Shown piece by piece: positions 1 to 64,000 of a stretch of DNA of 64,000 nt; position 1 is the first letter of the stretch, and every line of letters begins with the position of its first letter. The DNA comes from Halogeometricum limi (GTDB taxonomy: Archaea > Halobacteriota > Halobacteria > Halobacteriales > Haloferacaceae). The notes beneath the pieces were generated by a model, which saw only the letters and a program-made list of their open reading frames with translations, was not told the origin of the DNA and ran no database searches. The position numbers and the translations under genes are program-made. The stretch is taken from positions 62,001-126,000 of the forward strand of contig NZ_FOYS01000005.1 in NCBI RefSeq assembly GCF_900115785.1, read 5' to 3'.

Positions 1-8
1 GTTCGACC

Positions 9-1154
9 TCACTCCAGCGGGAACCGGAGGAACGCGCCGACGCCCTCGAACGCCTCGACGAACTGTTCGCCTCGCTCTACGTCCACGGGGACGACGGTGA
101 GTTCGCCGCCCTGTTCGGTCGTGCGTTCTTCGAACGCGCGCAGTCGTTCCACCTCGACGGCCTCGGAGACGAGTACCGTCTCCACGGCGTCGTACTCTAA
201 GGCTTCGCCGACGCCGTCGTCGCCGTACCGAACCTCGTTCTCCGCCGCCTCGTCGGAGAGCGCCTCGAAGAACGCTTCCAAGGCCGCCTCCGGCGCTCGA
301 CGTTCGAGTTCCTCGAGTCGGTCCGCACCGCGTTCGGCCAGCGTGCTCAGTCCCTGTTCGGTCGCGTACTCGACGGGGATGGGGTCGCCGAGGACGGCGT
401 CGTCGAGGCGGGAATCGACGTAGTCGCCGTCGCAGAACTGGTCGGCGGTGACCGCGGTGCCCCCGACGAGGACGCCGTCGACGCTCGGCGTGGCCGCCCC
501 GTCGTTCGGGTCCGCGGTCGATTCGCTGTCTCCGCCTCCCGACGACGCGTCGAGAAACCGGCGCGACGCCGCTTCGCCGACGCGTTCGAAGAACTCCTCT
601 TTCGCGCGTTCTCGCTCCCTCTCGAACCGCTCTGCGGACTGGCCGCCCGCTCTCGTCTTGCCGGGAACCTCGCTTTCGAACTGTTCGGCGTCGGTCACTC
701 GCCCGCCGTCCAGTCGACCGAGTGCCGCCCCGCCGCGTTCGACGACGACGAGACCGAACGTCTGCTGTGGGGCGACGGCCGCTTCCAACGGTTCGACGTC
801 GAACTCGTTGTCGAACGAGTACGCCGTCTCGACGGCCAGTCCGGAGACGTCGTCGAACACGTAGTCCTCGACGTCGCCGTCGACGACGCCGACGTAGAGG
901 ACGAGGCCGTGCTCCGGCGTCTGCTCGTAATTTCTGAGGACGCGAACCGCTCGCTCGAACGCGTCGCGTCGGTGCTGGTCGGTGTTGTCCTCCTCGATGT
1001 ACTCGGCTTTCGCGCGCTCTTCTTCGACTCGCTCTCGAACCGCACCGACGGACTCGTCAGCGGCGACGCCGAGCGTCAACAGTCGGTCGTCGTCGGCTTC
1101 CGCGTCCGAAACGGCGTGGATTCGTCGACGAAGTGTGGCGTGGTCTGCAGACAT
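9..1154 (-). CDS. aRF1/eRF1-like protein, Vms1-type release factor paralogue
   Basis: The protein (381 aa) follows the layout of archaeal peptide chain release factor aRF1. The GGQ tripeptide that triggers peptidyl-tRNA hydrolysis is at residues 170-172, preceded by PGKTRA and followed by SAERFERERE. The two stop-codon reading elements of aRF1 are not recognisable: where NIKS is expected the sequence reads YIEEDN (about 52-57), and the YxCxxxF element reads YSFDNEF (112-118). It is slightly shorter than true haloarchaeal aRF1 (about 415 aa) and has a low-complexity acidic insert near residues 205-225. Retained hydrolysis with lost stop recognition is the pattern of Vms1/ANKZF1-like ribosome rescue factors, so a rescue role is inferred. 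The gene stands alone, divergent from the TrmB-like gene. Confidence 0.8.
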   Translation of the reverse strand: MSADHATLRRRIHAVSDAEADDDRLLTLGVAADESVGAVRERVEEERAKAEYIEEDNTDQHRRDAFERAVRVLRNYEQTPEHGLVLYVGVVDGDVEDYVFDDVSGLAVETAYSFDNEFDVEPLEAAVAPQQTFGLVVVERGGAALGRLDGGRVTDAEQFESEVPGKTRAGGQSAERFERERERAKEEFFERVGEAASRRFLDASSGGGDSESTADPNDGAATPSVDGVLVGGTAVTADQFCDGDYVDSRLDDAVLGDPIPVEYATEQGLSTLAERGADRLEELERRAPEAALEAFFEALSDEAAENEVRYGDDGVGEALEYDAVETVLVSEAVEVERLRAFEERTTEQGGELTVVPVDVERGEQFVEAFEGVGAFLRFPLE

Positions 1155-1302
1155 ATGCGTGAATTTGCTCCGTACGACCGCACCGAACGGAGGGGGGATT
1201 TCACTACTGCCTGTTCATTCAGGGTCGTTCGGTGTACCCGGTGGGCGCCGATTCGACGTGACCGACGAAGCGTTCAAATGTCGGTACAGAGTGGGACATC
1301 GT

Positions 1303-1878
1303 ATGGAACGGGAGATGCTCGAACGGGCGTTGGAGTACGCCGACCTCACCTCGTATCAGGCCGACGCCTACCTCACACTGCTGGAGATGGGGTACGCACC
1401 GGCGATAGAGGTCGGACGCGAGAGTTCCGTTCCCGTCTCGCAGGTGTACGACGTACTCCGAAGCTTAGAATCGAAAGGCTACGCCGAGACCATCGACCGC
1501 GAGAAACTCTACGTGCGTCCGTGCGACCCGGCCGAGGCGATGGCCGACTTAGAAACGCGCGGCGAACTCCTCAACGACGCCGCCATAGCGGTCAGAGAGC
1601 GTTACGAAGCGCCGGTGCGGATGGACTCTCGCGTCGGCGTCACGAAACGCGCGGAGACGGCCACCGAGAACGCCCGTTCCCTCATCGAAGACGCGGAGAC
1701 TGTCGTCGAAATCGCCGGTACCTTCGAGCAACTGGAGTCGTTGGAGCCGGCACTCCGGGCCGCCAGAGACCGCGGCGTCGTCGTCCGCGTATCGGTCTAC
1801 GTGGGCGACGCTCACTCCTCGTCGGCCATCGCGCTGAACACCTCGTCGGCGTCACCCGGCACGTCGAAGTCGTGGTAG
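1303..1878 (+). pseudogene. TrmB-family transcriptional regulator, C-terminally truncated
   Basis: The product (191 aa) begins with a TrmB-type winged helix (about residues 1-90: paired helices, then QVYDVLRSLESKGY as recognition helix and wing) followed by the start of the TrmB C-terminal, phospholipase-D-like effector fold (SRVGVTKRAETATENARSL). Relatives are usually 240-350 aa. Here the recognisable part stops near position 1810, exactly where the convergent FAD protein gene ends, and the last 20 or so residues are serine-rich antisense read-through of that gene. The start is taken at ATG 1303, where the conserved N-terminus begins; an open frame extends further upstream without similarity. 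It is probably a remnant left by a rearrangement, though a short functional DNA-binding protein cannot be excluded. Confidence 0.65.
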
Positions 1879-2393
1879 TTCTCGCCCTTCTCTGTCGAGA
1901 GGATGTTGAGTGCGGCGGCCGCCCCGTCGCCCGCGGCGATGACGGCTTGCCACTCCTCGGCGCGGACCATCGCGCCCGTCGCGTACGCGCCCTCGACGCT
2001 CGTCTCCATCGTCACGCCGACGTCGACGACGTCGCCGTCGAACGCACACCCCAGCGACTCGGCGAGGCCACGGTTCGCACCCGTCGCGAGGACGACGTAG
2101 TCGGCGTCGTGGTCCTCGCCGTCCGCCGTCACGGTGAACCCGTCGTCGGACGCGGAGACGTCCGTCACCTCCGCCTCGTGACGTTCGACGCCGAAGGCCT
2201 CCACCTGTCGGCGGAGGGTGTCGAGAAACACCGTCCCGTCCTGCGACCCGATTCCGGGGTAGTTGAACAGGTGCGCCTTGTGCATCCACGTCTTGTCCGT
2301 GTCGAACACGGTAGTCTCGATGCCGTTCTTCTGCGTGAACAGGGCCGCGCTCAACCCGGCGGGACCGCCGCCGACGACGATGACGTGTGCCAT
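1812..2393 (-). CDS. FAD-dependent oxidoreductase, thioredoxin-reductase-like, FAD domain only
   Basis: The protein (193 aa) opens with a Rossmann FAD motif (HVIVVGGGPAGLSAAL), has the internal ATG motif of this family (VVLATGANRG, about residue 107) and the C-terminal FAD-contacting segment GAYATGAMV followed by AAGDGAAAALNIL. It is much shorter than thioredoxin reductase (about 310-330 aa) because the inserted NADPH-binding domain and the CxxC redox pair are both absent. Short TrxR-like proteins of this kind recur in haloarchaea, as far as I recall, with unknown electron partners. ATG 2393 is preferred over an upstream in-frame start because the Rossmann strand begins immediately after it. 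The 3' end overlaps the truncated TrmB gene by 67 bp. Confidence 0.85.
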   Translation of the reverse strand: MAHVIVVGGGPAGLSAALFTQKNGIETTVFDTDKTWMHKAHLFNYPGIGSQDGTVFLDTLRRQVEAFGVERHEAEVTDVSASDDGFTVTADGEDHDADYVVLATGANRGLAESLGCAFDGDVVDVGVTMETSVEGAYATGAMVRAEEWQAVIAAGDGAAAALNILSTEKGENYHDFDVPGDADEVFSAMADEE

Positions 2394-2480
2394 ACATCCT
2401 GCTCTCACGATAGTGACAAATGTGTTCCTCCCGGAGAGGAACTCGCCGGTATCGCGAACGCCGGACGCAGACGGCGTCTC

Positions 2481-3527
2481 TCAGGCCCCCGCCGTCGGCC
2501 GCCACCCGCGGAGGAAGGCCACGCAGAGGCCGCCGACGGAGAGACCGAACGGCAGGGTTATCGTCCGTACGACGACGACGGCCGCCGCCGTCGACGCCGG
2601 GGACGCGTCCGTCACGACGGCGAGCGCACCGCCGAGAAGTACGTCGTAGGTGCCGAGACTCCCCGGAATCGGGACGATGCTCGACGCCTGCGGCAACGGG
2701 ACGATAGCGACGATGGGGAGAAGCGATACCGTCGTTCCCGTCCCGGCGAGTGCGACCCAGAGCGCTGCCGCGACGAGGAGTTGTTCTGCGACGCCTCCGA
2801 CGGCGACGAGTGCGAGCAGCCCTGGTCGGTCCCGAAACCGAAGGATGCGCGACCAGAACCGCTCGACGGCCGCTTCGACCACTCGTTCGTCGTACGGGTC
2901 GTCACGGTACAGCGAGGAGAGCCAGCGGACCACCGGGGTCAGCGCGAGGACGGCACCGCGAGAGACCTGCGAGCGGAACCAGACGAGGGCGACGCCGAAA
3001 CAGAGCAACGCGGCGGCGGCCCCGGCGAGAGTGACGAGGACGACTCGCGAAGACGACCCGCCCGCGACGACGACGGCAGCCAACGCCGTCGAGACGAGCA
3101 GTTGTGCGCCGGATTTCACGTACTTCGCGACGCCTCGGACGGCGAGTGCGTCGCTGTACGTCGTCTCCGTTTCGACGCCGATGAAACGCGCCATGATGGG
3201 TTCGGAACTCACCGGTCCGGCCGGACTGAGCGTGTCGAAGAAGTCGCCCGCCAGCGCGAACTGCACGCTCTTTGCGACGGAGACTCCTCCCTTGAGCGGT
3301 CGAACCGACGCCCAGACGCCGACGCCGTCGACGGCACCCTCGGCGGCGACGAGGAGAACGACGACTGCGACGGCGGCCGGGGCGATTTCACCGACGCGTC
3401 GGAGCACGTCGTCGACACCGACGAACGCGAGGTAGCCGGCGAACGCCGACGCACCGAGGACGACGCCGACCAGAAACCGCGTGAGTCGTCGCACGAATCG
3501 GACTCCGCGATACCGCTCGAAAAGCAC
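2481..3527 (-). CDS. Flippase-like integral membrane protein (LPG synthase TM / UPF0104 family)
   Basis: A polytopic membrane protein (348 aa) with about eight hydrophobic segments spread over the whole length and the family hallmark segments: an early VLRRVGEIAP, a central GDFFDTLSPAGPVSSEP, and a late PIPGSLGTYD near the C-terminus. These match the flippase-like domain of lysylphosphatidylglycerol synthetase/YbhN proteins. Archaeal members lack the soluble synthetase domain, and so does this one. Transport or flipping of a lipid-linked substrate is the family expectation and is not shown here. The start is GTG 3527; the N-terminal MLFERYRGVRFVRR is a basic cytoplasmic lead-in to the first membrane helix. 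It lies 74 bp downstream of the transducer gene on the same strand. Confidence 0.85.
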   Translation of the reverse strand: MLFERYRGVRFVRRLTRFLVGVVLGASAFAGYLAFVGVDDVLRRVGEIAPAAVAVVVLLVAAEGAVDGVGVWASVRPLKGGVSVAKSVQFALAGDFFDTLSPAGPVSSEPIMARFIGVETETTYSDALAVRGVAKYVKSGAQLLVSTALAAVVVAGGSSSRVVLVTLAGAAAALLCFGVALVWFRSQVSRGAVLALTPVVRWLSSLYRDDPYDERVVEAAVERFWSRILRFRDRPGLLALVAVGGVAEQLLVAAALWVALAGTGTTVSLLPIVAIVPLPQASSIVPIPGSLGTYDVLLGGALAVVTDASPASTAAAVVVVRTITLPFGLSVGGLCVAFLRGWRPTAGA

Positions 3528-3601
3528 TTCGTCTCGTGGCCGTGCGCCGTTGGACGCGTGATAGACTGCGAGGGCGCGAACCGAAACGGTTCCGTCCGCG
3601 A

Positions 3602-5530
3602 CTACCGCGACGGTCGAGACGCGACTCGCTCATCGACGCCGTGTGCCGCGTCGTCGCTAACCGACCGGCTACCCCCTGCTGACCGACTGTTCTCTTCCGA
3701 CCGACCGCTCTCTGCCGACCCGTCGCGCTCGACCGTACCACACTCGAACGAGTCGAGTCTCGTCTTCAGCGATTCCGTCTGCGCGGAGAGGTTCTCTAAC
3801 CGAGACCGTATCTTCGAGATGGTCGCCGCACTCTCGTCGGCCCGGTCGGCGAGAGACTCGCTCTCGTCTGCGATAGCGCGTGCACGCTCTGCGACTCGTT
3901 CGATAGCGTTGACCACTTCCTCGGTCGTTCGCGCGCCGTCGTCGGTGGCGACGGCCACCGTCTCGACGGAGGCGTCCACTCCTTCGACCGTCTCGGTGAG
4001 TCCCGAGAACGCGTCGCCCGCTTCCGTCATCGTCGTCTTGCCGGTCTCTATCCGCGCTTTCGTCTCGCTCATCGCTCGCTGGATGCGCTCTACGTCTTCG
4101 ACGGTGGCTTCGACCGTCTCGCCGATGGTCGCGGAGTGACGCTGCGTCTCGTCGGCGAGCGATTTGACCTCTTCGGCGACGACGGCGAACCCTTCGCTCC
4201 CGTCGGACGCGCGTGCGGCCTCGATGTTGGCGTTGAGTGCGAGCACGTTCGTCTGGTCCGCGATGTCCTCGATGAGTTCGGTGCTGTCTGCGACGTCGTT
4301 CATCCGCGTGTCGAGCGACCGGACGAGGTCGGCGAGGTCACCGACCGTGCCCTCGACGTGCTCTATGGCTTCGACGGCCTCGGCCGCGGTCCGACTCCCG
4401 GACTCGCTGCTGTCCGCCGCGGTGCTCGCTTCCCTGGCCACCTCGTCGGCGTTCGCCGCTATCTCTTCGATAGTGGCGGACAGTGAGGTGAGTTCGTCGG
4501 TCGTGGTCTCCAGGTCGCTCGCCTGCTCGCGAACGTCCGTCGCGAACCCGCGAACGTCTCTCGCGAGTGCCTCTTGGTCCCGTTCGAGTTCCTCCGCGTC
4601 GTCGTACACCGACTGCGTCGTTCCTTCGACGGTCGACGCGAACGCCCGAATGTCGAGAACGGTCGACGAGAGTTCGTGCCGCATCTCGTCGAACGCGTCG
4701 TTTATCTCCGCTATTGCCACGATGTCCGCTTCGTTGGGTGCTTCAGCGGTGAAATCGCCGTTCGAGACGGCGTCCATCGCCGTCGCGAGTTCGTCCGCCC
4801 GGACGACGAGTCGCTCGTTCAACCGTTCGACCTCCGCTCTCGCCTCCTCGCTGTCGCGTACGTTCTGAAGCTGTTCTCGCGTCTGTTCGCGCGACCGTTC
4901 GATGGAGACCCAGTTGGTCATCAGCGCGGCGGAGAGGCCGAGGACGAACACCGCGTGGACGATACCCCACCCCATTGGATTCGCGACGGCGGCCGGGTGG
5001 TTGTACACCGCCCCCGGATTCGACATCCCGAACGCGCCGTGCTGAATCGCGACGTAGAGGATGCTGACGACGAACGGCATCCAGTCCTCGTACACCGCGA
5101 TGACGCCCACGACGACGAAGAAGTGAAAGTGTGCCTCGATGAACCCCCCGGAGAAGTAGACGAGCAGCGCAGAACACGTCACCAGCCCGACAGAGACTAT
5201 CGCCGTCCGTACCCGTCGCGGAAACGCCGGCACCTGCGCAAGCAGTCCGAGGCCGACGACGATACCCAGTCCCAGACCAACGTACTCCGTCGGTACCGCC
5301 GTGAACGTCGCTCCCGTGACGTACGGTTCCGTCCCGGTGTACGTCCCGAGAGCGAGTAGGAACGGGATGTGTGCCAGCATGAACAGCGTGATGTTTCGGT
5401 GACGAGACTTCCATGACTCCTCGGGGATGGTGTTCCCCCGCGGGATGTACTTGACGACGTCTCTCACCGCTCGCCGAATGCGCCGTGCGTACCGCTCGTG
5501 AGACCCCTCGCCAACCGTCGGTGTTGACAT
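3602..5530 (-). CDS. Methyl-accepting transducer, HtrVIII-like (aerotaxis type)
   Basis: A chemotaxis transducer (642 aa). Residues about 45-210 hold roughly six hydrophobic helices, including [20 protein letters not shown] with the HFHFF histidine cluster at 134-138. This histidine-rich six-helix sensor resembles HtrVIII of Halobacterium, for which a cytochrome-oxidase-like haem site and aerotaxis were reported. A HAMP-like linker lies around 235-290 and a long coiled coil follows. The conserved signalling hairpin is at about 420-455 ([20 protein letters not shown], then [16 protein letters not shown]), where CheA and CheW dock. The C-terminal 50 residues are low-complexity Ser/Arg. Oxygen or redox sensing is inferred. 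An AT-rich promoter region lies upstream (5531-5590). Confidence 0.88.
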
Positions 5531-5833
5531 ACTGTCGTAGAAGAATTCATTTGAAAAGTATATTGTGTTCTAATATTATATATTGATAATCAGCGCACCG
5601 AGCGGGTACTCAGACGAACGCCGAATTGAGGGAGTCCGTCCGGCGGCGGAGAGACGTACTGGCCGTGGCCGACCGCACGAACCGCACGATTCCACACGGA
5701 CCCGCGTCCGTTCCGCCATCGCCGACCCGGGTCTGAGTCGCTCGACCGAGAGACGCGTCGCGTACGTCCCCCGACCTTCTAGTCTATCCTCTCCGAACGC
5801 GTACTCTCTTCGTCGGAATAGGGAGGAACGAAG
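5531..5833. promoter_or_regulatory. Divergent intergenic region with AT-rich promoter of the transducer gene
   Basis: The first 60 bases are strikingly AT-rich (TATTGTGTTCTAATATTATA near 5562-5581) and are the likely promoter of the minus-strand transducer. The remaining 240 bases are GC-rich with no gene I can support. A Shine-Dalgarno-like GGAGG at 5822-5826 serves the plus-strand gene at 5834. Confidence 0.5.
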
Positions 5834-7299
5834 ATGGCTTCTACATCCCGGAAAACACCCGGAGCAGACCGCAAGAGTACCGACAGTCTCAGCATTCGAA
5901 TACGGCACGCGGACGGGAGACCCGTCGACGACGTCGACGTCGGTCCGCTCGTGTCGTACCTCACGAAGCAGCCGTGGGAACTGGCCTCCGACGACCCGAA
6001 CTGGAGCCACGAAAACGAGATTGGCTCGCTCGAAACCGTGGCCAAACGGACACAGGAGACCGAGATAGAGCTCTTCTTGATTATACTGGGGAGCGCCTTC
6101 TCGACGGCCGTCGTCAACGCACTCGGAACTCGCGTCGGAGACTGGATCGCCGACCAAGCGGCACCGTCCGGTTCGGACGAGTCGCTCGCCCAGTTCGGTC
6201 TCGAAAACGAAGACGGCGTCGAGGTCGAGATGCACCGACGGAACGTGCCTCCCGACGATATTCCCGCGATTCTCCGAGAAGCGAAAGAAGAGGGATACTC
6301 GGTCGTCATCAGGGTCCCGTAGTCGTCCCACGGCACAGAGCGGCGAAGCGGTCTGTCGGCTGTCCGTCGATTAGCGCGCCGTTCTCTTGTTCGTGTTCGC
6401 CCGTGGCTCCTTACCGGGCGAACGCGCGCGCCGATAGCTGCGAACGAACGCGTAAACAGTCCGATGGCTGCGCCGATACCGAGCACGGCGGGGCCGACGC
6501 TCATCGAAATCTCGGTCGGCGTCGACGTGAACGAGAACAGGAAACCGAGCGTGTCCGGCGTGCCGACAACGAGCGAACCGACGCCGAGGAGATCCAGCAC
6601 GAGCGTGCCGCCGACTGCCAACACCAGAAACACGCCGACCGCGGCGACGGCCGCACCGGCGAGCGCGTCCCAGACGACAGCAGTCACCGACAGCGCGCCC
6701 GGTCGGTCGCTTTCGCGGCCAAGTATTCGGACTCCGTCGGGGTGGTCTTCGAGACGGACGTCCGACGGGAAGGTGAGAAGCGTCATCGTCATCCAGAGGT
6801 CCGCAATCGCCCCGGCGGCGTTCGCAGCTAGCGGGACGATGAGCCACCCCCACTCGAGCACCAGCATCAACGGCACACCGACGGCGGTCAACACCACGAG
6901 CGGCGTCATGAGGACGACGACGAACTGATTGCGAGTGAACTGGTGGTCGGTGGTCGCGTACGCGTACGGGAGGACGAAGTGTGCGATACCGACGCCGTAT
7001 CTCGCTTCGCCGCCGTAGTACCGGATAGCGAGGCCGTGCAGCCACTCGTGGGGAACGATGAACACTGTCGCCAGAAACAGGAGGACGAGCACGTCCAACG
7101 CGTTGGTCCACCACCGTACCCCGGGTGCGAACTGAAACGAGGCCGGGTGCCCGGTGACGGCTTGGTACAGGCCGCTCAGTACGGTCGCAGCGATGACCAA
7201 TCCGAGCGTGCTGAGCGCGGCCATCTGTATCGCGAGTCCCCGCGTCAGTTCGAGGTCAGCGAGCACTGCTTCCGGGGGGTCGCTCCCGACCGAATCCAT
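5779..7299 (-). CDS. DUF3267-like membrane zinc-metalloprotease-like protein, with doubtful C-terminal extension
   Basis: The first 310 or so residues are a convincing membrane protein with about six hydrophobic segments and the motif PHEWLHGLAIRYYGGEARYG. HEWLH fits the HExxH zinc-binding signature of DUF3267/site-2-protease-like proteins; the frame continues with LPYAYATTDHQFTRNQFVVV, also typical. After about residue 315 the sequence turns Arg- and Ser-rich and is antisense to the gene at 5834-6322. The frame stays open to 5779, giving 506 aa, but the last 180 residues look non-biological, so the native end is probably near 6320-6370, perhaps changed by a frameshift or loss of the original stop. 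Function beyond membrane peptidase-like is unknown. Confidence 0.65.
   Translation of the reverse strand: MDSVGSDPPEAVLADLELTRGLAIQMAALSTLGLVIAATVLSGLYQAVTGHPASFQFAPGVRWWTNALDVLVLLFLATVFIVPHEWLHGLAIRYYGGEARYGVGIAHFVLPYAYATTDHQFTRNQFVVVLMTPLVVLTAVGVPLMLVLEWGWLIVPLAANAAGAIADLWMTMTLLTFPSDVRLEDHPDGVRILGRESDRPGALSVTAVVWDALAGAAVAAVGVFLVLAVGGTLVLDLLGVGSLVVGTPDTLGFLFSFTSTPTEISMSVGPAVLGIGAAIGLFTRSFAAIGARVRPVRSHGRTRTRERRANRRTADRPLRRSVPWDDYGTLMTTEYPSSFASRRIAGISSGGTFRRCISTSTPSSFSRPNWASDSSEPDGAAWSAIQSPTRVPSALTTAVEKALPSIIKKSSISVSCVRLATVSSEPISFSWLQFGSSEASSHGCFVRYDTSGPTSTSSTGLPSACRIRMLRLSVLLRSAPGVFRDVEAIFVPPYSDEESTRSERID
5822..5826 (+). promoter_or_regulatory. Shine-Dalgarno sequence fixing the start at 5834
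   Basis: GGAGG ends seven bases before ATG 5834. A clear ribosome binding site is informative here because many genes in the window look leaderless and because this gene competes with an antisense frame. Confidence 0.65.
5834..6322 (+). CDS. Hypothetical acidic protein with one central hydrophobic segment
   Basis: The product (162 aa) has normal haloarchaeal acidity. It has an N-terminal beta-like stretch (SLSIRIRHADG, about 19-29), a PLVSYLTKQPWEL helix, a single hydrophobic segment around residues 77-95 (ELFLIILGSAFSTAVVNALG) and a C-terminal beta-alpha-beta-like part ending in GYSVVIRVP. The arrangement is reminiscent of the small EACC1-type adaptor proteins described around conflict-system effectors, but this is only a resemblance in layout and no effector gene is next to it. 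The start is supported by GGAGG seven bases upstream. The gene lies entirely inside the 3' extension of the minus-strand DUF3267-like frame; its composition argues that this strand is the coding one. Confidence 0.7.
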   Translation: MASTSRKTPGADRKSTDSLSIRIRHADGRPVDDVDVGPLVSYLTKQPWELASDDPNWSHENEIGSLETVAKRTQETEIELFLIILGSAFSTAVVNALGTRVGDWIADQAAPSGSDESLAQFGLENEDGVEVEMHRRNVPPDDIPAILREAKEEGYSVVIRVP

Positions 7300-7440
7300 G
7301 GTTTCGCGTCGTATGTCAGACCGTTAACTTTTCGGGTCAGCGAGGCCACCGACCGCGGGACTCGATAGCGCTCCGACGACGTGTCCACTCGCGGCCCTCG
7401 AACGCACCCGTAATTGTGTCTTCCGCCGACTCCGACTCGG

Positions 7441-7728
7441 TCAGTCTTCTGAGTCCGCTGGCTCCGGTCCGCGCTTTTCGTCTCTGACCCACAGTTTGAG
7501 CCAGTCGGCGAGTGGGCCGCGCATCCCTTCGACGTGGACGGTCACGTTACCGTTGAACTTCCACGTCGCGCGCTGTGCGTCCTCGCCCCACGAGAGCGGA
7601 ACGTCGACGCTCAGGTCTTCGGCCGTGAGCTGAATCTCTTCGGTGCGGTCGACTTCCTCGTCGAGCAGTTTGTCGACGATACGCATCCACGACTCCTCGG
7701 AGTATCCGCCTTCGGTCGAGTGGCTCAT
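7441..7728 (-). CDS. Small acidic hypothetical protein, paralogue of the 8178-8399 product
   Basis: The protein (95 aa) has a helical N-terminal part (ESWMRIVDKLLDEEVDRTEE) and a conserved core, LSVDVPLSWGEDAQRATWKF, followed by NGNVTVHVEG. The same core occurs in the 73-aa product at 8178-8399 (EVDVPSGTGEDAEHAHWRL, then DGTVRI), so the two are related copies separated by one gene. No signal peptide, membrane segment or known domain is seen. All three small genes here run in the same direction and look like one transcription unit. Function unknown. Confidence 0.75.
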   Translation of the reverse strand: MSHSTEGGYSEESWMRIVDKLLDEEVDRTEEIQLTAEDLSVDVPLSWGEDAQRATWKFNGNVTVHVEGMRGPLADWLKLWVRDEKRGPEPADSED

Positions 7729-7774
7729 AGCTGTCTCTTCTGTCGCTACCTACTTGGCAGTATTCCGTGCGAGA

Positions 7775-8185
7775 CTACCTGCCTCGCAGTCGGCGTCCGA
7801 CGCCGCGGACGCGTTCGACGGCGGCCGAGAGTTCCCGTCCGACCGCTCCGAACACCCCGCCGATACGGAGTTCGACGGGGTCGACGCCCAACTCTCGCGA
7901 GAGGATACCCGGCCGCGCACCCGCGCCAGACACGGCCACGGTCCGCCCGCGGACGCGAACCTCGACGGTGAGGTCCGTCGTCGTCAACAGGTCGTGCAGT
8001 CGGTGACGCTCGCCCTGCGGGGAACGACGGAGCGTTCGAACCGCACTGGGAAGCGACGGAAACTCGACGAACAGTCGTTCGCCCGTCGAAGTCACCGGCA
8101 GTTCCGTCCCGTCGACGGTCAGCGTGAGGTCCGTGTGAACCGTCAGCGGCGCTCGCGGCCGCGTCTCGTCGGTGTGGTCACTCAC
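7775..8185 (-). CDS. Hypothetical protein of the small three-gene cluster
   Basis: The product is 136 aa when started at GTG 8185, which overlaps the stop of the upstream gene by 8 bp. An upstream in-frame ATG would add about 40 Arg/Ser-rich residues that are antisense-like, so GTG is preferred. The visible parts are a beta-rich N-terminal half (APLTVHTDLTLTVDGTELPV), a central SLPSAVRTLRRSPQGERHRL helix, a strand pair around LTVEVRVRGRTVAVSGAG and the phrase GILSRELGVDPVELRIGG. There is no recognised domain. The overlap with 8178-8399 and the same strand as 7441-7728 suggest co-expression. Confidence 0.7.
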   Translation of the reverse strand: MSDHTDETRPRAPLTVHTDLTLTVDGTELPVTSTGERLFVEFPSLPSAVRTLRRSPQGERHRLHDLLTTTDLTVEVRVRGRTVAVSGAGARPGILSRELGVDPVELRIGGVFGAVGRELSAAVERVRGVGRRLRGR

Positions 8186-8399
8186 GCTCTCGGGTCGTGA
8201 TGCGGACCGTTCCGTCGAGTCGCCAGTGAGCGTGTTCGGCGTCCTCGCCGGTTCCGCTCGGAACGTCCACCTCCATCTCCTCGAAGTCGTAGATAATCTC
8301 CGCACCCCGGCCGGTCAGCCGGTCGTACAGACTGATGGCCAGGTCGGGCCACGTCGTCGTCTCGTCGATTCTGTCGTCGGGGGCGGCTGAGTTCGCCAT
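8178..8399 (-). CDS. Small acidic hypothetical protein, first gene of a three-gene cluster
   Basis: The protein (73 aa) shares its C-terminal half (EVDVPSGTGEDAEHAHWRLD) with the 95-aa product encoded 450 bp downstream, including the invariant VDVP, GEDA and a following W-K/R. Its N-terminal half (TTWPDLAISLYDRLTGRGAE) is helical. It overlaps the next gene by 8 bp, so the two are probably translated together. Function unknown. Confidence 0.72.
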   Translation of the reverse strand: MANSAAPDDRIDETTTWPDLAISLYDRLTGRGAEIIYDFEEMEVDVPSGTGEDAEHAHWRLDGTVRITTRERE

Positions 8400-8725
8400 A
8401 CCTGATTGTAGGCTGGATTACAGATATAGCTTCGGCCGACAGAATGACAATCTCGCTCTCCTCATCCGTCCCGTCGCCGTACTGCCAATCGTTCTTCGAT
8501 TCGAGAACGTCGAGACGCGCTCGCTCTGATATAACTATCAAGATATGTACTGCAACTGATAGCTCTACGGTCGCCGTTCCGAGTGTGGTGGCCGCCGCGC
8601 TCGGTGCTGTTGGCATCTGCTAGCTCCGCGTTCAGTCCCACCGAAAAAGACTCCATACGTGATTATTGCGTGATATATGCGGATGAGTATGTGCTAAGTG
8701 CGTTCGACGAGAACTGTCGACGTAG
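8400..8725. other. Intergenic region between divergent small-gene cluster and Bat-type regulator
   Basis: No supportable gene. There are two AT-rich patches: GATATAACTATCAAGATATG near 8527-8546, and GTGATATATGCGG near 8670-8682, about 45 bases before the start at 8726 and a plausible promoter for it. Confidence 0.4.
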
Positions 8726-9445
8726 ATGCGAGAGTTCGAGTTCGTAATCACCTTCGACCGCGGAGCCGACGACCTGATGGACCTCTTCTTCGAGTATCCG
8801 TCGCTCTCTACGCGCTCTTCGACCTGTTTCACGACCCGAGAGCGGATGTGGCGTATCGACCACGTTCGCGGCGAACAGGACGCTCTGGAGGCGTTCGACG
8901 ACGTGTTCTTGGACGAGAACTGGTGTAACGAGTGCTTCGACGTCGTGAACTGCGACACGTCGCGGATGTACCACGTCCTCGACCGGAAACAGAACTCGCG
9001 GACGGTGTACACGTACCGACGGGAGGTCCACCGCTGTCACTCGATTCCGCACCACGTCGTCGACCATCTCGGTGACGGCGTCGTCTTCGAGTCTCGCCGG
9101 ACGGCGGGCGAGTATCGCTGGCGCATCCTATACCCCGGCGAACAGCCCATCGGTGACCTCTACGACGACATCGAGTCGAACCTCCGCGAGGGCCTGCATC
9201 TCGAGGTGTCTCACCTGTCGCAGGCGGGGAACTGGGACGTCGACTCCCGCGTCGCCGCGCAGTTGTCGCCCGCCCACTGGGAAGTCCTCGAGGCGGCCAT
9301 CGAACACGACTACTACGCCCGCCCGCGAGCGGTGACCGTCGCGGAGTTGGCGTCGATTCTCGATACGCCGCGGTCGACCGTCCAGTACCGCCTTCGTACC
9401 GCGGAAGACCTCATCGTCGAACAGTTCGTCGACACGGCGCTCTGA
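8726..9445 (+). CDS. Bat-type transcriptional regulator with C-terminal HTH_10 domain
   Basis: The protein (239 aa) ends in the HTH_10 domain characteristic of bacterio-opsin-activator-like haloarchaeal regulators: WEVLEAAIEHDYYARPRAVT then VAELASILDTPRSTVQYRLR, which is the helix-turn-helix, and a short closing helix. The N-terminal 180 residues form an effector domain without PAS or GAF signatures and with several Cys and His residues (CNECFDVVNC at about 71-80, HRCHSIPHH at about 103-111) that could bind metal or sense redox state; that is inference. It is shorter than Bat itself. It may regulate the alcohol dehydrogenase 91 bp downstream on the same strand. Confidence 0.85.
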   Translation: MREFEFVITFDRGADDLMDLFFEYPSLSTRSSTCFTTRERMWRIDHVRGEQDALEAFDDVFLDENWCNECFDVVNCDTSRMYHVLDRKQNSRTVYTYRREVHRCHSIPHHVVDHLGDGVVFESRRTAGEYRWRILYPGEQPIGDLYDDIESNLREGLHLEVSHLSQAGNWDVDSRVAAQLSPAHWEVLEAAIEHDYYARPRAVTVAELASILDTPRSTVQYRLRTAEDLIVEQFVDTAL

Positions 9446-9536
9446 GTAGCCGTCGGCGTCGTCGACGCCCCCGCCGACATCCCGGGTAACTCGCCGCAGA
9501 CCGGACCTTTTTGCATCTCTCCGACGCAGTCTCCCT

Positions 9537-10574
9537 ATGCGAGCAGCAGTCTATCACGGTCCCGAAGACATCCGCATCGAGTCCGTTCCGGACCCCGAAC
9601 TCTCCTCGTCGTCGGGCGCTATCGTCCGCGTGACACACACCGCCGTCTGCGGGTCGGACCTCTGGTTCTACCGCGGGCAGAGCGACCGCGACGTTCCATC
9701 GCGCGTCGGTCACGAACCGATGGGCATCGTCGAAGCAGTCGGCGACGACGTCCGCTCGGTCGAACCCGGTGACCGGGTGTTCGCGCCGTTCGTCGTCAGT
9801 TGCGGGTACTGCGAGTTCTGTCGGAAGGGACTCCACACCTCCTGTGTGAACGGCGACTCGTGGGGCGGCGAGAACGGTGGCGCACAGGGGGAACTGATTC
9901 ACTGCCCCGAAGCGGACGGCACGCTCGTCCGCGTCCCCGACAGGCACGCCGACGACGAGGACACGCTCAGGGCGCTCCTCCCTCTGACGGACGTGATGGG
10001 CACCGGCCACCACGCCGCTCTCAACGCCGGCGTCGAAGCGGGGTCGACCTGCGCTGTCGTCGGCGACGGCGCCGTCGGACTCTGTGGCGTCCTCGCGGCC
10101 CGACGACTCGGAGCGGAGCGAATCATCGCCATGGGCCACCACGAGGACCGACTCGAAATCGCCGAACAGTTCGGCGCGACGGACCTCGTCACCGAACGCG
10201 GGGAGGAGGCGATAGAACACGTGACCGAGATGACGAACGGCGGCGTCAACCACGTCCTCGAAGCCGTCGGTGCGACGTCGTCGATGGAGACGGCCGTCGG
10301 CATCGCTCGCCCCGGCGGCACCGTCGGCTACGTCGGCGTCCCGCACGGGATGGGAGACGGCCTCGACCTCTCGCCGTTCTTCGGCGACAACGTCGCACTC
10401 CGCGGCGGCGTCGCTCCCGTGCGTGCGTACGCGGAAGAACTCATGGCCGACGTGTTGCAGGGAACGCTCGACCCCTCGCCGGTGTTCACGAAAACGGTCG
10501 ATTTAGACGGCGTGCCCGAGGGCTACCGCGCGATGCACGAACGCGACGCGGTGAAGGTCCTCGTCGAGGTCTGA
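9537..10574 (+). CDS. Zinc-dependent alcohol dehydrogenase (MDR family)
   Basis: A 345-aa medium-chain dehydrogenase. Catalytic zinc ligands are visible as C38 (AVCGSD) and H59-E60 (VGHEPMG). The structural zinc site is complete (C89, C92, C95, C103 in CGYCEFCRKGLHTSC). The NAD(P)-binding Rossmann motif VVGDGAVGLCGVLAARRLGA starts at about residue 178. It oxidises or reduces an alcohol/aldehyde pair in the cytoplasm; substrate not predictable. A threonine/sorbitol-type dehydrogenase subfamily is possible. It follows the Bat-type regulator on the same strand and converges with the receiver/PAS gene. Confidence 0.9.
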   Translation: MRAAVYHGPEDIRIESVPDPELSSSSGAIVRVTHTAVCGSDLWFYRGQSDRDVPSRVGHEPMGIVEAVGDDVRSVEPGDRVFAPFVVSCGYCEFCRKGLHTSCVNGDSWGGENGGAQGELIHCPEADGTLVRVPDRHADDEDTLRALLPLTDVMGTGHHAALNAGVEAGSTCAVVGDGAVGLCGVLAARRLGAERIIAMGHHEDRLEIAEQFGATDLVTERGEEAIEHVTEMTNGGVNHVLEAVGATSSMETAVGIARPGGTVGYVGVPHGMGDGLDLSPFFGDNVALRGGVAPVRAYAEELMADVLQGTLDPSPVFTKTVDLDGVPEGYRAMHERDAVKVLVEV

Positions 10575-10583
10575 GTCGTCGTC

Positions 10584-11369
10584 TCAGCGGGACCGGTCCG
10601 CCGACGCGAGGTCTGAGTCGTCGAGTTCGGTCACCGCGATGAGTAGCCGTCGGTCGTCGAGCGCGGTCACCAGTTTCGACTCCGTGAACGTCGACCCGTC
10701 GGCTCGCTTTCCCCTGCTCTGTCCGGTCCACTTCCCGCCGTCCTGCACGACCGGAAGGACGTGCGTTTTGATGTGTTCGACTTCGTCCGGCGGGTGCAGT
10801 TCCGTCCAGTGCTTGCCGACGAGTTCGTCGGCGTCGTAGCGGTAGAACGAGGCGTACTTCTCGTCGGCCCGTTCGATGCGGTCGTCGACGCCGACGACGC
10901 CCACGCCGTCGAGTTCGGCTTCGGACGCGGGGTCGAATTGTCCGTCCGACCGCACCGCGTGCTCGACTCGCCGGACGAGCATCGTGTACTGTTCGGTTCC
11001 GAACCCTTTCTTGATGTAGTCTGTGAGGCCGACGTCGAGTATCTCCGCGGCGACGTCGCCCGTCTCCTCGCCCGAAAAGAGGAGGAGCGGAAGTTCGGAG
11101 TACGTCTCGCGAATCGCCTCGAGAAACGAGATGCCGTTCATCTCGGGCATGTTGTAGTCGCTGACGACGCAGTCGAATTCGGCGCCGCTTCGAATCGTCT
11201 CTAGCGCGTCCGTCGGTGACGTCTCCGTCGTGATACGACAGTCGAACTCGCTCGAATCCCGCTCTAAGTACGTCTTCACTAACTCCGCGAACCCCTCGTC
11301 GTCGTCCACGTGGAGCACGGAGAGCGACGCCGTCGTCCCTTCGGTCGCGTTTTGGCTTTTCCCGGTCAT
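10584..11369 (-). CDS. Response regulator with receiver and PAS domains
   Basis: The protein (261 aa) has a CheY-like receiver at about residues 16-135, with the acidic cluster VDDDEG (21-26), the phosphoacceptor D71 in VVSDYNMPEMNG and the conserved K in YIKKGFG. A PAS domain follows (about 150-250: RIERADEKYASFYRYDADEL, then WTELHPPDEVEHI). There is no kinase or DNA-binding output domain, so it probably relays a signal by protein contact, as many haloarchaeal receiver-PAS proteins do. The partner kinase is not in the window. It is preceded on the same strand by a HalOD1 gene 124 bp upstream. Confidence 0.9.
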   Translation of the reverse strand: MTGKSQNATEGTTASLSVLHVDDDEGFAELVKTYLERDSSEFDCRITTETSPTDALETIRSGAEFDCVVSDYNMPEMNGISFLEAIRETYSELPLLLFSGEETGDVAAEILDVGLTDYIKKGFGTEQYTMLVRRVEHAVRSDGQFDPASEAELDGVGVVGVDDRIERADEKYASFYRYDADELVGKHWTELHPPDEVEHIKTHVLPVVQDGGKWTGQSRGKRADGSTFTESKLVTALDDRRLLIAVTELDDSDLASADRSR

Positions 11370-11493
11370 GCTGTGTCCGTCGTCTCTCGTGTGCTGTCGA
11401 GTACCGCCGTTTCCCCCCGGTTCTCGCCGCCAGCCTCGCCGCTGGTCGTCTCGACCCGCGGCACGACTCCTCGCGGAGTTCCGTCGCCGCGTC

Positions 11494-11781
11494 CTACGCC
11501 GGCGTCTCGGTCGGATACTCGTAGGTGACGCCGCCGTCGGACTCCACCGTGACCCGTCCTCCCTCGTAGTCGAATCCGATCTCGAACTGGACGTCCGACG
11601 AACACCTGACCAACTCCTCTATCGCGTCCGGGTCGGTCACCTTCGAGAGGGGTTCGAGTTCCCACGGCTTGCAGCCCTTCACGTCCGCGACGCGCGAGAC
11701 GATTTCGAGTGTCGCTTCTTCTCGTATCTCTGCGTTGCCCGTCGTTCGACCGCCGGCGTCCGATGTTTGTGTCTGTGACAT
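11494..11781 (-). CDS. HalOD1 output domain protein
   Basis: This 95-aa protein is essentially one HalOD1 domain, a haloarchaeal signalling output module. It shows an N-terminal helix (ATLEIVSRVADVKGCKPWEL), the family phrase EPLSKVTDPDAIEELV, and the closing strands FEIGFDYEGGRVTVESDGGV. HalOD1 proteins are commonly found near receiver and PAS proteins, as here; their biochemical activity is not established. A start at ATG 11781 fits the short variable leader of the family. Confidence 0.85.
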   Translation of the reverse strand: MSQTQTSDAGGRTTGNAEIREEATLEIVSRVADVKGCKPWELEPLSKVTDPDAIEELVRCSSDVQFEIGFDYEGGRVTVESDGGVTYEYPTETPA

Positions 11782-11962
11782 GAGTTCTCTCCCTCCGACA
11801 GTCCTCGCCCATCCGTCGCACGCCTCCGCTCTCGGGTGCGTGCCGTCCGGCGACGACTGCGAACGTACTCGAAACTAACAGTCGGATAGACATAACGTTT
11901 TGCGTGAAATTATTTATTCTGATATAGACTCTCGACGGTCTCGAACGGGGACCGAAGCCGTC

Positions 11963-13387
11963 TCAGCCGTCCATCGCGGTCACGTCGAACGGCGGTTCGG
12001 CGTCCTCGGGAAGCGGCGTCTCGTACGCGCCGTGTCCGACGTCCGACTCGAACTCCTCGCGCGCGTCCGCGATGGCGTCTCCGTCCGACAGCAGGTCGTA
12101 CGTCGTCCCGGCGAGTACCTTGGCGGCGTAGGCGACGGCTTTCTGGCCGAAGTCGCCGTTCGCGGCGACGACCTGCCAGGAGTGTCCCGGCGCACCGACC
12201 GGCCACGTCGCCGCGGTGAACTGTGCGGTCGGGGTGAGCCAACTCACGTCGCCGACTTCGGTCGACCCGTGGCTCTGTCTGTCGTGGTCGTGCGGTTCCA
12301 CGGGCTCTGCGTACAACGACTCCCCGCGGACCGCCTCGGCCACGTCGTCCGGGAGTTCGTCGAGACGCGACTCGATTCGCTCGTCGGCGACCGTCTCCTG
12401 TAACTCGGCGGCGAACGCCCTGTCGGCGTCGTCGTACGGAATCGTTCCGGCGGCCTGCAGGTTCTCCCAGAGCAGTTCGGAGACGACGCCGTTCGCCCGG
12501 TAGTCGTAACACCCGGTGAGAAACCGCTCGGACACCGTCGTCTGCGTCATCGTGGCGGCGGCCCCGGCGATGTCGCGAAGCCACTCGGTGTTCGTCTCCA
12601 CCTCCTCGCGGGTCGGCGCGCGGACGTAGTACCACACCGTCGCCTCCGCGGGGACGACGTTCGGGGCGCTTCCGCCGTCGGTGATGGCGTAGTGCATCCG
12701 CGCGTCGTCCGAGATGTGCTCTCGCATGTACTCGACGCCCGTGTTCAGAAGTTCCACCGCGTCCAGCGCGCTCCGACCGGAATCGGGCGACCCGCCGGCG
12801 TGCGCGGACACTCCCTCGAAGGTGAACATCAGGGAGTTCAGCGCGTTCGAAGAGCCCATCCGCGGGGTGTTGAGGTCGCCGGGGTGCCACGTCACTGCGG
12901 CGTCCAACTCGTCGAACGCGCCCGCGCGGGCCATGTACGTCTTTCCGACGAGCGTCTCTTCGGCCGGACAACCGTAGAAGACGACGGTGCCGTCTATCTC
13001 GCCCGCGTCGATGGCGTCTCGCAGGGCGAGTGCGGCACCGACGCCCGCCGTCCCGAACAGGTTGTGCCCGCACCCGTGGCCCGGGTCGCCCTCGACGACG
13101 GGGTCGGGTTCGGCGGTGACGCGCTGTGAGAGTCCCGGGAGCGCGTCGTACTCGCCGAGGATACCCACGCTCGGACCGCCGTCGCCGTATCTGGCGACGA
13201 ACGCCGTCGGCATGCCGCCGACGCCGGTTTCGACGTCGAATCCACCGTCTTCGAGGGTCTCGACGAGTATCGCCGCCGACCGCTCTTCGTGAAGCCCCAA
13301 CTCCGGCGTCTCCCACAGCGAGTGGGCGATTCGCCGGAGTGACGCGTCGTTCTCGTCGATTCGCTCGAACAGTTCCGATTTCGTCAT
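11963..13387 (-). CDS. M20-family amidohydrolase (AbgB-like)
   Basis: The protein (474 aa) carries the M20 peptidase/amidohydrolase signatures: ETPELGLHEERSA, GEYDALPGLS, HGCGHNLFGT (metal ligands and the CGH triplet), CPAEE (catalytic and bridging Glu) and a dimerisation-domain motif SAHAGGSPDSGRSALDAVE. It resembles p-aminobenzoyl-glutamate hydrolase subunit B and related amide hydrolases, usually about 480 aa. It cleaves an amide or peptide bond in the cytoplasm; substrate unknown. ATG 13387 is chosen because the conserved helix starts directly after it; upstream in-frame residues are antisense-like. The AT-rich region 13470-13560 upstream is the probable promoter. Confidence 0.88.
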   Translation of the reverse strand: MTKSELFERIDENDASLRRIAHSLWETPELGLHEERSAAILVETLEDGGFDVETGVGGMPTAFVARYGDGGPSVGILGEYDALPGLSQRVTAEPDPVVEGDPGHGCGHNLFGTAGVGAALALRDAIDAGEIDGTVVFYGCPAEETLVGKTYMARAGAFDELDAAVTWHPGDLNTPRMGSSNALNSLMFTFEGVSAHAGGSPDSGRSALDAVELLNTGVEYMREHISDDARMHYAITDGGSAPNVVPAEATVWYYVRAPTREEVETNTEWLRDIAGAAATMTQTTVSERFLTGCYDYRANGVVSELLWENLQAAGTIPYDDADRAFAAELQETVADERIESRLDELPDDVAEAVRGESLYAEPVEPHDHDRQSHGSTEVGDVSWLTPTAQFTAATWPVGAPGHSWQVVAANGDFGQKAVAYAAKVLAGTTYDLLSDGDAIADAREEFESDVGHGAYETPLPEDAEPPFDVTAMDG

Positions 13388-13604
13388 ACGCCCGGGTCGG
13401 AGCACTGCGTATTGAACCTGCGTTCGAGACGATTCCGACCCGGCGCACGTGCTCGACCATCTGCGGCAGACATTCAAAAAATAAATAATATATACTAAAA
13501 CAACATAAAAAATGCTTAATGATATTCTCACAGATATATTCCGCGAGTATATTTGTCAGAATACAGCCGATAGAATGACATTCCCTCATGGAGATTGGTG
13601 ATGT

Positions 13605-13808
13605 ATGAGTATCGAACGTCCGCAAGAAGTGCACCGCGAGTGGTGTTCTGACTGTGGCGACGAGTTGCTGTTCAGTGGGACCCAATCGGCTGGATACGCG
13701 CAGTTCTTCTGTCAGAACTGCAAGTACCGACACGACGTGTACGTCGGCGACGACGTCGTCGAGTCGACACCCGAAGGACCGTCCAGTCCCGAGACCGAAC
13801 GCGCGTAG
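13605..13808 (+). CDS. Small zinc-ribbon protein
   Basis: The product (67 aa) has two CxxC pairs, C14/C17 (CSDCG) and C36/C39 (CQNCK), spaced as in a zinc ribbon, with an acidic disordered tail (VESTPEGPSSPETE). Zinc ribbons of this type act in nucleic-acid or protein binding; the specific role is unknown. The upstream region (13480-13560) is very AT-rich and shared with the divergent M20 gene. Confidence 0.75.
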   Translation: MSIERPQEVHREWCSDCGDELLFSGTQSAGYAQFFCQNCKYRHDVYVGDDVVESTPEGPSSPETERA

Positions 13809-13904
13809 TCGCCCGTTCGCACACTGACTGCGCTGTTTCTCCGACGCACCGACTACGTAGTCGATAGGCTCCCGTTCGTGACCGGTGGCCGTCTCCCGCG
13901 TCGT

Positions 13905-14393
13905 TCAGTCGACGACGACGACACCTTTCATCCCGATGGACTCGTGGGGCGTACAGGCGTACTTCGTCACACCGGCCGTCTCGAACGTGTGCGAGAACGT
14001 CGTCCCCTCCGTCCCGGACAGGCCGCTCTGGAACGCGCCGGCCTCGTCGACGACGTTGTGCGCACTGCCGAGTCCGGTCCACTCCCAGACGACGGTGGTT
14101 CCAGTCGACACGCGGAGGACCGCCGGGTCGAACGCGAAGTTCCCGCCGTTGCCCTCGGCACCGACGCGCACGCGAACTTCCGACCGCCCGGTGGCGTCGG
14201 TCAGTCTGTCCGCGCCGTCCACGCCGGACAGCCATCCGTCGAACGTCTCGTCGTTTGCTTCGACCTCTCCGGCCGTCGTCTCCGGCGGTTCTTCGGTACC
14301 CGACCCGCCGGACGTACAGCCTGCGAGGACGGTGCCGATGGTGACCGCTGCCATGCCGCCGAGGAGTCGTCGACGCGAGGTGGATTCGTACAC
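13905..14393 (-). CDS. Halocyanin-like blue copper lipoprotein
   Basis: The protein (162 aa) has a twin-arginine signal (SRRRLLGG) leading to a lipobox (VLAGC, Cys about 26), so it should be exported folded and lipid-anchored on the outer face of the membrane. After a Glu/Thr-rich linker comes a plastocyanin-like domain. Copper ligands are visible as H of GSAHNVVDEAG and the C-terminal trio YACTPHESIGM (Cys, His, Met). It carries electrons to or from a membrane oxidase. The start is GTG 14393. Monocistronic. Confidence 0.9.
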   Translation of the reverse strand: MYESTSRRRLLGGMAAVTIGTVLAGCTSGGSGTEEPPETTAGEVEANDETFDGWLSGVDGADRLTDATGRSEVRVRVGAEGNGGNFAFDPAVLRVSTGTTVVWEWTGLGSAHNVVDEAGAFQSGLSGTEGTTFSHTFETAGVTKYACTPHESIGMKGVVVVD

Positions 14394-14444
14394 GTACTGC
14401 GCTCCTACGTGCTGTCGGTATATCTGGATTTCTTCCGACGGTCG

Positions 14445-15344
14445 TCACTCGTCGCCGTTCTCGTCTCCTCGCCGGACGGAGAGGACGGGAGTCGACGCGG
14501 ACCTGAGTATCCGTTCGGTCGTACTGCCGAGGAGCAGTCGGTCGACGCCGGTTCGCCCGTGCGTCCCCACGACGACGACGTCGGCGCCGTTCTCGTCCGC
14601 GTACGAGAGGATTTTGCGTGACGGGACGCCGTCGACCATCTCCGTCACCGCGTCGACGCCGACGTCCTCTGCCCGCGCTTCGGCGGCCGCTAACGCCTCC
14701 TTCCCCACGGTTTCGAGGGCGCTCCGAACCGTCTCGGGGACGAGGTTCCCCAACTTCGGTCTGATGACGCTCGTATCGACGACGTAGAGGACGTGTACCT
14801 CCGCGTCGAACCGCGCCGCCAAGGAGAGTGCGTGTTCGACGGCCGCTTCGGCGTCCTCGCTCGCGTCCGTGGCGACGAGAATTCGGTCGTACGTCGTGTC
14901 GAGACTCGTCTCCTCGCGTTCGCGGACGGTGAGAACCGGAACGTCAGCGAGTCTGACGACGCGTTCGGCGACGCTCCCCGTGATGACCCGACGGACGCCC
15001 GACCGGCCGTGCGTTCCGAGGACCAACAGGTCCGCGTCGTTCTCGCGCGCGTACCGGAGAATCTCGTTCGAGGGCGTCCCCTTCAAAATCTCGGTGTGAA
15101 CCGTCGTCGCCGGGTCGGCGTTCGAGGCGACGGCTTCGACCTGCTTCTTCGCACGGGCGTCGAGCGCCTCGACGAAGTCGGCCGTGAGGCCGCCCGCGTC
15201 GAACACTCCGCCGGCCGCCTGCACGTCGACGACGGTGACGACGTGTACCTCCGCGTCGAACGCGTCGGCGAGGGCCAGTCCGTGGGCGGCCGCCGTCACC
15301 GAACACTCGGTGCCGTCCGTCGTGATGAGAACTCTGTCGTACAT
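14445..15344 (-). CDS. Tandem universal stress protein (two UspA domains)
   Basis: The protein (299 aa) consists of two UspA domains of about 145 residues each. Both begin with the strand-helix YDRVLITTDGTE / YDRILVATDASE and both end with the ATP-binding loop (GTHGRSGVRRVITGSVAERV and GTHGRTGVDRLLLGSTTERI), so both halves look nucleotide-binding. Proposed role: cytoplasmic stress or energy sensing. It has no evident operon partner. Confidence 0.92.
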   Translation of the reverse strand: MYDRVLITTDGTECSVTAAAHGLALADAFDAEVHVVTVVDVQAAGGVFDAGGLTADFVEALDARAKKQVEAVASNADPATTVHTEILKGTPSNEILRYARENDADLLVLGTHGRSGVRRVITGSVAERVVRLADVPVLTVREREETSLDTTYDRILVATDASEDAEAAVEHALSLAARFDAEVHVLYVVDTSVIRPKLGNLVPETVRSALETVGKEALAAAEARAEDVGVDAVTEMVDGVPSRKILSYADENGADVVVVGTHGRTGVDRLLLGSTTERILRSASTPVLSVRRGDENGDE

Positions 15345-15428
15345 CGTCGGTACTCTGTTGCGTGTAGGAGACCCACGGTAATCAATGTACAGCGCCCTCG
15401 TAGTACGACGTGTCTCGTGGGGGGTCGC

Positions 15429-16085
15429 TCAGTCGAGCGACTGCCACCCGTCGGGTTGACCGTCGAGTCCCGTGACGCGAATCTCCGGTCCGGTCGCCCC
15501 GTCACGGAGTTCGACGTGCCCTTGGAACACCATGGAGATTCCCTTCGTGATGTTCTCACCGGACCCGAACTCGCCGACGTTCGCCTCCGGGTCGATGCCG
15601 CAGACGAACACGCCGCGCGAGCGTCGGTTTCGCGAGACGACGCTGTTCAAGAACCGGTAGACGTCGCGCATGTCCGATGCGGACTCACAGAGCGGTGAGA
15701 CCGAGTACAGTCCCGACCGGAGTCGGTCCGTCTGGTAGCCGACGTCGTCCGAGAGCGCGGAGAACTCCATCGACAGCGCCGAGAGGTCGGCCGTTCCGGT
15801 GACCGACCGAACGAGTTCGTCGGGGGTCCCGGGACTGGACGCACATCCGACGACGCCCGTCGCGTCGTCGTCGTACGCGCCGCCGTGCTGCCGCTGGTCC
15901 CGGAGGAAGGCGTCGCCGCTGTCGGTGGTGATGCTGACGAGGCCTTCGCCCTCGCCGGGTGCGATGAGTCGGTGGACGAGCGACTTCAAGCCGGCGTCCG
16001 TCGGTCCCGAGACGAGGAGGTTCGTCCCGGCGTCGACGGGATTCAACGGGACGTCGTCGCCGAAACTGATGGCGTTCGCCGACAT
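15429..16085 (-). CDS. RecA/KaiC-like haloarchaeal protein (DUF7504-like)
   Basis: The product (218 aa) begins with MSANAISFGDDVPL and a degenerate P-loop-like region (LLVSGPTDAGLKSLVHRLI, about 24-42), has the segment YSVSPLCESASDMRDVYRFL and ends with VFQGHVELRDGATGPEIRVT. This layout matches the haloarchaeal KaiC-like DUF7504 family that accompanies signalling proteins. A canonical GxxxxGKT Walker A is not present, so ATP hydrolysis is uncertain. Its ATG overlaps the stop of the receiver/GAF gene (TGATG), so the two are translationally coupled and probably work together. Confidence 0.75.
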   Translation of the reverse strand: MSANAISFGDDVPLNPVDAGTNLLVSGPTDAGLKSLVHRLIAPGEGEGLVSITTDSGDAFLRDQRQHGGAYDDDATGVVGCASSPGTPDELVRSVTGTADLSALSMEFSALSDDVGYQTDRLRSGLYSVSPLCESASDMRDVYRFLNSVVSRNRRSRGVFVCGIDPEANVGEFGSGENITKGISMVFQGHVELRDGATGPEIRVTGLDGQPDGWQSLD

Positions 16086-16969
16086 CACTCCACCTCCGTG
16101 TTCAGCACCTGACGGCGCAGTTCCAGTTGCTCTGCCACCTCGTCCGCGAACATCGCGAGTTCGCGTCGTTCCTCGTCCGACATCTCCTTGGGTTCGTAGT
16201 CGATGAGACAGAGCGACCCGATGGTCTGCCCGTCGGGCGTGTCGATGTTCGCGCCCGCGTAGGCTCGGACGCCGACGCTCGTGAGCGTCTCGTTCCCGAG
16301 GAAGCGGTGGTCGCCGAGGATGTCTTCGACGACGGTCACTTGCTCTTCCAGAATCGCGTGCGTGCAGATGGTGTCCTCGCGGTTCAACGACTCGCCGAGT
16401 TCGATACCGTGACACGCGATGAACTGCTCTTCGGTCTGGTCGACGGTGCCGACGAACGCCGCCTCCCATCCGAAGTGTGAGGCGACGAGTTCGGTGGTCC
16501 GTTCGAACGACTCGCGCAGGTCCAACTCCTCGATGTCGTACTCCGCCAGCGCCGCGAGTCGCTCGTCCTCGTTCTCGGGGAGGATGTAGCTAATCTGCGC
16601 GCGTTGGGTGACCAGGTCGCGGACGAGGTCACCGAGGCGTTCGCCCGCGTCGGGCGAACTCTTCCGGAAGTACTCGACGACCATCCCCTCGACCTGCGTC
16701 GTATCGATGTCGGTCGGACTCTCGTCGGTGTAGAGGACGCACGGCACGTCCGGCGCGGACTCGCGAACGGCGCGTACGACGTCCATTCCGGTTCCGTCCT
16801 CGAAGTCGGACTCCGTCACCACGCAGTCGACGTCGTTCTCTAGTTCGTCTCTGACGTCGGCAACCGACGCCGTCTCGACCGGTGAGAGTCCCGAATCTGA
16901 TAACGCACTCGTCGTGTTCGTTCGTGCAGTCGTGTCTGCGTCGGCGCAGACGACGTTCATACCGCTCAT
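16085..16969 (-). CDS. Receiver-like and GAF domain signalling protein
   Basis: The protein (294 aa) has an N-terminal CheY-like fold (about 1-120) with CVVTESDFEDGTGMDVVRAV at the phosphoacceptor position (D55 or nearby), although the acidic pocket reads ADAD rather than the usual DD. A linker around ILPENEDERLAALAEY leads into a GAF domain (about 145-290: DLRESFERTTELVASHFGWE, then FIACHGIELGESLNREDTIC). The GAF part resembles those binding small molecules or chromophores. No output enzyme is attached; the coupled KaiC-like protein downstream is the likely partner. Confidence 0.85.
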   Translation of the reverse strand: MSGMNVVCADADTTARTNTTSALSDSGLSPVETASVADVRDELENDVDCVVTESDFEDGTGMDVVRAVRESAPDVPCVLYTDESPTDIDTTQVEGMVVEYFRKSSPDAGERLGDLVRDLVTQRAQISYILPENEDERLAALAEYDIEELDLRESFERTTELVASHFGWEAAFVGTVDQTEEQFIACHGIELGESLNREDTICTHAILEEQVTVVEDILGDHRFLGNETLTSVGVRAYAGANIDTPDGQTIGSLCLIDYEPKEMSDEERRELAMFADEVAEQLELRRQVLNTEVE

Positions 16970-17144
16970 CTCTGACGGAAACCCCGTTGCATACTTTCGT
17001 GTTTCAGAGCAGTGTAATATATCTGCGCTCCCGATTTTCGATTCTGATAGTAACAGTTGGATACTGCCAAGCGGACGTTTATGCCGGATGACGCACGCGA
17101 CTCGTCGTCGGTGCCGTCTCGGACGAAAAAATTCGGTCTGTGGT

Positions 17145-18089
17145 CTACTCGCGGTTGCCGTTGGCCGCCGCCCGCGCCGAGGTGGGGACGCCGTCCGGAA
17201 CGCTGAGGTCGGCTCCTTCCGTCGGCGCGTCGCCGGTGAAGTCCTCGGGTTCCATCCGACCGCCGGTCCCCTTACAGTTCTTCAGTCGCGGCACCGCGTG
17301 GTCGTACCTGCTACCCGACATGATAAACGTCGCGAACTGCAGGTTCTTGTACGTCGGGTTGTTGAAGTACGCCCACGCACTCCGCGCGGGGCCGTGGTCG
17401 TCGTAGGGGTCCGCGGCGACGCAGTCGACACAGGTCGACCCGTCGGTCCCGAGACGGTACGCCGTGTGTGCGAACTTCTCGGTGTAGAGGTTCTCCATGT
17501 GGATGTCGCCCCCACGGCCGGCGTGGTCGTCGTTTCGGTGCGGCGGGTTCCCACTGTTCGAACAGTAGTACGGTTGGTACCAGTCGCTGACGAACCCGTT
17601 TTTGAACGTGGCGTCGCCCGCGTGGTCGATGGTGTTGAACACGAACGCGTGGCCGCCGTCGTCGTTCGTTCCGCCTCGGTGTGTCCCGCCCGTGTAGTAC
17701 CCGTCGAGGACGAACTCCTCGCCTTCGGGAACCATCGTCGCGAAGACACCGCCACCGCGACCGGTCTGGTTGAGGCCGCCTTCGATGCCGATGTTCTCCC
17801 ACCGACCGCCGGAGTCGATGACGAACCGAACGGACCCGCCGTTCGGCTTGATGAGCGTGTTCGACAGGTCGTCTTGGGAACTGCGGAACAGTCGCCCTTC
17901 GCCCTTGCTCAGTTTGATGACGTCGACGGAGTCCGCCCGTGCAGTCTGTGCGAATCCCGTCGTCGCTATCGCCGCGCCGACGCCTTGCAGATATCGACGC
18001 CGACTGATAGATCCGGACGTGTCTTTCGTCTCCTCGGATGAGGTTGATGTGCTACGTTCGCTGTCAGATTCGGTGTTGCCTCTAAACAT
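17145..18089 (-). CDS. Tat-exported secreted protein, possible right-handed beta-helix
   Basis: The product (314 aa) starts with an acidic Ser/Thr-rich leader and a twin-arginine signal (ISRRRYLQGVGAAIATTGFA) ending near ARADS, without a lipobox, so it should be secreted folded. The body has short repeating strand-turn units (WENIGIEGGLNQT, HAFVFNTIDHAGDATFKNGF, DIHMENLYTEKFAHTAYRL) like a right-handed beta-helix of the pectate-lyase type. Several Cys are present (YYCSNSG, STCVDCVAAD, LKNCKG). A carbohydrate-active role is possible but no catalytic residues can be named. ATG 18089 is used because the Tat motif lies about 31 residues later; a longer frame starts at 18239. Confidence 0.7.
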   Translation of the reverse strand: MFRGNTESDSERSTSTSSEETKDTSGSISRRRYLQGVGAAIATTGFAQTARADSVDVIKLSKGEGRLFRSSQDDLSNTLIKPNGGSVRFVIDSGGRWENIGIEGGLNQTGRGGGVFATMVPEGEEFVLDGYYTGGTHRGGTNDDGGHAFVFNTIDHAGDATFKNGFVSDWYQPYYCSNSGNPPHRNDDHAGRGGDIHMENLYTEKFAHTAYRLGTDGSTCVDCVAADPYDDHGPARSAWAYFNNPTYKNLQFATFIMSGSRYDHAVPRLKNCKGTGGRMEPEDFTGDAPTEGADLSVPDGVPTSARAAANGNRE

Positions 18090-19023
18090 GTGTCTGTCGT
18101 CGCAGTCGTCTACCGCTCCGCAGAGCGCCTCGCTCCGCGTCGCGTCTTCGGAGAGACAGTTGCCTTTGATTAATATAACGATATTGTTTGATATATGGAT
18201 GTGAATTTCCATTTCTATCTTATTTGAACGTCTGTGCACGAGATATTACAAAACAAATGTTCAATTTCAAACGAAATTATCTGAACCGGGTGATACCGCC
18301 ATTTCTATCTGTTCGAGTAGGTGTCTGGCTTCGAATCACGCGCTCTGCTCGCCGTTGTGAGCGCTCTGTTGCGATATCTGAGAATAGAGTAATGCAGTAT
18401 TACGCTCGACTACACGGCGCTCGGCGCATCTTTTTCGGTTAATCATCAACTACTTTGTTTGTATCTATTCTGACCATTCTTCTGATATATTAATATCCCG
18501 CTCGAATGAATATCTCTGAACTCACTCTGCTCGAGTCGAACCGTCAGAGATTCGGCGACAACTCCGACGAAACCGCGTTTCGAATCGTCTGTCTCGAACG
18601 CCTCGTGTACTCGCCCGAGATGTCCACTGTCTACGCAGACGTTCCGTCTGCTCTCTTCAGTATTGCTCTTTATGAACACTACTATTCCGAATATGTGACT
18701 CGCTTTCTGACAGTCTCATCGACTGCAGTTCGAGTGTACGTCCGACGCAGATGGTTCGCGCTCGCCTTCGTCTGCGGCGAAGTCGGGTCGATTCGTCGAA
18801 CGTATCTCCCCTCTGGAACCTATTGTGGAAACATAAATATCTAGTCACTTCATCCGACACCGGCCGTGGAAAAGTGACGACTGCAGATGGTGCTCAAACA
18901 GACAAGTGTAGAGATTGACACGGCGCGTGGGCGACGTCACTCCGCGCGCACCTATCTCTGACCGCGCGTCGTTCAGGTGTTCGTGAGAAAGAGTCCATAC
19001 GTCGGTACGACCTACTCTCATCG
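18090..19023. other. AT-rich gene-poor stretch
   Basis: Base composition drops clearly relative to the neighbours (for example AAATGTTCAATTTCAAACGA near 18255). Two overlapping open frames, 18506-18844 on plus (112 aa) and 18446-18679 on minus (77 aa), show no motif, signal or acidic bias I trust. The stretch may be eroded mobile-element or intergenic DNA. Confidence 0.4.
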
Positions 19024-19264
19024 ATGACGTCGAATCCCCACCACCGTTGCAACCGCTGTGGTCGAGATTTCGAGACTGGGCGACAGCTATAGTAGCGTCT
19101 GCAAGTCATCGCTCACTCGGCCGCACGACGGCGTGCGGTCGGATGAGTAAACAGTTGCAGACGCTACTATAGCGCTGCACCGCACCCGGAGACACGTCCG
19201 ACCGGACGCGCACTGGTGGGTCGCGGTCGAAGACCCCGCGGGCGGACTCAAGTTCTCTCGCTAG
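19024..19264 (+). pseudogene. Small C2H2-like zinc-finger gene interrupted by an 88-bp insertion
   Basis: ATG 19024 opens a frame MTSNPHHRCNRCGRDFETGR that stops in the palindromic element at 19092. On the far side, a frame offset by one base gives LHRTRRHVRPDAHWWVAVED followed by PAGGLKFSR and a stop at 19264. Removing 88 bp (19087-19174) restores one 50-aa frame with C9, C12, H23 and H28, a plausible C2H2 finger followed by an acidic tail. The sequence GCT on both sides of the junction (19086-19088 and 19174-19176) could be a short target duplication. The joining is inference; intact relatives would prove it. Confidence 0.5.
19086..19173. mobile_element. MITE-like palindromic element
   Basis: A perfect 19-bp inverted repeat, GCTATAGTAGCGTCTGCAA at 19086-19104 and its complement at 19155-19173, encloses a second stem of 7 bp (CCGCACG at 19121-19127 and CGTGCGG at 19132-19138). 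The arms remain partly similar inside the 19 bp. It encodes nothing. Size, palindromic ends and the interrupted zinc-finger frame point to a non-autonomous transposon remnant; the parent family was not identified. Confidence 0.6.
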
Positions 19265-19298
19265 AACGCCGTCGCTCCGTGCTCGCCGAAGAGCACCA

Positions 19299-19305
19299 TT
19301 TATCA
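19299..19305 (+). promoter_or_regulatory. TATA-like element for the FAA hydrolase gene
   Basis: TTTATCA-type sequence centred 27 bases before ATG 19329, the spacing expected of a leaderless haloarchaeal transcript. Confidence 0.5.
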
Positions 19306-19328
19306 CACACACCGCCGATGACCCACGT

Positions 19329-20207
19329 ATGCGATTCGTCCGCTACGACGACGACCAGCTAGGCGTACTCACCGACGACGGAACCGGGGTCATCGACCTG
19401 ACCGACCGCCTCGGACTCGACGGCGACGAACCACTCGTCGAGTACATCGAAGGCGGGTACGACGCAGGCGAATACGCCGACGAGGACCCGGACCACGACG
19501 TCGAGGACGTGACGCTCCGTTCTCCCGTCGGTCGTCCGGGGAAAGTCATCGCCGCACCCTTGAACTACGAGAACCACATCGAGGAGGCCATCTCGGACCG
19601 CGACATCACCACCGACGAGTGGTTCTCCATCAAGGACAAAGGCTACTTCCTGAAGGCGCCGTCGAGCGTCGTCGGCCCGGACCACGGCGTCGAACTTCCG
19701 TTCACGGACCGACGAACCGACCACGAGATAGAACTCGCGTTCGTGATGGGTAGCGACGCGAAAGACGTCTCCGCCGAGGAGGCGTGGGACCACATCTTCG
19801 GCTACACCATCCTCCTCGACATCTCGCTCCGCGGCGACCAGGACCGCTCGAACCGCAAGTCCTACGACACGTTCACCGTCGTCGGTCCGTGCGTGACGAC
19901 GGTCGACGAGATACCCGACCCGCAGGACCTCCAGATGGAACTGCGACTCAACGGTGAACGCCGCCAGTACGAGAACACCGGCGACATGGTGTACACCTGC
20001 GCCGACGTGGTCCAGTACGCCTCCCTCGGTGCGACGCTGGAAGTCGGCGATATCGTCACGACGGGGACGCCGGAGGGCGTCAGCGAACTCTCGGACGGCG
20101 ACACCATCGAGGCGGAGATAGAGCGAATCGGTTCGATGACCGTCGACGTGCGGGGACGGGACGTGAGTTACGCGGATGCGAACGTGCAGAAGGGCGGACA
20201 GGAGTAG
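19329..20207 (+). CDS. Fumarylacetoacetate hydrolase family protein
   Basis: The protein (292 aa) has the FAH C-terminal fold. Metal-site acidic residues are in DHEIELAFVMG (E-x-E) and in the GYTILLDISLRGDQ segment, and the closing LEVGDIVTTGTPEGVS is diagnostic. The N-terminal 75 residues form the small cap typical of archaeal and bacterial members. The family cleaves C-C bonds in acylpyruvates (fumarylpyruvate, maleylpyruvate and similar). A gentisate dioxygenase-like gene lies next to it, convergently, so hydrolysis of the gentisate ring-cleavage product is the most economical role. A leaderless promoter is present. Confidence 0.88.
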   Translation: MRFVRYDDDQLGVLTDDGTGVIDLTDRLGLDGDEPLVEYIEGGYDAGEYADEDPDHDVEDVTLRSPVGRPGKVIAAPLNYENHIEEAISDRDITTDEWFSIKDKGYFLKAPSSVVGPDHGVELPFTDRRTDHEIELAFVMGSDAKDVSAEEAWDHIFGYTILLDISLRGDQDRSNRKSYDTFTVVGPCVTTVDEIPDPQDLQMELRLNGERRQYENTGDMVYTCADVVQYASLGATLEVGDIVTTGTPEGVSELSDGDTIEAEIERIGSMTVDVRGRDVSYADANVQKGGQE

Positions 20208-20252
20208 ACGCGCGGACAGAAGCAGCGGTCGCAGTGGCGGTCCGCCCCCGCT

Positions 20253-21332
20253 TCACTCGGCGGGCGTCGCTTCGGCGTAGAAGTTGAACGCCTCGAACAC
20301 CGGCCGGTCGGTCATCCCGAGGAGGACGGCTTCGCCGTCTGGGTCGTGGTGGTGCGGCGCGTCCGGCGGGACGACGAAGATGTCCCGTTCGGCCCACTCC
20401 AACGCCTCGCCGTCCACGTGCGTCGCGCCCTCGCCTTCGACGACGAAGTACACCTCCACGGCGTTGTGGAAGTGCGGGTCGGTCGCCTCCTGTAACAACT
20501 GCGCGCGGAACGACATCGTCGGGAACAGCGGTTCTCTCCCGGTCGACGGGTTGACGTAGGCGACGCTGTAGCCGTCGTGCGGGTCCGGGTCGTCGTTCTC
20601 GACTCGCTGTTCCAGCGTCTCCAGCATCTCGTCCCACCCGAATCGGTACGGCGGCGTCGGCTCTCTCGTCCCCTGAAACGGCCCCGGAATGTCGCCCGAC
20701 TTCTCGTTCGCCGGTCGTCCGCGACCGTACTGTGAGTCCCAGTACCCTTGCGTCTTCGTCACCGGTTGGCGTTCGAGTTCGTGATTCTCGAAGACGTTGC
20801 TCCGACTCATCGAATCGAGGATGAGCGGCAGGTCGAGGACGTCCAACCACGCCGCCGTCTCGTCGGAGTCGTTGACGTGGTCGTGCCACTCCCACTGCGG
20901 AGTGGTGATCAGGTCGTTGTCCTCCATCGGGAACTCCTCGCCCGCGACGACCGTCTTCATGTCCTCGTGGCCGTCGATTGCGAACCGCATCGCGTTGGCT
21001 CCGTGGCGATGCGCGGGTGCCGTCTCACCCGGCGAGACGGTCTGGATGCCGACGTAGATGGTGTTCGAGACGGCCGTGTTCAGTCCGGCGTTTATCGGGA
21101 CGGCGACCCGTCGCTGGAACCCCGGCGGCAACTCGGCGATGGGGACGTCGGATTCGATGCCGTCGATGGCCGCCTGAATATCCTCCCACTTCCAGATGTC
21201 CGCCTGCATCTCGTCGAAGACGTGCCCGAAGTCCTCTTGGACCTCCCACAGCGGTCTGAGACGGTTCGATTCGAGGATATCCCTCGTGTCCGTACTCAGC
21301 TCTAAGAGTTCCGCTGGCTCTTTCTGACCCAT
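20253..21332 (-). CDS. Gentisate 1,2-dioxygenase-like bicupin
   Basis: The protein (359 aa) is a double cupin. The first cupin has the iron ligands H108 and H110 (PAHRHGANAMRF) and H150/H152 (PQWEWHDHVND). The second (about 270-345) has PHFHNAVEVYFVVEGEG and PPDAPHHHDP. The order and wording match gentisate dioxygenases and 1-hydroxy-2-naphthoate dioxygenases, Fe(II) enzymes that open the ring of gentisate to maleylpyruvate. ATG 21332 is preferred over TTG 21338 because a TATA-like element (21357-21362) sits 27 bases upstream. A gentisate dioxygenase is known from Haloferax sp. D1227. The neighbouring FAA hydrolase and thioesterase support a gentisate route. Confidence 0.87.
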   Translation of the reverse strand: MGQKEPAELLELSTDTRDILESNRLRPLWEVQEDFGHVFDEMQADIWKWEDIQAAIDGIESDVPIAELPPGFQRRVAVPINAGLNTAVSNTIYVGIQTVSPGETAPAHRHGANAMRFAIDGHEDMKTVVAGEEFPMEDNDLITTPQWEWHDHVNDSDETAAWLDVLDLPLILDSMSRSNVFENHELERQPVTKTQGYWDSQYGRGRPANEKSGDIPGPFQGTREPTPPYRFGWDEMLETLEQRVENDDPDPHDGYSVAYVNPSTGREPLFPTMSFRAQLLQEATDPHFHNAVEVYFVVEGEGATHVDGEALEWAERDIFVVPPDAPHHHDPDGEAVLLGMTDRPVFEAFNFYAEATPAE

Positions 21333-21356
21333 GGACAACAGTTACCACAGATTCGA

Positions 21357-21362
21357 CATAAG
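21357..21362 (-). promoter_or_regulatory. TATA-like element for the gentisate dioxygenase-like gene
   Basis: CTTATG on the minus strand, centred about 27 bases before ATG 21332, which supports that start. Confidence 0.45.
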
Positions 21363-21418
21363 TGTACTGGAGGTTCGACGCCGTCGGGCGTCCGGTCCAG
21401 TCGCCGCCAGTCGGGCGA

Positions 21419-21589
21419 TTACACCTGGGCCTCGAACACGTCGGCGGACGGAAAGACCTCCAGACAGTCTTCGCAGACCATCTGCCCCTGAATGGCGTAC
21501 TCCCAGAGTTTCCCGCCGCAGTCCAGGCAGTCGAAGTGCGCTCTGACGAACGGGTCCGCTTCGGCGTACGGGTTCTCGAACTCGGTCAT
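21419..21589 (-). CDS. Small zinc-ribbon protein (56 aa)
   Basis: Translating from ATG 21589 gives 56 residues beginning MTEFENPYAEADPFVRAHFD, with two CxxC pairs, C21/C24 (CLDCGGKLWEY) and C39/C42 (CEDCLEVFPS), then a TAA stop. The acidic composition and the regular zinc-ribbon spacing make it a real gene despite its size. It sits between the thioesterase and the gentisate dioxygenase on the same strand, so a role linked to that pathway (for example iron or cofactor handling, or regulation) is possible but unproven. Confidence 0.75.
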   Translation of the reverse strand: MTEFENPYAEADPFVRAHFDCLDCGGKLWEYAIQGQMVCEDCLEVFPSADVFEAQV

Positions 21590-21632
21590 ACTGATTGGGT
21601 ACGGACGTGGTGTGTAAAAACGTACCCCGAAG

Positions 21633-22034
21633 TCACTCGCTCGCGTAGACCGCCAGGGCCTCCGCGAGTTCGTCGGGGAGTTCCCGCACCTCGCCGCCTC
21701 GTTCGACGCACACGCGCTGTTCGTAGCCGGAGAACACCACTTCGTCGACGTGGCGAGCGACGTAGTCGAACCGGACGCTCCGCGTTCCCACGTCCGTCGT
21801 CAGTTCGACGATGACGTCGTCGCCGGCTTCGACGGGCGATTCGAACTCGAAGTTCATCTCGACGAGCGGGAGGCCGAAGCCGTGTTCGTCCACGATGTCC
21901 CAGTACGGCCAGCCGATGTCCTGCATGAACGCGTCCGACACCTCGTGCACCGCGTCGACGATGCGCGGGTAGTGAGCGATGCCGAACGGGTCGGTGTCGG
22001 AGAAGCGAACCGTCCAGACGCGCTCGTACGTCAT
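21633..22034 (-). CDS. Acyl-CoA thioesterase, 4-hydroxybenzoyl-CoA thioesterase type (hot-dog)
   Basis: The protein (133 aa) is a single hot-dog domain. It has the N-terminal signature of the 4HBT/YbgC group, VRFSDTDPFGIAHYPRIVD (Asp 13/15 and His 21), and the central strand NFEFESPVEAGDDVIVE. It would hydrolyse an acyl- or aryl-CoA thioester. Beside a gentisate dioxygenase-like gene and acyl-CoA ligases, 3-hydroxybenzoyl-CoA or gentisyl-CoA are attractive substrates; that is inference. Its ATG overlaps the stop of the ATP-grasp synthetase subunit by 4 bp, so the two are co-translated. Confidence 0.88.
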   Translation of the reverse strand: MTYERVWTVRFSDTDPFGIAHYPRIVDAVHEVSDAFMQDIGWPYWDIVDEHGFGLPLVEMNFEFESPVEAGDDVIVELTTDVGTRSVRFDYVARHVDEVVFSGYEQRVCVERGGEVRELPDELAEALAVYASE

Positions 22035-22732
22035 TCCGCCTCCAGGACGACGAGCGCGTCGAGGGCGACGGCGCCGTCCGCCGACGCCAACACGGGGTTC
22101 ACGTCCAGTTCGGCGATTGGGTAGTCGGTGACGAAGTCACCGACGGCTTTCACGACGGCGGCGACTGCGTCGACGTCCGCCGGGTCGGACCCGCGATAGC
22201 CCCGAAGCAGCGTCGCCGCCTGCAGTTCCTCGATTGCGGACCGCGCCTCGCGGTGACTCACCGGTGCGATTCGGTGGCTCGTATCCTCGAATACCTCGGT
22301 GAACACGCCGCCGAGGCCCGTCAGGACGACGGGGCCGAACGAGGGGTCGCGCAGGCCGCCGACGATGACTTCGGTCCCCGCGTTCACGTCCATCGCCTCC
22401 TCGACGAGGACGTCGGCGTCGATGCCGCTCTCGGCGGCGGCCGCGAGTATCGCTTCCGCCGCCTCGCGCACGGCGTCGGCCGAGTCGAGACCGATTGCGA
22501 CGCCCGCGCCGTCCGCCCACTCGCTCTTGTGCGTCACCGCGGGCGAGGACACCTTGACGACGACGGGATACCCCAGCGTTTCGGCGGCGTCGACGGCGGC
22601 CGTCGCGTCCGGACACACCTCGAACCGCGGCGTCTCGACCCCCGCTTCGGCGAGGAGACGCTTTCCTTCGGCCTCCGTCAGCGTCGTCCGGCCGTCTTCG
22701 CGGGCCGCATCGATGGGGTCGGCGTCACGCAT
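22031..22732 (-). CDS. ADP-forming acyl-CoA synthetase, beta (ATP-grasp) subunit
   Basis: The product (233 aa) is an ATP-grasp domain of the acetyl-CoA synthetase (ADP-forming) beta type: TLTEAEGKRLLAEAGVETPR, the lysine segment YPVVVKVSSPAVTHKSE and the metal-binding GLGGVFTEVFEDTSHR. In archaea this subunit pairs with the CoA-binding alpha subunit to interconvert acyl-CoA + ADP + Pi with acid + CoA + ATP. It overlaps the alpha gene by 8 bp and the thioesterase by 4 bp. The substrate may be an aryl or branched acid given the location, rather than acetate. Confidence 0.9.
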   Translation of the reverse strand: MRDADPIDAAREDGRTTLTEAEGKRLLAEAGVETPRFEVCPDATAAVDAAETLGYPVVVKVSSPAVTHKSEWADGAGVAIGLDSADAVREAAEAILAAAAESGIDADVLVEEAMDVNAGTEVIVGGLRDPSFGPVVLTGLGGVFTEVFEDTSHRIAPVSHREARSAIEELQAATLLRGYRGSDPADVDAVAAVVKAVGDFVTDYPIAELDVNPVLASADGAVALDALVVLEAE

Positions 22733-24086
22733 CGCGGCTCACCTCCTCGGCGGCGACCCGCGCGGACAACTCGGCGTACCGCGCGAGAACGCCCGCGGCG
22801 TCGGCGGCGCGTTCGGGCGTCTCGAACGTCGGAACGCCCGCTTCCGCGAGTGCGGCTTTCTCCTCGGCCATCTCCTCTTCGACGCCCTCGGTGGCGAATA
22901 GGACGGGCTTTCCGACTCGTTCTGCGAGGCCGGAGAGCGACGCGACGGGGAACCCGAGCGCCTCCTCGAACAGTTCGTACACGAGGACGATGTCGACGGC
23001 GTCGTCTTCGGCGACGGCGGTGACCAACTCGCCGAACTCCGGCATGGGTCGGCCGGTGTCGACGGGGTTGCCGGTGTAGGTGACGCCCGGGAGGACATCG
23101 TCGATACGCGCCCGGGTCTCCGCGCCGAGTTCGGGGAGTCTGCCCCCCGCGCGTTGGATGCGGTCGGTCACGATGATTCCCGGTCCCGCCTGCGCCGTCA
23201 CGACGCCGACGTTCGGGCCCGCCGGTTCGGGTGAGTTCCCCAGTGCCGCCGCGGCGTCCAACAGGTCGTCCGTCGCGTCCACCGTCGGGACGCCGTACTG
23301 CGCGAACCCCGCGGTGTAGAGTTCGTGGTCGCCGGTCAACGCACCCGTGTGGGACTCGGCGAACTCGCCGACGTCGGACTGACCGACCTTGTAGGCGACG
23401 ACGGGCGTGTCGCTCTCGCGGCAGGCCTCCAGCAGGCCTCGGCCGTCGTCGGTCCCCTCCACGTGCAGGACGATGGCGTCGGTTCGCTCGTCGCCGTCGA
23501 AGTAGTCGATGGCCTCGGTGAACCCGACGTTCGCGCGGTTGCCGAGGCCGACCATCGCCGAGACGCCGCGCCCCTGTCGGCGCGACTGGAACGCCAGCAC
23601 GTGCGCGACGCCGCCGCTCTGCGCGACGACGGCGGTGTTTCCGGCGGGGATTTTCTCGACCCCGCTGGCGAACGAACAGCGCAGGTCGCGTTCGGGGACG
23701 ACGAACCCGCTCGTGTTCGGTCCGAGCAGCGAGACGTCGTGCTCGTCTGCGACGTCGACGACGCGGGCCTGGAGTCGTTCGCCCTCGTCGCCCGCCTCGG
23801 CGAACCCGCTGGCGTAGACGACGGCCGCGCCGATACCCGCCTCGCCGCACTCTTCGAGGACGTCCGGCAACGCGGGGCCGGGAACACAGCAGAGCGCGAG
23901 GTCTACGTCCCCGCCGATGTCGCTCACCGACTCGACGAACGGTTCTCCGAACAGCGTCCCCGACCCCGACGGATTGACCGGGTAGACGGGGCCGTCGAAG
24001 GCGGCGGCGTTCGCCATTGCCTCGTATCCGATCTTCCCCTCGGACGCCGACGCGCCGACGACGGCGATTCCCGACGGGTCGAACAT
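22725..24086 (-). CDS. ADP-forming acyl-CoA synthetase, alpha (CoA-binding) subunit
   Basis: The protein (453 aa) starts with the CoA-binding Rossmann fold (MFDPSGIAVVGASASEGKIG), followed by two succinyl-CoA-ligase-like domains. The phosphorylatable His lies in ESHTGALTGDHELY, and VAQSGGVAHVLAF is the other conserved loop. Together with the ATP-grasp subunit downstream it forms the enzyme that makes ATP from acyl-CoA, or the reverse. ATG 24086 fits the family N-terminus; a TTG at 24128 would add 14 residues without similarity. Divergent from the permease gene. Confidence 0.9.
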   Translation of the reverse strand: MFDPSGIAVVGASASEGKIGYEAMANAAAFDGPVYPVNPSGSGTLFGEPFVESVSDIGGDVDLALCCVPGPALPDVLEECGEAGIGAAVVYASGFAEAGDEGERLQARVVDVADEHDVSLLGPNTSGFVVPERDLRCSFASGVEKIPAGNTAVVAQSGGVAHVLAFQSRRQGRGVSAMVGLGNRANVGFTEAIDYFDGDERTDAIVLHVEGTDDGRGLLEACRESDTPVVAYKVGQSDVGEFAESHTGALTGDHELYTAGFAQYGVPTVDATDDLLDAAAALGNSPEPAGPNVGVVTAQAGPGIIVTDRIQRAGGRLPELGAETRARIDDVLPGVTYTGNPVDTGRPMPEFGELVTAVAEDDAVDIVLVYELFEEALGFPVASLSGLAERVGKPVLFATEGVEEEMAEEKAALAEAGVPTFETPERAADAAGVLARYAELSARVAAEEVSRDA

Positions 24087-24233
24087 GTGTGCGAGAGTCA
24101 CACCCGTGAGTTGTCCTATCTCCGTCAAAGCGTTTTCCCCACGACACCGGCCCTCACTCGCCCGACGAGAATCTCAGACGAAGCGTCACCACCGACAACG
24201 TCATTGTCCGGGGCCGTGACCGTGGGGTAACCG

Positions 24234-25649
24234 ATGTCCGAAGAGACCACGACTCGCGTCACCGACGTGTTCGCCGTCTCCCGCGCGTGGCTCTCGGTTC
24301 CGGTCGCCGTCGTCCTCGCGGGCGCGGTTCTCGGGTTCGCCCCGCTTTCGACCGACGCGACCCGGATGCTCGCGATAACGCTGTTCTGCGTCGTCCTCTG
24401 GGTAGGATCGCCCGTCAGACCGTGGTTCACCGCGCTCCTCTGTATCGGCCTCGTCGGCGTCACGTTCTCGCCGAGCCTCGCGCTGACGGGATTTCAGCTC
24501 CCCGCGACGTGGCTCGTCGTCGTCGGTATCCTCGTCGGGGAGGCGACGCGCGAGAGCGGTCTGGCGTCGCTCGTCGAACGACTCGCGGTCCGCTGGATGC
24601 CCGCCGGCGTCGCCTCCGACGCGCGCTCTGCGTATCGCTACCTCCTCGTCGTCACGTCGTTCGGCGGCCTCGCGTTCGCGGTTCTCGTCCCGTCCTCGCT
24701 CGTCCGCGTCCTCGTCCTCGCCCCCATCCTCCACTCGCTCGGCGGTCTGTTCTCGGACTCTCGCGCCCGCGTCGGACTCCTCCTCGGTCCGCTGTTCGCC
24801 ACGTTCTACGGCGCGTCCGGGATTCTGACCGGGTCGCTCGCGAACATCATCGTCACCGGCCTTCTGGAGGCCAGCGGTGGCCCGGCCATCACGTGGACGG
24901 AGTGGGCGGTGTGGCTCGCACCCGTGATGGGCGTCGGCCGCGTCGTCGTCGTCGTCGCCGTCGCGCTCGCACTCTACCGACCGGCAGACGGCGCGACTGT
25001 CGACGTCGAGACGCCGGACCGGGCCGACGCCGTCTCGCTCACGTCGACCCAGCGGCGGATGGCGCTCTTTCTCCTCGTCGGCGTCGTCGTCTGGGCGACG
25101 GACTTCCTCCACGGCCTCCACCCGCTGTTCGGCGCCGTCGTCGTCGCGCTTCTCGCGTTCGCACCCCGAATCGGCGTTGTCGGCCCCGAAGCGGTAGAGC
25201 GCGCGAACTTCTCCATCCTCTTTTTCCTCGGCGCTATCTTCGCCATCGCGGAGGGACTGCGCCGCGTGGGGTTCACCGAACTGGCGGCGAACGCGCTCCT
25301 CGACTCCGTCCCGTCGGACCCCTCGCTCGCACTCGTGTTAGCGTTCGTCGTCGCCGTCTCGCTGGCGCTCACGTTCGTGATGGAGGGGCTGGCCGTCGCG
25401 AGCGTCCTCACGCCCATCCTCGTCGCGTTCGCCGAGAGCGTCGGCGTCTCCGTCGTCCCCGTCGCCATGATGGAAGCCGTCGCGCTCAACGCCTACTTCT
25501 TCCCGTACCAGTCGGCCGTGCTCGTCGCCATCCTCGGACTGGACGTCGTGGACGCCGCCGAACTGACGCGGATGGCGAGCGCCTGCTCGATAGCGACGCT
25601 CGCGCTCTTGGTCCCGATACAGATTGCCCTGTTCTCGCTGCTGTTCTGA
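24234..25649 (+). CDS. DASS/SLC13-type anion (carboxylate) permease
   Basis: The protein (471 aa) has about 11-12 hydrophobic helices and the SLC13/CitT-like layout: an N-terminal LPATWLVVVGILVGEATRES, a mid-protein VLVPSSLVRVLVLAPILHSL hairpin and a second repeat with ERANFSILFFLGAIFAIAEG followed near the end by NAYFFPYQSAVLVAILG. Such transporters take up di- or tricarboxylates or sulfate with Na+. Its position between acyl-CoA synthetase and acyl-CoA ligase genes suggests an organic acid substrate, possibly aromatic. It faces the ligase convergently with a 38-bp gap. Confidence 0.85.
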   Translation: MSEETTTRVTDVFAVSRAWLSVPVAVVLAGAVLGFAPLSTDATRMLAITLFCVVLWVGSPVRPWFTALLCIGLVGVTFSPSLALTGFQLPATWLVVVGILVGEATRESGLASLVERLAVRWMPAGVASDARSAYRYLLVVTSFGGLAFAVLVPSSLVRVLVLAPILHSLGGLFSDSRARVGLLLGPLFATFYGASGILTGSLANIIVTGLLEASGGPAITWTEWAVWLAPVMGVGRVVVVVAVALALYRPADGATVDVETPDRADAVSLTSTQRRMALFLLVGVVVWATDFLHGLHPLFGAVVVALLAFAPRIGVVGPEAVERANFSILFFLGAIFAIAEGLRRVGFTELAANALLDSVPSDPSLALVLAFVVAVSLALTFVMEGLAVASVLTPILVAFAESVGVSVVPVAMMEAVALNAYFFPYQSAVLVAILGLDVVDAAELTRMASACSIATLALLVPIQIALFSLLF

Positions 25650-25687
25650 GTCGTCTCTGACGCCTCGGCTTCGCCGTTCGACGCTCG

Positions 25688-27235
25688 CTACCCCTCGGGG
25701 AAGTACCGGTCCGCCAGTTCGCCGCGCACTATCTTCCCCGTCTCCGTCCGCGGGAGCGAGTCGCTCGTGACGACGTACTCTCGCGGCCGCTTGAAGTTCG
25801 CCAGTCCGTCGTGGTCGAGACAGAACTGCGAGAGGTCGTCGGCCGTGAGGTCGGCGTCCGTGACGACGACGGCGGTGACGACGTTGTCCCACTCGTCGTC
25901 GGGCGTCCCGAAGACGCACGCCTCTCTCACGTCGGGGTGGCTCTCCAGCGCGCGTTCGACTTCGGCGGGGTAAACGTTCTCGCCGCCGCTGAGTATCATG
26001 TTGTCAACCCGGTCGACGACGTAGAGGAAGCCGTCTTCGTCGACTTCGGCCACGTCTCGCGTCCGAAGCCAGCCGTCGAAGTACGTCTTCGCCTCGGCTT
26101 CGGGGTTGTCGATGTACCCCGTCGACATCCCGGGCCCGCGGGCGAGTATCTCGCCGCGCTCACCCGCGTCGACGGTGGCTTCGGGGTCGGGGTTCTCCGA
26201 CAGCGGGGCCGGTTCGACGACGCGGAGTTCGTAGGAGAACGCCTCCTTCCCGATGGTTCCGGGGCGCTCTCGCTGTACCTCGGGATGCGCGTACGACAAG
26301 TTCGGCCCTCCCTCGGTCATCCCGTACGTGTTGTAGATTCGCTCGCCGAGTCGCTCTGCGGTCTCTTCGACGAGACGCTTCGTCAGCGGCGAGCCACCGG
26401 TCCGGACGTACGACAGCGAACTCGTGTCGTACCCCTCCTCGGCCTGCACCGCGTTCAGCCGTCGCAACTGCGTCGGGACGGCGAGGAGTCCGGTCACGTC
26501 GCGTTCCTCGACGAGTTCGAGCGCTCCGCGCGGGTCGAACGACCGTTGGAGCACCACCGTCGCGCCCGCGACGAAGTGCGGGTAGAGCCACGCGTCCGTC
26601 GTCACCATGTGATACCACGGCGTCGTGCAGAGCGCCACGTCCGTCTCGTCTATTCCCTGCTCCATCACGCCCTGAATCGCCCCGTACCACAGTTGTTCTT
26701 GGTCGAACGGCACCGCCTTGGGCGTGCTCGTGGTCCCACTCGTGTAGAGGACGGCGCACTCGTCGCCGATTGGGTGGTCGTCTCGGCGGTCTGGCGACGC
26801 CGCGTCGAGAACCGCCTCGTACGACTCCACGTCGTCGTGTTCGACGGTTGCGTCGCCGGCGTGAATCGCGGCGTCGAACGTCCCTCTGTCCAGGAGTTCG
26901 AGCGCCGTCTCGACGTTCCCGTCGTCGAAGAGAAGCGCTCGGGCGGACGCCGTCTCCGCCATCTCGACGAGTTCTCCGGTCGTCGCGCGGAACGACAGTT
27001 GCACCGTCGCGACGCCCCGTTCGTTGCCCGCGAGCATCGCCGTTATCGCCGGCGGTCCGTTGTGCGCGAGGACAGCACAACGCGCGGACCCGACGCGCCT
27101 CTCCAGCGCGTTCGCGAGGCGCGTGCTTCGCTCGTCTAACTCGCGGTAACTGAACGCCCGTCCGTCTTCGGTGACGAGAGCCGTCTCAGTCGGATAACAC
27201 CGCACCGTCCTGTCGAACGCCTCTACGAGCTTCAT
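25688..27235 (-). CDS. AMP-forming acyl/aryl-CoA ligase
   Basis: A 515-aa ANL-superfamily adenylating enzyme. Core motifs are LYTSGTTSTPKAVPFDQ (P-loop, residues about 167-183), TYGMTEGGPNLSY (A5), DGWLRTRDVAEVDEDGFLYV (A7/A8 hinge) and the catalytic lysine near the C-terminus in PRTETGKIVRGEL. It converts a carboxylic acid, ATP and CoA into acyl-CoA via an acyl-adenylate. The neighbourhood (gentisate dioxygenase, thioesterase, IclR regulator) favours a benzoate-like or hydroxybenzoate substrate, but fatty acids cannot be excluded. The next gene on the same strand upstream is the IclR regulator. Confidence 0.88.
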   Translation of the reverse strand: MKLVEAFDRTVRCYPTETALVTEDGRAFSYRELDERSTRLANALERRVGSARCAVLAHNGPPAITAMLAGNERGVATVQLSFRATTGELVEMAETASARALLFDDGNVETALELLDRGTFDAAIHAGDATVEHDDVESYEAVLDAASPDRRDDHPIGDECAVLYTSGTTSTPKAVPFDQEQLWYGAIQGVMEQGIDETDVALCTTPWYHMVTTDAWLYPHFVAGATVVLQRSFDPRGALELVEERDVTGLLAVPTQLRRLNAVQAEEGYDTSSLSYVRTGGSPLTKRLVEETAERLGERIYNTYGMTEGGPNLSYAHPEVQRERPGTIGKEAFSYELRVVEPAPLSENPDPEATVDAGERGEILARGPGMSTGYIDNPEAEAKTYFDGWLRTRDVAEVDEDGFLYVVDRVDNMILSGGENVYPAEVERALESHPDVREACVFGTPDDEWDNVVTAVVVTDADLTADDLSQFCLDHDGLANFKRPREYVVTSDSLPRTETGKIVRGELADRYFPEG

Positions 27236-27335
27236 CGTGTGCTACGTTAGGAAGTACCGCTCCACCCACAGTATTAATTGTTCTGGTCGGGGGAGGCGCG
27301 TCGCGTTCGCCGTCACCGAACGCCGGTCGTTCGAC

Positions 27336-28103
27336 TCACCGGTACGCGAGGCTCACGTCTATCTCGTTCGTCGCGGCGCGCAACCGGTCGAGTATCTCGC
27401 CTTCGCACCGTTCTTTCGAGAGGCGGTGGGCCGGTCCGGCGACGCTCAACGCGCCCTGCACCTCGCCCTCGAATCTGAGGGGAACGCCGATGGCGTGGAT
27501 GCCCGCCAGGTCCTCGCTCTGGTTGAGCGCGTATCCCTGTTCTCGAATCCGCGCGAGTTCCTCGTTCAGTTCGTCTCGGTCGGTGATGGTGTCGTCCGTC
27601 CGGGCGGGCAGGCCGTGCGTGTCGACGATTCGGTTTACCTCGTCTTCCGGCAGGTGCGCCAGAATCGCCTTCCCACCGGAGTTGCAGTGCATGTGCGCCC
27701 ACGTCCCTAGGAGTTTGTTCACGTCGATGTCGTTCTCGCCGCCGCGGCCGTACACGTACATCGCCTTTCCGCCCTGGTGGGTGATGAGCCACGACATCTC
27801 TCCGGTCTCCCGTTCGAGCCTGTCCGCGGCGAACATCCCCGCGCGGAAGATGTCCAGTCGCCCGCGGACGTACTGTCCGTAGTCGAAGAACTGAAGCCCC
27901 AAGTGGTAGGTCTGGCCTCGCTTCACGACGAACCCGTGGTCGCGCATCGACGTCAGGTGACCGTGCACCGTGCTCTTCGCGACGCCCGCCGCCCGCGCCA
28001 GTTCGGTGACTCCCGCCCCGTCTCGCTCCCGCAGGAGTTCGATGAGAGCGAACAGCGTCTCGTCCGACTTGACCCCCCTCTTCGAGTCCGATTCGCGGTT
28101 CAT
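27336..28103 (-). CDS. IclR-family transcriptional regulator
   Basis: The protein (255 aa) has an N-terminal winged helix (ALIELLRERDGAGVTELARA, then AGVAKSTVHGHLTSMRDHGF, residues about 17-62) and a C-terminal GAF-like IclR effector domain (EMSWLITHQGGKAMYVY, NSGGKAILAHLPEDEV and the conserved GVPLRFEGEVQGALSVAGP). IclR proteins often control aromatic-acid degradation and sense pathway acids. ATG 28103 fits the HTH and has a TATA-like TAGTTAAATG 28 bases upstream. A palindrome at 28181-28199 in its own promoter region, repeated at 28416-28434 before the next gene, is a good operator candidate. Confidence 0.9.
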   Translation of the reverse strand: MNRESDSKRGVKSDETLFALIELLRERDGAGVTELARAAGVAKSTVHGHLTSMRDHGFVVKRGQTYHLGLQFFDYGQYVRGRLDIFRAGMFAADRLERETGEMSWLITHQGGKAMYVYGRGGENDIDVNKLLGTWAHMHCNSGGKAILAHLPEDEVNRIVDTHGLPARTDDTITDRDELNEELARIREQGYALNQSEDLAGIHAIGVPLRFEGEVQGALSVAGPAHRLSKERCEGEILDRLRAATNEIDVSLAYR

Positions 28104-28125
28104 ACCGACGTACACGGCCACCGCG

Positions 28126-28135
28126 TAGTTAAATG
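28126..28135 (-). promoter_or_regulatory. TATA-like element for the IclR gene
   Basis: CATTTAACTA on the minus strand centred about 28 bases before ATG 28103. Confidence 0.45.
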
Positions 28136-28180
28136 TCCAGTGTCGTCCGAACCGCTTCGACTCCGCCGAACGACACCCTT

Positions 28181-28199
28181 TGTTCGGTGACATCGAACG
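28181..28199. promoter_or_regulatory. Putative IclR operator, copy 1
   Basis: TGTTCGGTGACATCGAACG is an almost perfect palindrome built on TTCGrTGnCAyCGAA. It lies 78 bases upstream of the IclR start and recurs with one change at 28416-28434. Binding by the IclR protein is inferred from position and symmetry. Confidence 0.5.
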
Positions 28200-28281
28200 C
28201 GCTCCGTGGTTCCTATCCCGGCTGTACTCGGCTGAGAGGCGCGCGACTCTGTCACGAACGATCACGAAACTGGCACTGCCG

Positions 28282-28301
28282 TTACAGGGTTAGTCCTGTA
28301 A
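28282..28301. promoter_or_regulatory. Inverted repeat TTACAGG-N6-CCTGTAA
   Basis: A perfect 7-bp dyad with a 6-base spacer in the middle of the intergenic region. It is not followed by a T-tract, so an operator is likelier than a terminator. Confidence 0.35.
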
Positions 28302-28415
28302 TCTCTCGCGTATCGACGAGGTGAGGACGATTTCTGCACTTTCGGACGCTCTCTGCCCAATATTCTGGTTAGATACTCTCGCTACACCGCCTCTGTTTCG
28401 GTCCGAGCACAGTTC

Positions 28416-28434
28416 TGTTCGGTGTCATCGAACG
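28416..28434. promoter_or_regulatory. Putative IclR operator, copy 2
   Basis: TGTTCGGTGTCATCGAACG matches copy 1 at 18 of 19 bases and lies 98 bases before the start at 28532, just upstream of the TATA-like element there. One regulator could thus control both divergent genes. Confidence 0.5.
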
Positions 28435-28500
28435 AGATGTCGCCAGCGCCGATACTCCGGCCGGTGCGGGGGAACGCCGCGTCGGTCCGTTCGCGTAAAC

Positions 28501-28507
28501 ACTTATC
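28501..28507 (+). promoter_or_regulatory. TATA-like element for the gene at 28532
   Basis: ACTTATC centred about 28 bases before ATG 28532, consistent with a leaderless transcript. Confidence 0.45.
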
Positions 28508-28531
28508 TGGTACTGGCCGAGCATTGAACGT

Positions 28532-28852
28532 ATGTCGTACCAGTCCGATCTCACAGCAAAAGCGGCGTCCGCGGAGGGACTCCCGGACCCGCACGACGTC
28601 GTGGCAAAAGACGAGGAGGTACCGCTCGACGCCCTGTTCTCCGACGAGTTCGTCCGCGCGCACTCCGGATTCGATTCGTTCGACCAGATGGTCGCCGCGA
28701 GTCCGTCGGACGCGACGACGGCGGGGGAACTCGGCCGCGTCACCGACGGCGAGTGGGACGCGTTCGTCGCCGAGACGACGGACTTCGCCGACGAGTCGGA
28801 GATGGTGTTCGCCGCGATAGACCGCTGGGTGGCCGCCGAACTCGGGCTATGA
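28532..28852 (+). CDS. Hypothetical acidic protein, possibly IclR-controlled
   Basis: The product (106 aa) is acidic and helical (SDEFVRAHSGFDSFDQMVAA, then EWDAFVAETTDFADESEMVF and a final RWVAAELGL). No catalytic or binding motif is recognised. It begins a plus-strand unit with the FAD monooxygenase 61 bp downstream and has a promoter with one copy of the palindromic operator candidate. Its wording resembles no family I can name; a small partner or stability factor of the oxygenase is possible. Confidence 0.75.
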   Translation: MSYQSDLTAKAASAEGLPDPHDVVAKDEEVPLDALFSDEFVRAHSGFDSFDQMVAASPSDATTAGELGRVTDGEWDAFVAETTDFADESEMVFAAIDRWVAAELGL

Positions 28853-28913
28853 TACACGATGGCACGCAACAGAACGGTTATGACGGCCGCATCGAAAGAC
28901 GAGGGCAGAGACG

Positions 28914-30143
28914 ATGATTGAGACTGACGCGGACCGTCCGGTGCTCGTCGCCGGCGCCGGTCCGACAGGGATGACGACTGCGCTCGCACTGCACGCTCGG
29001 GGCGTTCCGGTGACTATCGTCGAAGCCGAGTCCGAGGACCGCGACCGGTCCGGGAGTCGAGCGATATACGTCCACGGGACGACGCTTCGGACCTTAGAGC
29101 GAATCCACCCGGGACTCGGGATGGACCTCGTCGAGGAGGGGTTGGTCTGGCCGACCCGACGGACGTGCTGGCGGGGCAAAGAGGTGTTCTCGCGGACGTA
29201 CGACAACCCCGGCGGGTCGGGTGACGTTCCGCACTTCTCCAGCATCCCGCAGGTCCGTACCGAGGCGTACATGCGCGAGGCCCTCGACGCGGCGGGCATC
29301 GACATCCACTGGGACGCCGCCGTCGAGACTGTCGAGACGAGTCCCGACGGCGTCCGCGTCGAGACGGCCGACGGGCGGACGTGGGACGTACCGTACCTCG
29401 TCGGCGCCGACGGCGGGGGGTCGACCGTCCGAAACGAAATCGGTGCGAACTTCGACGGCGACCAGTCGGAGAACTCCTTCATCATCGCCGACGTCGACGA
29501 AGTCGACGAGGACCCACTACCGCTCGAACGACTGTTCCACTACGACGACCCGAGCGTCGGCGGCAGAAACGTCCTCCTCGTCCCCTTCACCGGCGGATGG
29601 CGACTCGACGTGCAGTGCATCGAGGGCGACGACCCCGAAGAACTCTGCAGCGACGAACAGATGCGGGAGTTCGTCACCGCGGTCATGGGCGAACGCTACG
29701 CCGACAACGTCTCGTGGGTGTCGAGTTACAAGTTCCTGCAGGTGATGGCCGACACGTTCGTCGACGAACACCGCCGCGTCCTCCTCGTCGGCGAGGCGGC
29801 GCACTTGCTCGCGCCGTTCGGCGCGCGCGGCATGAACTCCGGCATCGCGGACGCCGACGAGGCGGCGTCGGCCATCGCCGCCGCGTACCGCGCGCGCGTC
29901 GACGCCGTCGCGCGCGACGAAGTCGAACTGTACGCCGCGCGTCGCGAGAAAGCGGCGGAGTACAACCTGGCCGCGGCCGGACAAGCCCTGGAGTACCTGC
30001 AAGGAGAGAACCCGGCGACGGTACTCCGAAAAGAGGCGGCGGCGTCGCTCGCCGACCACTTCGAGGTGGCGGGCGAATACTTAGACGACGCGCCGTACGG
30101 CCCGCACGGCAGTCCGCCCATCGTCACGACCGGAAACTACTGA
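28914..30143 (+). CDS. FAD-dependent aromatic monooxygenase (PheA/TfdB-like)
   Basis: The protein (409 aa) is a group A flavin hydroxylase. The FAD motif GAGPTGMTTALALHARG is at about residues 14-30, the DG motif is LVGADGGGSTVRNEIG (about 163-178) and the second FAD motif is GEAAHLLAPFGARGMNSGIA (about 293-312). These enzymes hydroxylate phenolic acids with NAD(P)H and O2. The region also encodes a gentisate dioxygenase-like protein, thioesterase and CoA ligases, so 3-hydroxybenzoate 6-hydroxylation (free acid or CoA ester) to gentisate is a natural proposal. The C-terminus lacks the thioredoxin-like domain of phenol hydroxylase. Confidence 0.87.
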   Translation: MIETDADRPVLVAGAGPTGMTTALALHARGVPVTIVEAESEDRDRSGSRAIYVHGTTLRTLERIHPGLGMDLVEEGLVWPTRRTCWRGKEVFSRTYDNPGGSGDVPHFSSIPQVRTEAYMREALDAAGIDIHWDAAVETVETSPDGVRVETADGRTWDVPYLVGADGGGSTVRNEIGANFDGDQSENSFIIADVDEVDEDPLPLERLFHYDDPSVGGRNVLLVPFTGGWRLDVQCIEGDDPEELCSDEQMREFVTAVMGERYADNVSWVSSYKFLQVMADTFVDEHRRVLLVGEAAHLLAPFGARGMNSGIADADEAASAIAAAYRARVDAVARDEVELYAARREKAAEYNLAAAGQALEYLQGENPATVLRKEAAASLADHFEVAGEYLDDAPYGPHGSPPIVTTGNY

Positions 30144-30428
30144 ACGGGGCGGCCGACTCGGACCACACCCTCGGCGACGACGAAAGTAGTTGTACTAACA
30201 CGAACGCCATTCGACGGCGAAATTCCGGTCCGTGCGGTTCTTCCGTGCGATGTCGGCGGCGTGTTGAGTTTAGCCGAGTAACTGACTCGATTTCGAGTGA
30301 ACTCTCTTCACACGTTTTACTCCGTACTGCCCCCCCAATTTACGTCCGATACTCCATACGGGATACTCACTCGATTGCGGGTTGTCGCTTCAGTCCTCGG
30401 CTCCCGTCCGTCGAGACGACTCCCCCGG

Positions 30429-30454
30429 CCGCGTCTGCATCTGTACAGACGCGG
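30429..30454. other. Stem-loop, 9-bp perfect stem
   Basis: CCGCGTCTG and CAGACGCGG pair around an 8-base loop. It lies 285 bp after the monooxygenase stop and 240 bp before the next start and is not directly followed by a T-tract, so it could be a structured RNA element or a protein-binding site rather than a terminator. Confidence 0.35.
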
Positions 30455-30660
30455 GGTCCCTCACAAATAGTTATGTTTGACTGTGGTTCTCAGTGAGGCC
30501 TCTGCTCCTCTCCGTCCGCGACGGTTCGGGCGACAAGGGGAGCGCTGTCCTCGCGCCACAGATGTTTACAACTGTGAAAACGGCATCGTGTACGCGTCGC
30601 GTCGGGCGTTCTCTCGGCGCGCCGTCTCGAACCGGCGACTCACGGGGGTAAACACGAATC

Positions 30661-30670
30661 ATTAATAATT
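30661..30670 (+). promoter_or_regulatory. TATA-like element for the aldehyde dehydrogenase gene
   Basis: ATTAATAATT centred about 27 bases before ATG 30693, consistent with a leaderless mRNA. Confidence 0.55.
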
Positions 30671-30692
30671 CGGGCTCCGTGACGAACATGTA

Positions 30693-32144
30693 ATGGAATA
30701 CAACGGCCCAACGCAGTTGTACGTCGACGGCCAGTGGACCGACGCCGAGTCGGGAGAGACGATTCGGACGGTAGACCCCGCGACGGAGGAGGAGTACGCC
30801 ACCGTCGCGAAGGCGGACGCAGAAGACGTCGAACGTGCGGTCGACGCCGCGTCCCGCGCGATGGAGCGTGGCAGCGAGTGGCGCGAACTCGACCCGGGCG
30901 CGCGCGGTGCGGCGCTCCGTCGGATGGCCGACGCCATCGAGGAGATGAAAGACGAGATTACGCTGGTCGAATCGCACGACAACGGCAAGACGCCGTTCGA
31001 GGCGGGCATCGAGATTCAGATGGTCATCGACACGTTCCGCTACTTCGCCGGGTGGACGGACAAACTGACGGGCGAACACAACCCCGTCCCCGGCGAACGC
31101 CTGAACTACACGACGCGCGAACCCCTCGGCGTGACGGCGCACATCGTCCCGTGGAACTATCCGTTCCAACTCGCCGGTCGTTCCATCGCACCCGCACTCG
31201 CCTGCGGTAACTCCGCCGTCGTGAAGCCGTCGAGCGAGACACCGCTGTCTGCGCTGTACTACGCGCTCGCCGCCGAGGAGGCGGGCCTCCCGGACGGTGT
31301 CGTCAACGTCGTCCCCGGGTCGGGGTCCGGCGCGGGCGCGACGCTCGCACAGCATCCCGACGTGGCGCACATCGCCTTCACCGGCAGTACCGAAATCGGG
31401 AAGGGCGTCATGGCCGACGCCGCGCAGAACGTCACCGGCGTGACGCTCGAACTCGGCGGCAAAGGCCCCCAACTCGTTTTCCCCGACGCTGACCTGGGTG
31501 CCGCCGCGAAGGGCGTCCACTACGGCATCTTCATGAACGCCGGGCAGATGTGCTGGGCCGGGTCGCGCTTGCTCGTCCACGAGGACGTGGCCGACGACGT
31601 CGTCCAACACGTCGTCGAAGGAGCGAAGTCCACTCCGCTCGGTTCCGGTATCGACGACGACGGTCGGATGGGTCCGATGGTCAGCGAGGACCAGCGACAG
31701 ACCGTCCTCGACTACATCGAGACGGCCAGAGAGGAGGGCGCAACGGTGGAGTACGGCGGCGGCGTCCCCGAGGACAAAGAGACGGGCTACTTCGTCGAAC
31801 CGACCGTCCTGACCGACGTGACGAACGACATGACCGTCGCCCGCGAGGAGATATTCGGTCCCGTCCTCTCGGTCATCGAGTTCTCGGACGAACAGGAGGC
31901 GCTGGAGATAGCCAACGACTCGCCGTACGGCCTCCTCTCCGGCATCTGGACGACTGACCTCTCGCGCGCGCACCGCGTCGCCGACGCTCTCGACTACGGG
32001 ATGGTCAGCGTCAACGAGTATCCGGTGACGTTCCCGCAGACGCCGTTCGGCGGCACGAAGCAGAGCGGACACGGCCGCGAACAGGGACTCGAAGCCGTCC
32101 ACGAGTACACGCAGACGAAGAACGTGAACGTCAAACTCGACTGA
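30693..32144 (+). CDS. NAD(P)-dependent aldehyde dehydrogenase
   Basis: A full-length 483-aa ALDH. The general base E253 lies in LELGGKGPQ and the nucleophile C287 in NAGQMCWAG. The cofactor-binding segments IVPWNYPFQL (about 151-160) and FTGSTEIGKGVM (about 229-240) are intact, and the C-terminus has FGGTKQSGHGREQG. It oxidises an aldehyde to an acid in the cytoplasm. In a genome with phenylacetate genes but no fused PaaZ in this window, it could serve as the 3-oxo-5,6-dehydrosuberyl-CoA semialdehyde dehydrogenase, or oxidise an aromatic aldehyde; both are inference. Convergent with the enoyl-CoA hydratase gene. Confidence 0.9.
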   Translation: MEYNGPTQLYVDGQWTDAESGETIRTVDPATEEEYATVAKADAEDVERAVDAASRAMERGSEWRELDPGARGAALRRMADAIEEMKDEITLVESHDNGKTPFEAGIEIQMVIDTFRYFAGWTDKLTGEHNPVPGERLNYTTREPLGVTAHIVPWNYPFQLAGRSIAPALACGNSAVVKPSSETPLSALYYALAAEEAGLPDGVVNVVPGSGSGAGATLAQHPDVAHIAFTGSTEIGKGVMADAAQNVTGVTLELGGKGPQLVFPDADLGAAAKGVHYGIFMNAGQMCWAGSRLLVHEDVADDVVQHVVEGAKSTPLGSGIDDDGRMGPMVSEDQRQTVLDYIETAREEGATVEYGGGVPEDKETGYFVEPTVLTDVTNDMTVAREEIFGPVLSVIEFSDEQEALEIANDSPYGLLSGIWTTDLSRAHRVADALDYGMVSVNEYPVTFPQTPFGGTKQSGHGREQGLEAVHEYTQTKNVNVKLD

Positions 32145-32170
32145 CGGTCAAGAAAGAAAGAGCGGACGAC

Positions 32171-32965
32171 TCACTCGCCGCGCCACTCGGGGTCGCGGTC
32201 CTCGAAGAACGCGTCGATACCTTCGTTCTTGTCGTGGGAGGCGAACAGTTGGAAGAAGAGGTTCGCCTCGTAGTCGAGTCCGTCGTCCAGACCGAGGCGA
32301 CTGCTCGCCTTCACGGCTTCCTTCCCCAGTTCGAGCGCCAGCGGCGACTTGTTGGCGATGGACGCCGTCAACTCGGCGACGCGCTCGTCGAACTCCTCGT
32401 CCGAACAGACGACGTCGACGAGTCCGATGTCCTTCGCCTCGGTTGCACTCACGAGTTCGCCCGTCAGAATCAGGCGCATCGCTTGCCCCTCGCCCACGAG
32501 GCGGGGAAGGCGCTGGGTGCCGCCGCCGCCGGGGATGAGACCGAGATTTATCTCCGGTTGGCCGACCTTGGCCCGTTCGTGCGCGATGCGGATGTCGCAG
32601 GCGAGTGCGAGTTCGCATCCGCCGCCGAGTGCGTGTCCGTTGAGGCGGGCGACGACGGGTTGCGGAAGGTTTTCGACGGCCTCGTACACCCGAGGACGAC
32701 GACTCGCCTCACGCTGTTCGAAGGTGTCGCGCTCGCGCAACTCGGAGACGTCCGCGCCCGCGACGAACGCCTTCGCCTCGTCGGACCCCGTGAGGACGAC
32801 GACGCGCGCGTCGCTGTCGGCGATGCGTTCCGTCAGGCGCTTCAGTTCGGTTCGGACCTGTCCGTTGAGGGCGTTCCGCGCGTCCGGTCGGTCGATGGTG
32901 ACCGTCGCGACGTGGTCGTCGACGTCGAGACGGACGAGGTCACAGTCGTCGGCGTGCAGGCTCAT
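32171..32965 (-). CDS. Enoyl-CoA hydratase/isomerase
   Basis: The protein (264 aa) is a crotonase-fold enzyme. The oxyanion-hole segments are KAFVAGADVSEL (about 68-79) and LNGHALGGGCELALACDI (about 109-126). The catalytic Glu pair is present in QPEINLGLIPGGGGTQRLPR (about 140-159). It hydrates trans-2-enoyl-CoA, as in beta-oxidation or the lower phenylacetate route. It overlaps the 3-hydroxyacyl-CoA dehydrogenase gene by 4 bp (ATGA), so the two are made together as separate polypeptides. ATG 32965 is used; the frame stays open much further upstream without similarity. Confidence 0.93.
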   Translation of the reverse strand: MSLHADDCDLVRLDVDDHVATVTIDRPDARNALNGQVRTELKRLTERIADSDARVVVLTGSDEAKAFVAGADVSELRERDTFEQREASRRPRVYEAVENLPQPVVARLNGHALGGGCELALACDIRIAHERAKVGQPEINLGLIPGGGGTQRLPRLVGEGQAMRLILTGELVSATEAKDIGLVDVVCSDEEFDERVAELTASIANKSPLALELGKEAVKASSRLGLDDGLDYEANLFFQLFASHDKNEGIDAFFEDRDPEWRGE

Positions 32966-33843
32966 CGTCCACCCTCGTCGGCGGGGCGGACCGCTTCGCC
33001 GTCTTCCCAGACGTAGAACCCCTCGCCCGACTTCTTCCCGAGGTTGCCCGCGCGGACCTTCCGCTTGAGGACTTGCGGCGGGCGGAACCGTTCGCCCAAC
33101 TCCTCGCGGAGGTACTCCAAGATGTCCAGACGGACGTCGAGTCCGACGACGTCGGTCAGTTTCAGCGGCCCCATCGGATGCCGGTAGCCCAGTTCCATCG
33201 CCGCGTCGATGTCCTCCGCCGAGGCGACGCCCTCCTCGACCATCCGCATCGCCTCGCACCCGAGGGCGACGCCGAGTCGCGAGGAGGCAAAGCCCGGCGA
33301 GTCGGTGACTTCCACGGCCGTCTTGTCGATGTCGGCGACGAACTCGCGGGCGAACGACAGCGTCTCCTCGCTCGTCTGTTCGGCGACGACGACTTCGACC
33401 AGCCCCATGATGTGAACAGGGTTGAAAAAGTGCAGGCCGACGGCGCGGGAGGGGTCGGAGAGGACGCTCGCGACTTCCGTCACCGACAGCGACGAGGTGT
33501 TCGAGGCGACGACGGCGTCGGCGGCGGCGTGTTCTTCCACGTCCTCGAACGTCTCGCGCTTGATGTCGATGTCTTCGGGGACGGCCTCTATCACCAACGC
33601 CACGCCCGACACCGCCTCCGCGAGGTCGGTGTAGCCCTCGATTCGGTCGAACGCGGCGTCGGCCTCCTCCTGCGTCAGTTTGTCCCGTTCGACACCGCCG
33701 TCCAAGTTCGACCGAATCGCGTCCAGACCGCTCTCGACGTACTCCATCTCGATGTCCCGGAGTCTGACGTCGTGGCCCGCCATCGCGGTCACCTGTGCGA
33801 TGCCGTGACCCATGGTCCCGGCACCGAGTACACACACTTGCAT
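32962..33843 (-). CDS. 3-hydroxyacyl-CoA dehydrogenase
   Basis: The protein (293 aa) has the NAD-binding motif VCVLGAGTMGHGIAQVTAMA at the N-terminus, the catalytic His in VGLHFFNPVHIMGLVEVV (about 136-153), and the C-terminal domain with GYRHPMGPLKLTDVVGLD. It oxidises (S)-3-hydroxyacyl-CoA to 3-oxoacyl-CoA with NAD+. A length of about 290 aa is normal for stand-alone PaaH/HbdA-type enzymes. It is coupled to the hydratase downstream and lies near a thiolase, giving a full hydratase-dehydrogenase-thiolase set. Confidence 0.93.
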   Translation of the reverse strand: MQVCVLGAGTMGHGIAQVTAMAGHDVRLRDIEMEYVESGLDAIRSNLDGGVERDKLTQEEADAAFDRIEGYTDLAEAVSGVALVIEAVPEDIDIKRETFEDVEEHAAADAVVASNTSSLSVTEVASVLSDPSRAVGLHFFNPVHIMGLVEVVVAEQTSEETLSFAREFVADIDKTAVEVTDSPGFASSRLGVALGCEAMRMVEEGVASAEDIDAAMELGYRHPMGPLKLTDVVGLDVRLDILEYLREELGERFRPPQVLKRKVRAGNLGKKSGEGFYVWEDGEAVRPADEGGR

Positions 33844-33925
33844 CGTCTCTCTGCACGGCGCGGCAACGATAAAAAACCACCCACCCGGCGTGGGTCGCGG
33901 GCCGCCGCCGCGAGTGTTCCGACGG

Positions 33926-35347
33926 CTACTCGGTCGGCGTGAACTTCGCGCCGTATCGTACGACGCCCTCCTGTTCGTAGATGCGGCGGACCGTCCGCCG
34001 AACCGCGTCGCCGACGGCGACCGACTCGTGGTCGCAGTCGGTCAGTTGCGCGGGCATGAGCACCGACCCGTCACCGTCTCGCGCGTCGAGGCGAACGAGT
34101 GCGGCGCCGTACGCGCCGTCACGCTGTTGTAACTCGACGAACTCCGGCGGCGCGCCGCCGTGACCGATGACCGTCCGCGCGGCGACCGTTCCCACAGACG
34201 AGAGCGGTGCGCGCTCGAACTCCACGCGTTCGTGGCAGTCGTCGCACGCGCCTTCTCCCGGGAACGACAGCGCGCCGCAGGCGGGACACCGACCGGCGGT
34301 GAGCGCGTAGCGACTGTCGAGCGTCCGCCGCCACGTCGGAAGCGAGACGTTCGCGCCGCCGCCGGCGACATCGCCGTCCACGACGATGCCGCGCTTTCGC
34401 AGGGATTCGACGTAGCTCACCCGTTCCCCGTCGTCCAGCGTCGCCGCCTCGTCGCCGTCGAGACGCCCCTCGAAGGCGAACGCGACGGCACCGCCGCCGC
34501 TTCCGTAGAACGCGGCGAGGACGCTCTCGTCGCCGCCGGTCTCCAGTGCCGCGACGAGACCGATAGCCGCCGTCGCCGCGCCCGCGTCGCCGATGCGGTC
34601 CACGACGGTCCCCTCGGCGACGGCCCCGTTCGAGACGACGCCCTCGCCCGCGATTCGGTACGGCATCGACCCGTTCGGTTGGTGAAGCGACGCGGCGTCG
34701 ATTCGGTCGGCGTCGAGTCCGAGGTCCGCGATTGCGTCGCGCGTCGTCTCTCGAATCGCCGCGCGTTCGTAACCCGTGATGTCGAGCGAGGCGACCTCCT
34801 CCTCTGCCGCCTCGCGAAAGCGCACGCCGGGCGACTCGTCCGTCGCCGACCCGACGCCCGCGAACGTGACCGCCGCGTCGTCGTCGACGAGGAACGCCGC
34901 CGCGCCCGCCCCGAAGGCGTGGTCGCTTCCGGCGGGGTCGCCCACCGGGGCGTCGGCGACGACGGCCAGCACCGTCCCCTCGGCGTTCAGCGCCGTCTCC
35001 AGGGCGTCCGCGCCGGCGGCCGTGCTCTGCCCGTGGTGCCACGTTCGAGTCTCCGACGAGAGACCGAGCGCCTGTACGACTCTGGGTGCGAGTTGCTCTT
35101 CGGCGACGGGCGGTGTCGTCGTCGCGAAGGCGACGGCGTCCACGGCGTTCGGCGACATCGCCGAGTTCTCCAGCGCGCGGCCCGCGGCGGCGACGGCCAT
35201 TGTCACCGCGTCCTCGTCGCCCGCTGGGACCGCCTTCGCGTCGATTCCCCGGCCCTGGAACGCGCCCCACGCCTCTCTCACGTCTTCGGCGGTCACGCGG
35301 CCGCGCGGGACGTAGACGCCCGCGGCGGCGATGCCACGGGAACTCAC
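33926..35347 (-). CDS. HMG-CoA-synthase-like protein fused to DUF35 zinc ribbon/OB domain, active Cys missing
   Basis: The protein (473 aa) has a thiolase-fold N-terminal part laid out like archaeal HMG-CoA synthase (about 1-340). The catalytic-Cys segment reads TWHHGQSTAAGADAL (102-116) with no cysteine, while the His of SLHQPNGSMPY (H222) is kept. The C-terminal 125 residues are a DUF35 module: C354, C357, C368, C371 form the zinc ribbon and an OB-like fold follows. In archaea thiolase, HMG-CoA synthase and DUF35 form one complex with a shared CoA site. This fused, probably non-condensing version may be a scaffold for the adjacent thiolase. GTG 35347 overlaps the thiolase stop by 4 bp. Confidence 0.8.
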   Translation of the reverse strand: MSSRGIAAAGVYVPRGRVTAEDVREAWGAFQGRGIDAKAVPAGDEDAVTMAVAAAGRALENSAMSPNAVDAVAFATTTPPVAEEQLAPRVVQALGLSSETRTWHHGQSTAAGADALETALNAEGTVLAVVADAPVGDPAGSDHAFGAGAAAFLVDDDAAVTFAGVGSATDESPGVRFREAAEEEVASLDITGYERAAIRETTRDAIADLGLDADRIDAASLHQPNGSMPYRIAGEGVVSNGAVAEGTVVDRIGDAGAATAAIGLVAALETGGDESVLAAFYGSGGGAVAFAFEGRLDGDEAATLDDGERVSYVESLRKRGIVVDGDVAGGGANVSLPTWRRTLDSRYALTAGRCPACGALSFPGEGACDDCHERVEFERAPLSSVGTVAARTVIGHGGAPPEFVELQQRDGAYGAALVRLDARDGDGSVLMPAQLTDCDHESVAVGDAVRRTVRRIYEQEGVVRYGAKFTPTE

Positions 35348-36519
35348 GGCTCCACCTCCGACGTCCGCTCGAAGACGTGGACGGTGACGCCGCCGCCGGA
35401 CCCGCCGACGTTGTGCGTCAGACCGCGGACGGGGTCGTCCGTCTGCACCGACGCCTTCCCGCGGAGTTGCTTGAACGCCTCCACGACCTGTCCGGTCCCC
35501 GTCGCGCCGATGGGGTGACCCTTCGACTTCAGGCCGCCCGAGGTGTTGACAGGCAGTTCCCCGTCGGGGTCGGTGCGCCCCTCTCGGAGGAGCGTTCCGG
35601 CCTCGCCCGGTTCGCAGAACCCGAGGTCCTCGTACGCGAGGAGTTCAGCGATGGCGAAGCAGTCGTGCACTTCGGCGAAGTCGAGGCCTTCCGGGCCGAC
35701 GCCGGCCATCTCGTACGCCTGTTCTGCGGCCTCCTTCGTTGCGGGGATGGAGGTCAACGAGGGTCGCTGGAACAGTCCGACCCGTCCGCTCGCCGCGCCG
35801 ACGCCCGCGACGCGAATCGGGTCGTCCGTGAGGTCGAACGCGACGTCCTCGCTCGCGACGAGGACCGCGCTGGCACCGTCCGTCGTCGGACAGCAGTGAT
35901 AGAGGTTCAGCGGGTCGGCCACGTCGGGCGCGTTCACCGCGTCCTCCAGCGAGCACTCGAAGCCGAGGTGCGCGTCGGGGTTCTGCGCGCCGTTGCCGTG
36001 GTTCTTGACGGCGACGCGCGAGAGGTCCTCCTTGGTCGTCCCGTACTCGTCCATGTGCGCGGAGGCCATTTGCGCGTAGACGCCCGCGAACGTCGTCCCG
36101 GAGAGCCGTTCCCACTCCGTCTCGCCGGAGACGCCGAGCCACCACTTCGTGTGGTCCGAACTCGTGTCCGTCATCACCTCGTACCCGCCAGCGAGGACGA
36201 GGTCGGCCATCCCGGACTTGACCGCCGCGACGGCGCTCCGGAGCGAGTACCCGCTCGACGCGCAGGCGTTCTCGACGCGCGTCGTCGGGATACCGTGCAG
36301 GCCGAGGTGTTCGGTGACGGCCGGTCCGCTCAGACCGATCTGTCGGCCGCCGACGCCGAGCGTTCCGATGAACGCCTCCTCTATGTCCGCGGTGTCTAGC
36401 TCGCCGTCGACGCTCTCCAGCGTTCTGTCGAACGCCGTGTCGAACAGCGAGCGGTACGTCTCGTCGGGGAAGGAACCGAACGGCGACTGTCCGGCCCCGA
36501 CAATGTAAGCCTCACTCAT
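35344..36519 (-). CDS. Thiolase (acetyl-CoA acyltransferase, SCP-x-like archaeal type)
   Basis: The protein (391 aa) begins with YIVGAGQSPFGSFPDETYRS and has the nucleophilic C86 in VENACASSGYSL, and near the C-terminus SGGLKSKGHPIGATGTGQV (catalytic His) and THNVGGSGGGVTV. This is the archaeal SCP-x-like thiolase pattern, usually paired with a DUF35 protein, as here. It cleaves 3-oxoacyl-CoA with CoA or condenses two acyl-CoAs. In this cluster, cleavage of the beta-oxidation or aromatic-ring product (PaaJ-like) is likely. ATG 36519 is chosen; residues upstream in the frame are not thiolase-like. Confidence 0.9.
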   Translation of the reverse strand: MSEAYIVGAGQSPFGSFPDETYRSLFDTAFDRTLESVDGELDTADIEEAFIGTLGVGGRQIGLSGPAVTEHLGLHGIPTTRVENACASSGYSLRSAVAAVKSGMADLVLAGGYEVMTDTSSDHTKWWLGVSGETEWERLSGTTFAGVYAQMASAHMDEYGTTKEDLSRVAVKNHGNGAQNPDAHLGFECSLEDAVNAPDVADPLNLYHCCPTTDGASAVLVASEDVAFDLTDDPIRVAGVGAASGRVGLFQRPSLTSIPATKEAAEQAYEMAGVGPEGLDFAEVHDCFAIAELLAYEDLGFCEPGEAGTLLREGRTDPDGELPVNTSGGLKSKGHPIGATGTGQVVEAFKQLRGKASVQTDDPVRGLTHNVGGSGGGVTVHVFERTSEVEP

Positions 36520-36701
36520 CGATAGTTGAGTGTCGAGGCCCCCATAGAAAAGGATGCGGGAGGAGGTGACGACGCGACGCGGCGAGACACCGGACACGTT
36601 CCGCGCTCCCGCCGGACCGCCGCCGACTCGACGGCACGGGAACCGCCTCCATCCCAACCTATATGTCTCTCAGCCGAGACCAATCGTGTGGTATTCCACC
36701 A

Positions 36702-37814
36702 ATGAACATACGAGCAGCAGTGATGCACGAGGAGGGCGGCGCGTTCGAGATAGAAGACGTGAGTCTGGAAGACCCGCAGTCGGACGAAGTGCTCGTCCGC
36801 ATCGTCGGCGCGGGAGTCTGTCACACCGATATGATCGTCCGCGACCAGATGTATCCGACACCGCTCCCGGCGGTGCTCGGCCACGAGGGGTCGGGCGTCG
36901 TCGAGGAGGTGGGGTCGAACGTGACGAACGTCGAACCCGGCGACCACGTGGTCTTGAGCTTCGACTACGACGACACCTGCACGAGTTGTCGGGACGGCCA
37001 CCCGGCGTTCTGCGAGGCGTTCTTCGCGCACAACTTCGGCGGCGTGCGGCCGCACGACGAGTCGTCGCCGCTCTCGCAGGACGGCGAGCGAATAAGCGGT
37101 CGCTTCTTCGGGCAGTCGTCGTTCGCGACGTACGCCATCGCGACGGAGCGAAACGTCGTCCCCGTCGAGGACGACGTACCGCTGGAACTGTTGGGTCCGC
37201 TCGGATGCGGCATTCAGACGGGCGCGGGCGGCGTCATCAATTCCCTGAACCCGCAGGCGGGCTCGTCTATCGCCGTCTTCGGTGCGGGCTCGGTCGGACT
37301 CTCGGCCGTCATGGCCGCCGGTATCAAGAGCTGTACCGAGATTATCTCTATCGACCTGAAGGAGAACCGGTTGGAGAAAGCCGACGAACTCGGCGCCACC
37401 GCGACGGTGAACCCCGAGGAGGTGGACGACGTCGTCGAGGCCGTCCGAGAACTCTCCGACGGCGGCGTCGACTACGCACTGGAGACGACGGGCGTCCCCG
37501 CCGTCGCCGAACAGGCGGTGGAGACGCTCACGCAACGCGGGACGCTCGGTGTCATCGGTGCGCCGGCACTCGGGACGGAGGCCGGTTACGACGTCAACAA
37601 CCTCATCCTGAACGGACGGAGCATCACCGGCATCGTCGAGGGTGACTCCGACCCACAGCAGTTCATCCCGGACCTCGTCGAACTCTACCGACAGGGGAAG
37701 TTCCCGTTCGACGAACTCGTCACCTACTACGACTTCGAGGACATCGAACAAGCCGTCGAAGACTCCGAGGAAGGCGACACCATCAAACCCGTGCTTCGCA
37801 TGAGCGACGCCTGA
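36702..37814 (+). CDS. NAD-dependent alcohol dehydrogenase, aryl-alcohol (XylB-like) type
   Basis: A 370-aa medium-chain dehydrogenase. Catalytic zinc ligands are C40 (GVCHTD), H61 and E62 (GHEGSG) and the mid-protein Cys in LLGPLGCGIQTGAGGVINSL, a segment typical of class III/benzyl-alcohol dehydrogenases. The structural zinc site has three of the usual four Cys (C93, C96, C104); position 90 is Asp. The Rossmann motif is VFGAGSVGLSAVMAAG. It likely interconverts an aromatic alcohol and aldehyde. ATG 36702 gives the standard N-terminus. A CCTATATG element 40 bp upstream may be its promoter; it is divergent from the thiolase operon. Confidence 0.9.
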   Translation: MNIRAAVMHEEGGAFEIEDVSLEDPQSDEVLVRIVGAGVCHTDMIVRDQMYPTPLPAVLGHEGSGVVEEVGSNVTNVEPGDHVVLSFDYDDTCTSCRDGHPAFCEAFFAHNFGGVRPHDESSPLSQDGERISGRFFGQSSFATYAIATERNVVPVEDDVPLELLGPLGCGIQTGAGGVINSLNPQAGSSIAVFGAGSVGLSAVMAAGIKSCTEIISIDLKENRLEKADELGATATVNPEEVDDVVEAVRELSDGGVDYALETTGVPAVAEQAVETLTQRGTLGVIGAPALGTEAGYDVNNLILNGRSITGIVEGDSDPQQFIPDLVELYRQGKFPFDELVTYYDFEDIEQAVEDSEEGDTIKPVLRMSDA

Positions 37815-37900
37815 GACGGACTCCTCCGCGCTCGACCGCGGACTGACCACTCCGTTTCGGGACGCGGTGACTCGCTCTCGACCCGACTGTACGAGAAAGC

Positions 37901-37907
37901 ATTATAA
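37901..37907 (+). promoter_or_regulatory. TATA-like element for the livG-like gene
   Basis: ATTATAA centred about 28 bases before ATG 37931. Confidence 0.5.
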
Positions 37908-37930
37908 CGGTGGACAGTCCTCAATGAATT

Positions 37931-38656
37931 ATGTTAGCAGTAACCGACCTCCGGAAGGAGTTCGGCGGACTGGTGGCCGTCGACGACGTCACCTTCGAGA
38001 TAGCCGACGGAGAGATAGTCGGACTCATCGGCCCGAACGGGGCCGGAAAGACGACGCTGTTCAACAGCATCACGGGCGTCCTCGAACCCGAAGACGGGAC
38101 GCACGTCGAGTTCGACGGGACGGACATCGTCGCGTTGGAGACGCACGACATCGCGCGGAAGGGCCTCGTTCGAACCTTCCAAATCGTTCGCGTGTTCAAC
38201 GAGATGACCGTTCTGGAAAACGTGACCACTGGTGCGCTGTTCGGAAACGACGAGTCCATCTCGCGCGACGAGGCGGAGGAACGCGCCCGTGAAGCACTGG
38301 AGTTCATCGGACTCGCCGACAAAGCCGACGTGTTGGCGGCGAACATCCCCATCGCGCAGAAGAAACAACTCGAACTCGCGCGCGCCCTCGCCTCGAAGCC
38401 TCGACTCCTCCTCTTGGACGAGATTGCGAGCGGTCTCACGCCCGGCGAGATAGCCGAACTCACGGACACCATCCGCCGCCTCCGCGACGAACGCGGCATC
38501 TCCGTCTTCTGGATCGAACATATCATGGACGCCGTCATGAGCGTCGCTGACCGCATCATCGTCCTGAACAGCGGTCGCAAACTCGCCGAGGGGACGCCCG
38601 AAGAGATTCGCGCGAACGACTCCGTCGTCGAGGCCTACCTGGGGGACGAAGCGTGA
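37931..38656 (+). CDS. ABC transporter ATPase, LivG-like
   Basis: The protein (241 aa) has Walker A GPNGAGKTTL (about residues 37-46), Q-loop RTFQIVRVFNEMTVLENV, a degenerate signature (IAQKKQLELARAL, as often in LivG), Walker B LLLLDEIASGL and switch His in WIEHIMDAV. It drives a branched-chain amino-acid/amide/aromatic-acid type importer together with the LivF ATPase overlapping it by 4 bp and the convergent permease and binding-protein genes downstream. The substrate is not readable from the ATPase; surrounding aryl-CoA genes suggest an aromatic acid. Confidence 0.92.
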   Translation: MLAVTDLRKEFGGLVAVDDVTFEIADGEIVGLIGPNGAGKTTLFNSITGVLEPEDGTHVEFDGTDIVALETHDIARKGLVRTFQIVRVFNEMTVLENVTTGALFGNDESISRDEAEERAREALEFIGLADKADVLAANIPIAQKKQLELARALASKPRLLLLDEIASGLTPGEIAELTDTIRRLRDERGISVFWIEHIMDAVMSVADRIIVLNSGRKLAEGTPEEIRANDSVVEAYLGDEA

Positions 38657-39345
38657 TAGAAGTCGACGGCATCGACGTCTCCTACGGCAACATCCAGGTG
38701 CTTTGGGACCTCTCGTTTCACGTCTCCGAGGAGGACCGCGTCGTCTCCATCGTCGGCCCCAACGGGGCGGGCAAGTCGACGCTGCTTCGCGTCATGTCCG
38801 GACTCCACCCCTACCACGCCGGGTCCGTGACGGCGTGGGGTGAGGACGTCGCCGAGATGGACCCCTCGGAAGTCGTCCAACGCGGCTTCGTCCACGTCTC
38901 CGAGGAGCGCAACCTCTTCGGCGACATGACCGTCCGCGAGAACCTGGAGATGGGCGCGTACACGAAACGCGACACGCTGGACGAGACGCTCCGAGAGGTG
39001 TTCGACCTCTTCCCCATCCTCGAAGAGCGCGCGAGTCAGCGCGCGGGGTCGATGAGCGGCGGGCAACAGCAGATGCTCGCCATCGGGCGCGGCCTGATGG
39101 CCCGGCCGAAGATTCTCGCACTCGACGAACCGTCGGAGGGTCTCGCCCCGCAGATTACGAACCGCGTCTTCGAGAAGATAGACGAGATAAGCGAGGAGGT
39201 GACCGTCCTCCTCGTCGAACAGCACGTCCACAAGGCGCTCGGACTCGCCGACAGAGCCTACCTCTTGGAGAACGGGGAGTTCGTCGCCGAAGACACCGGC
39301 CCGGCTCTCTTGGAGTCGGACCACATCAAAGACGCGTACCTGTAG
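38653..39345 (+). CDS. ABC transporter ATPase, LivF-like
   Basis: The protein (230 aa) has Walker A GPNGAGKSTLLRVMSGL, signature SMSGGQQQMLAIGRGLM, Walker B KILALDEPSEGLAPQ and switch region VLLVEQHVHKALGLAD. It starts at GTG 38653, overlapping the LivG-like stop (GTGA), so both ATPases are translated together in equal amounts for one heterodimer. A T-rich tract at 39390-39396 follows. Confidence 0.92.
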   Translation: MIEVDGIDVSYGNIQVLWDLSFHVSEEDRVVSIVGPNGAGKSTLLRVMSGLHPYHAGSVTAWGEDVAEMDPSEVVQRGFVHVSEERNLFGDMTVRENLEMGAYTKRDTLDETLREVFDLFPILEERASQRAGSMSGGQQQMLAIGRGLMARPKILALDEPSEGLAPQITNRVFEKIDEISEEVTVLLVEQHVHKALGLADRAYLLENGEFVAEDTGPALLESDHIKDAYL

Positions 39346-39389
39346 CCTCGTCGCCCCCGTCACTTCGCCGCCTCACGAGTCGAACGCGC

Positions 39390-39396
39390 TTTTTTG
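39390..39396 (+). terminator. T-tract after the livF-like gene
   Basis: TTTTTTG follows 45 bases after the stop at 39345 in a GC-rich background. Oligo-T tracts end archaeal transcripts; no hairpin is needed. Confidence 0.45.
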
Positions 39397-39530
39397 TCGT
39401 TACGCTGGACCCCGCTGGTTTTCCGCGTCAGAGAACGAGGGTCACGCGCTGTTCGACGTACGTCGAGACGCGTCGAAAGGTGCCGAGGAATCGAACGTAG
39501 TCGAACGAATCGAAGACCGTCGCGGCGGCG

Positions 39531-40559
39531 TTACTGGCCGCCGTCGACGTCGCTTCCGCCGTTCCCGCCCGTACTTCCCCCTCTCGCGTCCGCCACGAGG
39601 TCGCGCGCCGAGCGCACGACGCCGCGGCGGAAGTAGAGGAACAGCACGATGAGCAGCGCGCCGAAGATGGCCGTCCGCCACGTCTGCAGGCTCTGCGCGG
39701 AACTCAGGAACTCCTCGATGCCGACGACGATGACCGCGCCGACGACGGGTCCGAGCGTCGTCCGCAGGCCCCCGACGACGAGGACGATGAGGACGATGAC
39801 GTCGACGGCGAGGAAGGTGAACCCACCGGGGAGGACGTAGCCGGACTCCCGCGCGAAGAACGCGCCGACGACGCCGATGATGAGTGCGGCGACGAAGCCC
39901 GCGATGGTCTTGTACCGCACCACGTCGATGCCGATGGACTCGGCGGCGACTTCGTCCTCGCGGATGGCGTCGAACGCGATGCCGTACTTCGAGTGGACGA
40001 GTCGCAGGTAGACGCCGAGCGTCGCCACGAGGAGCACCAGCACGATGTAGTACAGCACGAGTTTCGTCTCGATGCCGACTGCCTCGGCCACGACGCCGAG
40101 CGAGAAGTACTCGTACGGGAAGCCGGTCGACCCGCCGGTGATGTCGCGCGCTCCGACGAATATCTCGCTGAACACGAGTTGGAGGTTCAGCGTGAGGATG
40201 GAGATGAGCACGACGGTGAAGTTGCGCTTGGCGGAGACGTAGCTGACGAGCATCCCGATGAGTCCGCACACGAGCGCCGCGACGGGGAGCGTCACCCACG
40301 CCGAGATGGACAGCGCGTCCGCCAGGAGCGCCGTCGTGTACGCACCGACGCCCGCGAGGCCGCCGACGAACAGGAACAGTTGGTCGGTGTGGCCGAAGAC
40401 GATGTTGAGCGCGACGGCGAACAGCGCGATGAGAAGCAGGTGCGCGAGCACGCTCTCGTAGTAACTGCTGCCGAGGACGACCAACGGTGCGACGGCGAAC
40501 AACACCGCCACGATGGCGACGTTGCGGACTTCCGTCCCGAGCGACGCACGCGAACTCAT
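39531..40559 (-). CDS. ABC transporter permease, LivM-like
   Basis: The protein (342 aa) has about ten hydrophobic helices and the LivM hallmark segments LIALFAVALNIVFGHTDQLF near the N-terminus and IAFDAIREDEVAAESIGIDV with the cytoplasmic EAA-like loop that contacts the ATPases. The C-terminus (residues about 320-342) is Gly/Asp rich. It overlaps the LivH-like gene by 4 bp. It forms the membrane channel of the importer whose ATPases lie convergently at 37931-39345. Confidence 0.9.
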   Translation of the reverse strand: MSSRASLGTEVRNVAIVAVLFAVAPLVVLGSSYYESVLAHLLLIALFAVALNIVFGHTDQLFLFVGGLAGVGAYTTALLADALSISAWVTLPVAALVCGLIGMLVSYVSAKRNFTVVLISILTLNLQLVFSEIFVGARDITGGSTGFPYEYFSLGVVAEAVGIETKLVLYYIVLVLLVATLGVYLRLVHSKYGIAFDAIREDEVAAESIGIDVVRYKTIAGFVAALIIGVVGAFFARESGYVLPGGFTFLAVDVIVLIVLVVGGLRTTLGPVVGAVIVVGIEEFLSSAQSLQTWRTAIFGALLIVLFLYFRRGVVRSARDLVADARGGSTGGNGGSDVDGGQ

Positions 40560-41416
40560 TGTATCGCCTCCGGGCGGGCCAAGAGCACCACGATGGCCGT
40601 CACGAACAGGATAATCGTCGCGATGTACGACCCGACGAAGAAGTTCGCGAACTGGTTGACGAGTCCGAGGAGCACGCCGGCGCCGATGGCGCCGACGAGG
40701 CTCCGGACGCCGCCGACGATGGAGATGATGAGCGCGAACGTCGTGAACTCGAAACCGTTCGAGACGGCGACGGCCGACCCGGCGGCGAACACGAGGCCAC
40801 CGAGTCCGGCCACCGCCGCCGAGAGGACGAAGATGAGCGTCCGGATGCGTCGGGGGTTCACCCCGACCAGACGCGCGCCGCGTTCGTCTTGGAACACCGT
40901 TCGCGTCGCTTTCCCGAGGAACGTCCCGCGGAGGAACGCGAAGACGGCGGCGAGGACGACGGTGCCGACGGCGACGATGACGAGCGAACTCCCGGTGAGC
41001 GTCGCGCCCGCCACGGAGAGCGTCCCCACGTCGAGGGGGAGGGTGTACCGCGACGGGAAGTAGTTGATGAGGATACCGTCCAGTAACACCGTCAGCCCCA
41101 GCGTCGTGAAGATGCCGAGGAGGATTCTGTCCTCTCCCTCCGACCGGTAGACGAGCGACAGTAGCGTCCGGTCGACGAAGAGACCGAACGCCGCGACGGC
41201 GACGAGTGCGACTACCGCCGCGACGACGAGGCCCATCCCCTGTTGGACGACGACGGTGGCGACGAGCACCGCCAAGACGGCGAACGTGCCGATAGCGAGG
41301 TTGAGCACCTCGCCGAGACCGAACACGAGTGTGATGCCGACGCCCAGCAGTGCGAGGAACACGCCGAAGGCGAGTCCGTCGACGGCGAGTCCGAGGAGCG
41401 TACTAGCCGTTACCAT
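40556..41416 (-). CDS. ABC transporter permease, LivH-like
   Basis: The protein (286 aa) has about eight hydrophobic segments with the LivH start pattern LLGLAVDGLAFGVFLALLGV followed by ITLVFGLGEVLNLAIG, and the ATPase-contact loop RTVFQDERGARLVGVNPRRI. It pairs with the LivM-like permease, whose ATG overlaps its stop. The 90-bp gap to the binding-protein gene upstream fits one operon. Confidence 0.9.
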   Translation of the reverse strand: MVTASTLLGLAVDGLAFGVFLALLGVGITLVFGLGEVLNLAIGTFAVLAVLVATVVVQQGMGLVVAAVVALVAVAAFGLFVDRTLLSLVYRSEGEDRILLGIFTTLGLTVLLDGILINYFPSRYTLPLDVGTLSVAGATLTGSSLVIVAVGTVVLAAVFAFLRGTFLGKATRTVFQDERGARLVGVNPRRIRTLIFVLSAAVAGLGGLVFAAGSAVAVSNGFEFTTFALIISIVGGVRSLVGAIGAGVLLGLVNQFANFFVGSYIATIILFVTAIVVLLARPEAIQ

Positions 41417-41506
41417 ACGTCCCCCGTCCTCGTCGGAGTGAGTCGCGTCGCTGTTCGGGACGCACGTACCGTGCGGTGCCGACGTCGCACCGCGTGACAG
41501 CGCTGG

Positions 41507-42793
41507 TCACTGGTCTGCAGGGAGCGCAGGCAGCGCGTCGGTTCGGAACTGCTCTTCGAAGCCGAACTTCCCGTCCGGGTAGTACGACGGCGCTTCTGCG
41601 GTCAGTTGGCTGTATATCTGCACTTGGTTCTTGAGTTCGCCGTTCTCGGTGTACTCGATGGGGTTCGCGAACAGCGTGTCGAACTTGATACCGCGGAGCG
41701 CCTCTCCGATGGCCACCGGGTCCGCCTCGCCGGCGTCTTCGATGGCTTGCGCGAGCATCTTCGCCGAGACGTAGCCGTACGCCGTGTGGGTGTCGAACTG
41801 GCTGCCCCTCGCCTCGCCGAACCGCTGTGCGACTTCCGCGAACTCGTCGCTGTACACGTCCGTGTTGTGAACGTGCGTGAACCCGCCCTCGAAGGCGAAC
41901 TCGCCGAGTGCGCCCGCGATGACGCCCGGTGGGAAACTCGGTCCCGTGATGACCTCGGGGCTGTAGCCCAGTTCGTTCAGTTGGTTGGCGATGGTGAGCG
42001 ACCCCGGCGGGTGGCCCGTCGCGACCATCATCTCGATGTCGTCGGGGTACTTGCGGATGAACGACTTGAAGTCGCTCGCGCCGACGGGTGCCGCCTGCAC
42101 GTCCACGTCGACGCCGAAGTGTTCGTTGATGCCTTCTTCGATGGACCGACCCCACGCGTAGTCGCCGATAATCGCGCCGACTTTCTCGTAGCCCGCGTCC
42201 GCGACGAGGTTCGCCTGTGCGCGCATCGTCGTGTCCGCCGGGAGGAGTCCGACGCGGAACGTGTACGTCGTGTCCGGCGTGATGGCCTTGTTCGTCCCCG
42301 ACATGTGGAGCAACATGGGGACTTCGAGTTCCTGGGCGGTGCGTGCGGTTCGGATACCGACGTCGGAGGAGACCGGACCGACGGTCGCGACGGCGTTCTC
42401 CTGTTCGACGAACCGGCGGAAGACCGTGTCTGCCTGCCCGGCGTCGCTCTTCGTGTCGGACTCGACGATTTCGAGGTCGCGACCCAACACGCCGCCGTCG
42501 CTGTTGATCTCTTCGACGGCGAACGCGAGTCCGGCGCGGTGCGCGTTCCCCCACGGGGTGAACGGCCCCGAGAGCGGTTGCATCGACCCGATGACGATCG
42601 GTTCGCCGGAGTTTCCACCGGAGTCGCTTCCTCCGTCGGTGGAGTCGCTTCCGCCGTCGTCTCCGCCGGACGCGTCGGTGTTCGTCTCGCCGTCCGACCC
42701 GCCGCCACCCGCGCATCCCGCGAGTAGGCCCAGTCCCGCCACGCCGCCCGCTTTCAGAAAGTTCCGTCTCTGGAATCGTTTTCGTTCGACCAT
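41507..42793 (-). CDS. ABC transporter substrate-binding lipoprotein, LivJ/LivK-like
   Basis: The product (428 aa) has a Tat lipoprotein signal (RRNFLKAGGVAGLGLLAGC, lipid-attached Cys about 28), a long Gly/Ser/Asp linker (about 29-65) and a periplasmic-binding fold of the Leu/Ile/Val or amide-urea type (PIVIGSMQPLSGPFTPWGNA, then GVLGRDLEIVESDTKSDAGQ). It captures the substrate outside the membrane for the LivH/LivM channel. ATG 42793 is supported by the signal peptide and by a TATA-like element (42816-42825) 28 bases upstream. Substrate class inferred only: amino acid or aromatic acid. Confidence 0.92.
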   Translation of the reverse strand: MVERKRFQRRNFLKAGGVAGLGLLAGCAGGGGSDGETNTDASGGDDGGSDSTDGGSDSGGNSGEPIVIGSMQPLSGPFTPWGNAHRAGLAFAVEEINSDGGVLGRDLEIVESDTKSDAGQADTVFRRFVEQENAVATVGPVSSDVGIRTARTAQELEVPMLLHMSGTNKAITPDTTYTFRVGLLPADTTMRAQANLVADAGYEKVGAIIGDYAWGRSIEEGINEHFGVDVDVQAAPVGASDFKSFIRKYPDDIEMMVATGHPPGSLTIANQLNELGYSPEVITGPSFPPGVIAGALGEFAFEGGFTHVHNTDVYSDEFAEVAQRFGEARGSQFDTHTAYGYVSAKMLAQAIEDAGEADPVAIGEALRGIKFDTLFANPIEYTENGELKNQVQIYSQLTAEAPSYYPDGKFGFEEQFRTDALPALPADQ

Positions 42794-42815
42794 GAGTGTC
42801 ACAATTATTGAGCGC

Positions 42816-42825
42816 CAATAAATAT
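42816..42825 (-). promoter_or_regulatory. TATA-like element for the binding-protein operon
   Basis: ATATTTATTG on the minus strand, centred about 28 bases before ATG 42793. Confidence 0.55.
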
Positions 42826-42946
42826 CTTTGTAGTGTGTTCTCACGGGTGTTGTTTTGCCGTTTACGACCGCTTCGAGGGCTGTATCGGCCGTCTATGGGT
42901 CAAATTTCTGTTTTCTAACCCGAAAACAGCCCTCCCCGAAGCGTGG

Positions 42947-42953
42947 ATTTATC
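42947..42953 (+). promoter_or_regulatory. TATA-like element for the CoA-transferase operon
   Basis: ATTTATC centred about 28 bases before ATG 42978. This spacing supports 42978 as the true start rather than an upstream in-frame codon. Confidence 0.5.
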
Positions 42954-42977
42954 ACGACGGACCGTGCGATGTGTTGT

Positions 42978-43871
42978 ATGCCTGCGGACAAGACTGCGAG
43001 CATGGCGGAGGCTATCGCCAGCATCGAACCGGGCAGTACCATCGCGGCGGGGTTGGCGCTGGAGCACGCCATCCCGTTCGCCGCCGGACACGAGCTCGTG
43101 CGGCAGGGGACGGACGACCTGACGCTCGTCGGCCCCATCAGCGACGTGCTGTTCGACCAACTCGTCGGCGCCGGACTCGTCTCGAACGTTCGCGCCGCGT
43201 GGACGGGAAACGTCAGCGCCGGAAGCGGCTACAACTTCCGACGGGCGGTCGAAGGCGGTGAGCTGGACGTCGAGAACCACTCGAACTTCTCCATCGCGCT
43301 GTCGCTTCACGCCGCCGAACTGGGCGTCCCCTACCTTCCGACGCGCTCGCTCCTCGGGAGCGACATCGCGGGGGAACCCCAGTTCCGCATCACCGAAGAC
43401 CCGTTCGAGGGCCAGCGAGTCGTTCAGGTCCCCGCCATCGCCCCGGACTGGACGTTCGTGCACGTCCAACGCGCCGCGCCGACGGGAGACGCGCACCTGT
43501 GGGGCAACACCGGCGTGACGTACGAAGCCGTCAGAGCCGCCGACAACGTCCTCGTCACGGCCGAGGAGATAGTCGACCCCGAGGTTATCAAGAGCGACCC
43601 GAGTCGCACTCGCATCACCCGCGAACAGGTGACCGCAGTCGTCGAAGCGCCGTTCGGTGCGCACCCGTCGCCCGTCGCCGGGCGGTACAACCGCGACAAC
43701 GAGTTCTTCTTGGAGTACGCCGAGGCGACCCGAGACGAGGGCGGCTTCGACGCGTGGGCCGACGAGTGGATTCACGGCGTCGAGAGCCGGGCGGAGTACC
43801 GCGAGAAGGTGACGCGTGACCTCTCCGTACGCGAACCGACGACGGCCGCGGAGGTGACCTATGGCCAGTGA
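42978..43871 (+). CDS. CoA transferase subunit A (GctA/IpdA-like)
   Basis: The protein (297 aa) begins MPADKTASMAEAIASIEPGS and has the family-I CoA-transferase alpha fold (GHELVRQGTDDLTLVGPISD, then NNTGVTYEAV-like segment AHLWGNTGVTYEAVRAADNV). It pairs with subunit B, whose start overlaps its end by 11 bp. Members either move CoA between acids (glutaconate, 3-oxoadipate) or, as IpdAB, open a ring as a hydrolase. The local cluster of aryl-CoA ligase, MaoC and UbiD genes makes an aromatic-derived CoA ester likely. A leaderless promoter fixes the start. Confidence 0.85.
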   Translation: MPADKTASMAEAIASIEPGSTIAAGLALEHAIPFAAGHELVRQGTDDLTLVGPISDVLFDQLVGAGLVSNVRAAWTGNVSAGSGYNFRRAVEGGELDVENHSNFSIALSLHAAELGVPYLPTRSLLGSDIAGEPQFRITEDPFEGQRVVQVPAIAPDWTFVHVQRAAPTGDAHLWGNTGVTYEAVRAADNVLVTAEEIVDPEVIKSDPSRTRITREQVTAVVEAPFGAHPSPVAGRYNRDNEFFLEYAEATRDEGGFDAWADEWIHGVESRAEYREKVTRDLSVREPTTAAEVTYGQ

Positions 43872-44646
43872 GGACGCCTCGGAGTACACCGCCCGCGAAC
43901 TGATGGTGAGTGCGGCGGCGCGCGAGATAGACGACGGCGACGTCGCGTTCGTCGGGATGCGACTTCCGCTCATCGCGTTTCAAGTCGCGGTCAGCACGCA
44001 CGCGCCGAACGCGATGTCCGTGTTCGAGAGCGGCGTCGTCCGAGAGGACCCGGCGGACGGCTTTCTCCACACGATGTGCGACCTTCCGAACCTCGACCGC
44101 GCCGTCTCGACGACGGGCATGCTCGACGTGATGGGTCGCCTCGCGCGTGGCGACATCGACGTGGGCTTCCTCGGCGGCGCGGAGATAGACCGCTACGGCA
44201 ACCTCAACACGACGCGCGTCCACGCCGGCGACAGGGAGATTCGGCTCCCCGGTAGCGGGGGCGCCTGCGACATCGCGTGTCTGTCCGACCGGACGGTCAT
44301 CCTGATGGCGCACGAACCCCGGCGATTCGTCGAACGCGTGGAGTACGTCACGAGTCCGGGCCACGGCGAGGGCGGCGACTGGCGCGACGAGCAGTCGGTA
44401 CAGGGCGGCGGCCCGAACGCTCTCGTCACCTCGAAGGCGACGTTCGGCTTCGACGACGGCGAACTCTACCTCCGGACGGTTCACCCCGGCGTCGACGCCG
44501 ACGAGGTGGCCGCGGACTTCCCGTGGGACCTGCGGACGCGGGAGGACGTCACCGGCGAAGCGGTCGGCGTGACCGACGCTCCCTCTTCGGAGGCTGTCGA
44601 GCTCATCCGCGAGTTCGACCCCGACGGATTCTGGACACGCGGCTGA
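43861..44646 (+). CDS. CoA transferase subunit B (GctB/IpdB-like)
   Basis: The protein (261 aa) holds the active-site Glu in the segment NAMSVFESGVVREDPADGFL (about 55-74), matching the catalytic ESG of glutaconate CoA transferase beta subunits. It also has MGRLARGDIDVGFLGGAEID (about 92-111) and LPGSGGACDIACLSDR, typical of the fold. It forms a heterocomplex with subunit A, to which it is translationally coupled. Whether it is a transferase or an IpdB-like hydrolase cannot be decided from the motifs. Confidence 0.85.
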   Translation: MASEDASEYTARELMVSAAAREIDDGDVAFVGMRLPLIAFQVAVSTHAPNAMSVFESGVVREDPADGFLHTMCDLPNLDRAVSTTGMLDVMGRLARGDIDVGFLGGAEIDRYGNLNTTRVHAGDREIRLPGSGGACDIACLSDRTVILMAHEPRRFVERVEYVTSPGHGEGGDWRDEQSVQGGGPNALVTSKATFGFDDGELYLRTVHPGVDADEVAADFPWDLRTREDVTGEAVGVTDAPSSEAVELIREFDPDGFWTRG

Positions 44647-44670
44647 CATTCAGGAAGAATCGGTAGGAAC

Positions 44671-44678
44671 TACTATAT
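44671..44678 (+). promoter_or_regulatory. TATA-like element for the aryl-CoA ligase gene
   Basis: TACTATAT centred about 31 bases before ATG 44706. Confidence 0.5.
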
Positions 44679-44705
44679 CCCCCCATTGCGACACTCTCTC
44701 TTGTT

Positions 44706-46343
44706 ATGCAAGCACGCGTCCCAGCTGAGAAGCTACCCGACGCGGGTACGGGTCCAGAACTGATTCACGCGGTTCCGGAAGTCCACTACCCCCAGCACGT
44801 GAACGTGGTGACCGAACTCGTCGACAGACACGTCGAAGACGGCCACGGAGACGACCCGGCCGTCCGGTTCGAGGACGACGAACTCTCGTACGCCGAACTG
44901 CAGTCGAAGGTGAACAGCTTCGGCAACGCGCTCTCGGAACTCGGCGTCGAACCGGGAAGCCGCGTCGTCGTCCGCTTCCCGAACCGTCCGGAAGCCGTTA
45001 TCGCCTGCCTCGCGGTCCAGAAACTCGGCGGCGTCGCCCTGCCGTCGATGAAGCTCCTCAGAGCGAAGGAACTGGAGTACATCTTCAACGACTCCGGGGC
45101 GACACACTGCGTCGTCTACGACGCGCTCTTGGACGAGGTGGAGAACGCGATGCCCAATCTCGAAACGCTCGACGACGTCGTCGTCGCGGACCGCGGGGCG
45201 GACGTGGAACACGACCACCACGACTTCGACGACCTACTCGACGGGGCCTCCGACGACCTCGACGCCTACGAGACCGAACGCGACGACCTCGCACTCATGC
45301 TGTACACGAGCGGAACGACGGGCCGTCCGAAGGGGGCGATTCACACCCACCGGCAGATGCTCGCGACGGCCGACTGCTACGCGCGCTACTGTCTCGAACC
45401 CACCCGCGACGACGTGTTCGGCGGCAACCCGCCGCTCCCGTTCGCGTACGGGTTCGGTGACCTCGTCACCTTCCCGCTTCGGTTCGGCGCGACGACGAGT
45501 CTCGTCGAGGACGCCAAACCCGGCGACCTGTTGGACGCCGTCGAGAACCACGGTATCACCATCCTCTGCTCGATTCCGACCGCGTTCAACCAGATTCTCT
45601 CGGCGCACCCCGACGCCGCCGACGAGTACGACCTCTCCAGCCTCCGCGCGGGGATGAGCGCGGGCGAACCGCTGGCTCCGAGCACGTTCGACGCGTTCGA
45701 AGACGAGTTCGGCGTCCCTCTCTTGGACGGTATCGGGACGACTGAGATGCTCCACATCTTCGTCAGCCACCGGCACGACGGGGATATCGACCCCTCCGCG
45801 ACGGGCTTCCCCGTCCCCGGCTACGAGTGTCGCGTCGTCGACCCGGACACGATGGAGGAGATGCCGCGCGGCGAGGCCGGTCTGTTGGCCGTTCGCGGTC
45901 CGACGGGTATCTCCTACTGGGGCCGCCCGGACAAACAGGAGGACGCCGTCGTCGACGGATGGAGCTTCCCCGGCGACATCTACGTCCACCGCGAGGACGG
46001 CCGTCTGGAGTACAAGTCGCGCCGCGACGACCTCATCATCTCTTCGGGCTACAACATCCCCGGTCCCGAAGTGGAGAACGTCCTGCAGGAACTGGACGCC
46101 GTCTCGGAGGTGGCCGTCGTCGGCGCACCGCACGAGGAACGCGGTCAGATAGTCAAGGCGTTCGTCGTCCTCGCGGAGGGGTTCGAAGGGAGCGACGAAC
46201 TCGTCGACGAGTTCCAGAACCACGTCAAGAACACGCTCGCTCCGTACAAGTACCCGCGCGCCATCGAGTTCGTGGAGACCCTCCCGCGGACGGAGACCGG
46301 AAAGATTCAGCGCATCAAACTCCGCGAACGCGAACAGGAGTAA
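44706..46343 (+). CDS. Benzoate-CoA ligase-like acyl-CoA synthetase
   Basis: A 545-aa ANL enzyme with LMLYTSGTTGRPKGAIHTHR (P-loop, about 198-217), GIGTTEMLHIFVSH (A5), GWSFPGDIYVHREDGRLEYK (A7), RRDDLIISSGYNIPGPEVEN (hinge A8) and the C-terminal lysine in PRTETGKIQRIKLRE. The N-terminal leader (PELIHAVPEVHYPQHVNVVT) and the GDIY/KSRRDD wording resemble benzoate- and 2-aminobenzoate-CoA ligases more than fatty-acid enzymes. In this setting it could activate benzoate, phenylacetate or a related acid; no separate paaK-type ligase is seen in the window. It has its own promoter. Confidence 0.85.
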   Translation: MQARVPAEKLPDAGTGPELIHAVPEVHYPQHVNVVTELVDRHVEDGHGDDPAVRFEDDELSYAELQSKVNSFGNALSELGVEPGSRVVVRFPNRPEAVIACLAVQKLGGVALPSMKLLRAKELEYIFNDSGATHCVVYDALLDEVENAMPNLETLDDVVVADRGADVEHDHHDFDDLLDGASDDLDAYETERDDLALMLYTSGTTGRPKGAIHTHRQMLATADCYARYCLEPTRDDVFGGNPPLPFAYGFGDLVTFPLRFGATTSLVEDAKPGDLLDAVENHGITILCSIPTAFNQILSAHPDAADEYDLSSLRAGMSAGEPLAPSTFDAFEDEFGVPLLDGIGTTEMLHIFVSHRHDGDIDPSATGFPVPGYECRVVDPDTMEEMPRGEAGLLAVRGPTGISYWGRPDKQEDAVVDGWSFPGDIYVHREDGRLEYKSRRDDLIISSGYNIPGPEVENVLQELDAVSEVAVVGAPHEERGQIVKAFVVLAEGFEGSDELVDEFQNHVKNTLAPYKYPRAIEFVETLPRTETGKIQRIKLREREQE

Positions 46344-46468
46344 CTGACGCTCACCGAGTAACTGCTACCCGTCGACCGGTCGCCCGTCTCGACTCGCCGA
46401 CCGACCCGCTCTGTCCCCGCCCTCCGCGCGCACGGTGCGCCCTGACCGTCACGTTCCGAGACGCGAGC

Positions 46469-46476
46469 GTTTATGC
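46469..46476 (+). promoter_or_regulatory. TATA-like element for the MaoC gene
   Basis: GTTTATGC centred about 28 bases before ATG 46501. Confidence 0.45.
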
Positions 46477-46500
46477 GCCGTTCACGAGACGTTCCCCGTG

Positions 46501-46944
46501 ATGCCACGACGCTACTACGAAGATATCGACGCGGACGAGGTTCGTGCCCTGGGACGCTACACCGCCGAGCGCGACGAACTCTTACAGTTCGCCGAACGAT
46601 ACGACCCGCAACCGATTCACGTCGACCCCGTCGCCGCCGAAGACACCATCTACGGCGGAATCATCGCCAGCGGGTGGCACACGGCGAGTTGCTGTATGCG
46701 CCTCTTGGTCGACGAGTTCCTCTCGGAGACGGCGACGCTGGGGTCGTTCGGCCTCGACGAACTCCGCTGGCGAACCCCCGTCTACCCCGGCGACACCGTG
46801 AGCGTCGAGGTACGCGTCTTGGAGAAGACCGAATCGACCAGCCGAGACGACAGGGGCTACATCACGTCCGAAGTCGAGGCGACGAACGGGGACGGCGACG
46901 AGGTGGTGTACTGGCGGGCGACCAACATCTTCCTCAAGCGCTGA
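46501..46944 (+). CDS. MaoC-like (R)-specific enoyl-CoA hydratase
   Basis: The protein (147 aa) is a single hot-dog domain with the MaoC catalytic motif FAERYDPQPIHVDPVAAED, giving Asp 35 and His 40, then YGGIIASGWHTASCCMRLL. It hydrates enoyl-CoA or a structurally similar C=C near a thioester. The ring-opening part of PaaZ is a MaoC-like domain, so this protein is a candidate for oxepin-CoA hydrolase in a pathway where PaaZ is split, or for a step in the UbiD-linked route. ATG 46501 has a TATA-like element 28 bases upstream. Confidence 0.85.
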   Translation: MPRRYYEDIDADEVRALGRYTAERDELLQFAERYDPQPIHVDPVAAEDTIYGGIIASGWHTASCCMRLLVDEFLSETATLGSFGLDELRWRTPVYPGDTVSVEVRVLEKTESTSRDDRGYITSEVEATNGDGDEVVYWRATNIFLKR

Positions 46945-46956
46945 TTACTCCACTGC

Positions 46957-46970
46957 TTACAGAGGTGTAA
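46957..46970. promoter_or_regulatory. Dyad TTACA-GAGG-TGTAA
   Basis: A perfect 5-bp dyad with a 4-base spacer in the 115-bp region before the RHH-like/UbiD operon, upstream of the TATA-like GTTTATG at 47021. It could be the operator of the RHH-like protein; similar TTTACA/TGTAAA elements lie at 30565 and 51484. Confidence 0.4.
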
Positions 46971-47020
46971 ACGTCGCTCTGATTGGGTGTTCACTTTCGT
47001 TTCGCAAATTCTTGAGGAAC

Positions 47021-47027
47021 GTTTATG
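47021..47027 (+). promoter_or_regulatory. TATA-like element for the UbiD operon
   Basis: GTTTATG centred about 36 bases before ATG 47060, leaving room for a very short leader. Confidence 0.4.
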
Positions 47028-47059
47028 TATGTTCGACGGGAGGGACGTGACGAACGCGC

Positions 47060-47560
47060 ATGGCACGAACGTACACCACGTCAGAAGAGTACCTCCCCGA
47101 GGACACCGACGGAGAGGTCACCCTCCAGGTGACGGACACGGAGTCACGCGAGATATTTCGGACGCGGGCGCGGGTGTCTCGGGACCCGGACGGACTGAGA
47201 GACCCCGCCCCGCTGACCGTCGTGAAGGGGCCGCACGAGAACATCGAAGAGCAGTGGTACATCGACTTCATCGAGACGGACGTCGGCGACGCCGAGGTGG
47301 ACACGGACCTCCTCCGCGAGTGCTTAGAAGAGGCCCGCGAGGACTCGGACCTCCTGAACGCCCGTTCGGAGGAGTTGCGTGCGATGCTACAGTATCTCGT
47401 TCGGAGCGGGGAGTACGGGTCGCTCTCGGACGCGGTCCGTTCGCTTCTCTCCGCGCAACTGTCCACCGCACACCCCGAGTTGGTCGACGAGTACGTCGAC
47501 CTCAGGACGGCCGTCGAACGCGAGTCCGTCGCCGCCGCGTTTCGGGGTGACGAGCGGTGA
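47060..47560 (+). CDS. Putative regulator with ribbon-helix-helix-like segment, first gene of UbiD operon
   Basis: The product (166 aa) is not a family I recognise as a whole. The N-terminal 80 residues are beta-rich (EVTLQVTDTESREIFRTRAR, then PLTVVKGPHENIEEQWYIDF). The C-terminal part contains SEELRAMLQYLVRSGEYGSL followed by SDAVRSLLSAQL (about 103-134), which closely follows the helix-turn-helix pair of ribbon-helix-helix regulators (LxxLVxxGxYxSxSDAVRxxL). Its stop overlaps the UbiD start by 4 bp, so it is made with UbiD. It could be an autoregulator or a fused sensor acting on the dyad at 46957-46970; that is inference. Confidence 0.65.
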   Translation: MARTYTTSEEYLPEDTDGEVTLQVTDTESREIFRTRARVSRDPDGLRDPAPLTVVKGPHENIEEQWYIDFIETDVGDAEVDTDLLRECLEEAREDSDLLNARSEELRAMLQYLVRSGEYGSLSDAVRSLLSAQLSTAHPELVDEYVDLRTAVERESVAAAFRGDER

Positions 47561-49065
47561 GCGACGACGGGGACGGAATCGCCTCCGAACCGAGCCTCCG
47601 GGCCTACCTCGACACGTTGGACGAGGCGGGTGACCTCGTCCGCGTCACCGACGAGGTGTCGTGGGACCTCGAAGCCAGCGCCATCGCCATGCGGGCCGGC
47701 GAACGAGACGCCCAGATACCGCTGTTCGAGTCGGTCGCCCGAAGCGGCGTCCCCGGTGCGCGACTGGTCGGCGACCCGTACCGCGGGTCGCAGCGTCGAC
47801 CGTGGGACCGCATCGCCACCGCTCTCGGCCTCCCCGCGGACACCGACGGCGCGACGTACTACGACGCGATGCTCGAACGCCTGACCGACCCCGTGGAACC
47901 GACGACGGTGGCCTCGACGCCCGACGCCGCCCCGTGTAAGGAAGTGGTCCACGTCGGCGACGACGTCGACCTGCTGTCGTTCCCGTGGCCGTACATCCAC
48001 TCCGGCGACGGCGGGCGGTACTCGAACCTCCACACCCTCGTCGCGCCGGACCCCGACTCCGAGTGGGTCGACTGGTCGACGCACCGAGCGATGGTCCACG
48101 ACGACAGGCAGGCGAGCGTCCTCTTGCTAGCGGGCGAGCAGACGCCGAACCTCTTCTACTACAAGTACGAACGCCGCGACGAACCCATGCCCGTCGCCAT
48201 CGTCGTCGGCACGGAACCCGCCGTGCAGTGCACGTCGGTGATGTGGATTCCGACCGGCAGCGACGAGGCGCGGTACGCGGGCGGCCTGCGTCGCGCGCCG
48301 GTCGAACTCGTTCAGTGCGAGACGAACGACCTGTACGTCCCGGCCAACGCCGAACTCGTCGTCGAGGGACACCTCGTCCCCGACAAGCGACTCGACGAGG
48401 GGCCGTTCGGCGACTACTTCGGCTACATGCACGGCCCTCGTCGTTCGATGCCGGCGCTCGAAGTCGACGCCGTCACGCACCGCGAGTCGCCCATCATCCC
48501 GTTCTGCGTCGAGGGGACGGGCGTCGGCTACACGGAGAACACGACGAGTTCGATGGAGGCGGGATGCGTCGGCCCCGACGCGACGCTCGGCCTCCGAGCG
48601 GCCGGATTCGACGTGATTCGGTGCGTCCCGTGGCAGTTCACGCCCCGCACCGCCTACGTGGTGGCGACGGAGACGAACGACCCCGGCGCGCTCCACGAAC
48701 TGGCGAACTTCATCTTCACGACGTGGGGGATGCTCCACATCGACTTCTTCATCTTCGTCGACGCCTCCGTCGACCCGTTCGACACGCGAGAGGTGCTCGA
48801 AGCCATCGCCCTCCACGCCGACCCGGACGCGGACTTCCACCAGTTCGGGACGGAGACGATGCCGAAGGTGCCGCTGAACATCTATCAGACGCCGGATGAG
48901 AAGGGAGACGCGCAGACGGGGACGTCGAAGGCGAAGACGGCGAAGGCGTACATCGACGCGACGGGGTCGGCGGCCGCACGACCGGACGTCGTCTCCGCCG
49001 ACAGTCGTGACCGCGCGCGGGAGTTGCTGGCGACGGCGGGCGTCGTCGCCGAGGAGGGCGAGTGA
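47557..49065 (+). CDS. ubiD: UbiD-family decarboxylase (probable catalytic subunit)
   Basis: A full-length UbiD-family protein (502 aa). The diagnostic active-site segment is LDEGPFGDYFGYMHGPR at about 279-295; the first Glu (E281) is present, while the second acidic residue, usually Glu, is Asp (D286). Also typical are FPWPYIHSGDGGRYSNLHTL, PMPVAIVVGTEPAVQCTSV and the C-terminal TIWGMLHIDFFIF-like segment. UbiD enzymes carry out reversible decarboxylation of aromatic or alpha,beta-unsaturated acids using prenylated FMN. The flavin prenyltransferase UbiX is not in the window. GTG start overlapping the previous gene; the second UbiD-like gene follows with TGATG overlap. Confidence 0.88.
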   Translation: MSDDGDGIASEPSLRAYLDTLDEAGDLVRVTDEVSWDLEASAIAMRAGERDAQIPLFESVARSGVPGARLVGDPYRGSQRRPWDRIATALGLPADTDGATYYDAMLERLTDPVEPTTVASTPDAAPCKEVVHVGDDVDLLSFPWPYIHSGDGGRYSNLHTLVAPDPDSEWVDWSTHRAMVHDDRQASVLLLAGEQTPNLFYYKYERRDEPMPVAIVVGTEPAVQCTSVMWIPTGSDEARYAGGLRRAPVELVQCETNDLYVPANAELVVEGHLVPDKRLDEGPFGDYFGYMHGPRRSMPALEVDAVTHRESPIIPFCVEGTGVGYTENTTSSMEAGCVGPDATLGLRAAGFDVIRCVPWQFTPRTAYVVATETNDPGALHELANFIFTTWGMLHIDFFIFVDASVDPFDTREVLEAIALHADPDADFHQFGTETMPKVPLNIYQTPDEKGDAQTGTSKAKTAKAYIDATGSAAARPDVVSADSRDRARELLATAGVVAEEGE

Positions 49066-50471
49066 TGGAGTTCAGAGAGACGGTCGACGCGTTGGCGACG
49101 GCGGACGACCTCGTGACGATAGACGAGCGAATCGACGACCCGACCCTCCCGTTCGCAGTCGCGGCCGAGAGCGCGCGCTCGAACGGTCCGGCGGTCCTCC
49201 TGTCCGACGTTCCGGGCGAGGGGAGTCTCGCGTGCGGCGTCCGCGGCGGTCCGGACCGGATGCTCAGGAGAGCGCGCTTGCCGTGGTACCGCTACGCGGT
49301 GGGGATGGGACTCCCAGCCGACACCTCGTACGGGCGGATGCTCGACGTGCTGACCACGCCGCCGGCCGACCGCCCGTCGTTACGACGGCGCGCCGCCGCG
49401 GCGAGCGGACACGACCGGGACGTCACGTCGCTGTGTCTCCCCGTCGCCGGCGAGGACGACCGACAGTTGGTGTCCGACGGCATCCTCGCCGTCGAGGCGG
49501 GCGACCGGCAGTTGTGGGCCCCCGTCCGCGGCGAGGTTCGCGGCCGGTCGACGCTCCGCGTCCACGTGCCCGCCAGCGTCGCGAAGCGCGCGCCCGAGAA
49601 CGCACCCGTCTCGGTGGCGCTGGGCGTCCCGACGGCGGCACTCCTCGCCGCGCACCTCTCGTCGGCGCAGACGCAACCGTGGCGGCGCTGGTCCGCGCCG
49701 GAGGTTGCGGCGGCGCTGGACGACGTTCCGCTCGCGCCCTGCGCCGGCGGCCTCCTCCCCGCCAGCGCCGAAGTCGTCGTCGACGGGACGCTCACGCGCG
49801 CGGCGGGGTCGGCGACGGTTCCCCGGGCGGCGTGGGAGGACGTCGCCAACTCCGAACCGTTCGCCGTCGCCGTCGACCGCGTGGCGAGTCGGTCCGACCC
49901 AGTTCTCCCGCTCGCCCCCCTCGGCGAACCGCTGGGCGACGACACCCACCTGACGAGTCTCGTCGAAGGAGCGCGCCTGAGCGCGCGTGTGAACGGCTAC
50001 TGGGGCGTCTCACCGGTCAGTTGGATCGGTCTCCCCGTGGAAGCGGGACTCGGCGTCTGCTTCGTCGCCAGCGAGATTCTCTACGCGGGGTTCGAGTGGC
50101 AACTGGCGAACACGCTGTTCTCGTTCGGACCGACGTTCGACAAAGTCGTCGTGCTGGACACCGACGCGACGTTCGAGAACCTCGCTAGCGCGCTGGACGA
50201 CATGTGGGTGAAGGCGCACCCCTCTCACGACTGGATATTCAGCGAAGCGGCGGCCCCCGCCGCGACGGCCCCGTCGTACAGAGCGGACGGCCAGACGGGG
50301 TCACGGCTCTACGTCGACGCGGCGTGGGACCCCCGGTGGGACGAAGAGTTCATCGCCCCGGAAGTCGAGTTCGAGTTGATGTACCCAGAAGAGATTCGCG
50401 AGACGGTCGCGGAGCGATGGCACGCGCTCGGATTCGACGGGACCGAGACGTCGGAGGAGCGCGATGAGTGA
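49065..50471 (+). CDS. UbiD-like paralogue lacking the catalytic motif
   Basis: The protein (468 aa) shares the UbiD scaffold at both ends: MEFRETVDALATADDLVTID at the start, and in the second half VEAGLGVCFVASEILYAGFE, FGPTFDKVVVLDTDATFENL and a C-terminal MYPEEIRETVAERWHALGF. Where the first UbiD has EGPFGDYFGY, this sequence reads DGTLTRAAGSATVPRAAWED, without the Glu residues needed for catalysis. It looks like a non-catalytic or structural partner of the first UbiD, to which it is translationally coupled. Multi-subunit UbiD carboxylases exist (for example phenylphosphate carboxylase), so a hetero-oligomer is plausible. Position of the divergence was judged by eye. Confidence 0.75.
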   Translation: MEFRETVDALATADDLVTIDERIDDPTLPFAVAAESARSNGPAVLLSDVPGEGSLACGVRGGPDRMLRRARLPWYRYAVGMGLPADTSYGRMLDVLTTPPADRPSLRRRAAAASGHDRDVTSLCLPVAGEDDRQLVSDGILAVEAGDRQLWAPVRGEVRGRSTLRVHVPASVAKRAPENAPVSVALGVPTAALLAAHLSSAQTQPWRRWSAPEVAAALDDVPLAPCAGGLLPASAEVVVDGTLTRAAGSATVPRAAWEDVANSEPFAVAVDRVASRSDPVLPLAPLGEPLGDDTHLTSLVEGARLSARVNGYWGVSPVSWIGLPVEAGLGVCFVASEILYAGFEWQLANTLFSFGPTFDKVVVLDTDATFENLASALDDMWVKAHPSHDWIFSEAAAPAATAPSYRADGQTGSRLYVDAAWDPRWDEEFIAPEVEFELMYPEEIRETVAERWHALGFDGTETSEERDE

Positions 50472-51417
50472 CTTCGTCCGCGTCCCCGTCGGCGGTGGCT
50501 CACCGGAGGGGTCGAACAGCGCGTACGTCCTCCCCGACCACAGCGTCCTGATAGACCCCGGGCCGCCGGGAGACGAGGCGTACGAACGTCTCCGGACCGG
50601 ACTCGCGGACGCGGGAATTTCGGTCTCGGATATCGACCACGTCGTCGTGACGCACTGGCACGCCGACCACGTTGGACTCGCGCCTCGCCTCGCCGCGGCG
50701 GCGGGTGCGACGATACACATGCACAAACACGACGCTCCGCTTCTGGGGTCCTACCGCGAGGAACGCCGGAAGCGAACGCGTCGCGACGCGGCCACGCTGG
50801 CCGAGTGGGGCGTCCCCGAAGTGCGAGTCGAGGAGGTGCGGGCGGGCGACACGCCGTCGCCGCTTCCTGACGAGACGCCCGTCGTGGCTCACGAGGACGG
50901 CGACGTCGTCGCGGGCGGCGAGATTCTCCACACGCCGGGTCACACGCTCGGCCACCTCGCGATTCGGTTCGGCGACGCGATGTTCGTCGGCGACACGGTT
51001 CTGCCGACGTACACGCCGAACGTCGGCGGGAGCGACACCCGTTCGACGACACCGCTGACCGACTATCTCCAGTCGCTCCGACGACTGCTCGAACACGACG
51101 GGGAGTTCTTCCCCGGTCACGGCGGGTCCCTCGCGATACCCGAACGGGTCGAGACGATTCGCACTCACCACCGCGAACGGACCGAACGCGTCCTCGCCCG
51201 ACTCGAAGCGCGGGGAGACGCGACGCCGTGGGACGTCGCCGTGGACCTGTTCGGCGAGATGCACGGCATCCACGTCAAGTTCGGTGCGGGCGAGGCGGCG
51301 GCGCATCTCCGCGCGTTGGCCGACGCGTCGTTCGCCGAACGCATCGAGACGGACCCCGACCGGTACGCCGTTCGCGACGTCCCTTCGACGGCGACGCTCG
51401 CCGAACAGTTCGAGTAA
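50464..51417 (+). CDS. Metallo-beta-lactamase-fold hydrolase
   Basis: The protein (317 aa) has the MBL zinc site VVVTHWHADHVGLAPRLA (about 60-77: HxHxDH), then HTPGHTLGHLAIRFGDAMFV (third His and bridging Asp) and FFPGHGGSLAIPE. The C-terminal 80 residues are a helical extension (VETIRTHHRERTERVLARLE) seen in glyoxalase-II-like/LACTB2-type enzymes. It hydrolyses an ester, thioester or lactone. The 8-bp overlap with the UbiD-like paralogue puts it in the same operon, so hydrolysis of a CoA ester or ring-opened lactone in that pathway is the likely job. Confidence 0.88.
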   Translation: MSDFVRVPVGGGSPEGSNSAYVLPDHSVLIDPGPPGDEAYERLRTGLADAGISVSDIDHVVVTHWHADHVGLAPRLAAAAGATIHMHKHDAPLLGSYREERRKRTRRDAATLAEWGVPEVRVEEVRAGDTPSPLPDETPVVAHEDGDVVAGGEILHTPGHTLGHLAIRFGDAMFVGDTVLPTYTPNVGGSDTRSTTPLTDYLQSLRRLLEHDGEFFPGHGGSLAIPERVETIRTHHRERTERVLARLEARGDATPWDVAVDLFGEMHGIHVKFGAGEAAAHLRALADASFAERIETDPDRYAVRDVPSTATLAEQFE

Positions 51418-51483
51418 CCCGTTTCTCCCGAACGCTCTTCTGTCGACGAACGGGCTCGGTGACGCTCTCGGACGCTCTTTGTC

Positions 51484-51674
51484 TTGTTTACAACTCTGTG
51501 TACAACGTTCACCGTGACTTCAATTTCGATACGATACTACAACTGTAACGCTTTCTCTATCGCGTCTGTGAGGACGCGAATGTCGCCCTCACCGAGGACC
51601 ACTCGCGGTGGCGTCGTCGCCTCGGCGAATCGGTGGCGAGACGTTCCAGATTTTGTAAACAGAGTTGTAAACAA
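51484..51674. repeat. Inverted pair of 22-bp repeats, each holding two TGTTTACAA units
   Basis: TTGTTTACAACTCTGTGTACAA (51484-51505) and, on the other strand, the same sequence with one change (51653-51674) flank 147 bp. Each copy consists of TGTTTACAA-type units in direct orientation with a 3-base spacer. The enclosed DNA has no convincing gene; a minus-strand frame ends RVVLGEGDIRVLTDAIEKAL. It lies between the MBL gene and the ferredoxin gene, which converge here. Confidence 0.6.
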
Positions 51675-51730
51675 ATGACGGCGAAGCGCTCGCTCGTCGC
51701 GTCGAGCGAAACTGAGAAGGAGGGGGTCGG

Positions 51731-52018
51731 TTACGGGCCCGCGTTCGATTCGAGTTTGAGGTCCGAACGCGCACGCGCGACGCAGGTGAGGACGTACCCT
51801 TCGTCTTTCTCGCTTCCGGAGAGGAACATCCCCTCGGTCTGTTCGACCTCTCCTTCGGTGACGCGAATCGCACTGCAGACGCCGCAGACGCCCATCCGGC
51901 ACTGGTACGGCAGGTCCAGTCCGGCCTCTTCCGCCGCTTCGAGTATCGGCTGGTCCGCGGACACCTGGATGGTGCGTCCTTCGTTCACGAATTCGACCTC
52001 GTACGTTTCAGTCATCAT
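51731..52018 (-). CDS. Plant-type 2Fe-2S ferredoxin, possible PaaE substitute
   Basis: The protein (95 aa) is a single ferredoxin domain with cluster ligands C40, C45, C48 and C79 (CRMGVCGVC ... LTCVAR). The typical beta-grasp start is TYEVEFVNEGRTIQVSADQP. It matches the ferredoxin half of PaaE, the reductase of phenylacetyl-CoA epoxidase, but has no FAD/NADPH reductase half. Lying just upstream of and divergent from paaA with only a GNAT gene between, it may deliver electrons to the epoxidase from a separate reductase. Its start overlaps the GNAT stop by 4 bp. Confidence 0.88.
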   Translation of the reverse strand: MMTETYEVEFVNEGRTIQVSADQPILEAAEEAGLDLPYQCRMGVCGVCSAIRVTEGEVEQTEGMFLSGSEKDEGYVLTCVARARSDLKLESNAGP

Positions 52019-52497
52019 TCCACCTGGCGCTCGTAGACGTGCTCGACCGGAGAGAAGCCCATCCGTTCGTAGGCCGCTTGCGCGTGGTCGTCGCCCTCGA
52101 TGACGTCGACGCGGCAGAACGTGATGTCCCGGTCGGACTCGCCGAACCAGTCGACAGCGGCCTCGACCAATCTGTCGCCGACGCCCTCGTCGCGGTGTTC
52201 TTCGACCACGTAGTGGCCGTTGATGTAGCCGTGGTCCGAGAGGCGGAAGATGGGGTGGTCGCCCGTCAACCGCGCCTCGATGACGCCGACGATGTCGTCG
52301 TCGGCCTCCGCGACGAACACCGCACCGTACTTCGAGTCGACCAGTTGATTCTCGAAGTACTGGAGCCACCGGTCGTCGGCGTCCTCCTTGTGCTGGTACC
52401 GTTCGTCGTACTGCGAGAGGTGCTCTGTGAATCCGTGCCACAGGTCGAGTAAGGCCGGTCCGTCGTCGGTGGTCGCTCGCCGTATTTCGATGTCCAT
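52015..52497 (-). CDS. GNAT-family N-acetyltransferase
   Basis: The protein (160 aa) has the GNAT core. Strand 4 (VFVAEADDDIVGVIEARL) leads to the acetyl-CoA pyrophosphate loop VVEEHRDEGVGDRLVEAAV (R/Q-x-x-G-x-G/A form), followed by DRDITFCRVDVIEGDDHAQA and AYERMGFSPVEHVYER at the end. It acetylates an amine on a small molecule or protein; substrate unknown. It is coupled to the ferredoxin gene and shares a 123-bp divergent promoter region with paaA, so expression alongside the phenylacetate genes is possible. Confidence 0.88.
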   Translation of the reverse strand: MDIEIRRATTDDGPALLDLWHGFTEHLSQYDERYQHKEDADDRWLQYFENQLVDSKYGAVFVAEADDDIVGVIEARLTGDHPIFRLSDHGYINGHYVVEEHRDEGVGDRLVEAAVDWFGESDRDITFCRVDVIEGDDHAQAAYERMGFSPVEHVYERQVE

Positions 52498-52583
52498 GTC
52501 AACTGTTGCGGACCCCCGAGGAAAAAGGTGTATCGGAGAGTCGGGGGGTCGTTCGGGTGTGGTGAGGGGTCACACAATGCAAA

Positions 52584-52593
52584 CAATTAATAG
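52584..52593 (+). promoter_or_regulatory. TATA-like element for the paa operon
   Basis: CAATTAATAG centred about 32 bases before the paaA ATG at 52621. Confidence 0.5.
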
Positions 52594-52620
52594 TAGTCGA
52601 CCGAATCTTCGTGTACGAGC

Positions 52621-53544
52621 ATGCCGACTGAAAAGCAACTAAAGCAGCAGCTACAAGACGGGAAGATGATCGAGTCCGAGGAGCAGATGACCGAGGGCTA
52701 CAAGAAGGCCCTGACGCAGACGCTCCTCGTGTCCGGTGACACCGAACTGATGAGCGCACCGGCGTACTACGAGCCGTCGATGAACGCGCCGAGCGTGAAC
52801 GCGCGTGCGTCCTGTATCAGCGTCATCCAGGACGAACTCGGCCACGGCCACATCGCCTACCGCCTGCTCGAAGACCTGGGGTACGACCGCGAGTACCTCA
52901 TCCACGGCCGCGAACCGCACGAGTTCCGCAACACGTACGGGTTCGACCAGCCGTTGGAGAACTTCGCCGAACTGGTGACCGCGCACGGCCTGTGGGACCG
53001 CGCGGGCATCGCCCTGCTGTCGGACATCCACGAGAACACGTCGTACGCGCCGTGGAAGCGCGCGCTGACCAAAGTCGGCAAAGAAGAGCAGTTCCACCTG
53101 CGCCACGGCGAGACGTGGATGCGCAGACTCGCGAACAAGAACGACAAGACGAAACAGAAGGTCCAGGACGCCGTCGACTGGATGTTCCCCATCGCCTTGG
53201 AGTGGTTCGGACTCCCCGACGACAAGAAGAAGCACGACGACCAACTCGCGTACGCCATCAAGGGCCTCTCGAACGACGAGCTCCGCCAGAAGTGGATGGA
53301 CAGCGCCGTCCCCGTCTGCAACGAACTCGGCATCGACGTGCCCGCACACTACGACGAGGAGCGAGACGAGTACGTCGTGGAGTACGACCTCCCCGCGCAC
53401 TTCGACGCCGAGACGAAGACGTGGTACTTCGAGGAGAACACCTCGTGGGACGACGTCATCGACCGCTGGCGGGCGCGCGGCCCGGCCAACGAGAAGTACG
53501 TCGAACTCCTCCAGTCGGGGCAGATGGACCCCGTCTCCGCATGA
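52621..53544 (+). CDS. paaA: Phenylacetyl-CoA 1,2-epoxidase catalytic subunit PaaA
   Basis: The protein (307 aa) is close to the bacterial PaaA length (about 309). It is a ferritin-like helical protein with the two E-x-x-H diiron motifs, E72-x-x-H75 in QDELGHGHIAYRLLEDLGYD and E156-x-x-H159 in GKEEQFHLRHGETWM. With PaaC as its structural partner it epoxidises the ring of phenylacetyl-CoA using O2. The family-typical WMFPIALEWFGLPDDKK segment (about 180-196) is intact. It begins the operon; the next gene overlaps by 4 bp. Confidence 0.95.
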   Translation: MPTEKQLKQQLQDGKMIESEEQMTEGYKKALTQTLLVSGDTELMSAPAYYEPSMNAPSVNARASCISVIQDELGHGHIAYRLLEDLGYDREYLIHGREPHEFRNTYGFDQPLENFAELVTAHGLWDRAGIALLSDIHENTSYAPWKRALTKVGKEEQFHLRHGETWMRRLANKNDKTKQKVQDAVDWMFPIALEWFGLPDDKKKHDDQLAYAIKGLSNDELRQKWMDSAVPVCNELGIDVPAHYDEERDEYVVEYDLPAHFDAETKTWYFEENTSWDDVIDRWRARGPANEKYVELLQSGQMDPVSA

Positions 53545-53918
53545 GCGTGCAACACCAACAGAACGCCGCGGGCTTCGGCCCCGGCGACGACGCCACCGCC
53601 TTCGAGGAGGATATCTGGGCGAACCTCGACGAGATTCCGGACCCGCACATCCCGGTGAGCCTCGTCGAGATGGCGATGATATACGACGTCCACGTCGAGC
53701 AGACGCCCGACGGCGCGGACGTCCTCGTGGAGATGACGTTCCCGTGCATGGGTTGCCCCGCGTACGACATGATACTCGACGACATCCGCGCCTGCCTGCG
53801 CACGATGTCCGGCGTCCGCGACGTAGAGGTCGACGTGGTCTGGAGCCCGCTCTGGGAGAAGAGCATGTTGACAGCGGAGGTTCGAGAGAAGCTTCGTGAG
53901 TCCGGTATCGCACTATGA
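53541..53918 (+). CDS. paaD: PaaD-like MIP18 (DUF59) protein, N-terminal part of PaaD only
   Basis: The protein (125 aa) is a MIP18/DUF59 domain with DPHIPVSLVEMAMIYDVHVE and the Cys pair C69/C72 in TFPCMGCPAYDMI, then VEVDVVWSPLWEKSMLT. Bacterial PaaD (PaaJ) has this domain plus a C-terminal zinc ribbon; here the zinc ribbon is missing and is encoded separately at 54900-55064. PaaD is thought to help assemble or maintain the iron centre of the epoxidase. Overlaps of 4 bp with both paaA and paaB show tight coupling, although in bacteria paaD usually follows paaC. Confidence 0.9.
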   Translation: MSVQHQQNAAGFGPGDDATAFEEDIWANLDEIPDPHIPVSLVEMAMIYDVHVEQTPDGADVLVEMTFPCMGCPAYDMILDDIRACLRTMSGVRDVEVDVVWSPLWEKSMLTAEVREKLRESGIAL

Positions 53919-54127
53919 AGTACGAGGTGTTCGCCAGAATCAACGCCGGAGACGAACTCATCAACGTCGGCAACGTCGACGCGGAGAACGACCGTCTCGC
54001 GAAGGTGTACGCCTACCGAACGTTCGACGAGGAGGACTGGGACCGACTCGTCGTCGTCCGCCGCGACAACGTCCTCGACGCGACGAACGTCGGCCGGATG
54101 CCCGACTCACCGGGTGATACGGCATGA
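53915..54127 (+). CDS. paaB: Phenylacetyl-CoA epoxidase subunit PaaB
   Basis: The protein (70 aa) has the PaaB pattern YEVFARINAGDELINVGNVD, then AYRTFDEEDWDRLVVVRRDN, but is shorter than bacterial PaaB (about 95 aa), mainly at the C-terminus. PaaB bridges PaaAC dimers and is needed for activity. It sits between paaD-like and paaC genes with 4-bp overlaps on both sides. Confidence 0.88.
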   Translation: MKYEVFARINAGDELINVGNVDAENDRLAKVYAYRTFDEEDWDRLVVVRRDNVLDATNVGRMPDSPGDTA

Positions 54128-54894
54128 GCGAGTGGTCCGCCGAAGCGGTCGACTACGTGCAGTCGGTCGCGGACACGAAACTCGTGTTGTCGCAGCGATA
54201 CGCCCAGTGGATGCTCTCGGGGCCGGTGCTCGAAGACGACATCGCGGGCGCCAGCGCCGCACAGGACGAACTCGGTCACGTCCGCCAGTTGTTCCGACTG
54301 CTCGGCCAACAGGGCCGCGAGAACGACTGGCTGGAGGGTGACCGCTCGGCGACGGAGTTCGCGAACGCCGCGTCCGTCGACGACAACCCCGAGTCGTGGG
54401 TGGAGTTCGTCGTCACCATGGGGCTGACCGAACGCGCCGCGTGGTACCTCATCGACGCCATCGTCCACGACGACTTCGAGGGACTCGGCACTCGAATCGG
54501 GCAGGACGAGTTCTTCCACCTTGAGTTCCTCGACGGTCGACTGGAGACGCTCGGCGACGAACAGACGGACGCCGTCGTCGCCGCACTCGAGTCGACGCTG
54601 CCGGCGATACTCGCGTTCCTCGGGCCGGCCGCCTACGACGACGACGCGGACCCACTCCTCGAATCGGGGTTCACCGACCGCTCGGCGGCCGCACTCCGCA
54701 CCGCGTTCCGCGCGCGCTACGAGGAGATATTCGCGGGCACCGACGTCGACGTCGACGCACTCGACGTGGACTGGGACGCGCCGTCGCTCGACGAGTGGAA
54801 CGAGTCGCGTCGGCGGACCGACGAGGGGTCCATCTCCGACGCCGACGTCGAATCGCTCAGCGGCGTCCAGAACGCCGAGTTCCGGATGGACTGA
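54124..54894 (+). CDS. paaC: Phenylacetyl-CoA epoxidase structural subunit PaaC
   Basis: The protein (256 aa) is the ferritin-like partner of PaaA. It keeps E49-x-x-H52 (QDELGHVRQLFRLLGQQG) and E129-x-x-H132 (IGQDEFFHLEFLDGRLE), although PaaC of bacteria is regarded as non-catalytic. PaaC-typical wording includes the start KLVLSQRYAQWMLSGPVLED. The length is normal. It overlaps paaB by 4 bp, and the zinc-ribbon gene starts 5 bp after its stop. Confidence 0.93.
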   Translation: MSEWSAEAVDYVQSVADTKLVLSQRYAQWMLSGPVLEDDIAGASAAQDELGHVRQLFRLLGQQGRENDWLEGDRSATEFANAASVDDNPESWVEFVVTMGLTERAAWYLIDAIVHDDFEGLGTRIGQDEFFHLEFLDGRLETLGDEQTDAVVAALESTLPAILAFLGPAAYDDDADPLLESGFTDRSAAALRTAFRARYEEIFAGTDVDVDALDVDWDAPSLDEWNESRRRTDEGSISDADVESLSGVQNAEFRMD

Positions 54895-54899
54895 GACTC

Positions 54900-55064
54900 A
54901 TGTCCGCCGAGCACCCAGAGTGTCCGTTCTGCGGGTCGACCGAGACCGAACGGCACTCGCAGTTCGGGTCGGAAGTCTCGAAGAGTCAGTACTACTGCAA
55001 CGACTGCCACACGGTCTTCGAGCGCATCAAGTACGACGGCGACGTGGCCGACACGGGCAGATAG
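54900..55064 (+). CDS. Zinc ribbon matching the C-terminal domain of PaaD, as a separate gene
   Basis: The product (54 aa) reads ECPFCGSTETERHSQFGSEV, then SKSQYYCNDCHTVFERIKYD, with zinc ligands C8, C11, C33, C36. Bacterial PaaD ends in CPxCGS...S.FGST.CKA.Y.C..C...F..FK, which this copies position by position. PaaD is therefore split here into a MIP18 gene and this ribbon gene, the last of the operon. The two proteins presumably associate. Start at ATG 54900, 5 bp after paaC. Confidence 0.88.
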   Translation: MSAEHPECPFCGSTETERHSQFGSEVSKSQYYCNDCHTVFERIKYDGDVADTGR

Positions 55065-55140
55065 CCCACAGACTGGAGAGACGAATACCGCGGCGTTAGC
55101 GGCTGCACTGCTCGTTTATCGCGGTTTGGGCTGTCGGTAA

Positions 55141-55150
55141 TTATTTATAC
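55141..55150 (+). promoter_or_regulatory. TATA-like element for the enoyl-CoA hydratase gene
   Basis: TTATTTATAC centred about 28 bases before ATG 55174, a strong leaderless-type promoter separating this gene from the paa operon. Confidence 0.55.
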
Positions 55151-55173
55151 TGCCCTATGTATGTAGCAGTTGC

Positions 55174-56013
55174 ATGGAGACTTTCGCAGAACTCGACCTC
55201 GAGAATTTCGAGACAGAGATGGACGGCCACGTCGGTATCGTTCGACTGAACAAACCGCCGGCGAACGCCCACAACGCCGACATGGTCTTCGAGTTCCAGA
55301 AGATGGTCGAGACCATCCGGTTCGACGACACGGTTCGCTGTGCCGTCCTCAGCAGTACGAGTGACAAGTTCTTCTCGTCCGGCTACGACATCCAGGCGCT
55401 CCAAGACGAGAGCCCCGAGCACATCGGCTACGCGAGTCAGACGAGCAAGGAATCCATTCTGAAGATGCGCTCGACCGACACGATCTTCGTGTCCGCAATC
55501 GACGGCCACTGCATGGGCGGCGGCCTCGAGTTCGCTCTCGCGACGGACATCCGCTACGCGGGCGACGACGACAACTACAACATGGGCGTCCCCGAGATCA
55601 ACCTCGGTCTCATCCCCGGCGAGGCGGGCACGCAACTGCTCCCCCGCTACGTCGGCATCTCGAAGGCGCTCAAGATGATGCTCAAAGACGAGCGTCTCAC
55701 CCCGAGTGAAGCACAGGAAGCCGGCATCGTCGACGAACTCGTCGAACCCGGCACCGCCGAAGAGGAAGCAATCGAGTTCGCAAAACACGTCGCGAGCCTC
55801 CCGAACCAGGCCGTCGGTCACATCAAAGTCGCCGTCAACGAGGGGATGGAGATGTCGCTGTACGACGCACTCGCGCACGAACGCGAACTGCAGAACCAAC
55901 TGTTCGACACCCCGGGCGCGAAAGAGGGTATCTCTGCGTTCCTCGAAAAGCGCGAACCCAACTTCATCGAGGCCGAACTCGGCGAAGACGCCATCACCAG
56001 CGACGACGACTGA
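55174..56013 (+). CDS. Enoyl-CoA hydratase/isomerase, PaaG/PaaF-like
   Basis: A 279-aa crotonase-fold protein with KFFSSGYDIQAL (about 66-77) and IDGHCMGGGLEFALATDIRY (oxyanion hole), and MGVPEINLGLIPGEAGTQLL carrying one of the usual acidic residues. In the phenylacetate pathway PaaG isomerises the ring epoxide to oxepin-CoA and later a double bond, and PaaF hydrates. Position directly after the epoxidase operon favours PaaG, but the motifs alone do not decide between isomerase and hydratase. It has its own promoter. Confidence 0.85.
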   Translation: METFAELDLENFETEMDGHVGIVRLNKPPANAHNADMVFEFQKMVETIRFDDTVRCAVLSSTSDKFFSSGYDIQALQDESPEHIGYASQTSKESILKMRSTDTIFVSAIDGHCMGGGLEFALATDIRYAGDDDNYNMGVPEINLGLIPGEAGTQLLPRYVGISKALKMMLKDERLTPSEAQEAGIVDELVEPGTAEEEAIEFAKHVASLPNQAVGHIKVAVNEGMEMSLYDALAHERELQNQLFDTPGAKEGISAFLEKREPNFIEAELGEDAITSDDD

Positions 56014-56099
56014 AGCGGATTCGACACATTCGAGGACGAAGCGTTTTCGGACGCGACCTTTTCCGGCGGACGTGGCGAGAATGAGAGCGGCGCGTCCGT

Positions 56100-57254
56100 T
56101 CAGAGGTCCAGCGTCTCGCGGGCGATGGTCGTCCGCTGAATCTCGGAGGTACCGCCGATGAGGCTTAGGATGCGCGCGTCGCGGTAGTAGCGTTCGAGCG
56201 GAAGGTCCGTCCGGTAGCCCTTCCCGCCGTACACCTGCATCGCGTTGCGCGTGACGAACTCCGCCGTCTCGCTCCCCGCGAGTTTGGCGCTACTGGACAG
56301 ACGCGTCTCCGCGGCGTCGTCCGCGATGGCGTGTGCGGCGGAGTAGACGGCGTGCCGCGCGCCCGAGAGCTGTTGATACATGTCCGCGACGAGGACCTGT
56401 ACGGCCTGATACTCGCCGATGGCCTTCCCGCCCTGCTCTCTGTCGCCCGCGTAGTCGACGGCGGCGTCGAACGCCCCGCGCGCGATACCGGTCCCGATGG
56501 CGCCGATTCCCGTCCGAGCCATGTCGATGGTGCCCATCGCGATGCGGAAGCCCTGCCCGACGCTGCCGAGGAGGTTGTCCGCGGGAATCGCCACCTCGTC
56601 GAACGTCGAGTCGCCGGTGACGTGTCCACGCATCCCCATGTACTCCACGCGGTCGAAGCTGAACCCGTCGGCGTCGTCGACGCCGGGGACGAGGAAGACG
56701 CTCACGCCGTGTGAGTCGTCGGGTTGCGGTCGTTTGCGAGCGACGACGAGGTGGACGTCGGCGACGCCCGCGTTCGTCCCGAACGCCTTCTCGCCGGAGA
56801 TTCGGTAGCCGTCGTCCGTCGCCTCGGCGACGGTCTGTAACTCGGACGGCGAACTCCCCGCACCGGGTTCGGTGAGGAGCATCGCGCCGACGGCGTCACC
56901 GCTCGCCATCGGTTCGAGGAACCGTTCGCGTTGCTCGTCGGTGCCGAACCGAGCGATGGGGAGGGCGGCGAACGTGTGCCCCTGAATCGTCTCCGCGACG
57001 GCACCGCTTGCTTCCGCGACGCGTTCGACGGCCAGACAGTAGCCCACGAAGTCGGTCGTGAGGTCGCCGTACTCTTCCGGCAAGAGGAGGCCGAGCAGTC
57101 CGCGCTCGCCCGCTTCTTCGACCACGTCGCGCGGGAACTCGTCCGACGCTTCGATTTCGTCCGCGCGCGGTTCGACGACGTCTTCGACGAACTCGTCCGC
57201 TCGCTCGCGGACGGTCCGGTGGCTCTCCGAGAGAGCGTTCTCGATGAGGTGCAT
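56100..57254 (-). CDS. Acyl-CoA dehydrogenase
   Basis: The protein (384 aa) has the acyl-CoA dehydrogenase pattern: a helical N-terminal domain (SHRTVRERADEFVEDVVEPR), AMLLTEPGAGSSPSELQTVA for FAD/substrate contacts (about 120-139), a beta domain with ISGEKAFGTNAGVADVHLVV, and a C-terminal helical domain ending in VYGGKGYRTDLPLERYYRDA and ILSLIGGTSEIQRTTIARE. The catalytic Glu normally lies in this last segment (here SLIGGTSEIQ, about residue 370). It introduces a 2,3-double bond, passing electrons to ETF. Convergent with the hydratase gene. Confidence 0.93.
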   Translation of the reverse strand: MHLIENALSESHRTVRERADEFVEDVVEPRADEIEASDEFPRDVVEEAGERGLLGLLLPEEYGDLTTDFVGYCLAVERVAEASGAVAETIQGHTFAALPIARFGTDEQRERFLEPMASGDAVGAMLLTEPGAGSSPSELQTVAEATDDGYRISGEKAFGTNAGVADVHLVVARKRPQPDDSHGVSVFLVPGVDDADGFSFDRVEYMGMRGHVTGDSTFDEVAIPADNLLGSVGQGFRIAMGTIDMARTGIGAIGTGIARGAFDAAVDYAGDREQGGKAIGEYQAVQVLVADMYQQLSGARHAVYSAAHAIADDAAETRLSSSAKLAGSETAEFVTRNAMQVYGGKGYRTDLPLERYYRDARILSLIGGTSEIQRTTIARETLDL

Positions 57255-57338
57255 ACGAACGCCGAGTCGGCGTGCGCCCCCATAAACGTACGTATCGTTC
57301 GGGGCTGATTGCCGGGGAGACGCCCTCGAACGCGGGCG

Positions 57339-57863
57339 TCACCCCTCGAACTCGTCGGGGAACCGCTCGAATCCGCCCTGTGCTCTGTACCGGGCGGTCA
57401 TGTCGAGATACTCCTCGCAGTTCCAGCGGACGTACTCGCGGTGGTCGTCGCTGATGGGTTGTGTCTCGGCGGGGATGCCGAAGGCGACGTGTCCGTCGGG
57501 AATCTCTTGGTCGGGCGTCACGACGGCACCCGCGCCGACGATACAGTCGGACCCGACGGACGCGCCGGGGAGGACGGTACTCCCGATACCGACCAGCGAG
57601 TCCGCGCCGACGCTCGCGCCGTCGATGGTGACGTGGTGACCGACGGTGACGCGCGGTCCGACGTCCGCCTCGTGGAGCATCGTGAAGTCCTGTACGTTCG
57701 TCTGTTCGCCGATACTCGACGGCCCGAAGTCGCCGCGGACGCAGACGAACGGCCAGATGCTCGCCTCCGGACCGACGGTCACGTCGCCGACGAGGTACGC
57801 CATCTCGGAGACGAACGCTGACTCCGCGACGGCCGGTGACGTCTCTTCGAATCTGCGAATCAT
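57339..57863 (-). CDS. paaY: Left-handed beta-helix protein, PaaY/gamma-carbonic-anhydrase-like
   Basis: The protein (174 aa) is a hexapeptide-repeat beta-helix (VGDVTVGPEASIWPFVCVRG, then IGIGSTVLPGASVGSDCIVG-type units) with a C-terminal helix. Zinc ligands H64 and H76 of the gamma-carbonic-anhydrase site are visible, but the third His position (about 81-82) reads DG. PaaY is a thioesterase-like accessory protein of phenylacetate catabolism and its gene usually lies with paa genes, as here. ATG 57863 gives the normal N-terminus. Confidence 0.8.
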   Translation of the reverse strand: MIRRFEETSPAVAESAFVSEMAYLVGDVTVGPEASIWPFVCVRGDFGPSSIGEQTNVQDFTMLHEADVGPRVTVGHHVTIDGASVGADSLVGIGSTVLPGASVGSDCIVGAGAVVTPDQEIPDGHVAFGIPAETQPISDDHREYVRWNCEEYLDMTARYRAQGGFERFPDEFEG

Positions 57864-58550
57864 ACTGCCCGTGCGACGGTGAGCCACAAAGTCCCATCGG
57901 TCGAAGTCGTGGCGGACGAACTGACGGTGTCGCGGCGGGTTCGGGTACGGTGTTTTCGTCTCCCGAGTGAACAAAATCATTCGGACACTTTCGGCGTCGG
58001 ATTCAGGTTAGATCCGACCGCGCTCTCACAACTCTGTCACGCCGCACGGGTCTCTGACCGGCGACCGTATCCCGTTCTACGCTCTCGACCCGAGCGTCGG
58101 TCGCTCCCTGCCGACTCGATTCTCCGCTCCTCGTGCGGGTTTTGACAGGTTGTCGGAAAACTATCAAAACTATCAAAACTGTCTTTGCTATATTTGACAA
58201 ACCCATCCGCCCTTCGAATACTTCGGCTTGAGGCAGTCTCGGGCGGTAGCGCATCGCTCGTCGCGTTCGGAAGCCCCCGGTACAGATGAGTGCGAACACT
58301 GCCTCGAATACACCGAGTACAATGAGTTCACAAGTAGACTCGCGATGCCTGCATCTTCTATCGTTTATCTCTCGGGAGATGCGGCACTGTCGCCTTCTGG
58401 GGGTTCAGGGACGTCGCACGTTGACCTCACCGACGTGCTGAACTGCGAACGCGTGCGGGTACGTGTCCGGCAGATTTCACGAGGGTTGGAGGACGATTCT
58501 CCCATCACGATATACAATTAATATTGTGTGTAAAACTCCCGAACTACCGC
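57864..58550. other. Intergenic region without a supportable gene
   Basis: 687 bp, AT-richer around 58155-58200 with a short tandem repeat ACTATCAAAA x2 (58160-58179). Small open frames (57879-58145, 58228-58521 on plus; 58003-58299 on minus) have no motif and unconvincing composition. The promoter for PaaY lies at its left side. Confidence 0.35.
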
Positions 58551-60800
58551 TCACCGATCTCTCGACTCGGTGTCGGCGGGGTCGACGACGCGAATCGGAT
58601 GTTCGGCTCGGCGCGCCAACAGCGAGTCGAGTTGCTCGACGCAGGAGGTTCCGCTGGCGACGACGCGACGGTCGGCTGTCTCCGGGGTCGTAAACTGCGC
58701 CCGGAGGCGTTCGCCGACGGCTACGCTCAGGTCGTAGTACTCCAGTTTGTAACCGAAGCTTCCGGCCATCCCGCAGCACTCCACCTCCGAAGAGACCACG
58801 TCGTACCCCAGTCGTTCGAGGACGGCTTCGGTGTACGTCTCCACGCCGAGCGTTCGCTGCTGGCAGTGACTGTGGTAGGCGAGTTTCGTCTCGCCGTCGC
58901 GCCGTTTCGCCGCGTCAGAGAGGTCGGTCGCGTCCGCCCCGTTCTCCAACAGTCCGTAGACGTACTCGAACAGGTCGTAGCTGTGTTCTGCGAGGGTGGT
59001 CCGCGTCTCCTCGTCAAGCAGATGTCGGTAGTCGTCTCTGAACATCGCGAGGTCGCTCGGTTCGACGACGACGACGTCGCGACCGCCGTCTATCTCGGGG
59101 TTCAGGGCCTCGGTCACGGCCTCTGCGTGTTTCTCCGCCGTTCGGACCATCCCCTGCGAGAAGGGGGCGCGTCCGCTCGACCGAACCGTGGGGACGACGA
59201 CGTCGACGCCGAGCGATTCGAGGACGCGGACGGCCGCCTTCCCGCGTTCGACCTGTACGTGATTCGTGTACACGTCGGGATAGAGGACGGCCGTGCGAGT
59301 CGGGTCGTCGGGTCCGTCTCCGTCGCGCGCGTCGAACCACTCGCGGAACGTCGTCCCGGCGAACGTCGGGAGTTCGCGGCGACTGTCCACGCCTGCGACC
59401 CGTTCGAGGACGCGTCGACCGATAGCGGACCCGGCGACGGCGTTCGAGAGCGGTGCCGTCCGACTCCCCCACCGAGCGAGCGTCTCGACGTTTCCGAACA
59501 GGCGTTTCCCGGCGTCCAGTCCGGGAGGCTCTTCGTCGGGTGTCAGCCCCTCCACGATGGAGTCGAACGACCCCGGTGACGCCCCCCGGTTGAGTCTGTC
59601 GCGGACGACGGTGTTTATCCACGGGATGTCTATCTTCACCGGACAGGCGTTCACACAGCGCGTACACCCGGTACAGAGGTCGTTGAACTCCCCGGCGGCG
59701 TCCGTCCCGTGGACGCCGGCCTCCCATCCCGTTGCGATGCCGCCGGAGTACGTCTCGCCGCCGAAGGCGTGGCCGCCCACCTGTTGGAAGTTCGCGCACG
59801 AGTTCGCGCAGGCACCGCACCGGACGCAGTACAGCGTCTCTCTCAACTGGTCGTCCTCGCGCATCTGCATCCGTCCGTTGTCCACGAGAACGAGGTGGAA
59901 CTCCCGTTCGTCGGCGTCGCCGAACCCCGGCGTGTCCGGACTGTCGAAGTCGATGGCGGGCGACGCTACGGGCGGCGTGAAGAACGAAACGTATGCGGTG
60001 ATGTCCTGCCCGGACCCCGAGGGTCCGATGAGGTTCAAGAACGGCGGCAGGTCGGCCAGCGAGGGGACGATTTTCTCGATACCGGCGACGGCGACGGTGG
60101 TCGGTGGCGTGACCGCGGACTTCCGGGCGTTCCCCTCGTTGGTGACGAGAGCGATAGTGCCGGTGTCCGCGGTGACGAAGTTCGCGCCGGTGATTCCGAG
60201 GTCAGCCTCTTTCACCCGTTCGAGCAGGACGTCGCTCGCGAATCGCGTGAGTTCTTCGGGCGTCTCCAACGGTTCGTCGAGGTCGTAGACGCTGTCGAAC
60301 AGGGCGGCTATCTCCTCGCGAGACTTGTGGACGGCGGGCGTGGCGATGTGGCTCGCCTCCTCGTCGGCGAGTTGCAGGACGAACTCCGCGAGGTCCGTCT
60401 CGTGGACGGCCACTCCGGCGCTCTCCAGTTCCTCGTTCAGCGCTATCTCCTCCGTCGTCATCGACTTTCCCTTCACGGCCGAGCGCACGTCGTTCGCCGC
60501 GGCCACCTCGCGCACGTAGCGGCGCGCGTCGTCGGCGTCGTCAGCGAGGTAGACGGTGCCGCCGTTGCCTTCGACCGTCACGGTCACCTCTTCGACCAAC
60601 TCGGGGAGGCGTTCGATAGCGTCCTCCTTGATGCGACGGGCCGCTGTGCGATAGGACTCGGTGTCGGCCATCTCGGCGTAGCGTCGATACCGGCCCTCGT
60701 TGAACGGTTCGACGTTCTCGGCGACGTGTCGCCCGTCCGTCGAGAGCAGTTCGCGGATGCGTGCCGCTCGCTCCCGCTTCGACCGTTCGGGTCGGCTCAC
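58551..60800 (-). CDS. LutB-like fusion: LUD domain, two 4Fe-4S clusters, CCG domains
   Basis: The protein (749 aa) fuses a LUD domain (about 60-300; TGANFVTADTGTIALVTNEGNA), a 4Fe-4S module (C325, C328, C331, C335 and C376, C379, C382, C386) and a C-terminal part with cysteine-rich CCG domains. The second CCG repeat is intact (YHSHCQQRTLG and ECCGMAGSFG at about 674-683). The first is degenerate: YPDVYTNH replaces YPGCYTNY and SSG (541-543) replaces CCG. It is like LutB/LldF joined to a GlpC-type subunit, used for oxidation of L-lactate or another 2-hydroxy acid. GTG 60800; 64 bp after the LutC-like gene. Confidence 0.87.
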   Translation of the reverse strand: MSRPERSKRERAARIRELLSTDGRHVAENVEPFNEGRYRRYAEMADTESYRTAARRIKEDAIERLPELVEEVTVTVEGNGGTVYLADDADDARRYVREVAAANDVRSAVKGKSMTTEEIALNEELESAGVAVHETDLAEFVLQLADEEASHIATPAVHKSREEIAALFDSVYDLDEPLETPEELTRFASDVLLERVKEADLGITGANFVTADTGTIALVTNEGNARKSAVTPPTTVAVAGIEKIVPSLADLPPFLNLIGPSGSGQDITAYVSFFTPPVASPAIDFDSPDTPGFGDADEREFHLVLVDNGRMQMREDDQLRETLYCVRCGACANSCANFQQVGGHAFGGETYSGGIATGWEAGVHGTDAAGEFNDLCTGCTRCVNACPVKIDIPWINTVVRDRLNRGASPGSFDSIVEGLTPDEEPPGLDAGKRLFGNVETLARWGSRTAPLSNAVAGSAIGRRVLERVAGVDSRRELPTFAGTTFREWFDARDGDGPDDPTRTAVLYPDVYTNHVQVERGKAAVRVLESLGVDVVVPTVRSSGRAPFSQGMVRTAEKHAEAVTEALNPEIDGGRDVVVVEPSDLAMFRDDYRHLLDEETRTTLAEHSYDLFEYVYGLLENGADATDLSDAAKRRDGETKLAYHSHCQQRTLGVETYTEAVLERLGYDVVSSEVECCGMAGSFGYKLEYYDLSVAVGERLRAQFTTPETADRRVVASGTSCVEQLDSLLARRAEHPIRVVDPADTESRDR

Positions 60801-60864
60801 GTCGCCCCCCTCCGTGCGGTCCGGGCACCGACCGGAACGGCCACGGACCGGTGGCTGGTGTCGT

Positions 60865-61365
60865 TCATCGGTCTTCGAGGACGAGTACGTGGAGGTTCGC
60901 GGGACCGTGCGCGCCGTACACGGGCGCGCCCATGTCGGCCGTCGCGCTCGGTCCCGTGGTGAGGACGGCGCTGGTGAGACCGTCACCGACCGCACCCGCG
61001 ATACGCTCGACCGCGTCTTCGAGCGTCGGTACGACGTCGCTGGCGGCGAGGACGCCGACGTGCGTCTCGGGGTAGATACTCACCTGCTCCGCTCCCCAGT
61101 TGTCGGAGGCCAGCACGACGCTCCCGTACTCCGCGACGGCGGGGCCGACGGGCGTAACACCGACCGTCGCCGCGTCGAGCTCCGCGGGCGTCGGCCGGAG
61201 GGTGACCGGGTGGGGTTCGAGCGAGACGCCCTCGAACGGGAGCGGGGTCCCCACCGTCGGGCCGTCGAGGTGTGCGGCGAGTGTCTCGCCGAAGTCGTCG
61301 ACGGTGGTCCGCTCGACCGTCGCGTGGCGACCGGTCGCCGCCCGTTCGAACGCGTCGAGACTCAT
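60865..61365 (-). CDS. lutC: LUD-domain protein, LutC-like
   Basis: The protein (166 aa) is a LUD domain with GVTPVGPAVAEYGSVVLASD and PETHVGVLAASDVVPTLEDA, then LTTGPSATADMGAPVYGAHG and LHVLVLEDR at the end, the LutC signature. LutC works with LutB and LutA in L-lactate oxidation. Its ATG overlaps the stop of the LivF-like ATPase by 4 bp, so the lactate-type genes and this transporter form one operon. Confidence 0.88.
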   Translation of the reverse strand: MSLDAFERAATGRHATVERTTVDDFGETLAAHLDGPTVGTPLPFEGVSLEPHPVTLRPTPAELDAATVGVTPVGPAVAEYGSVVLASDNWGAEQVSIYPETHVGVLAASDVVPTLEDAVERIAGAVGDGLTSAVLTTGPSATADMGAPVYGAHGPANLHVLVLEDR

Positions 61366-62096
61366 AGCGAGAGCTCCGACTCGCCGCCGACGCCGAGATG
61401 TTCCTCCAGAACGTCGTCGGCCGCCCGAATCTCGTCGGTCGTCCCCTCGAACACGTTCTGTCCCTTGTTGATGACGTAGTGGCGGTCCGCGACGGACATC
61501 GCGGCCTGAACGTTCTGTTCGACGAGGAGTACCGTCACGCCCTCGTCGTTGATGCTCTCGATTATCTCTATCACGTCCTCGACTATCTGGGGGGCGAGTC
61601 CCTCCGTCGGTTCGTCGAGCATCAGCAAGTCCGTCTTCCCCACGAGTGCACGGGCGATGACGAGCATCTGCTGTTCGCCACCGCTGAGCTGTGACCCCTT
61701 GTTCGCGCGCCGTTCTCGGAGTCGCGGGAACCGTTCGAACACCTCCTCCATCGTGAGCGTCCCCGCGCCCTTGCTCTTCAACTCGCCCAGCCGGAGGTTC
61801 TCGTCGACGCTCAGGTCTGGAAACACCTGCCTGTCCTCGGGAACGTACTGTATCCCGCGGGCCACCGTCTCGTAGTCGGGACGGTGGGTGACATCGTCTC
61901 CGTCGAACGTGACCGTCCCGGCCGACGGGGTGAGAATGCCCAGAATCGCGCGGAGGGTCGTCGTCTTTCCCGCGCCGTTGCGGCCGACCAGCGAGACCAC
62001 CTCGCCGCGTTCGACCGACAGCGAGAGGTCTCTGAGTATCTGGCTCTGGCCGTACGCCGCGTCGATTCCGTCGACGGAGAGGAGCGGGTCGCTCAT
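61362..62096 (-). CDS. ABC transporter ATPase, LivF-like (second system)
   Basis: The protein (244 aa) has Walker A GRNGAGKTTTLRAILGI, signature QLSGGEQQMLVIARALV, Walker B DLLMLDEPTEGLAPQ and VLLVEQNVQAAMSVAD. It overlaps the LivG-like gene (62093-62096) and the LUD gene (61362-61365). As part of a LivFGHM-type importer it powers uptake of an amino acid or organic acid; the attached LUD genes suggest a 2-hydroxy acid. Confidence 0.92.
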   Translation of the reverse strand: MSDPLLSVDGIDAAYGQSQILRDLSLSVERGEVVSLVGRNGAGKTTTLRAILGILTPSAGTVTFDGDDVTHRPDYETVARGIQYVPEDRQVFPDLSVDENLRLGELKSKGAGTLTMEEVFERFPRLRERRANKGSQLSGGEQQMLVIARALVGKTDLLMLDEPTEGLAPQIVEDVIEIIESINDEGVTVLLVEQNVQAAMSVADRHYVINKGQNVFEGTTDEIRAADDVLEEHLGVGGESELSL

Positions 62097-62848
62097 AGCT
62101 GGGCCCCCCCGAGATAAGCGCGTTGCACTTCTTCGTCCGCCCGCACCTCGTCCGGCGTGCCCTCGGCGATGACTTCGCCTCGTTGGAGCACCGTTATCGT
62201 GTCGGAAATACTCATGACTATCTCGATGTCGTGTTCGATGAGCATCAGCGTGAAGCCGCGTTCGTCGGCGAGACGCTGGACGAGTTGGACGGTGCTGATG
62301 GTGTCTTCTCTGCCCATCCCCGCCGTCGGTTCGTCGAGCATGAGCAGGTCCGGTTCGGTCGCCATCGTGATTCCGATTTCTAACTTTCGGCGGTCGCCGT
62401 AGGCGAACTCGGCCGCGCGCTGGTGGCTTCGGTCCGCCAACCCGACGTCTTCCAGTATCTCGGTCGCGCGGCCGCCCGCGTCCGTGAGACTGTCCGCCGA
62501 CCGCCACATACTCGACCGGCGGTCGTCCGCGAACTGCGCGGCGACGCGGACGTTCTCGAAGGCGGTCAGCCCGTCGAACACGTCCGTTATCTGGAACGAG
62601 CGCGCCAGTCCACGGCGAGCGACTTCGTGCGGCGACTCGCCGGTGATGTCCTCGCCGTTGAACCGAATCGACCCCGACGTGGGTTCGAGCAGTCCGGTGA
62701 TGAGGTTGAACAGCGTGGATTTCCCGGCCCCGTTCGGCCCGATAACGGAGTGAGTCGTCCCCGACTCCACCGTGAGGTTCACGTCGCCGTTCGCGGTGAG
62801 ACTCCCGAACCGTTTCGTCAGATTCTCCGTCTCCAGTATCGTGCTCAT
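62093..62848 (-). CDS. ABC transporter ATPase, LivG-like (second system)
   Basis: The protein (251 aa) has Walker A GPNGAGKSTLFNLITGL, Q-loop RSFQITDVFDGLTAFENV, the LivG-type signature EFAYGDRRKLEIGITMA, Walker B DLLMLDEPTAGMG and switch MLIEHDIEIVMSISD. It pairs with the LivF-like ATPase. It overlaps the permease gene by 4 bp. Confidence 0.92.
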   Translation of the reverse strand: MSTILETENLTKRFGSLTANGDVNLTVESGTTHSVIGPNGAGKSTLFNLITGLLEPTSGSIRFNGEDITGESPHEVARRGLARSFQITDVFDGLTAFENVRVAAQFADDRRSSMWRSADSLTDAGGRATEILEDVGLADRSHQRAAEFAYGDRRKLEIGITMATEPDLLMLDEPTAGMGREDTISTVQLVQRLADERGFTLMLIEHDIEIVMSISDTITVLQRGEVIAEGTPDEVRADEEVQRAYLGGAQL

Positions 62849-63999
62849 CGGTTCTCACCACCGTCGGTCGCGGCGTCTCGCTGCGGGCCGCCGCCGGAGC
62901 CCATCCGGAGCCGAACCGCGTCGCGGACGGAACTGTACACCGTGATGAGGCCGCGCGGGGCGACCATCACGGTCAGCACGAGGAGCAGTCCGAGGACGAA
63001 CCGCCACTGGTCCGTGTACGAGGAGAGTATCTCCTGCAGGCCGATGAACAGTCCGGCACCGAACATCGGGCCGAACAGGGTTCCGATGCCGCCGAACATC
63101 ATCGCGATGACCACGTCGCCGGAGACGACCCAGTGAAGCGTTCCCGCGGAGACGAACGTCTGGTACGTCGCCAACAGCGCGCCCGCGAGGCCGCCGATGG
63201 CTCCCGAGAGGGCGAACGCGCGGCGCTTGTAGACGTTCGTGTCGTAGCCGAGGAACGAGACGCGACGCTCGCTCTCGCGGATGGCCGTCACCACGCGCCC
63301 GAACGGCGAGTCGAGCAGTTTCACCGTCACGACGTACGCGGCGACGGTGACGAAGAGCGCGAAGTAGTAGAACGTCGCCGTGTCGCCGAGGCTGACGAGT
63401 CCCGCGCCGAACAGGTCCACCGTCGGCATCCCCGTGAGGCCGTCGCTCCCGCCGGTCACGTCGTTCCACGTCAGCGCGAGTTGATGGAACATCTGCGCGA
63501 ACGCGAGCGTTATCATCGCGAAGTAGACACCGGTCAGCCGGATCGAGAGCGCACCGATTATCCACGCGACGCCCGCCGCGACGACGATGGCGACGGCGGC
63601 GGCGGCGACGAACGAGTTGAACACGTGCATCGTGAACAGCCCCGTCGCGTACGCGCCGATGCCGAAGAAGGCCGCGTGGCCGAACGAGAGCAGACCCATG
63701 TAGCCCATCACCATGTCGAGACTGAGCGCGAGGAGCGCCCAGATGAACATGAGCGACAGCAGACCGACGAAGTACGGCGAGTAGAGCGACCCCATCCCCA
63801 ACGGGACGAGCGCCAAGACGCCGAGCAAGCCGAGCGCGCGCTTGTCGGTTATCGAGACGGGCTCGATTATCTCGCTGAACGTCACCTTCGTTGAGTCGCT
63901 CCTGACCTCGTACTCGCCGAGGAGGCCCTGCGGCCGGACGAGGAGGACGAGAATCATGAGCAGGTAGACCAGAAAACCGGTCAGTTGCGGGACGAACAC
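62845..63999 (-). CDS. ABC transporter permease, probable LivH-LivM fusion (5' end outside window)
   Basis: The visible 384 residues run off the right edge. Residues about 50-384 are a complete LivM-like permease (FIWALLALSLDMVMGYMGLL, then YKRRAFALSGAIGGLAGALL and IAMMFGGIGTLFGPMFGAGL). The preceding 30 residues, FVPQLTGFLVYLLMILVLLV followed by RPQGLLGEYEVRS, look like the last helix and tail of LivH. The gene therefore probably encodes both permeases in one chain, with the LivH part mostly beyond position 64000. Transports the substrate of the LivFG ATPases downstream. Confidence 0.87.
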   Translation of the reverse strand: MFVPQLTGFLVYLLMILVLLVRPQGLLGEYEVRSDSTKVTFSEIIEPVSITDKRALGLLGVLALVPLGMGSLYSPYFVGLLSLMFIWALLALSLDMVMGYMGLLSFGHAAFFGIGAYATGLFTMHVFNSFVAAAAVAIVVAAGVAWIIGALSIRLTGVYFAMITLAFAQMFHQLALTWNDVTGGSDGLTGMPTVDLFGAGLVSLGDTATFYYFALFVTVAAYVVTVKLLDSPFGRVVTAIRESERRVSFLGYDTNVYKRRAFALSGAIGGLAGALLATYQTFVSAGTLHWVVSGDVVIAMMFGGIGTLFGPMFGAGLFIGLQEILSSYTDQWRFVLGLLLVLTVMVAPRGLITVYSSVRDAVRLRMGSGGGPQRDAATDGGENR

Positions 64000-64000
64000 G

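Follow-up and report, generated by a model that had tools for sequence, protein, structure and literature searches.

The closest described systems to the operon reported here are the 1,2-phenylacetyl-CoA epoxidase of Escherichia coli K-12 and the canonical paaABCDE operons of haloarchaea. In the PaaACB structure, subunits C and B form the scaffold, and PaaD is reviewed as one protein of unknown function that is required in vivo although dispensable in vitro, and that resembles SufT (PMC4498308). The bacterial PaaD model, TIGR02159, describes a MIP18 domain and a zinc ribbon within a single chain. For canonical haloarchaea, a two-gene PaaD is already known at the level of annotation, modelled by NCBIfam as PaaD (NF041868) and the ribbon (NF041869), with the operon on Haloferax mediterranei pHME505, to which PaaK is linked, as an example. 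NF041869 (for example L060:5348-5515) calls the ribbon 'PaaE', a name also borne by the reductase subunit of bacteria, to which it is unrelated; this invites mis-annotation. A survey from 2026 that covered 6,536 genomes describes archaeal pathways as incomplete and, in its accessible text, mentions neither a split PaaD nor a second type of operon (PMC13186573).

A Paa-type operon with PaaD in two genes

The window, a stretch of 64,000 nucleotides from Halogeometricum limi, carries five consecutive genes on the + strand between 52621 and 55064, in the order A-D-B-C-Z.

52621..53544, + strand: A, PaaA-like catalytic diiron subunit, 307 aa (PF05138, TIGR02156)
53541..53918, + strand: D, MIP18/DUF59 half of PaaD, 125 aa, its own gene (PF01883, TIGR02159, NF041868, hhalign)
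53915..54127, + strand: B, short PaaB-like bridging subunit, 70 aa (profile-profile match with PaaB)
54124..54894, + strand: C, PaaC-like structural subunit, 256 aa (PF05138, TIGR02158, A+C tree)
54900..55064, + strand: Z, zinc-ribbon half of PaaD, 54 aa, its own gene (PF23451, TIGR02159, hhalign)

Overlaps of 4 nt (ATGA) join A to D, D to B and B to C, and 5 nt separate C from the start of Z, an arrangement typical of a single operon. Subunit A matches PF05138 with 214.6 bits (cut-off 28.5) and TIGR02156 with 139.8 bits, below the cut-off of 280. Aligned to E. coli PaaA, it retains all six diiron ligands (E, E, H, D, E, H), at the positions given by the motif of the E. coli protein. Subunit C matches PF05138 with 86.4 bits (cut-off 28.5) and TIGR02158 with 51.8 bits, and a joint tree places it in the PaaC half and A in the PaaA half. 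Taken alone, B is weak, scoring 19 bits with TIGR02157 and falling under the Pfam and NCBIfam cut-offs; it is identified as PaaB by profile-profile comparison (E 3e-10, probability 96.8).

In C, the first metal ligand is changed from Glu to Lys. The same Lys occupies this position in type-2 C subunits (the type is defined below), most of which read KEHDEH. All six diiron ligands (EEHDEH) are present in the PaaC of 16 of 16 canonical haloarchaeal sequences and of Deinococcus, and most of the six positions are lost in the PaaC of the other bacteria examined (sequences cited for these ligands are L015:8318-9187 on the - strand, L057:3683-4474 and window 54124-54894). Haloarchaeal PaaC, described as structural, may bind metal. 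In the closest named relative, Halogeometricum pallidum, the C gene (L047:7908-8858) is spread over three overlapping frame matches, which suggests frameshifts or assembly errors.

An earlier note on this DNA had proposed that the MIP18 domain and the zinc ribbon together make up the whole of PaaD, as two genes flanking paaB and paaC. This proposal holds. D matches PF01883 (FeS_assembly_P) with 66.5 bits and covers positions 1-89 of the 146 in TIGR02159, whereas Z covers positions 105-144, with no overlap; both domains are thus present and homologous, but in separate genes and not in one chain. Against a full PaaD profile built from ten fused bacterial proteins, hhalign aligns the MIP18 protein D with columns 7-108 (E 1e-28) and the ribbon Z with columns 124-165 (E 7e-16), so that alignment to full-length PaaD again assigns the two products to non-overlapping parts. 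The note had also allowed that the ribbon might match another family better. We rejected this, since the best Pfam model for Z is the 'PaaD zinc ribbon' PF23451 (65.2 bits, cut-off 27). Z is a four-cysteine zinc ribbon in which every Cys is present, as is the FG motif. The best model for D is NF041868 (paad_haloarch), at 104.3 bits under a cut-off of 180, ahead of SufT (75 bits), SUF_assoc (66) and bacterial PaaD (65).

The same genome contains a second Paa set, on contig C2, in the canonical order A-B-C-D-Z, with D and Z adjacent yet separate. Searches of the whole genome for the ribbon and the MIP18 domain found no full-length PaaD, which the note had left as a possibility. They account for two PaaD-type ribbons that score above the cut-off, each encoded by a gene of its own, and for four MIP18 domains, two of which are the D proteins of the operons and two of which are distant; four genes of the PaaA/PaaC family are present. 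The window proteins are only 30% (A), 28% (B), 30% (C), 37% (D) and 39% (Z) identical to these canonical copies, and they score far under the cut-offs of the haloarchaeal models NF041867-NF041869 (D 104 of 180, Z 42 of 100 and B 14.5 of 150 bits). Given these scores and the low identities, the window operon is a different type, a subfamily separate from the haloarchaeal paa operon, which we call type 2 (A-D-B-C-Z). The order that the note had given, A-D(N)-B-C-D(C), and its coordinates hold, but it is not that of a rearranged haloarchaeal paa operon, the canonical order being found elsewhere in the genome. The note was right about the two halves of PaaD; that they belong to a separate subfamily beside a canonical operon, that the canonical split is already modelled in NCBIfam, and that the context speaks against phenylacetyl-CoA went unrecognised.

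Distribution, neighbouring genes and likely substrate

Among 292 haloarchaeal genomes, C homologs fall into a close group of 50-60% identity and a distant canonical group of about 30%, and type 2 is found in 32 genomes (31 and H. limi itself), 21 of them without a canonical operon and 11 with both. The order is A-D-B-C-Z in all 30 haloarchaeal loci examined, with an enoyl-CoA hydratase directly downstream in 25. All 103 ribbons carry CxxC...CxxC, and together with the constant order this indicates that the D/Z arrangement is not due to chance. D and Z are both kept in every complete type-2 locus read, and they lie in separate frames in every haloarchaeal locus that holds both.

The survey of paa operons for the same split, which the earlier note had advised, extends beyond haloarchaea. 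Thermus thermophilus plasmid pHB5018c (JMH49_RS12545-12525) has A-D-B-C-Z followed by an enoyl-CoA hydratase, a separate ribbon, and an A protein 54% identical to that of the window. Agrobacterium pAtLMG292b and Natrialbaceae AArc-T1-2 share the order and the separate ribbon but form a deeper branch ('type 3') with other neighbours, the Agrobacterium A being 37% identical. In contrast, D and Z are in one frame in 11 of 11 canonical bacterial loci examined (E. coli, Acinetobacter, Pseudomonas, Paracoccus, Azospirillum, Deinococcus, Saprospira, Streptomyces, Gordonia, Nonomuraea and a divergent Rhodococcus ruber), a thin bacterial sample that is nearly all plasmid-borne and is set against two bacterial type-2-like loci. 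The canonical haloarchaeal operons, like that of the window, combine PaaABC homologs with D and the ribbon as two genes; they differ in their A-B-C-D-Z order with D and Z adjacent, and are 26-40% identical to the window proteins. The E. coli enzyme shares subunits A, B and C, both PaaD domains and the diiron ligands of A; bacterial paaABCDE differs in its one-chain PaaD, its gene order and its linked ligase, and where it has the reductase PaaE, the window has a neighbouring ferredoxin gene.

Several features of individual loci were recorded along the way. The ribbon genes of Thermus and Agrobacterium (L049:10383-10517 and L052:10277-10411) are missing from the supplied annotation, and in Thermus the annotated start of the enoyl-CoA hydratase (10414) overlaps the ribbon gene. 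One genome (G119; L156, 5545-8687) has A-B-C-Z on one strand with the MIP18 gene divergent upstream, and branches early in the A and C trees. Lone distant PaaA-like proteins occur in Paracoccus, where one follows paaE, and on Alteromonas plasmids, where one has a radical SAM gene and MaoC next to it (L064:8289-9041 and L062:4809-5561).

Around the window operon lie the following genes.

44706..46343, + strand: AMP-forming ligase of the benzoate-CoA ligase family, probable aryl-CoA supplier (TIGR02262, 370.4 bits, just under the cut-off of 375.25)
47557..50471, + strand: two UbiD-family genes, 47557-49065 and 49062-50471 (PF01977/PF20696)
51731..52015, - strand: 2Fe-2S plant-type ferredoxin, probable electron donor (TIGR02008, 85.4 bits, cut-off 81.15)
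52015..52497, - strand: GNAT acetyltransferase, divergent partner gene (PF00583)
55174..56013, + strand: enoyl-CoA hydratase/isomerase, likely next pathway step (PF00378, 187 bits)

The ferredoxin and GNAT genes adjoin the type-2 operon in 14 of 14 haloarchaeal neighbourhoods examined. A CoA-transferase pair, an acyl-CoA dehydrogenase, an aldehyde dehydrogenase, a thiolase and the two UbiD genes also recur, the second UbiD gene in 10 and the first in 7 of 15 neighbourhoods. In the Thermus stretch examined, ferredoxin, GNAT and ligase were not found; in Halobaculum CBA1158 the stretch of neighbourhood examined likewise lacks the ligase, which is located further off in the genome.

Co-occurrence of ligases bears on the substrate. 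The benzoate-CoA-ligase-family enzyme (67-80% identity) is present in 31 of 32 type-2 genomes but absent from all 20 canonical-only genomes (Fisher p 2e-13); a PaaK-like ligase (E below 1e-150) occurs in 0 of 21 genomes with type 2 only, in 8 of 11 with both operons and in 14 of 20 with the canonical one only (0/21 against 14/20, Fisher p 1e-6), although these tests treat related genomes as independent and part of the signal could reflect one mobile gene cluster. The single PaaK-like gene of H. limi lies on C2 near the canonical operon, not with type 2. Two related genomes, G008 and G015, have one in-frame TAG in the benzoate-CoA-ligase-family gene.

Type 2 might simply be a second phenylacetyl-CoA epoxidase, a paralog acting on the same substrate with its genes reshuffled. 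The same subunits, the same six ligands and the adjoining enoyl-CoA hydratase are consistent with this, as is the presence of the canonical operon in 11 of the 32 type-2 genomes. Nevertheless, A is so distant from canonical PaaA, and the distribution of PaaK and the accompanying ligase differ so clearly between the two types, that we regard this explanation as unlikely. Because PaaK is absent from type-2-only genomes and a different ligase accompanies type 2, phenylacetyl-CoA is unlikely to be the main type-2 substrate; on gene content, a benzoyl-type CoA ester is our best guess. The BoxAB benzoyl-CoA epoxidase would be a possible functional analogy, pairing supply by a benzoate-CoA ligase with diiron epoxidation of the ring, the latter described for BoxB (PMC5489048). 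The window also contains a gentisate-type cluster (19329-22034 and 25688-27235), with genes for a gentisate/5-aminosalicylate 1,2-dioxygenase-like protein, a fumarylacetoacetate-hydrolase-family protein, a thioesterase-like protein and an AMP-forming ligase. Feeding of a gentisate pathway by type 2 was rejected as obligatory, since a gentisate-dioxygenase-like gene is found in just 16 of the 32 type-2 genomes. BoxAB has a subunit set different from that of the Paa-type enzymes.

Ancestry of the separate D and Z genes

Because PaaA and PaaC are paralogous, we built one joint tree in which each half roots the other. The branch between the A and C halves has support of 100/99. In the A half, a canonical clade (100/99) unites split haloarchaeal with fused bacterial forms, and the A-D-B-C-Z types are sister to it (99/93). 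In the C half, the fused forms are nested (96/92) inside the canonical clade (100/99) and the type-2-like forms fall outside it, although the grouping of Thermus and G119 with type 2 is not firm in this half. The C proteins of Thermus and Agrobacterium, as well as Rhodococcus ruber, sit on long branches. Split forms thus occur on both sides of the root, with fused forms nested among canonical ones, and a mixture-model run agrees. The approximately unbiased (AU) test rejected a single clade of all split PaaA (p 7e-5), of all split C (p 0.021) and of all haloarchaeal A (p 2e-5); a single clade of fused A was not rejected (p 0.50). In the tree of D, the fused forms are one clade (94/98), requiring one change of state, with a weak outgroup root. 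Taken by itself, the A tree is compatible with two fusions.

The earlier note had offered two explanations, an ancestral two-part state or a fission in haloarchaea. In the second, a full-length bacterial PaaD was acquired and then split, and the window operon is a rearranged copy. In its favour, PaaD is split in all haloarchaeal loci examined, and in a sample of 393 genomes from the phylum PF05138 was found only in Halobacteria, as would be expected had the class acquired it. However, Thermus and Agrobacterium show this split and order too, no fewer than two independent fissions would be required, and the AU tests reject both a single haloarchaeal and a single split PaaA clade. We therefore rejected haloarchaeal fission, which we consider highly unlikely, and the ancestral two-part state is the one supported. 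In the simplest history, D and Z start out as separate genes and fuse about once, in the bacterial lineage, the direction of change being one that we infer from parsimony and paralog rooting. The long branches and the thin bacterial sample limit this reconstruction. The two genes would have stayed apart around B and C in type 2, lie adjacent in canonical haloarchaea, and have fused, most likely once, in the canonical bacterial lineage.

Proposed working of the type-2 enzyme and its significance

It is likely, in our judgement, that the window operon represents an early-branching subfamily of PaaABC-type aryl-CoA diiron monooxygenases with D and Z in their ancestral separate state and a substrate that is likely a ligase-made aryl-CoA. 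Because all six diiron ligands are kept, A should be the oxygenase and carry the diiron site, with B and C as its scaffold. The window operon contains no FAD reductase, and the neighbouring 2Fe-2S ferredoxin is a likely donor of electrons. The linked benzoate-CoA-ligase-family enzyme would supply the substrate, an aryl-CoA. Since bacterial PaaD is needed in vivo and not in vitro, and is SufT-like, D and Z probably help to load metal, jointly doing the maturation job of the one-chain protein. D and Z are kept as separate chains in every complete type-2 locus read, and we infer from this that the PaaD domains are able to act in trans. That neither protein has to do with PaaD function, D being instead an iron-sulfur factor of the SufT type and Z a zinc protein acting on its own, is likewise highly unlikely: MIP18 proteins are widespread and the SufT score of D is near that for bacterial PaaD, but haloarchaeal PaaD is its best model, the PaaD ribbon with its four Cys and FG motif is the best Pfam match of Z, and the two genes occur together in every complete type-2 locus and are adjacent or fused elsewhere.

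We put forward only tentatively the more specific proposal of a new aryl-CoA epoxidase subfamily, spread over haloarchaea, Thermus and Agrobacterium, that acts on benzoyl-type CoA esters as a Box-analogous enzyme assembled from Paa parts, and whose ancestral two-chain PaaD gave rise to the fused bacterial protein. The component families are known. In open-licence papers, our searches turned up neither the type-2 operon nor the PaaD split, no experiment on type 2, and no account of the A-D-B-C-Z subfamily, its spread across domains, its substrate signal or the polarity of the fusion.

A natural two-chain PaaD suggests that the domains work in trans, so that each could be deleted, tagged or swapped alone in organisms whose only Paa-type enzyme is type 2 (21 genomes here). 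The 2026 survey recommends PaaA and PaaC as markers of the phenylacetate pathway (PMC13186573), and type 2 would yield false positives for these markers. The type-2 operon would encode an uncharacterised aryl-CoA oxidising enzyme that is at present labelled just 'Phenylacetic acid catabolic protein', and the operon is probably mistaken for one of phenylacetate degradation.
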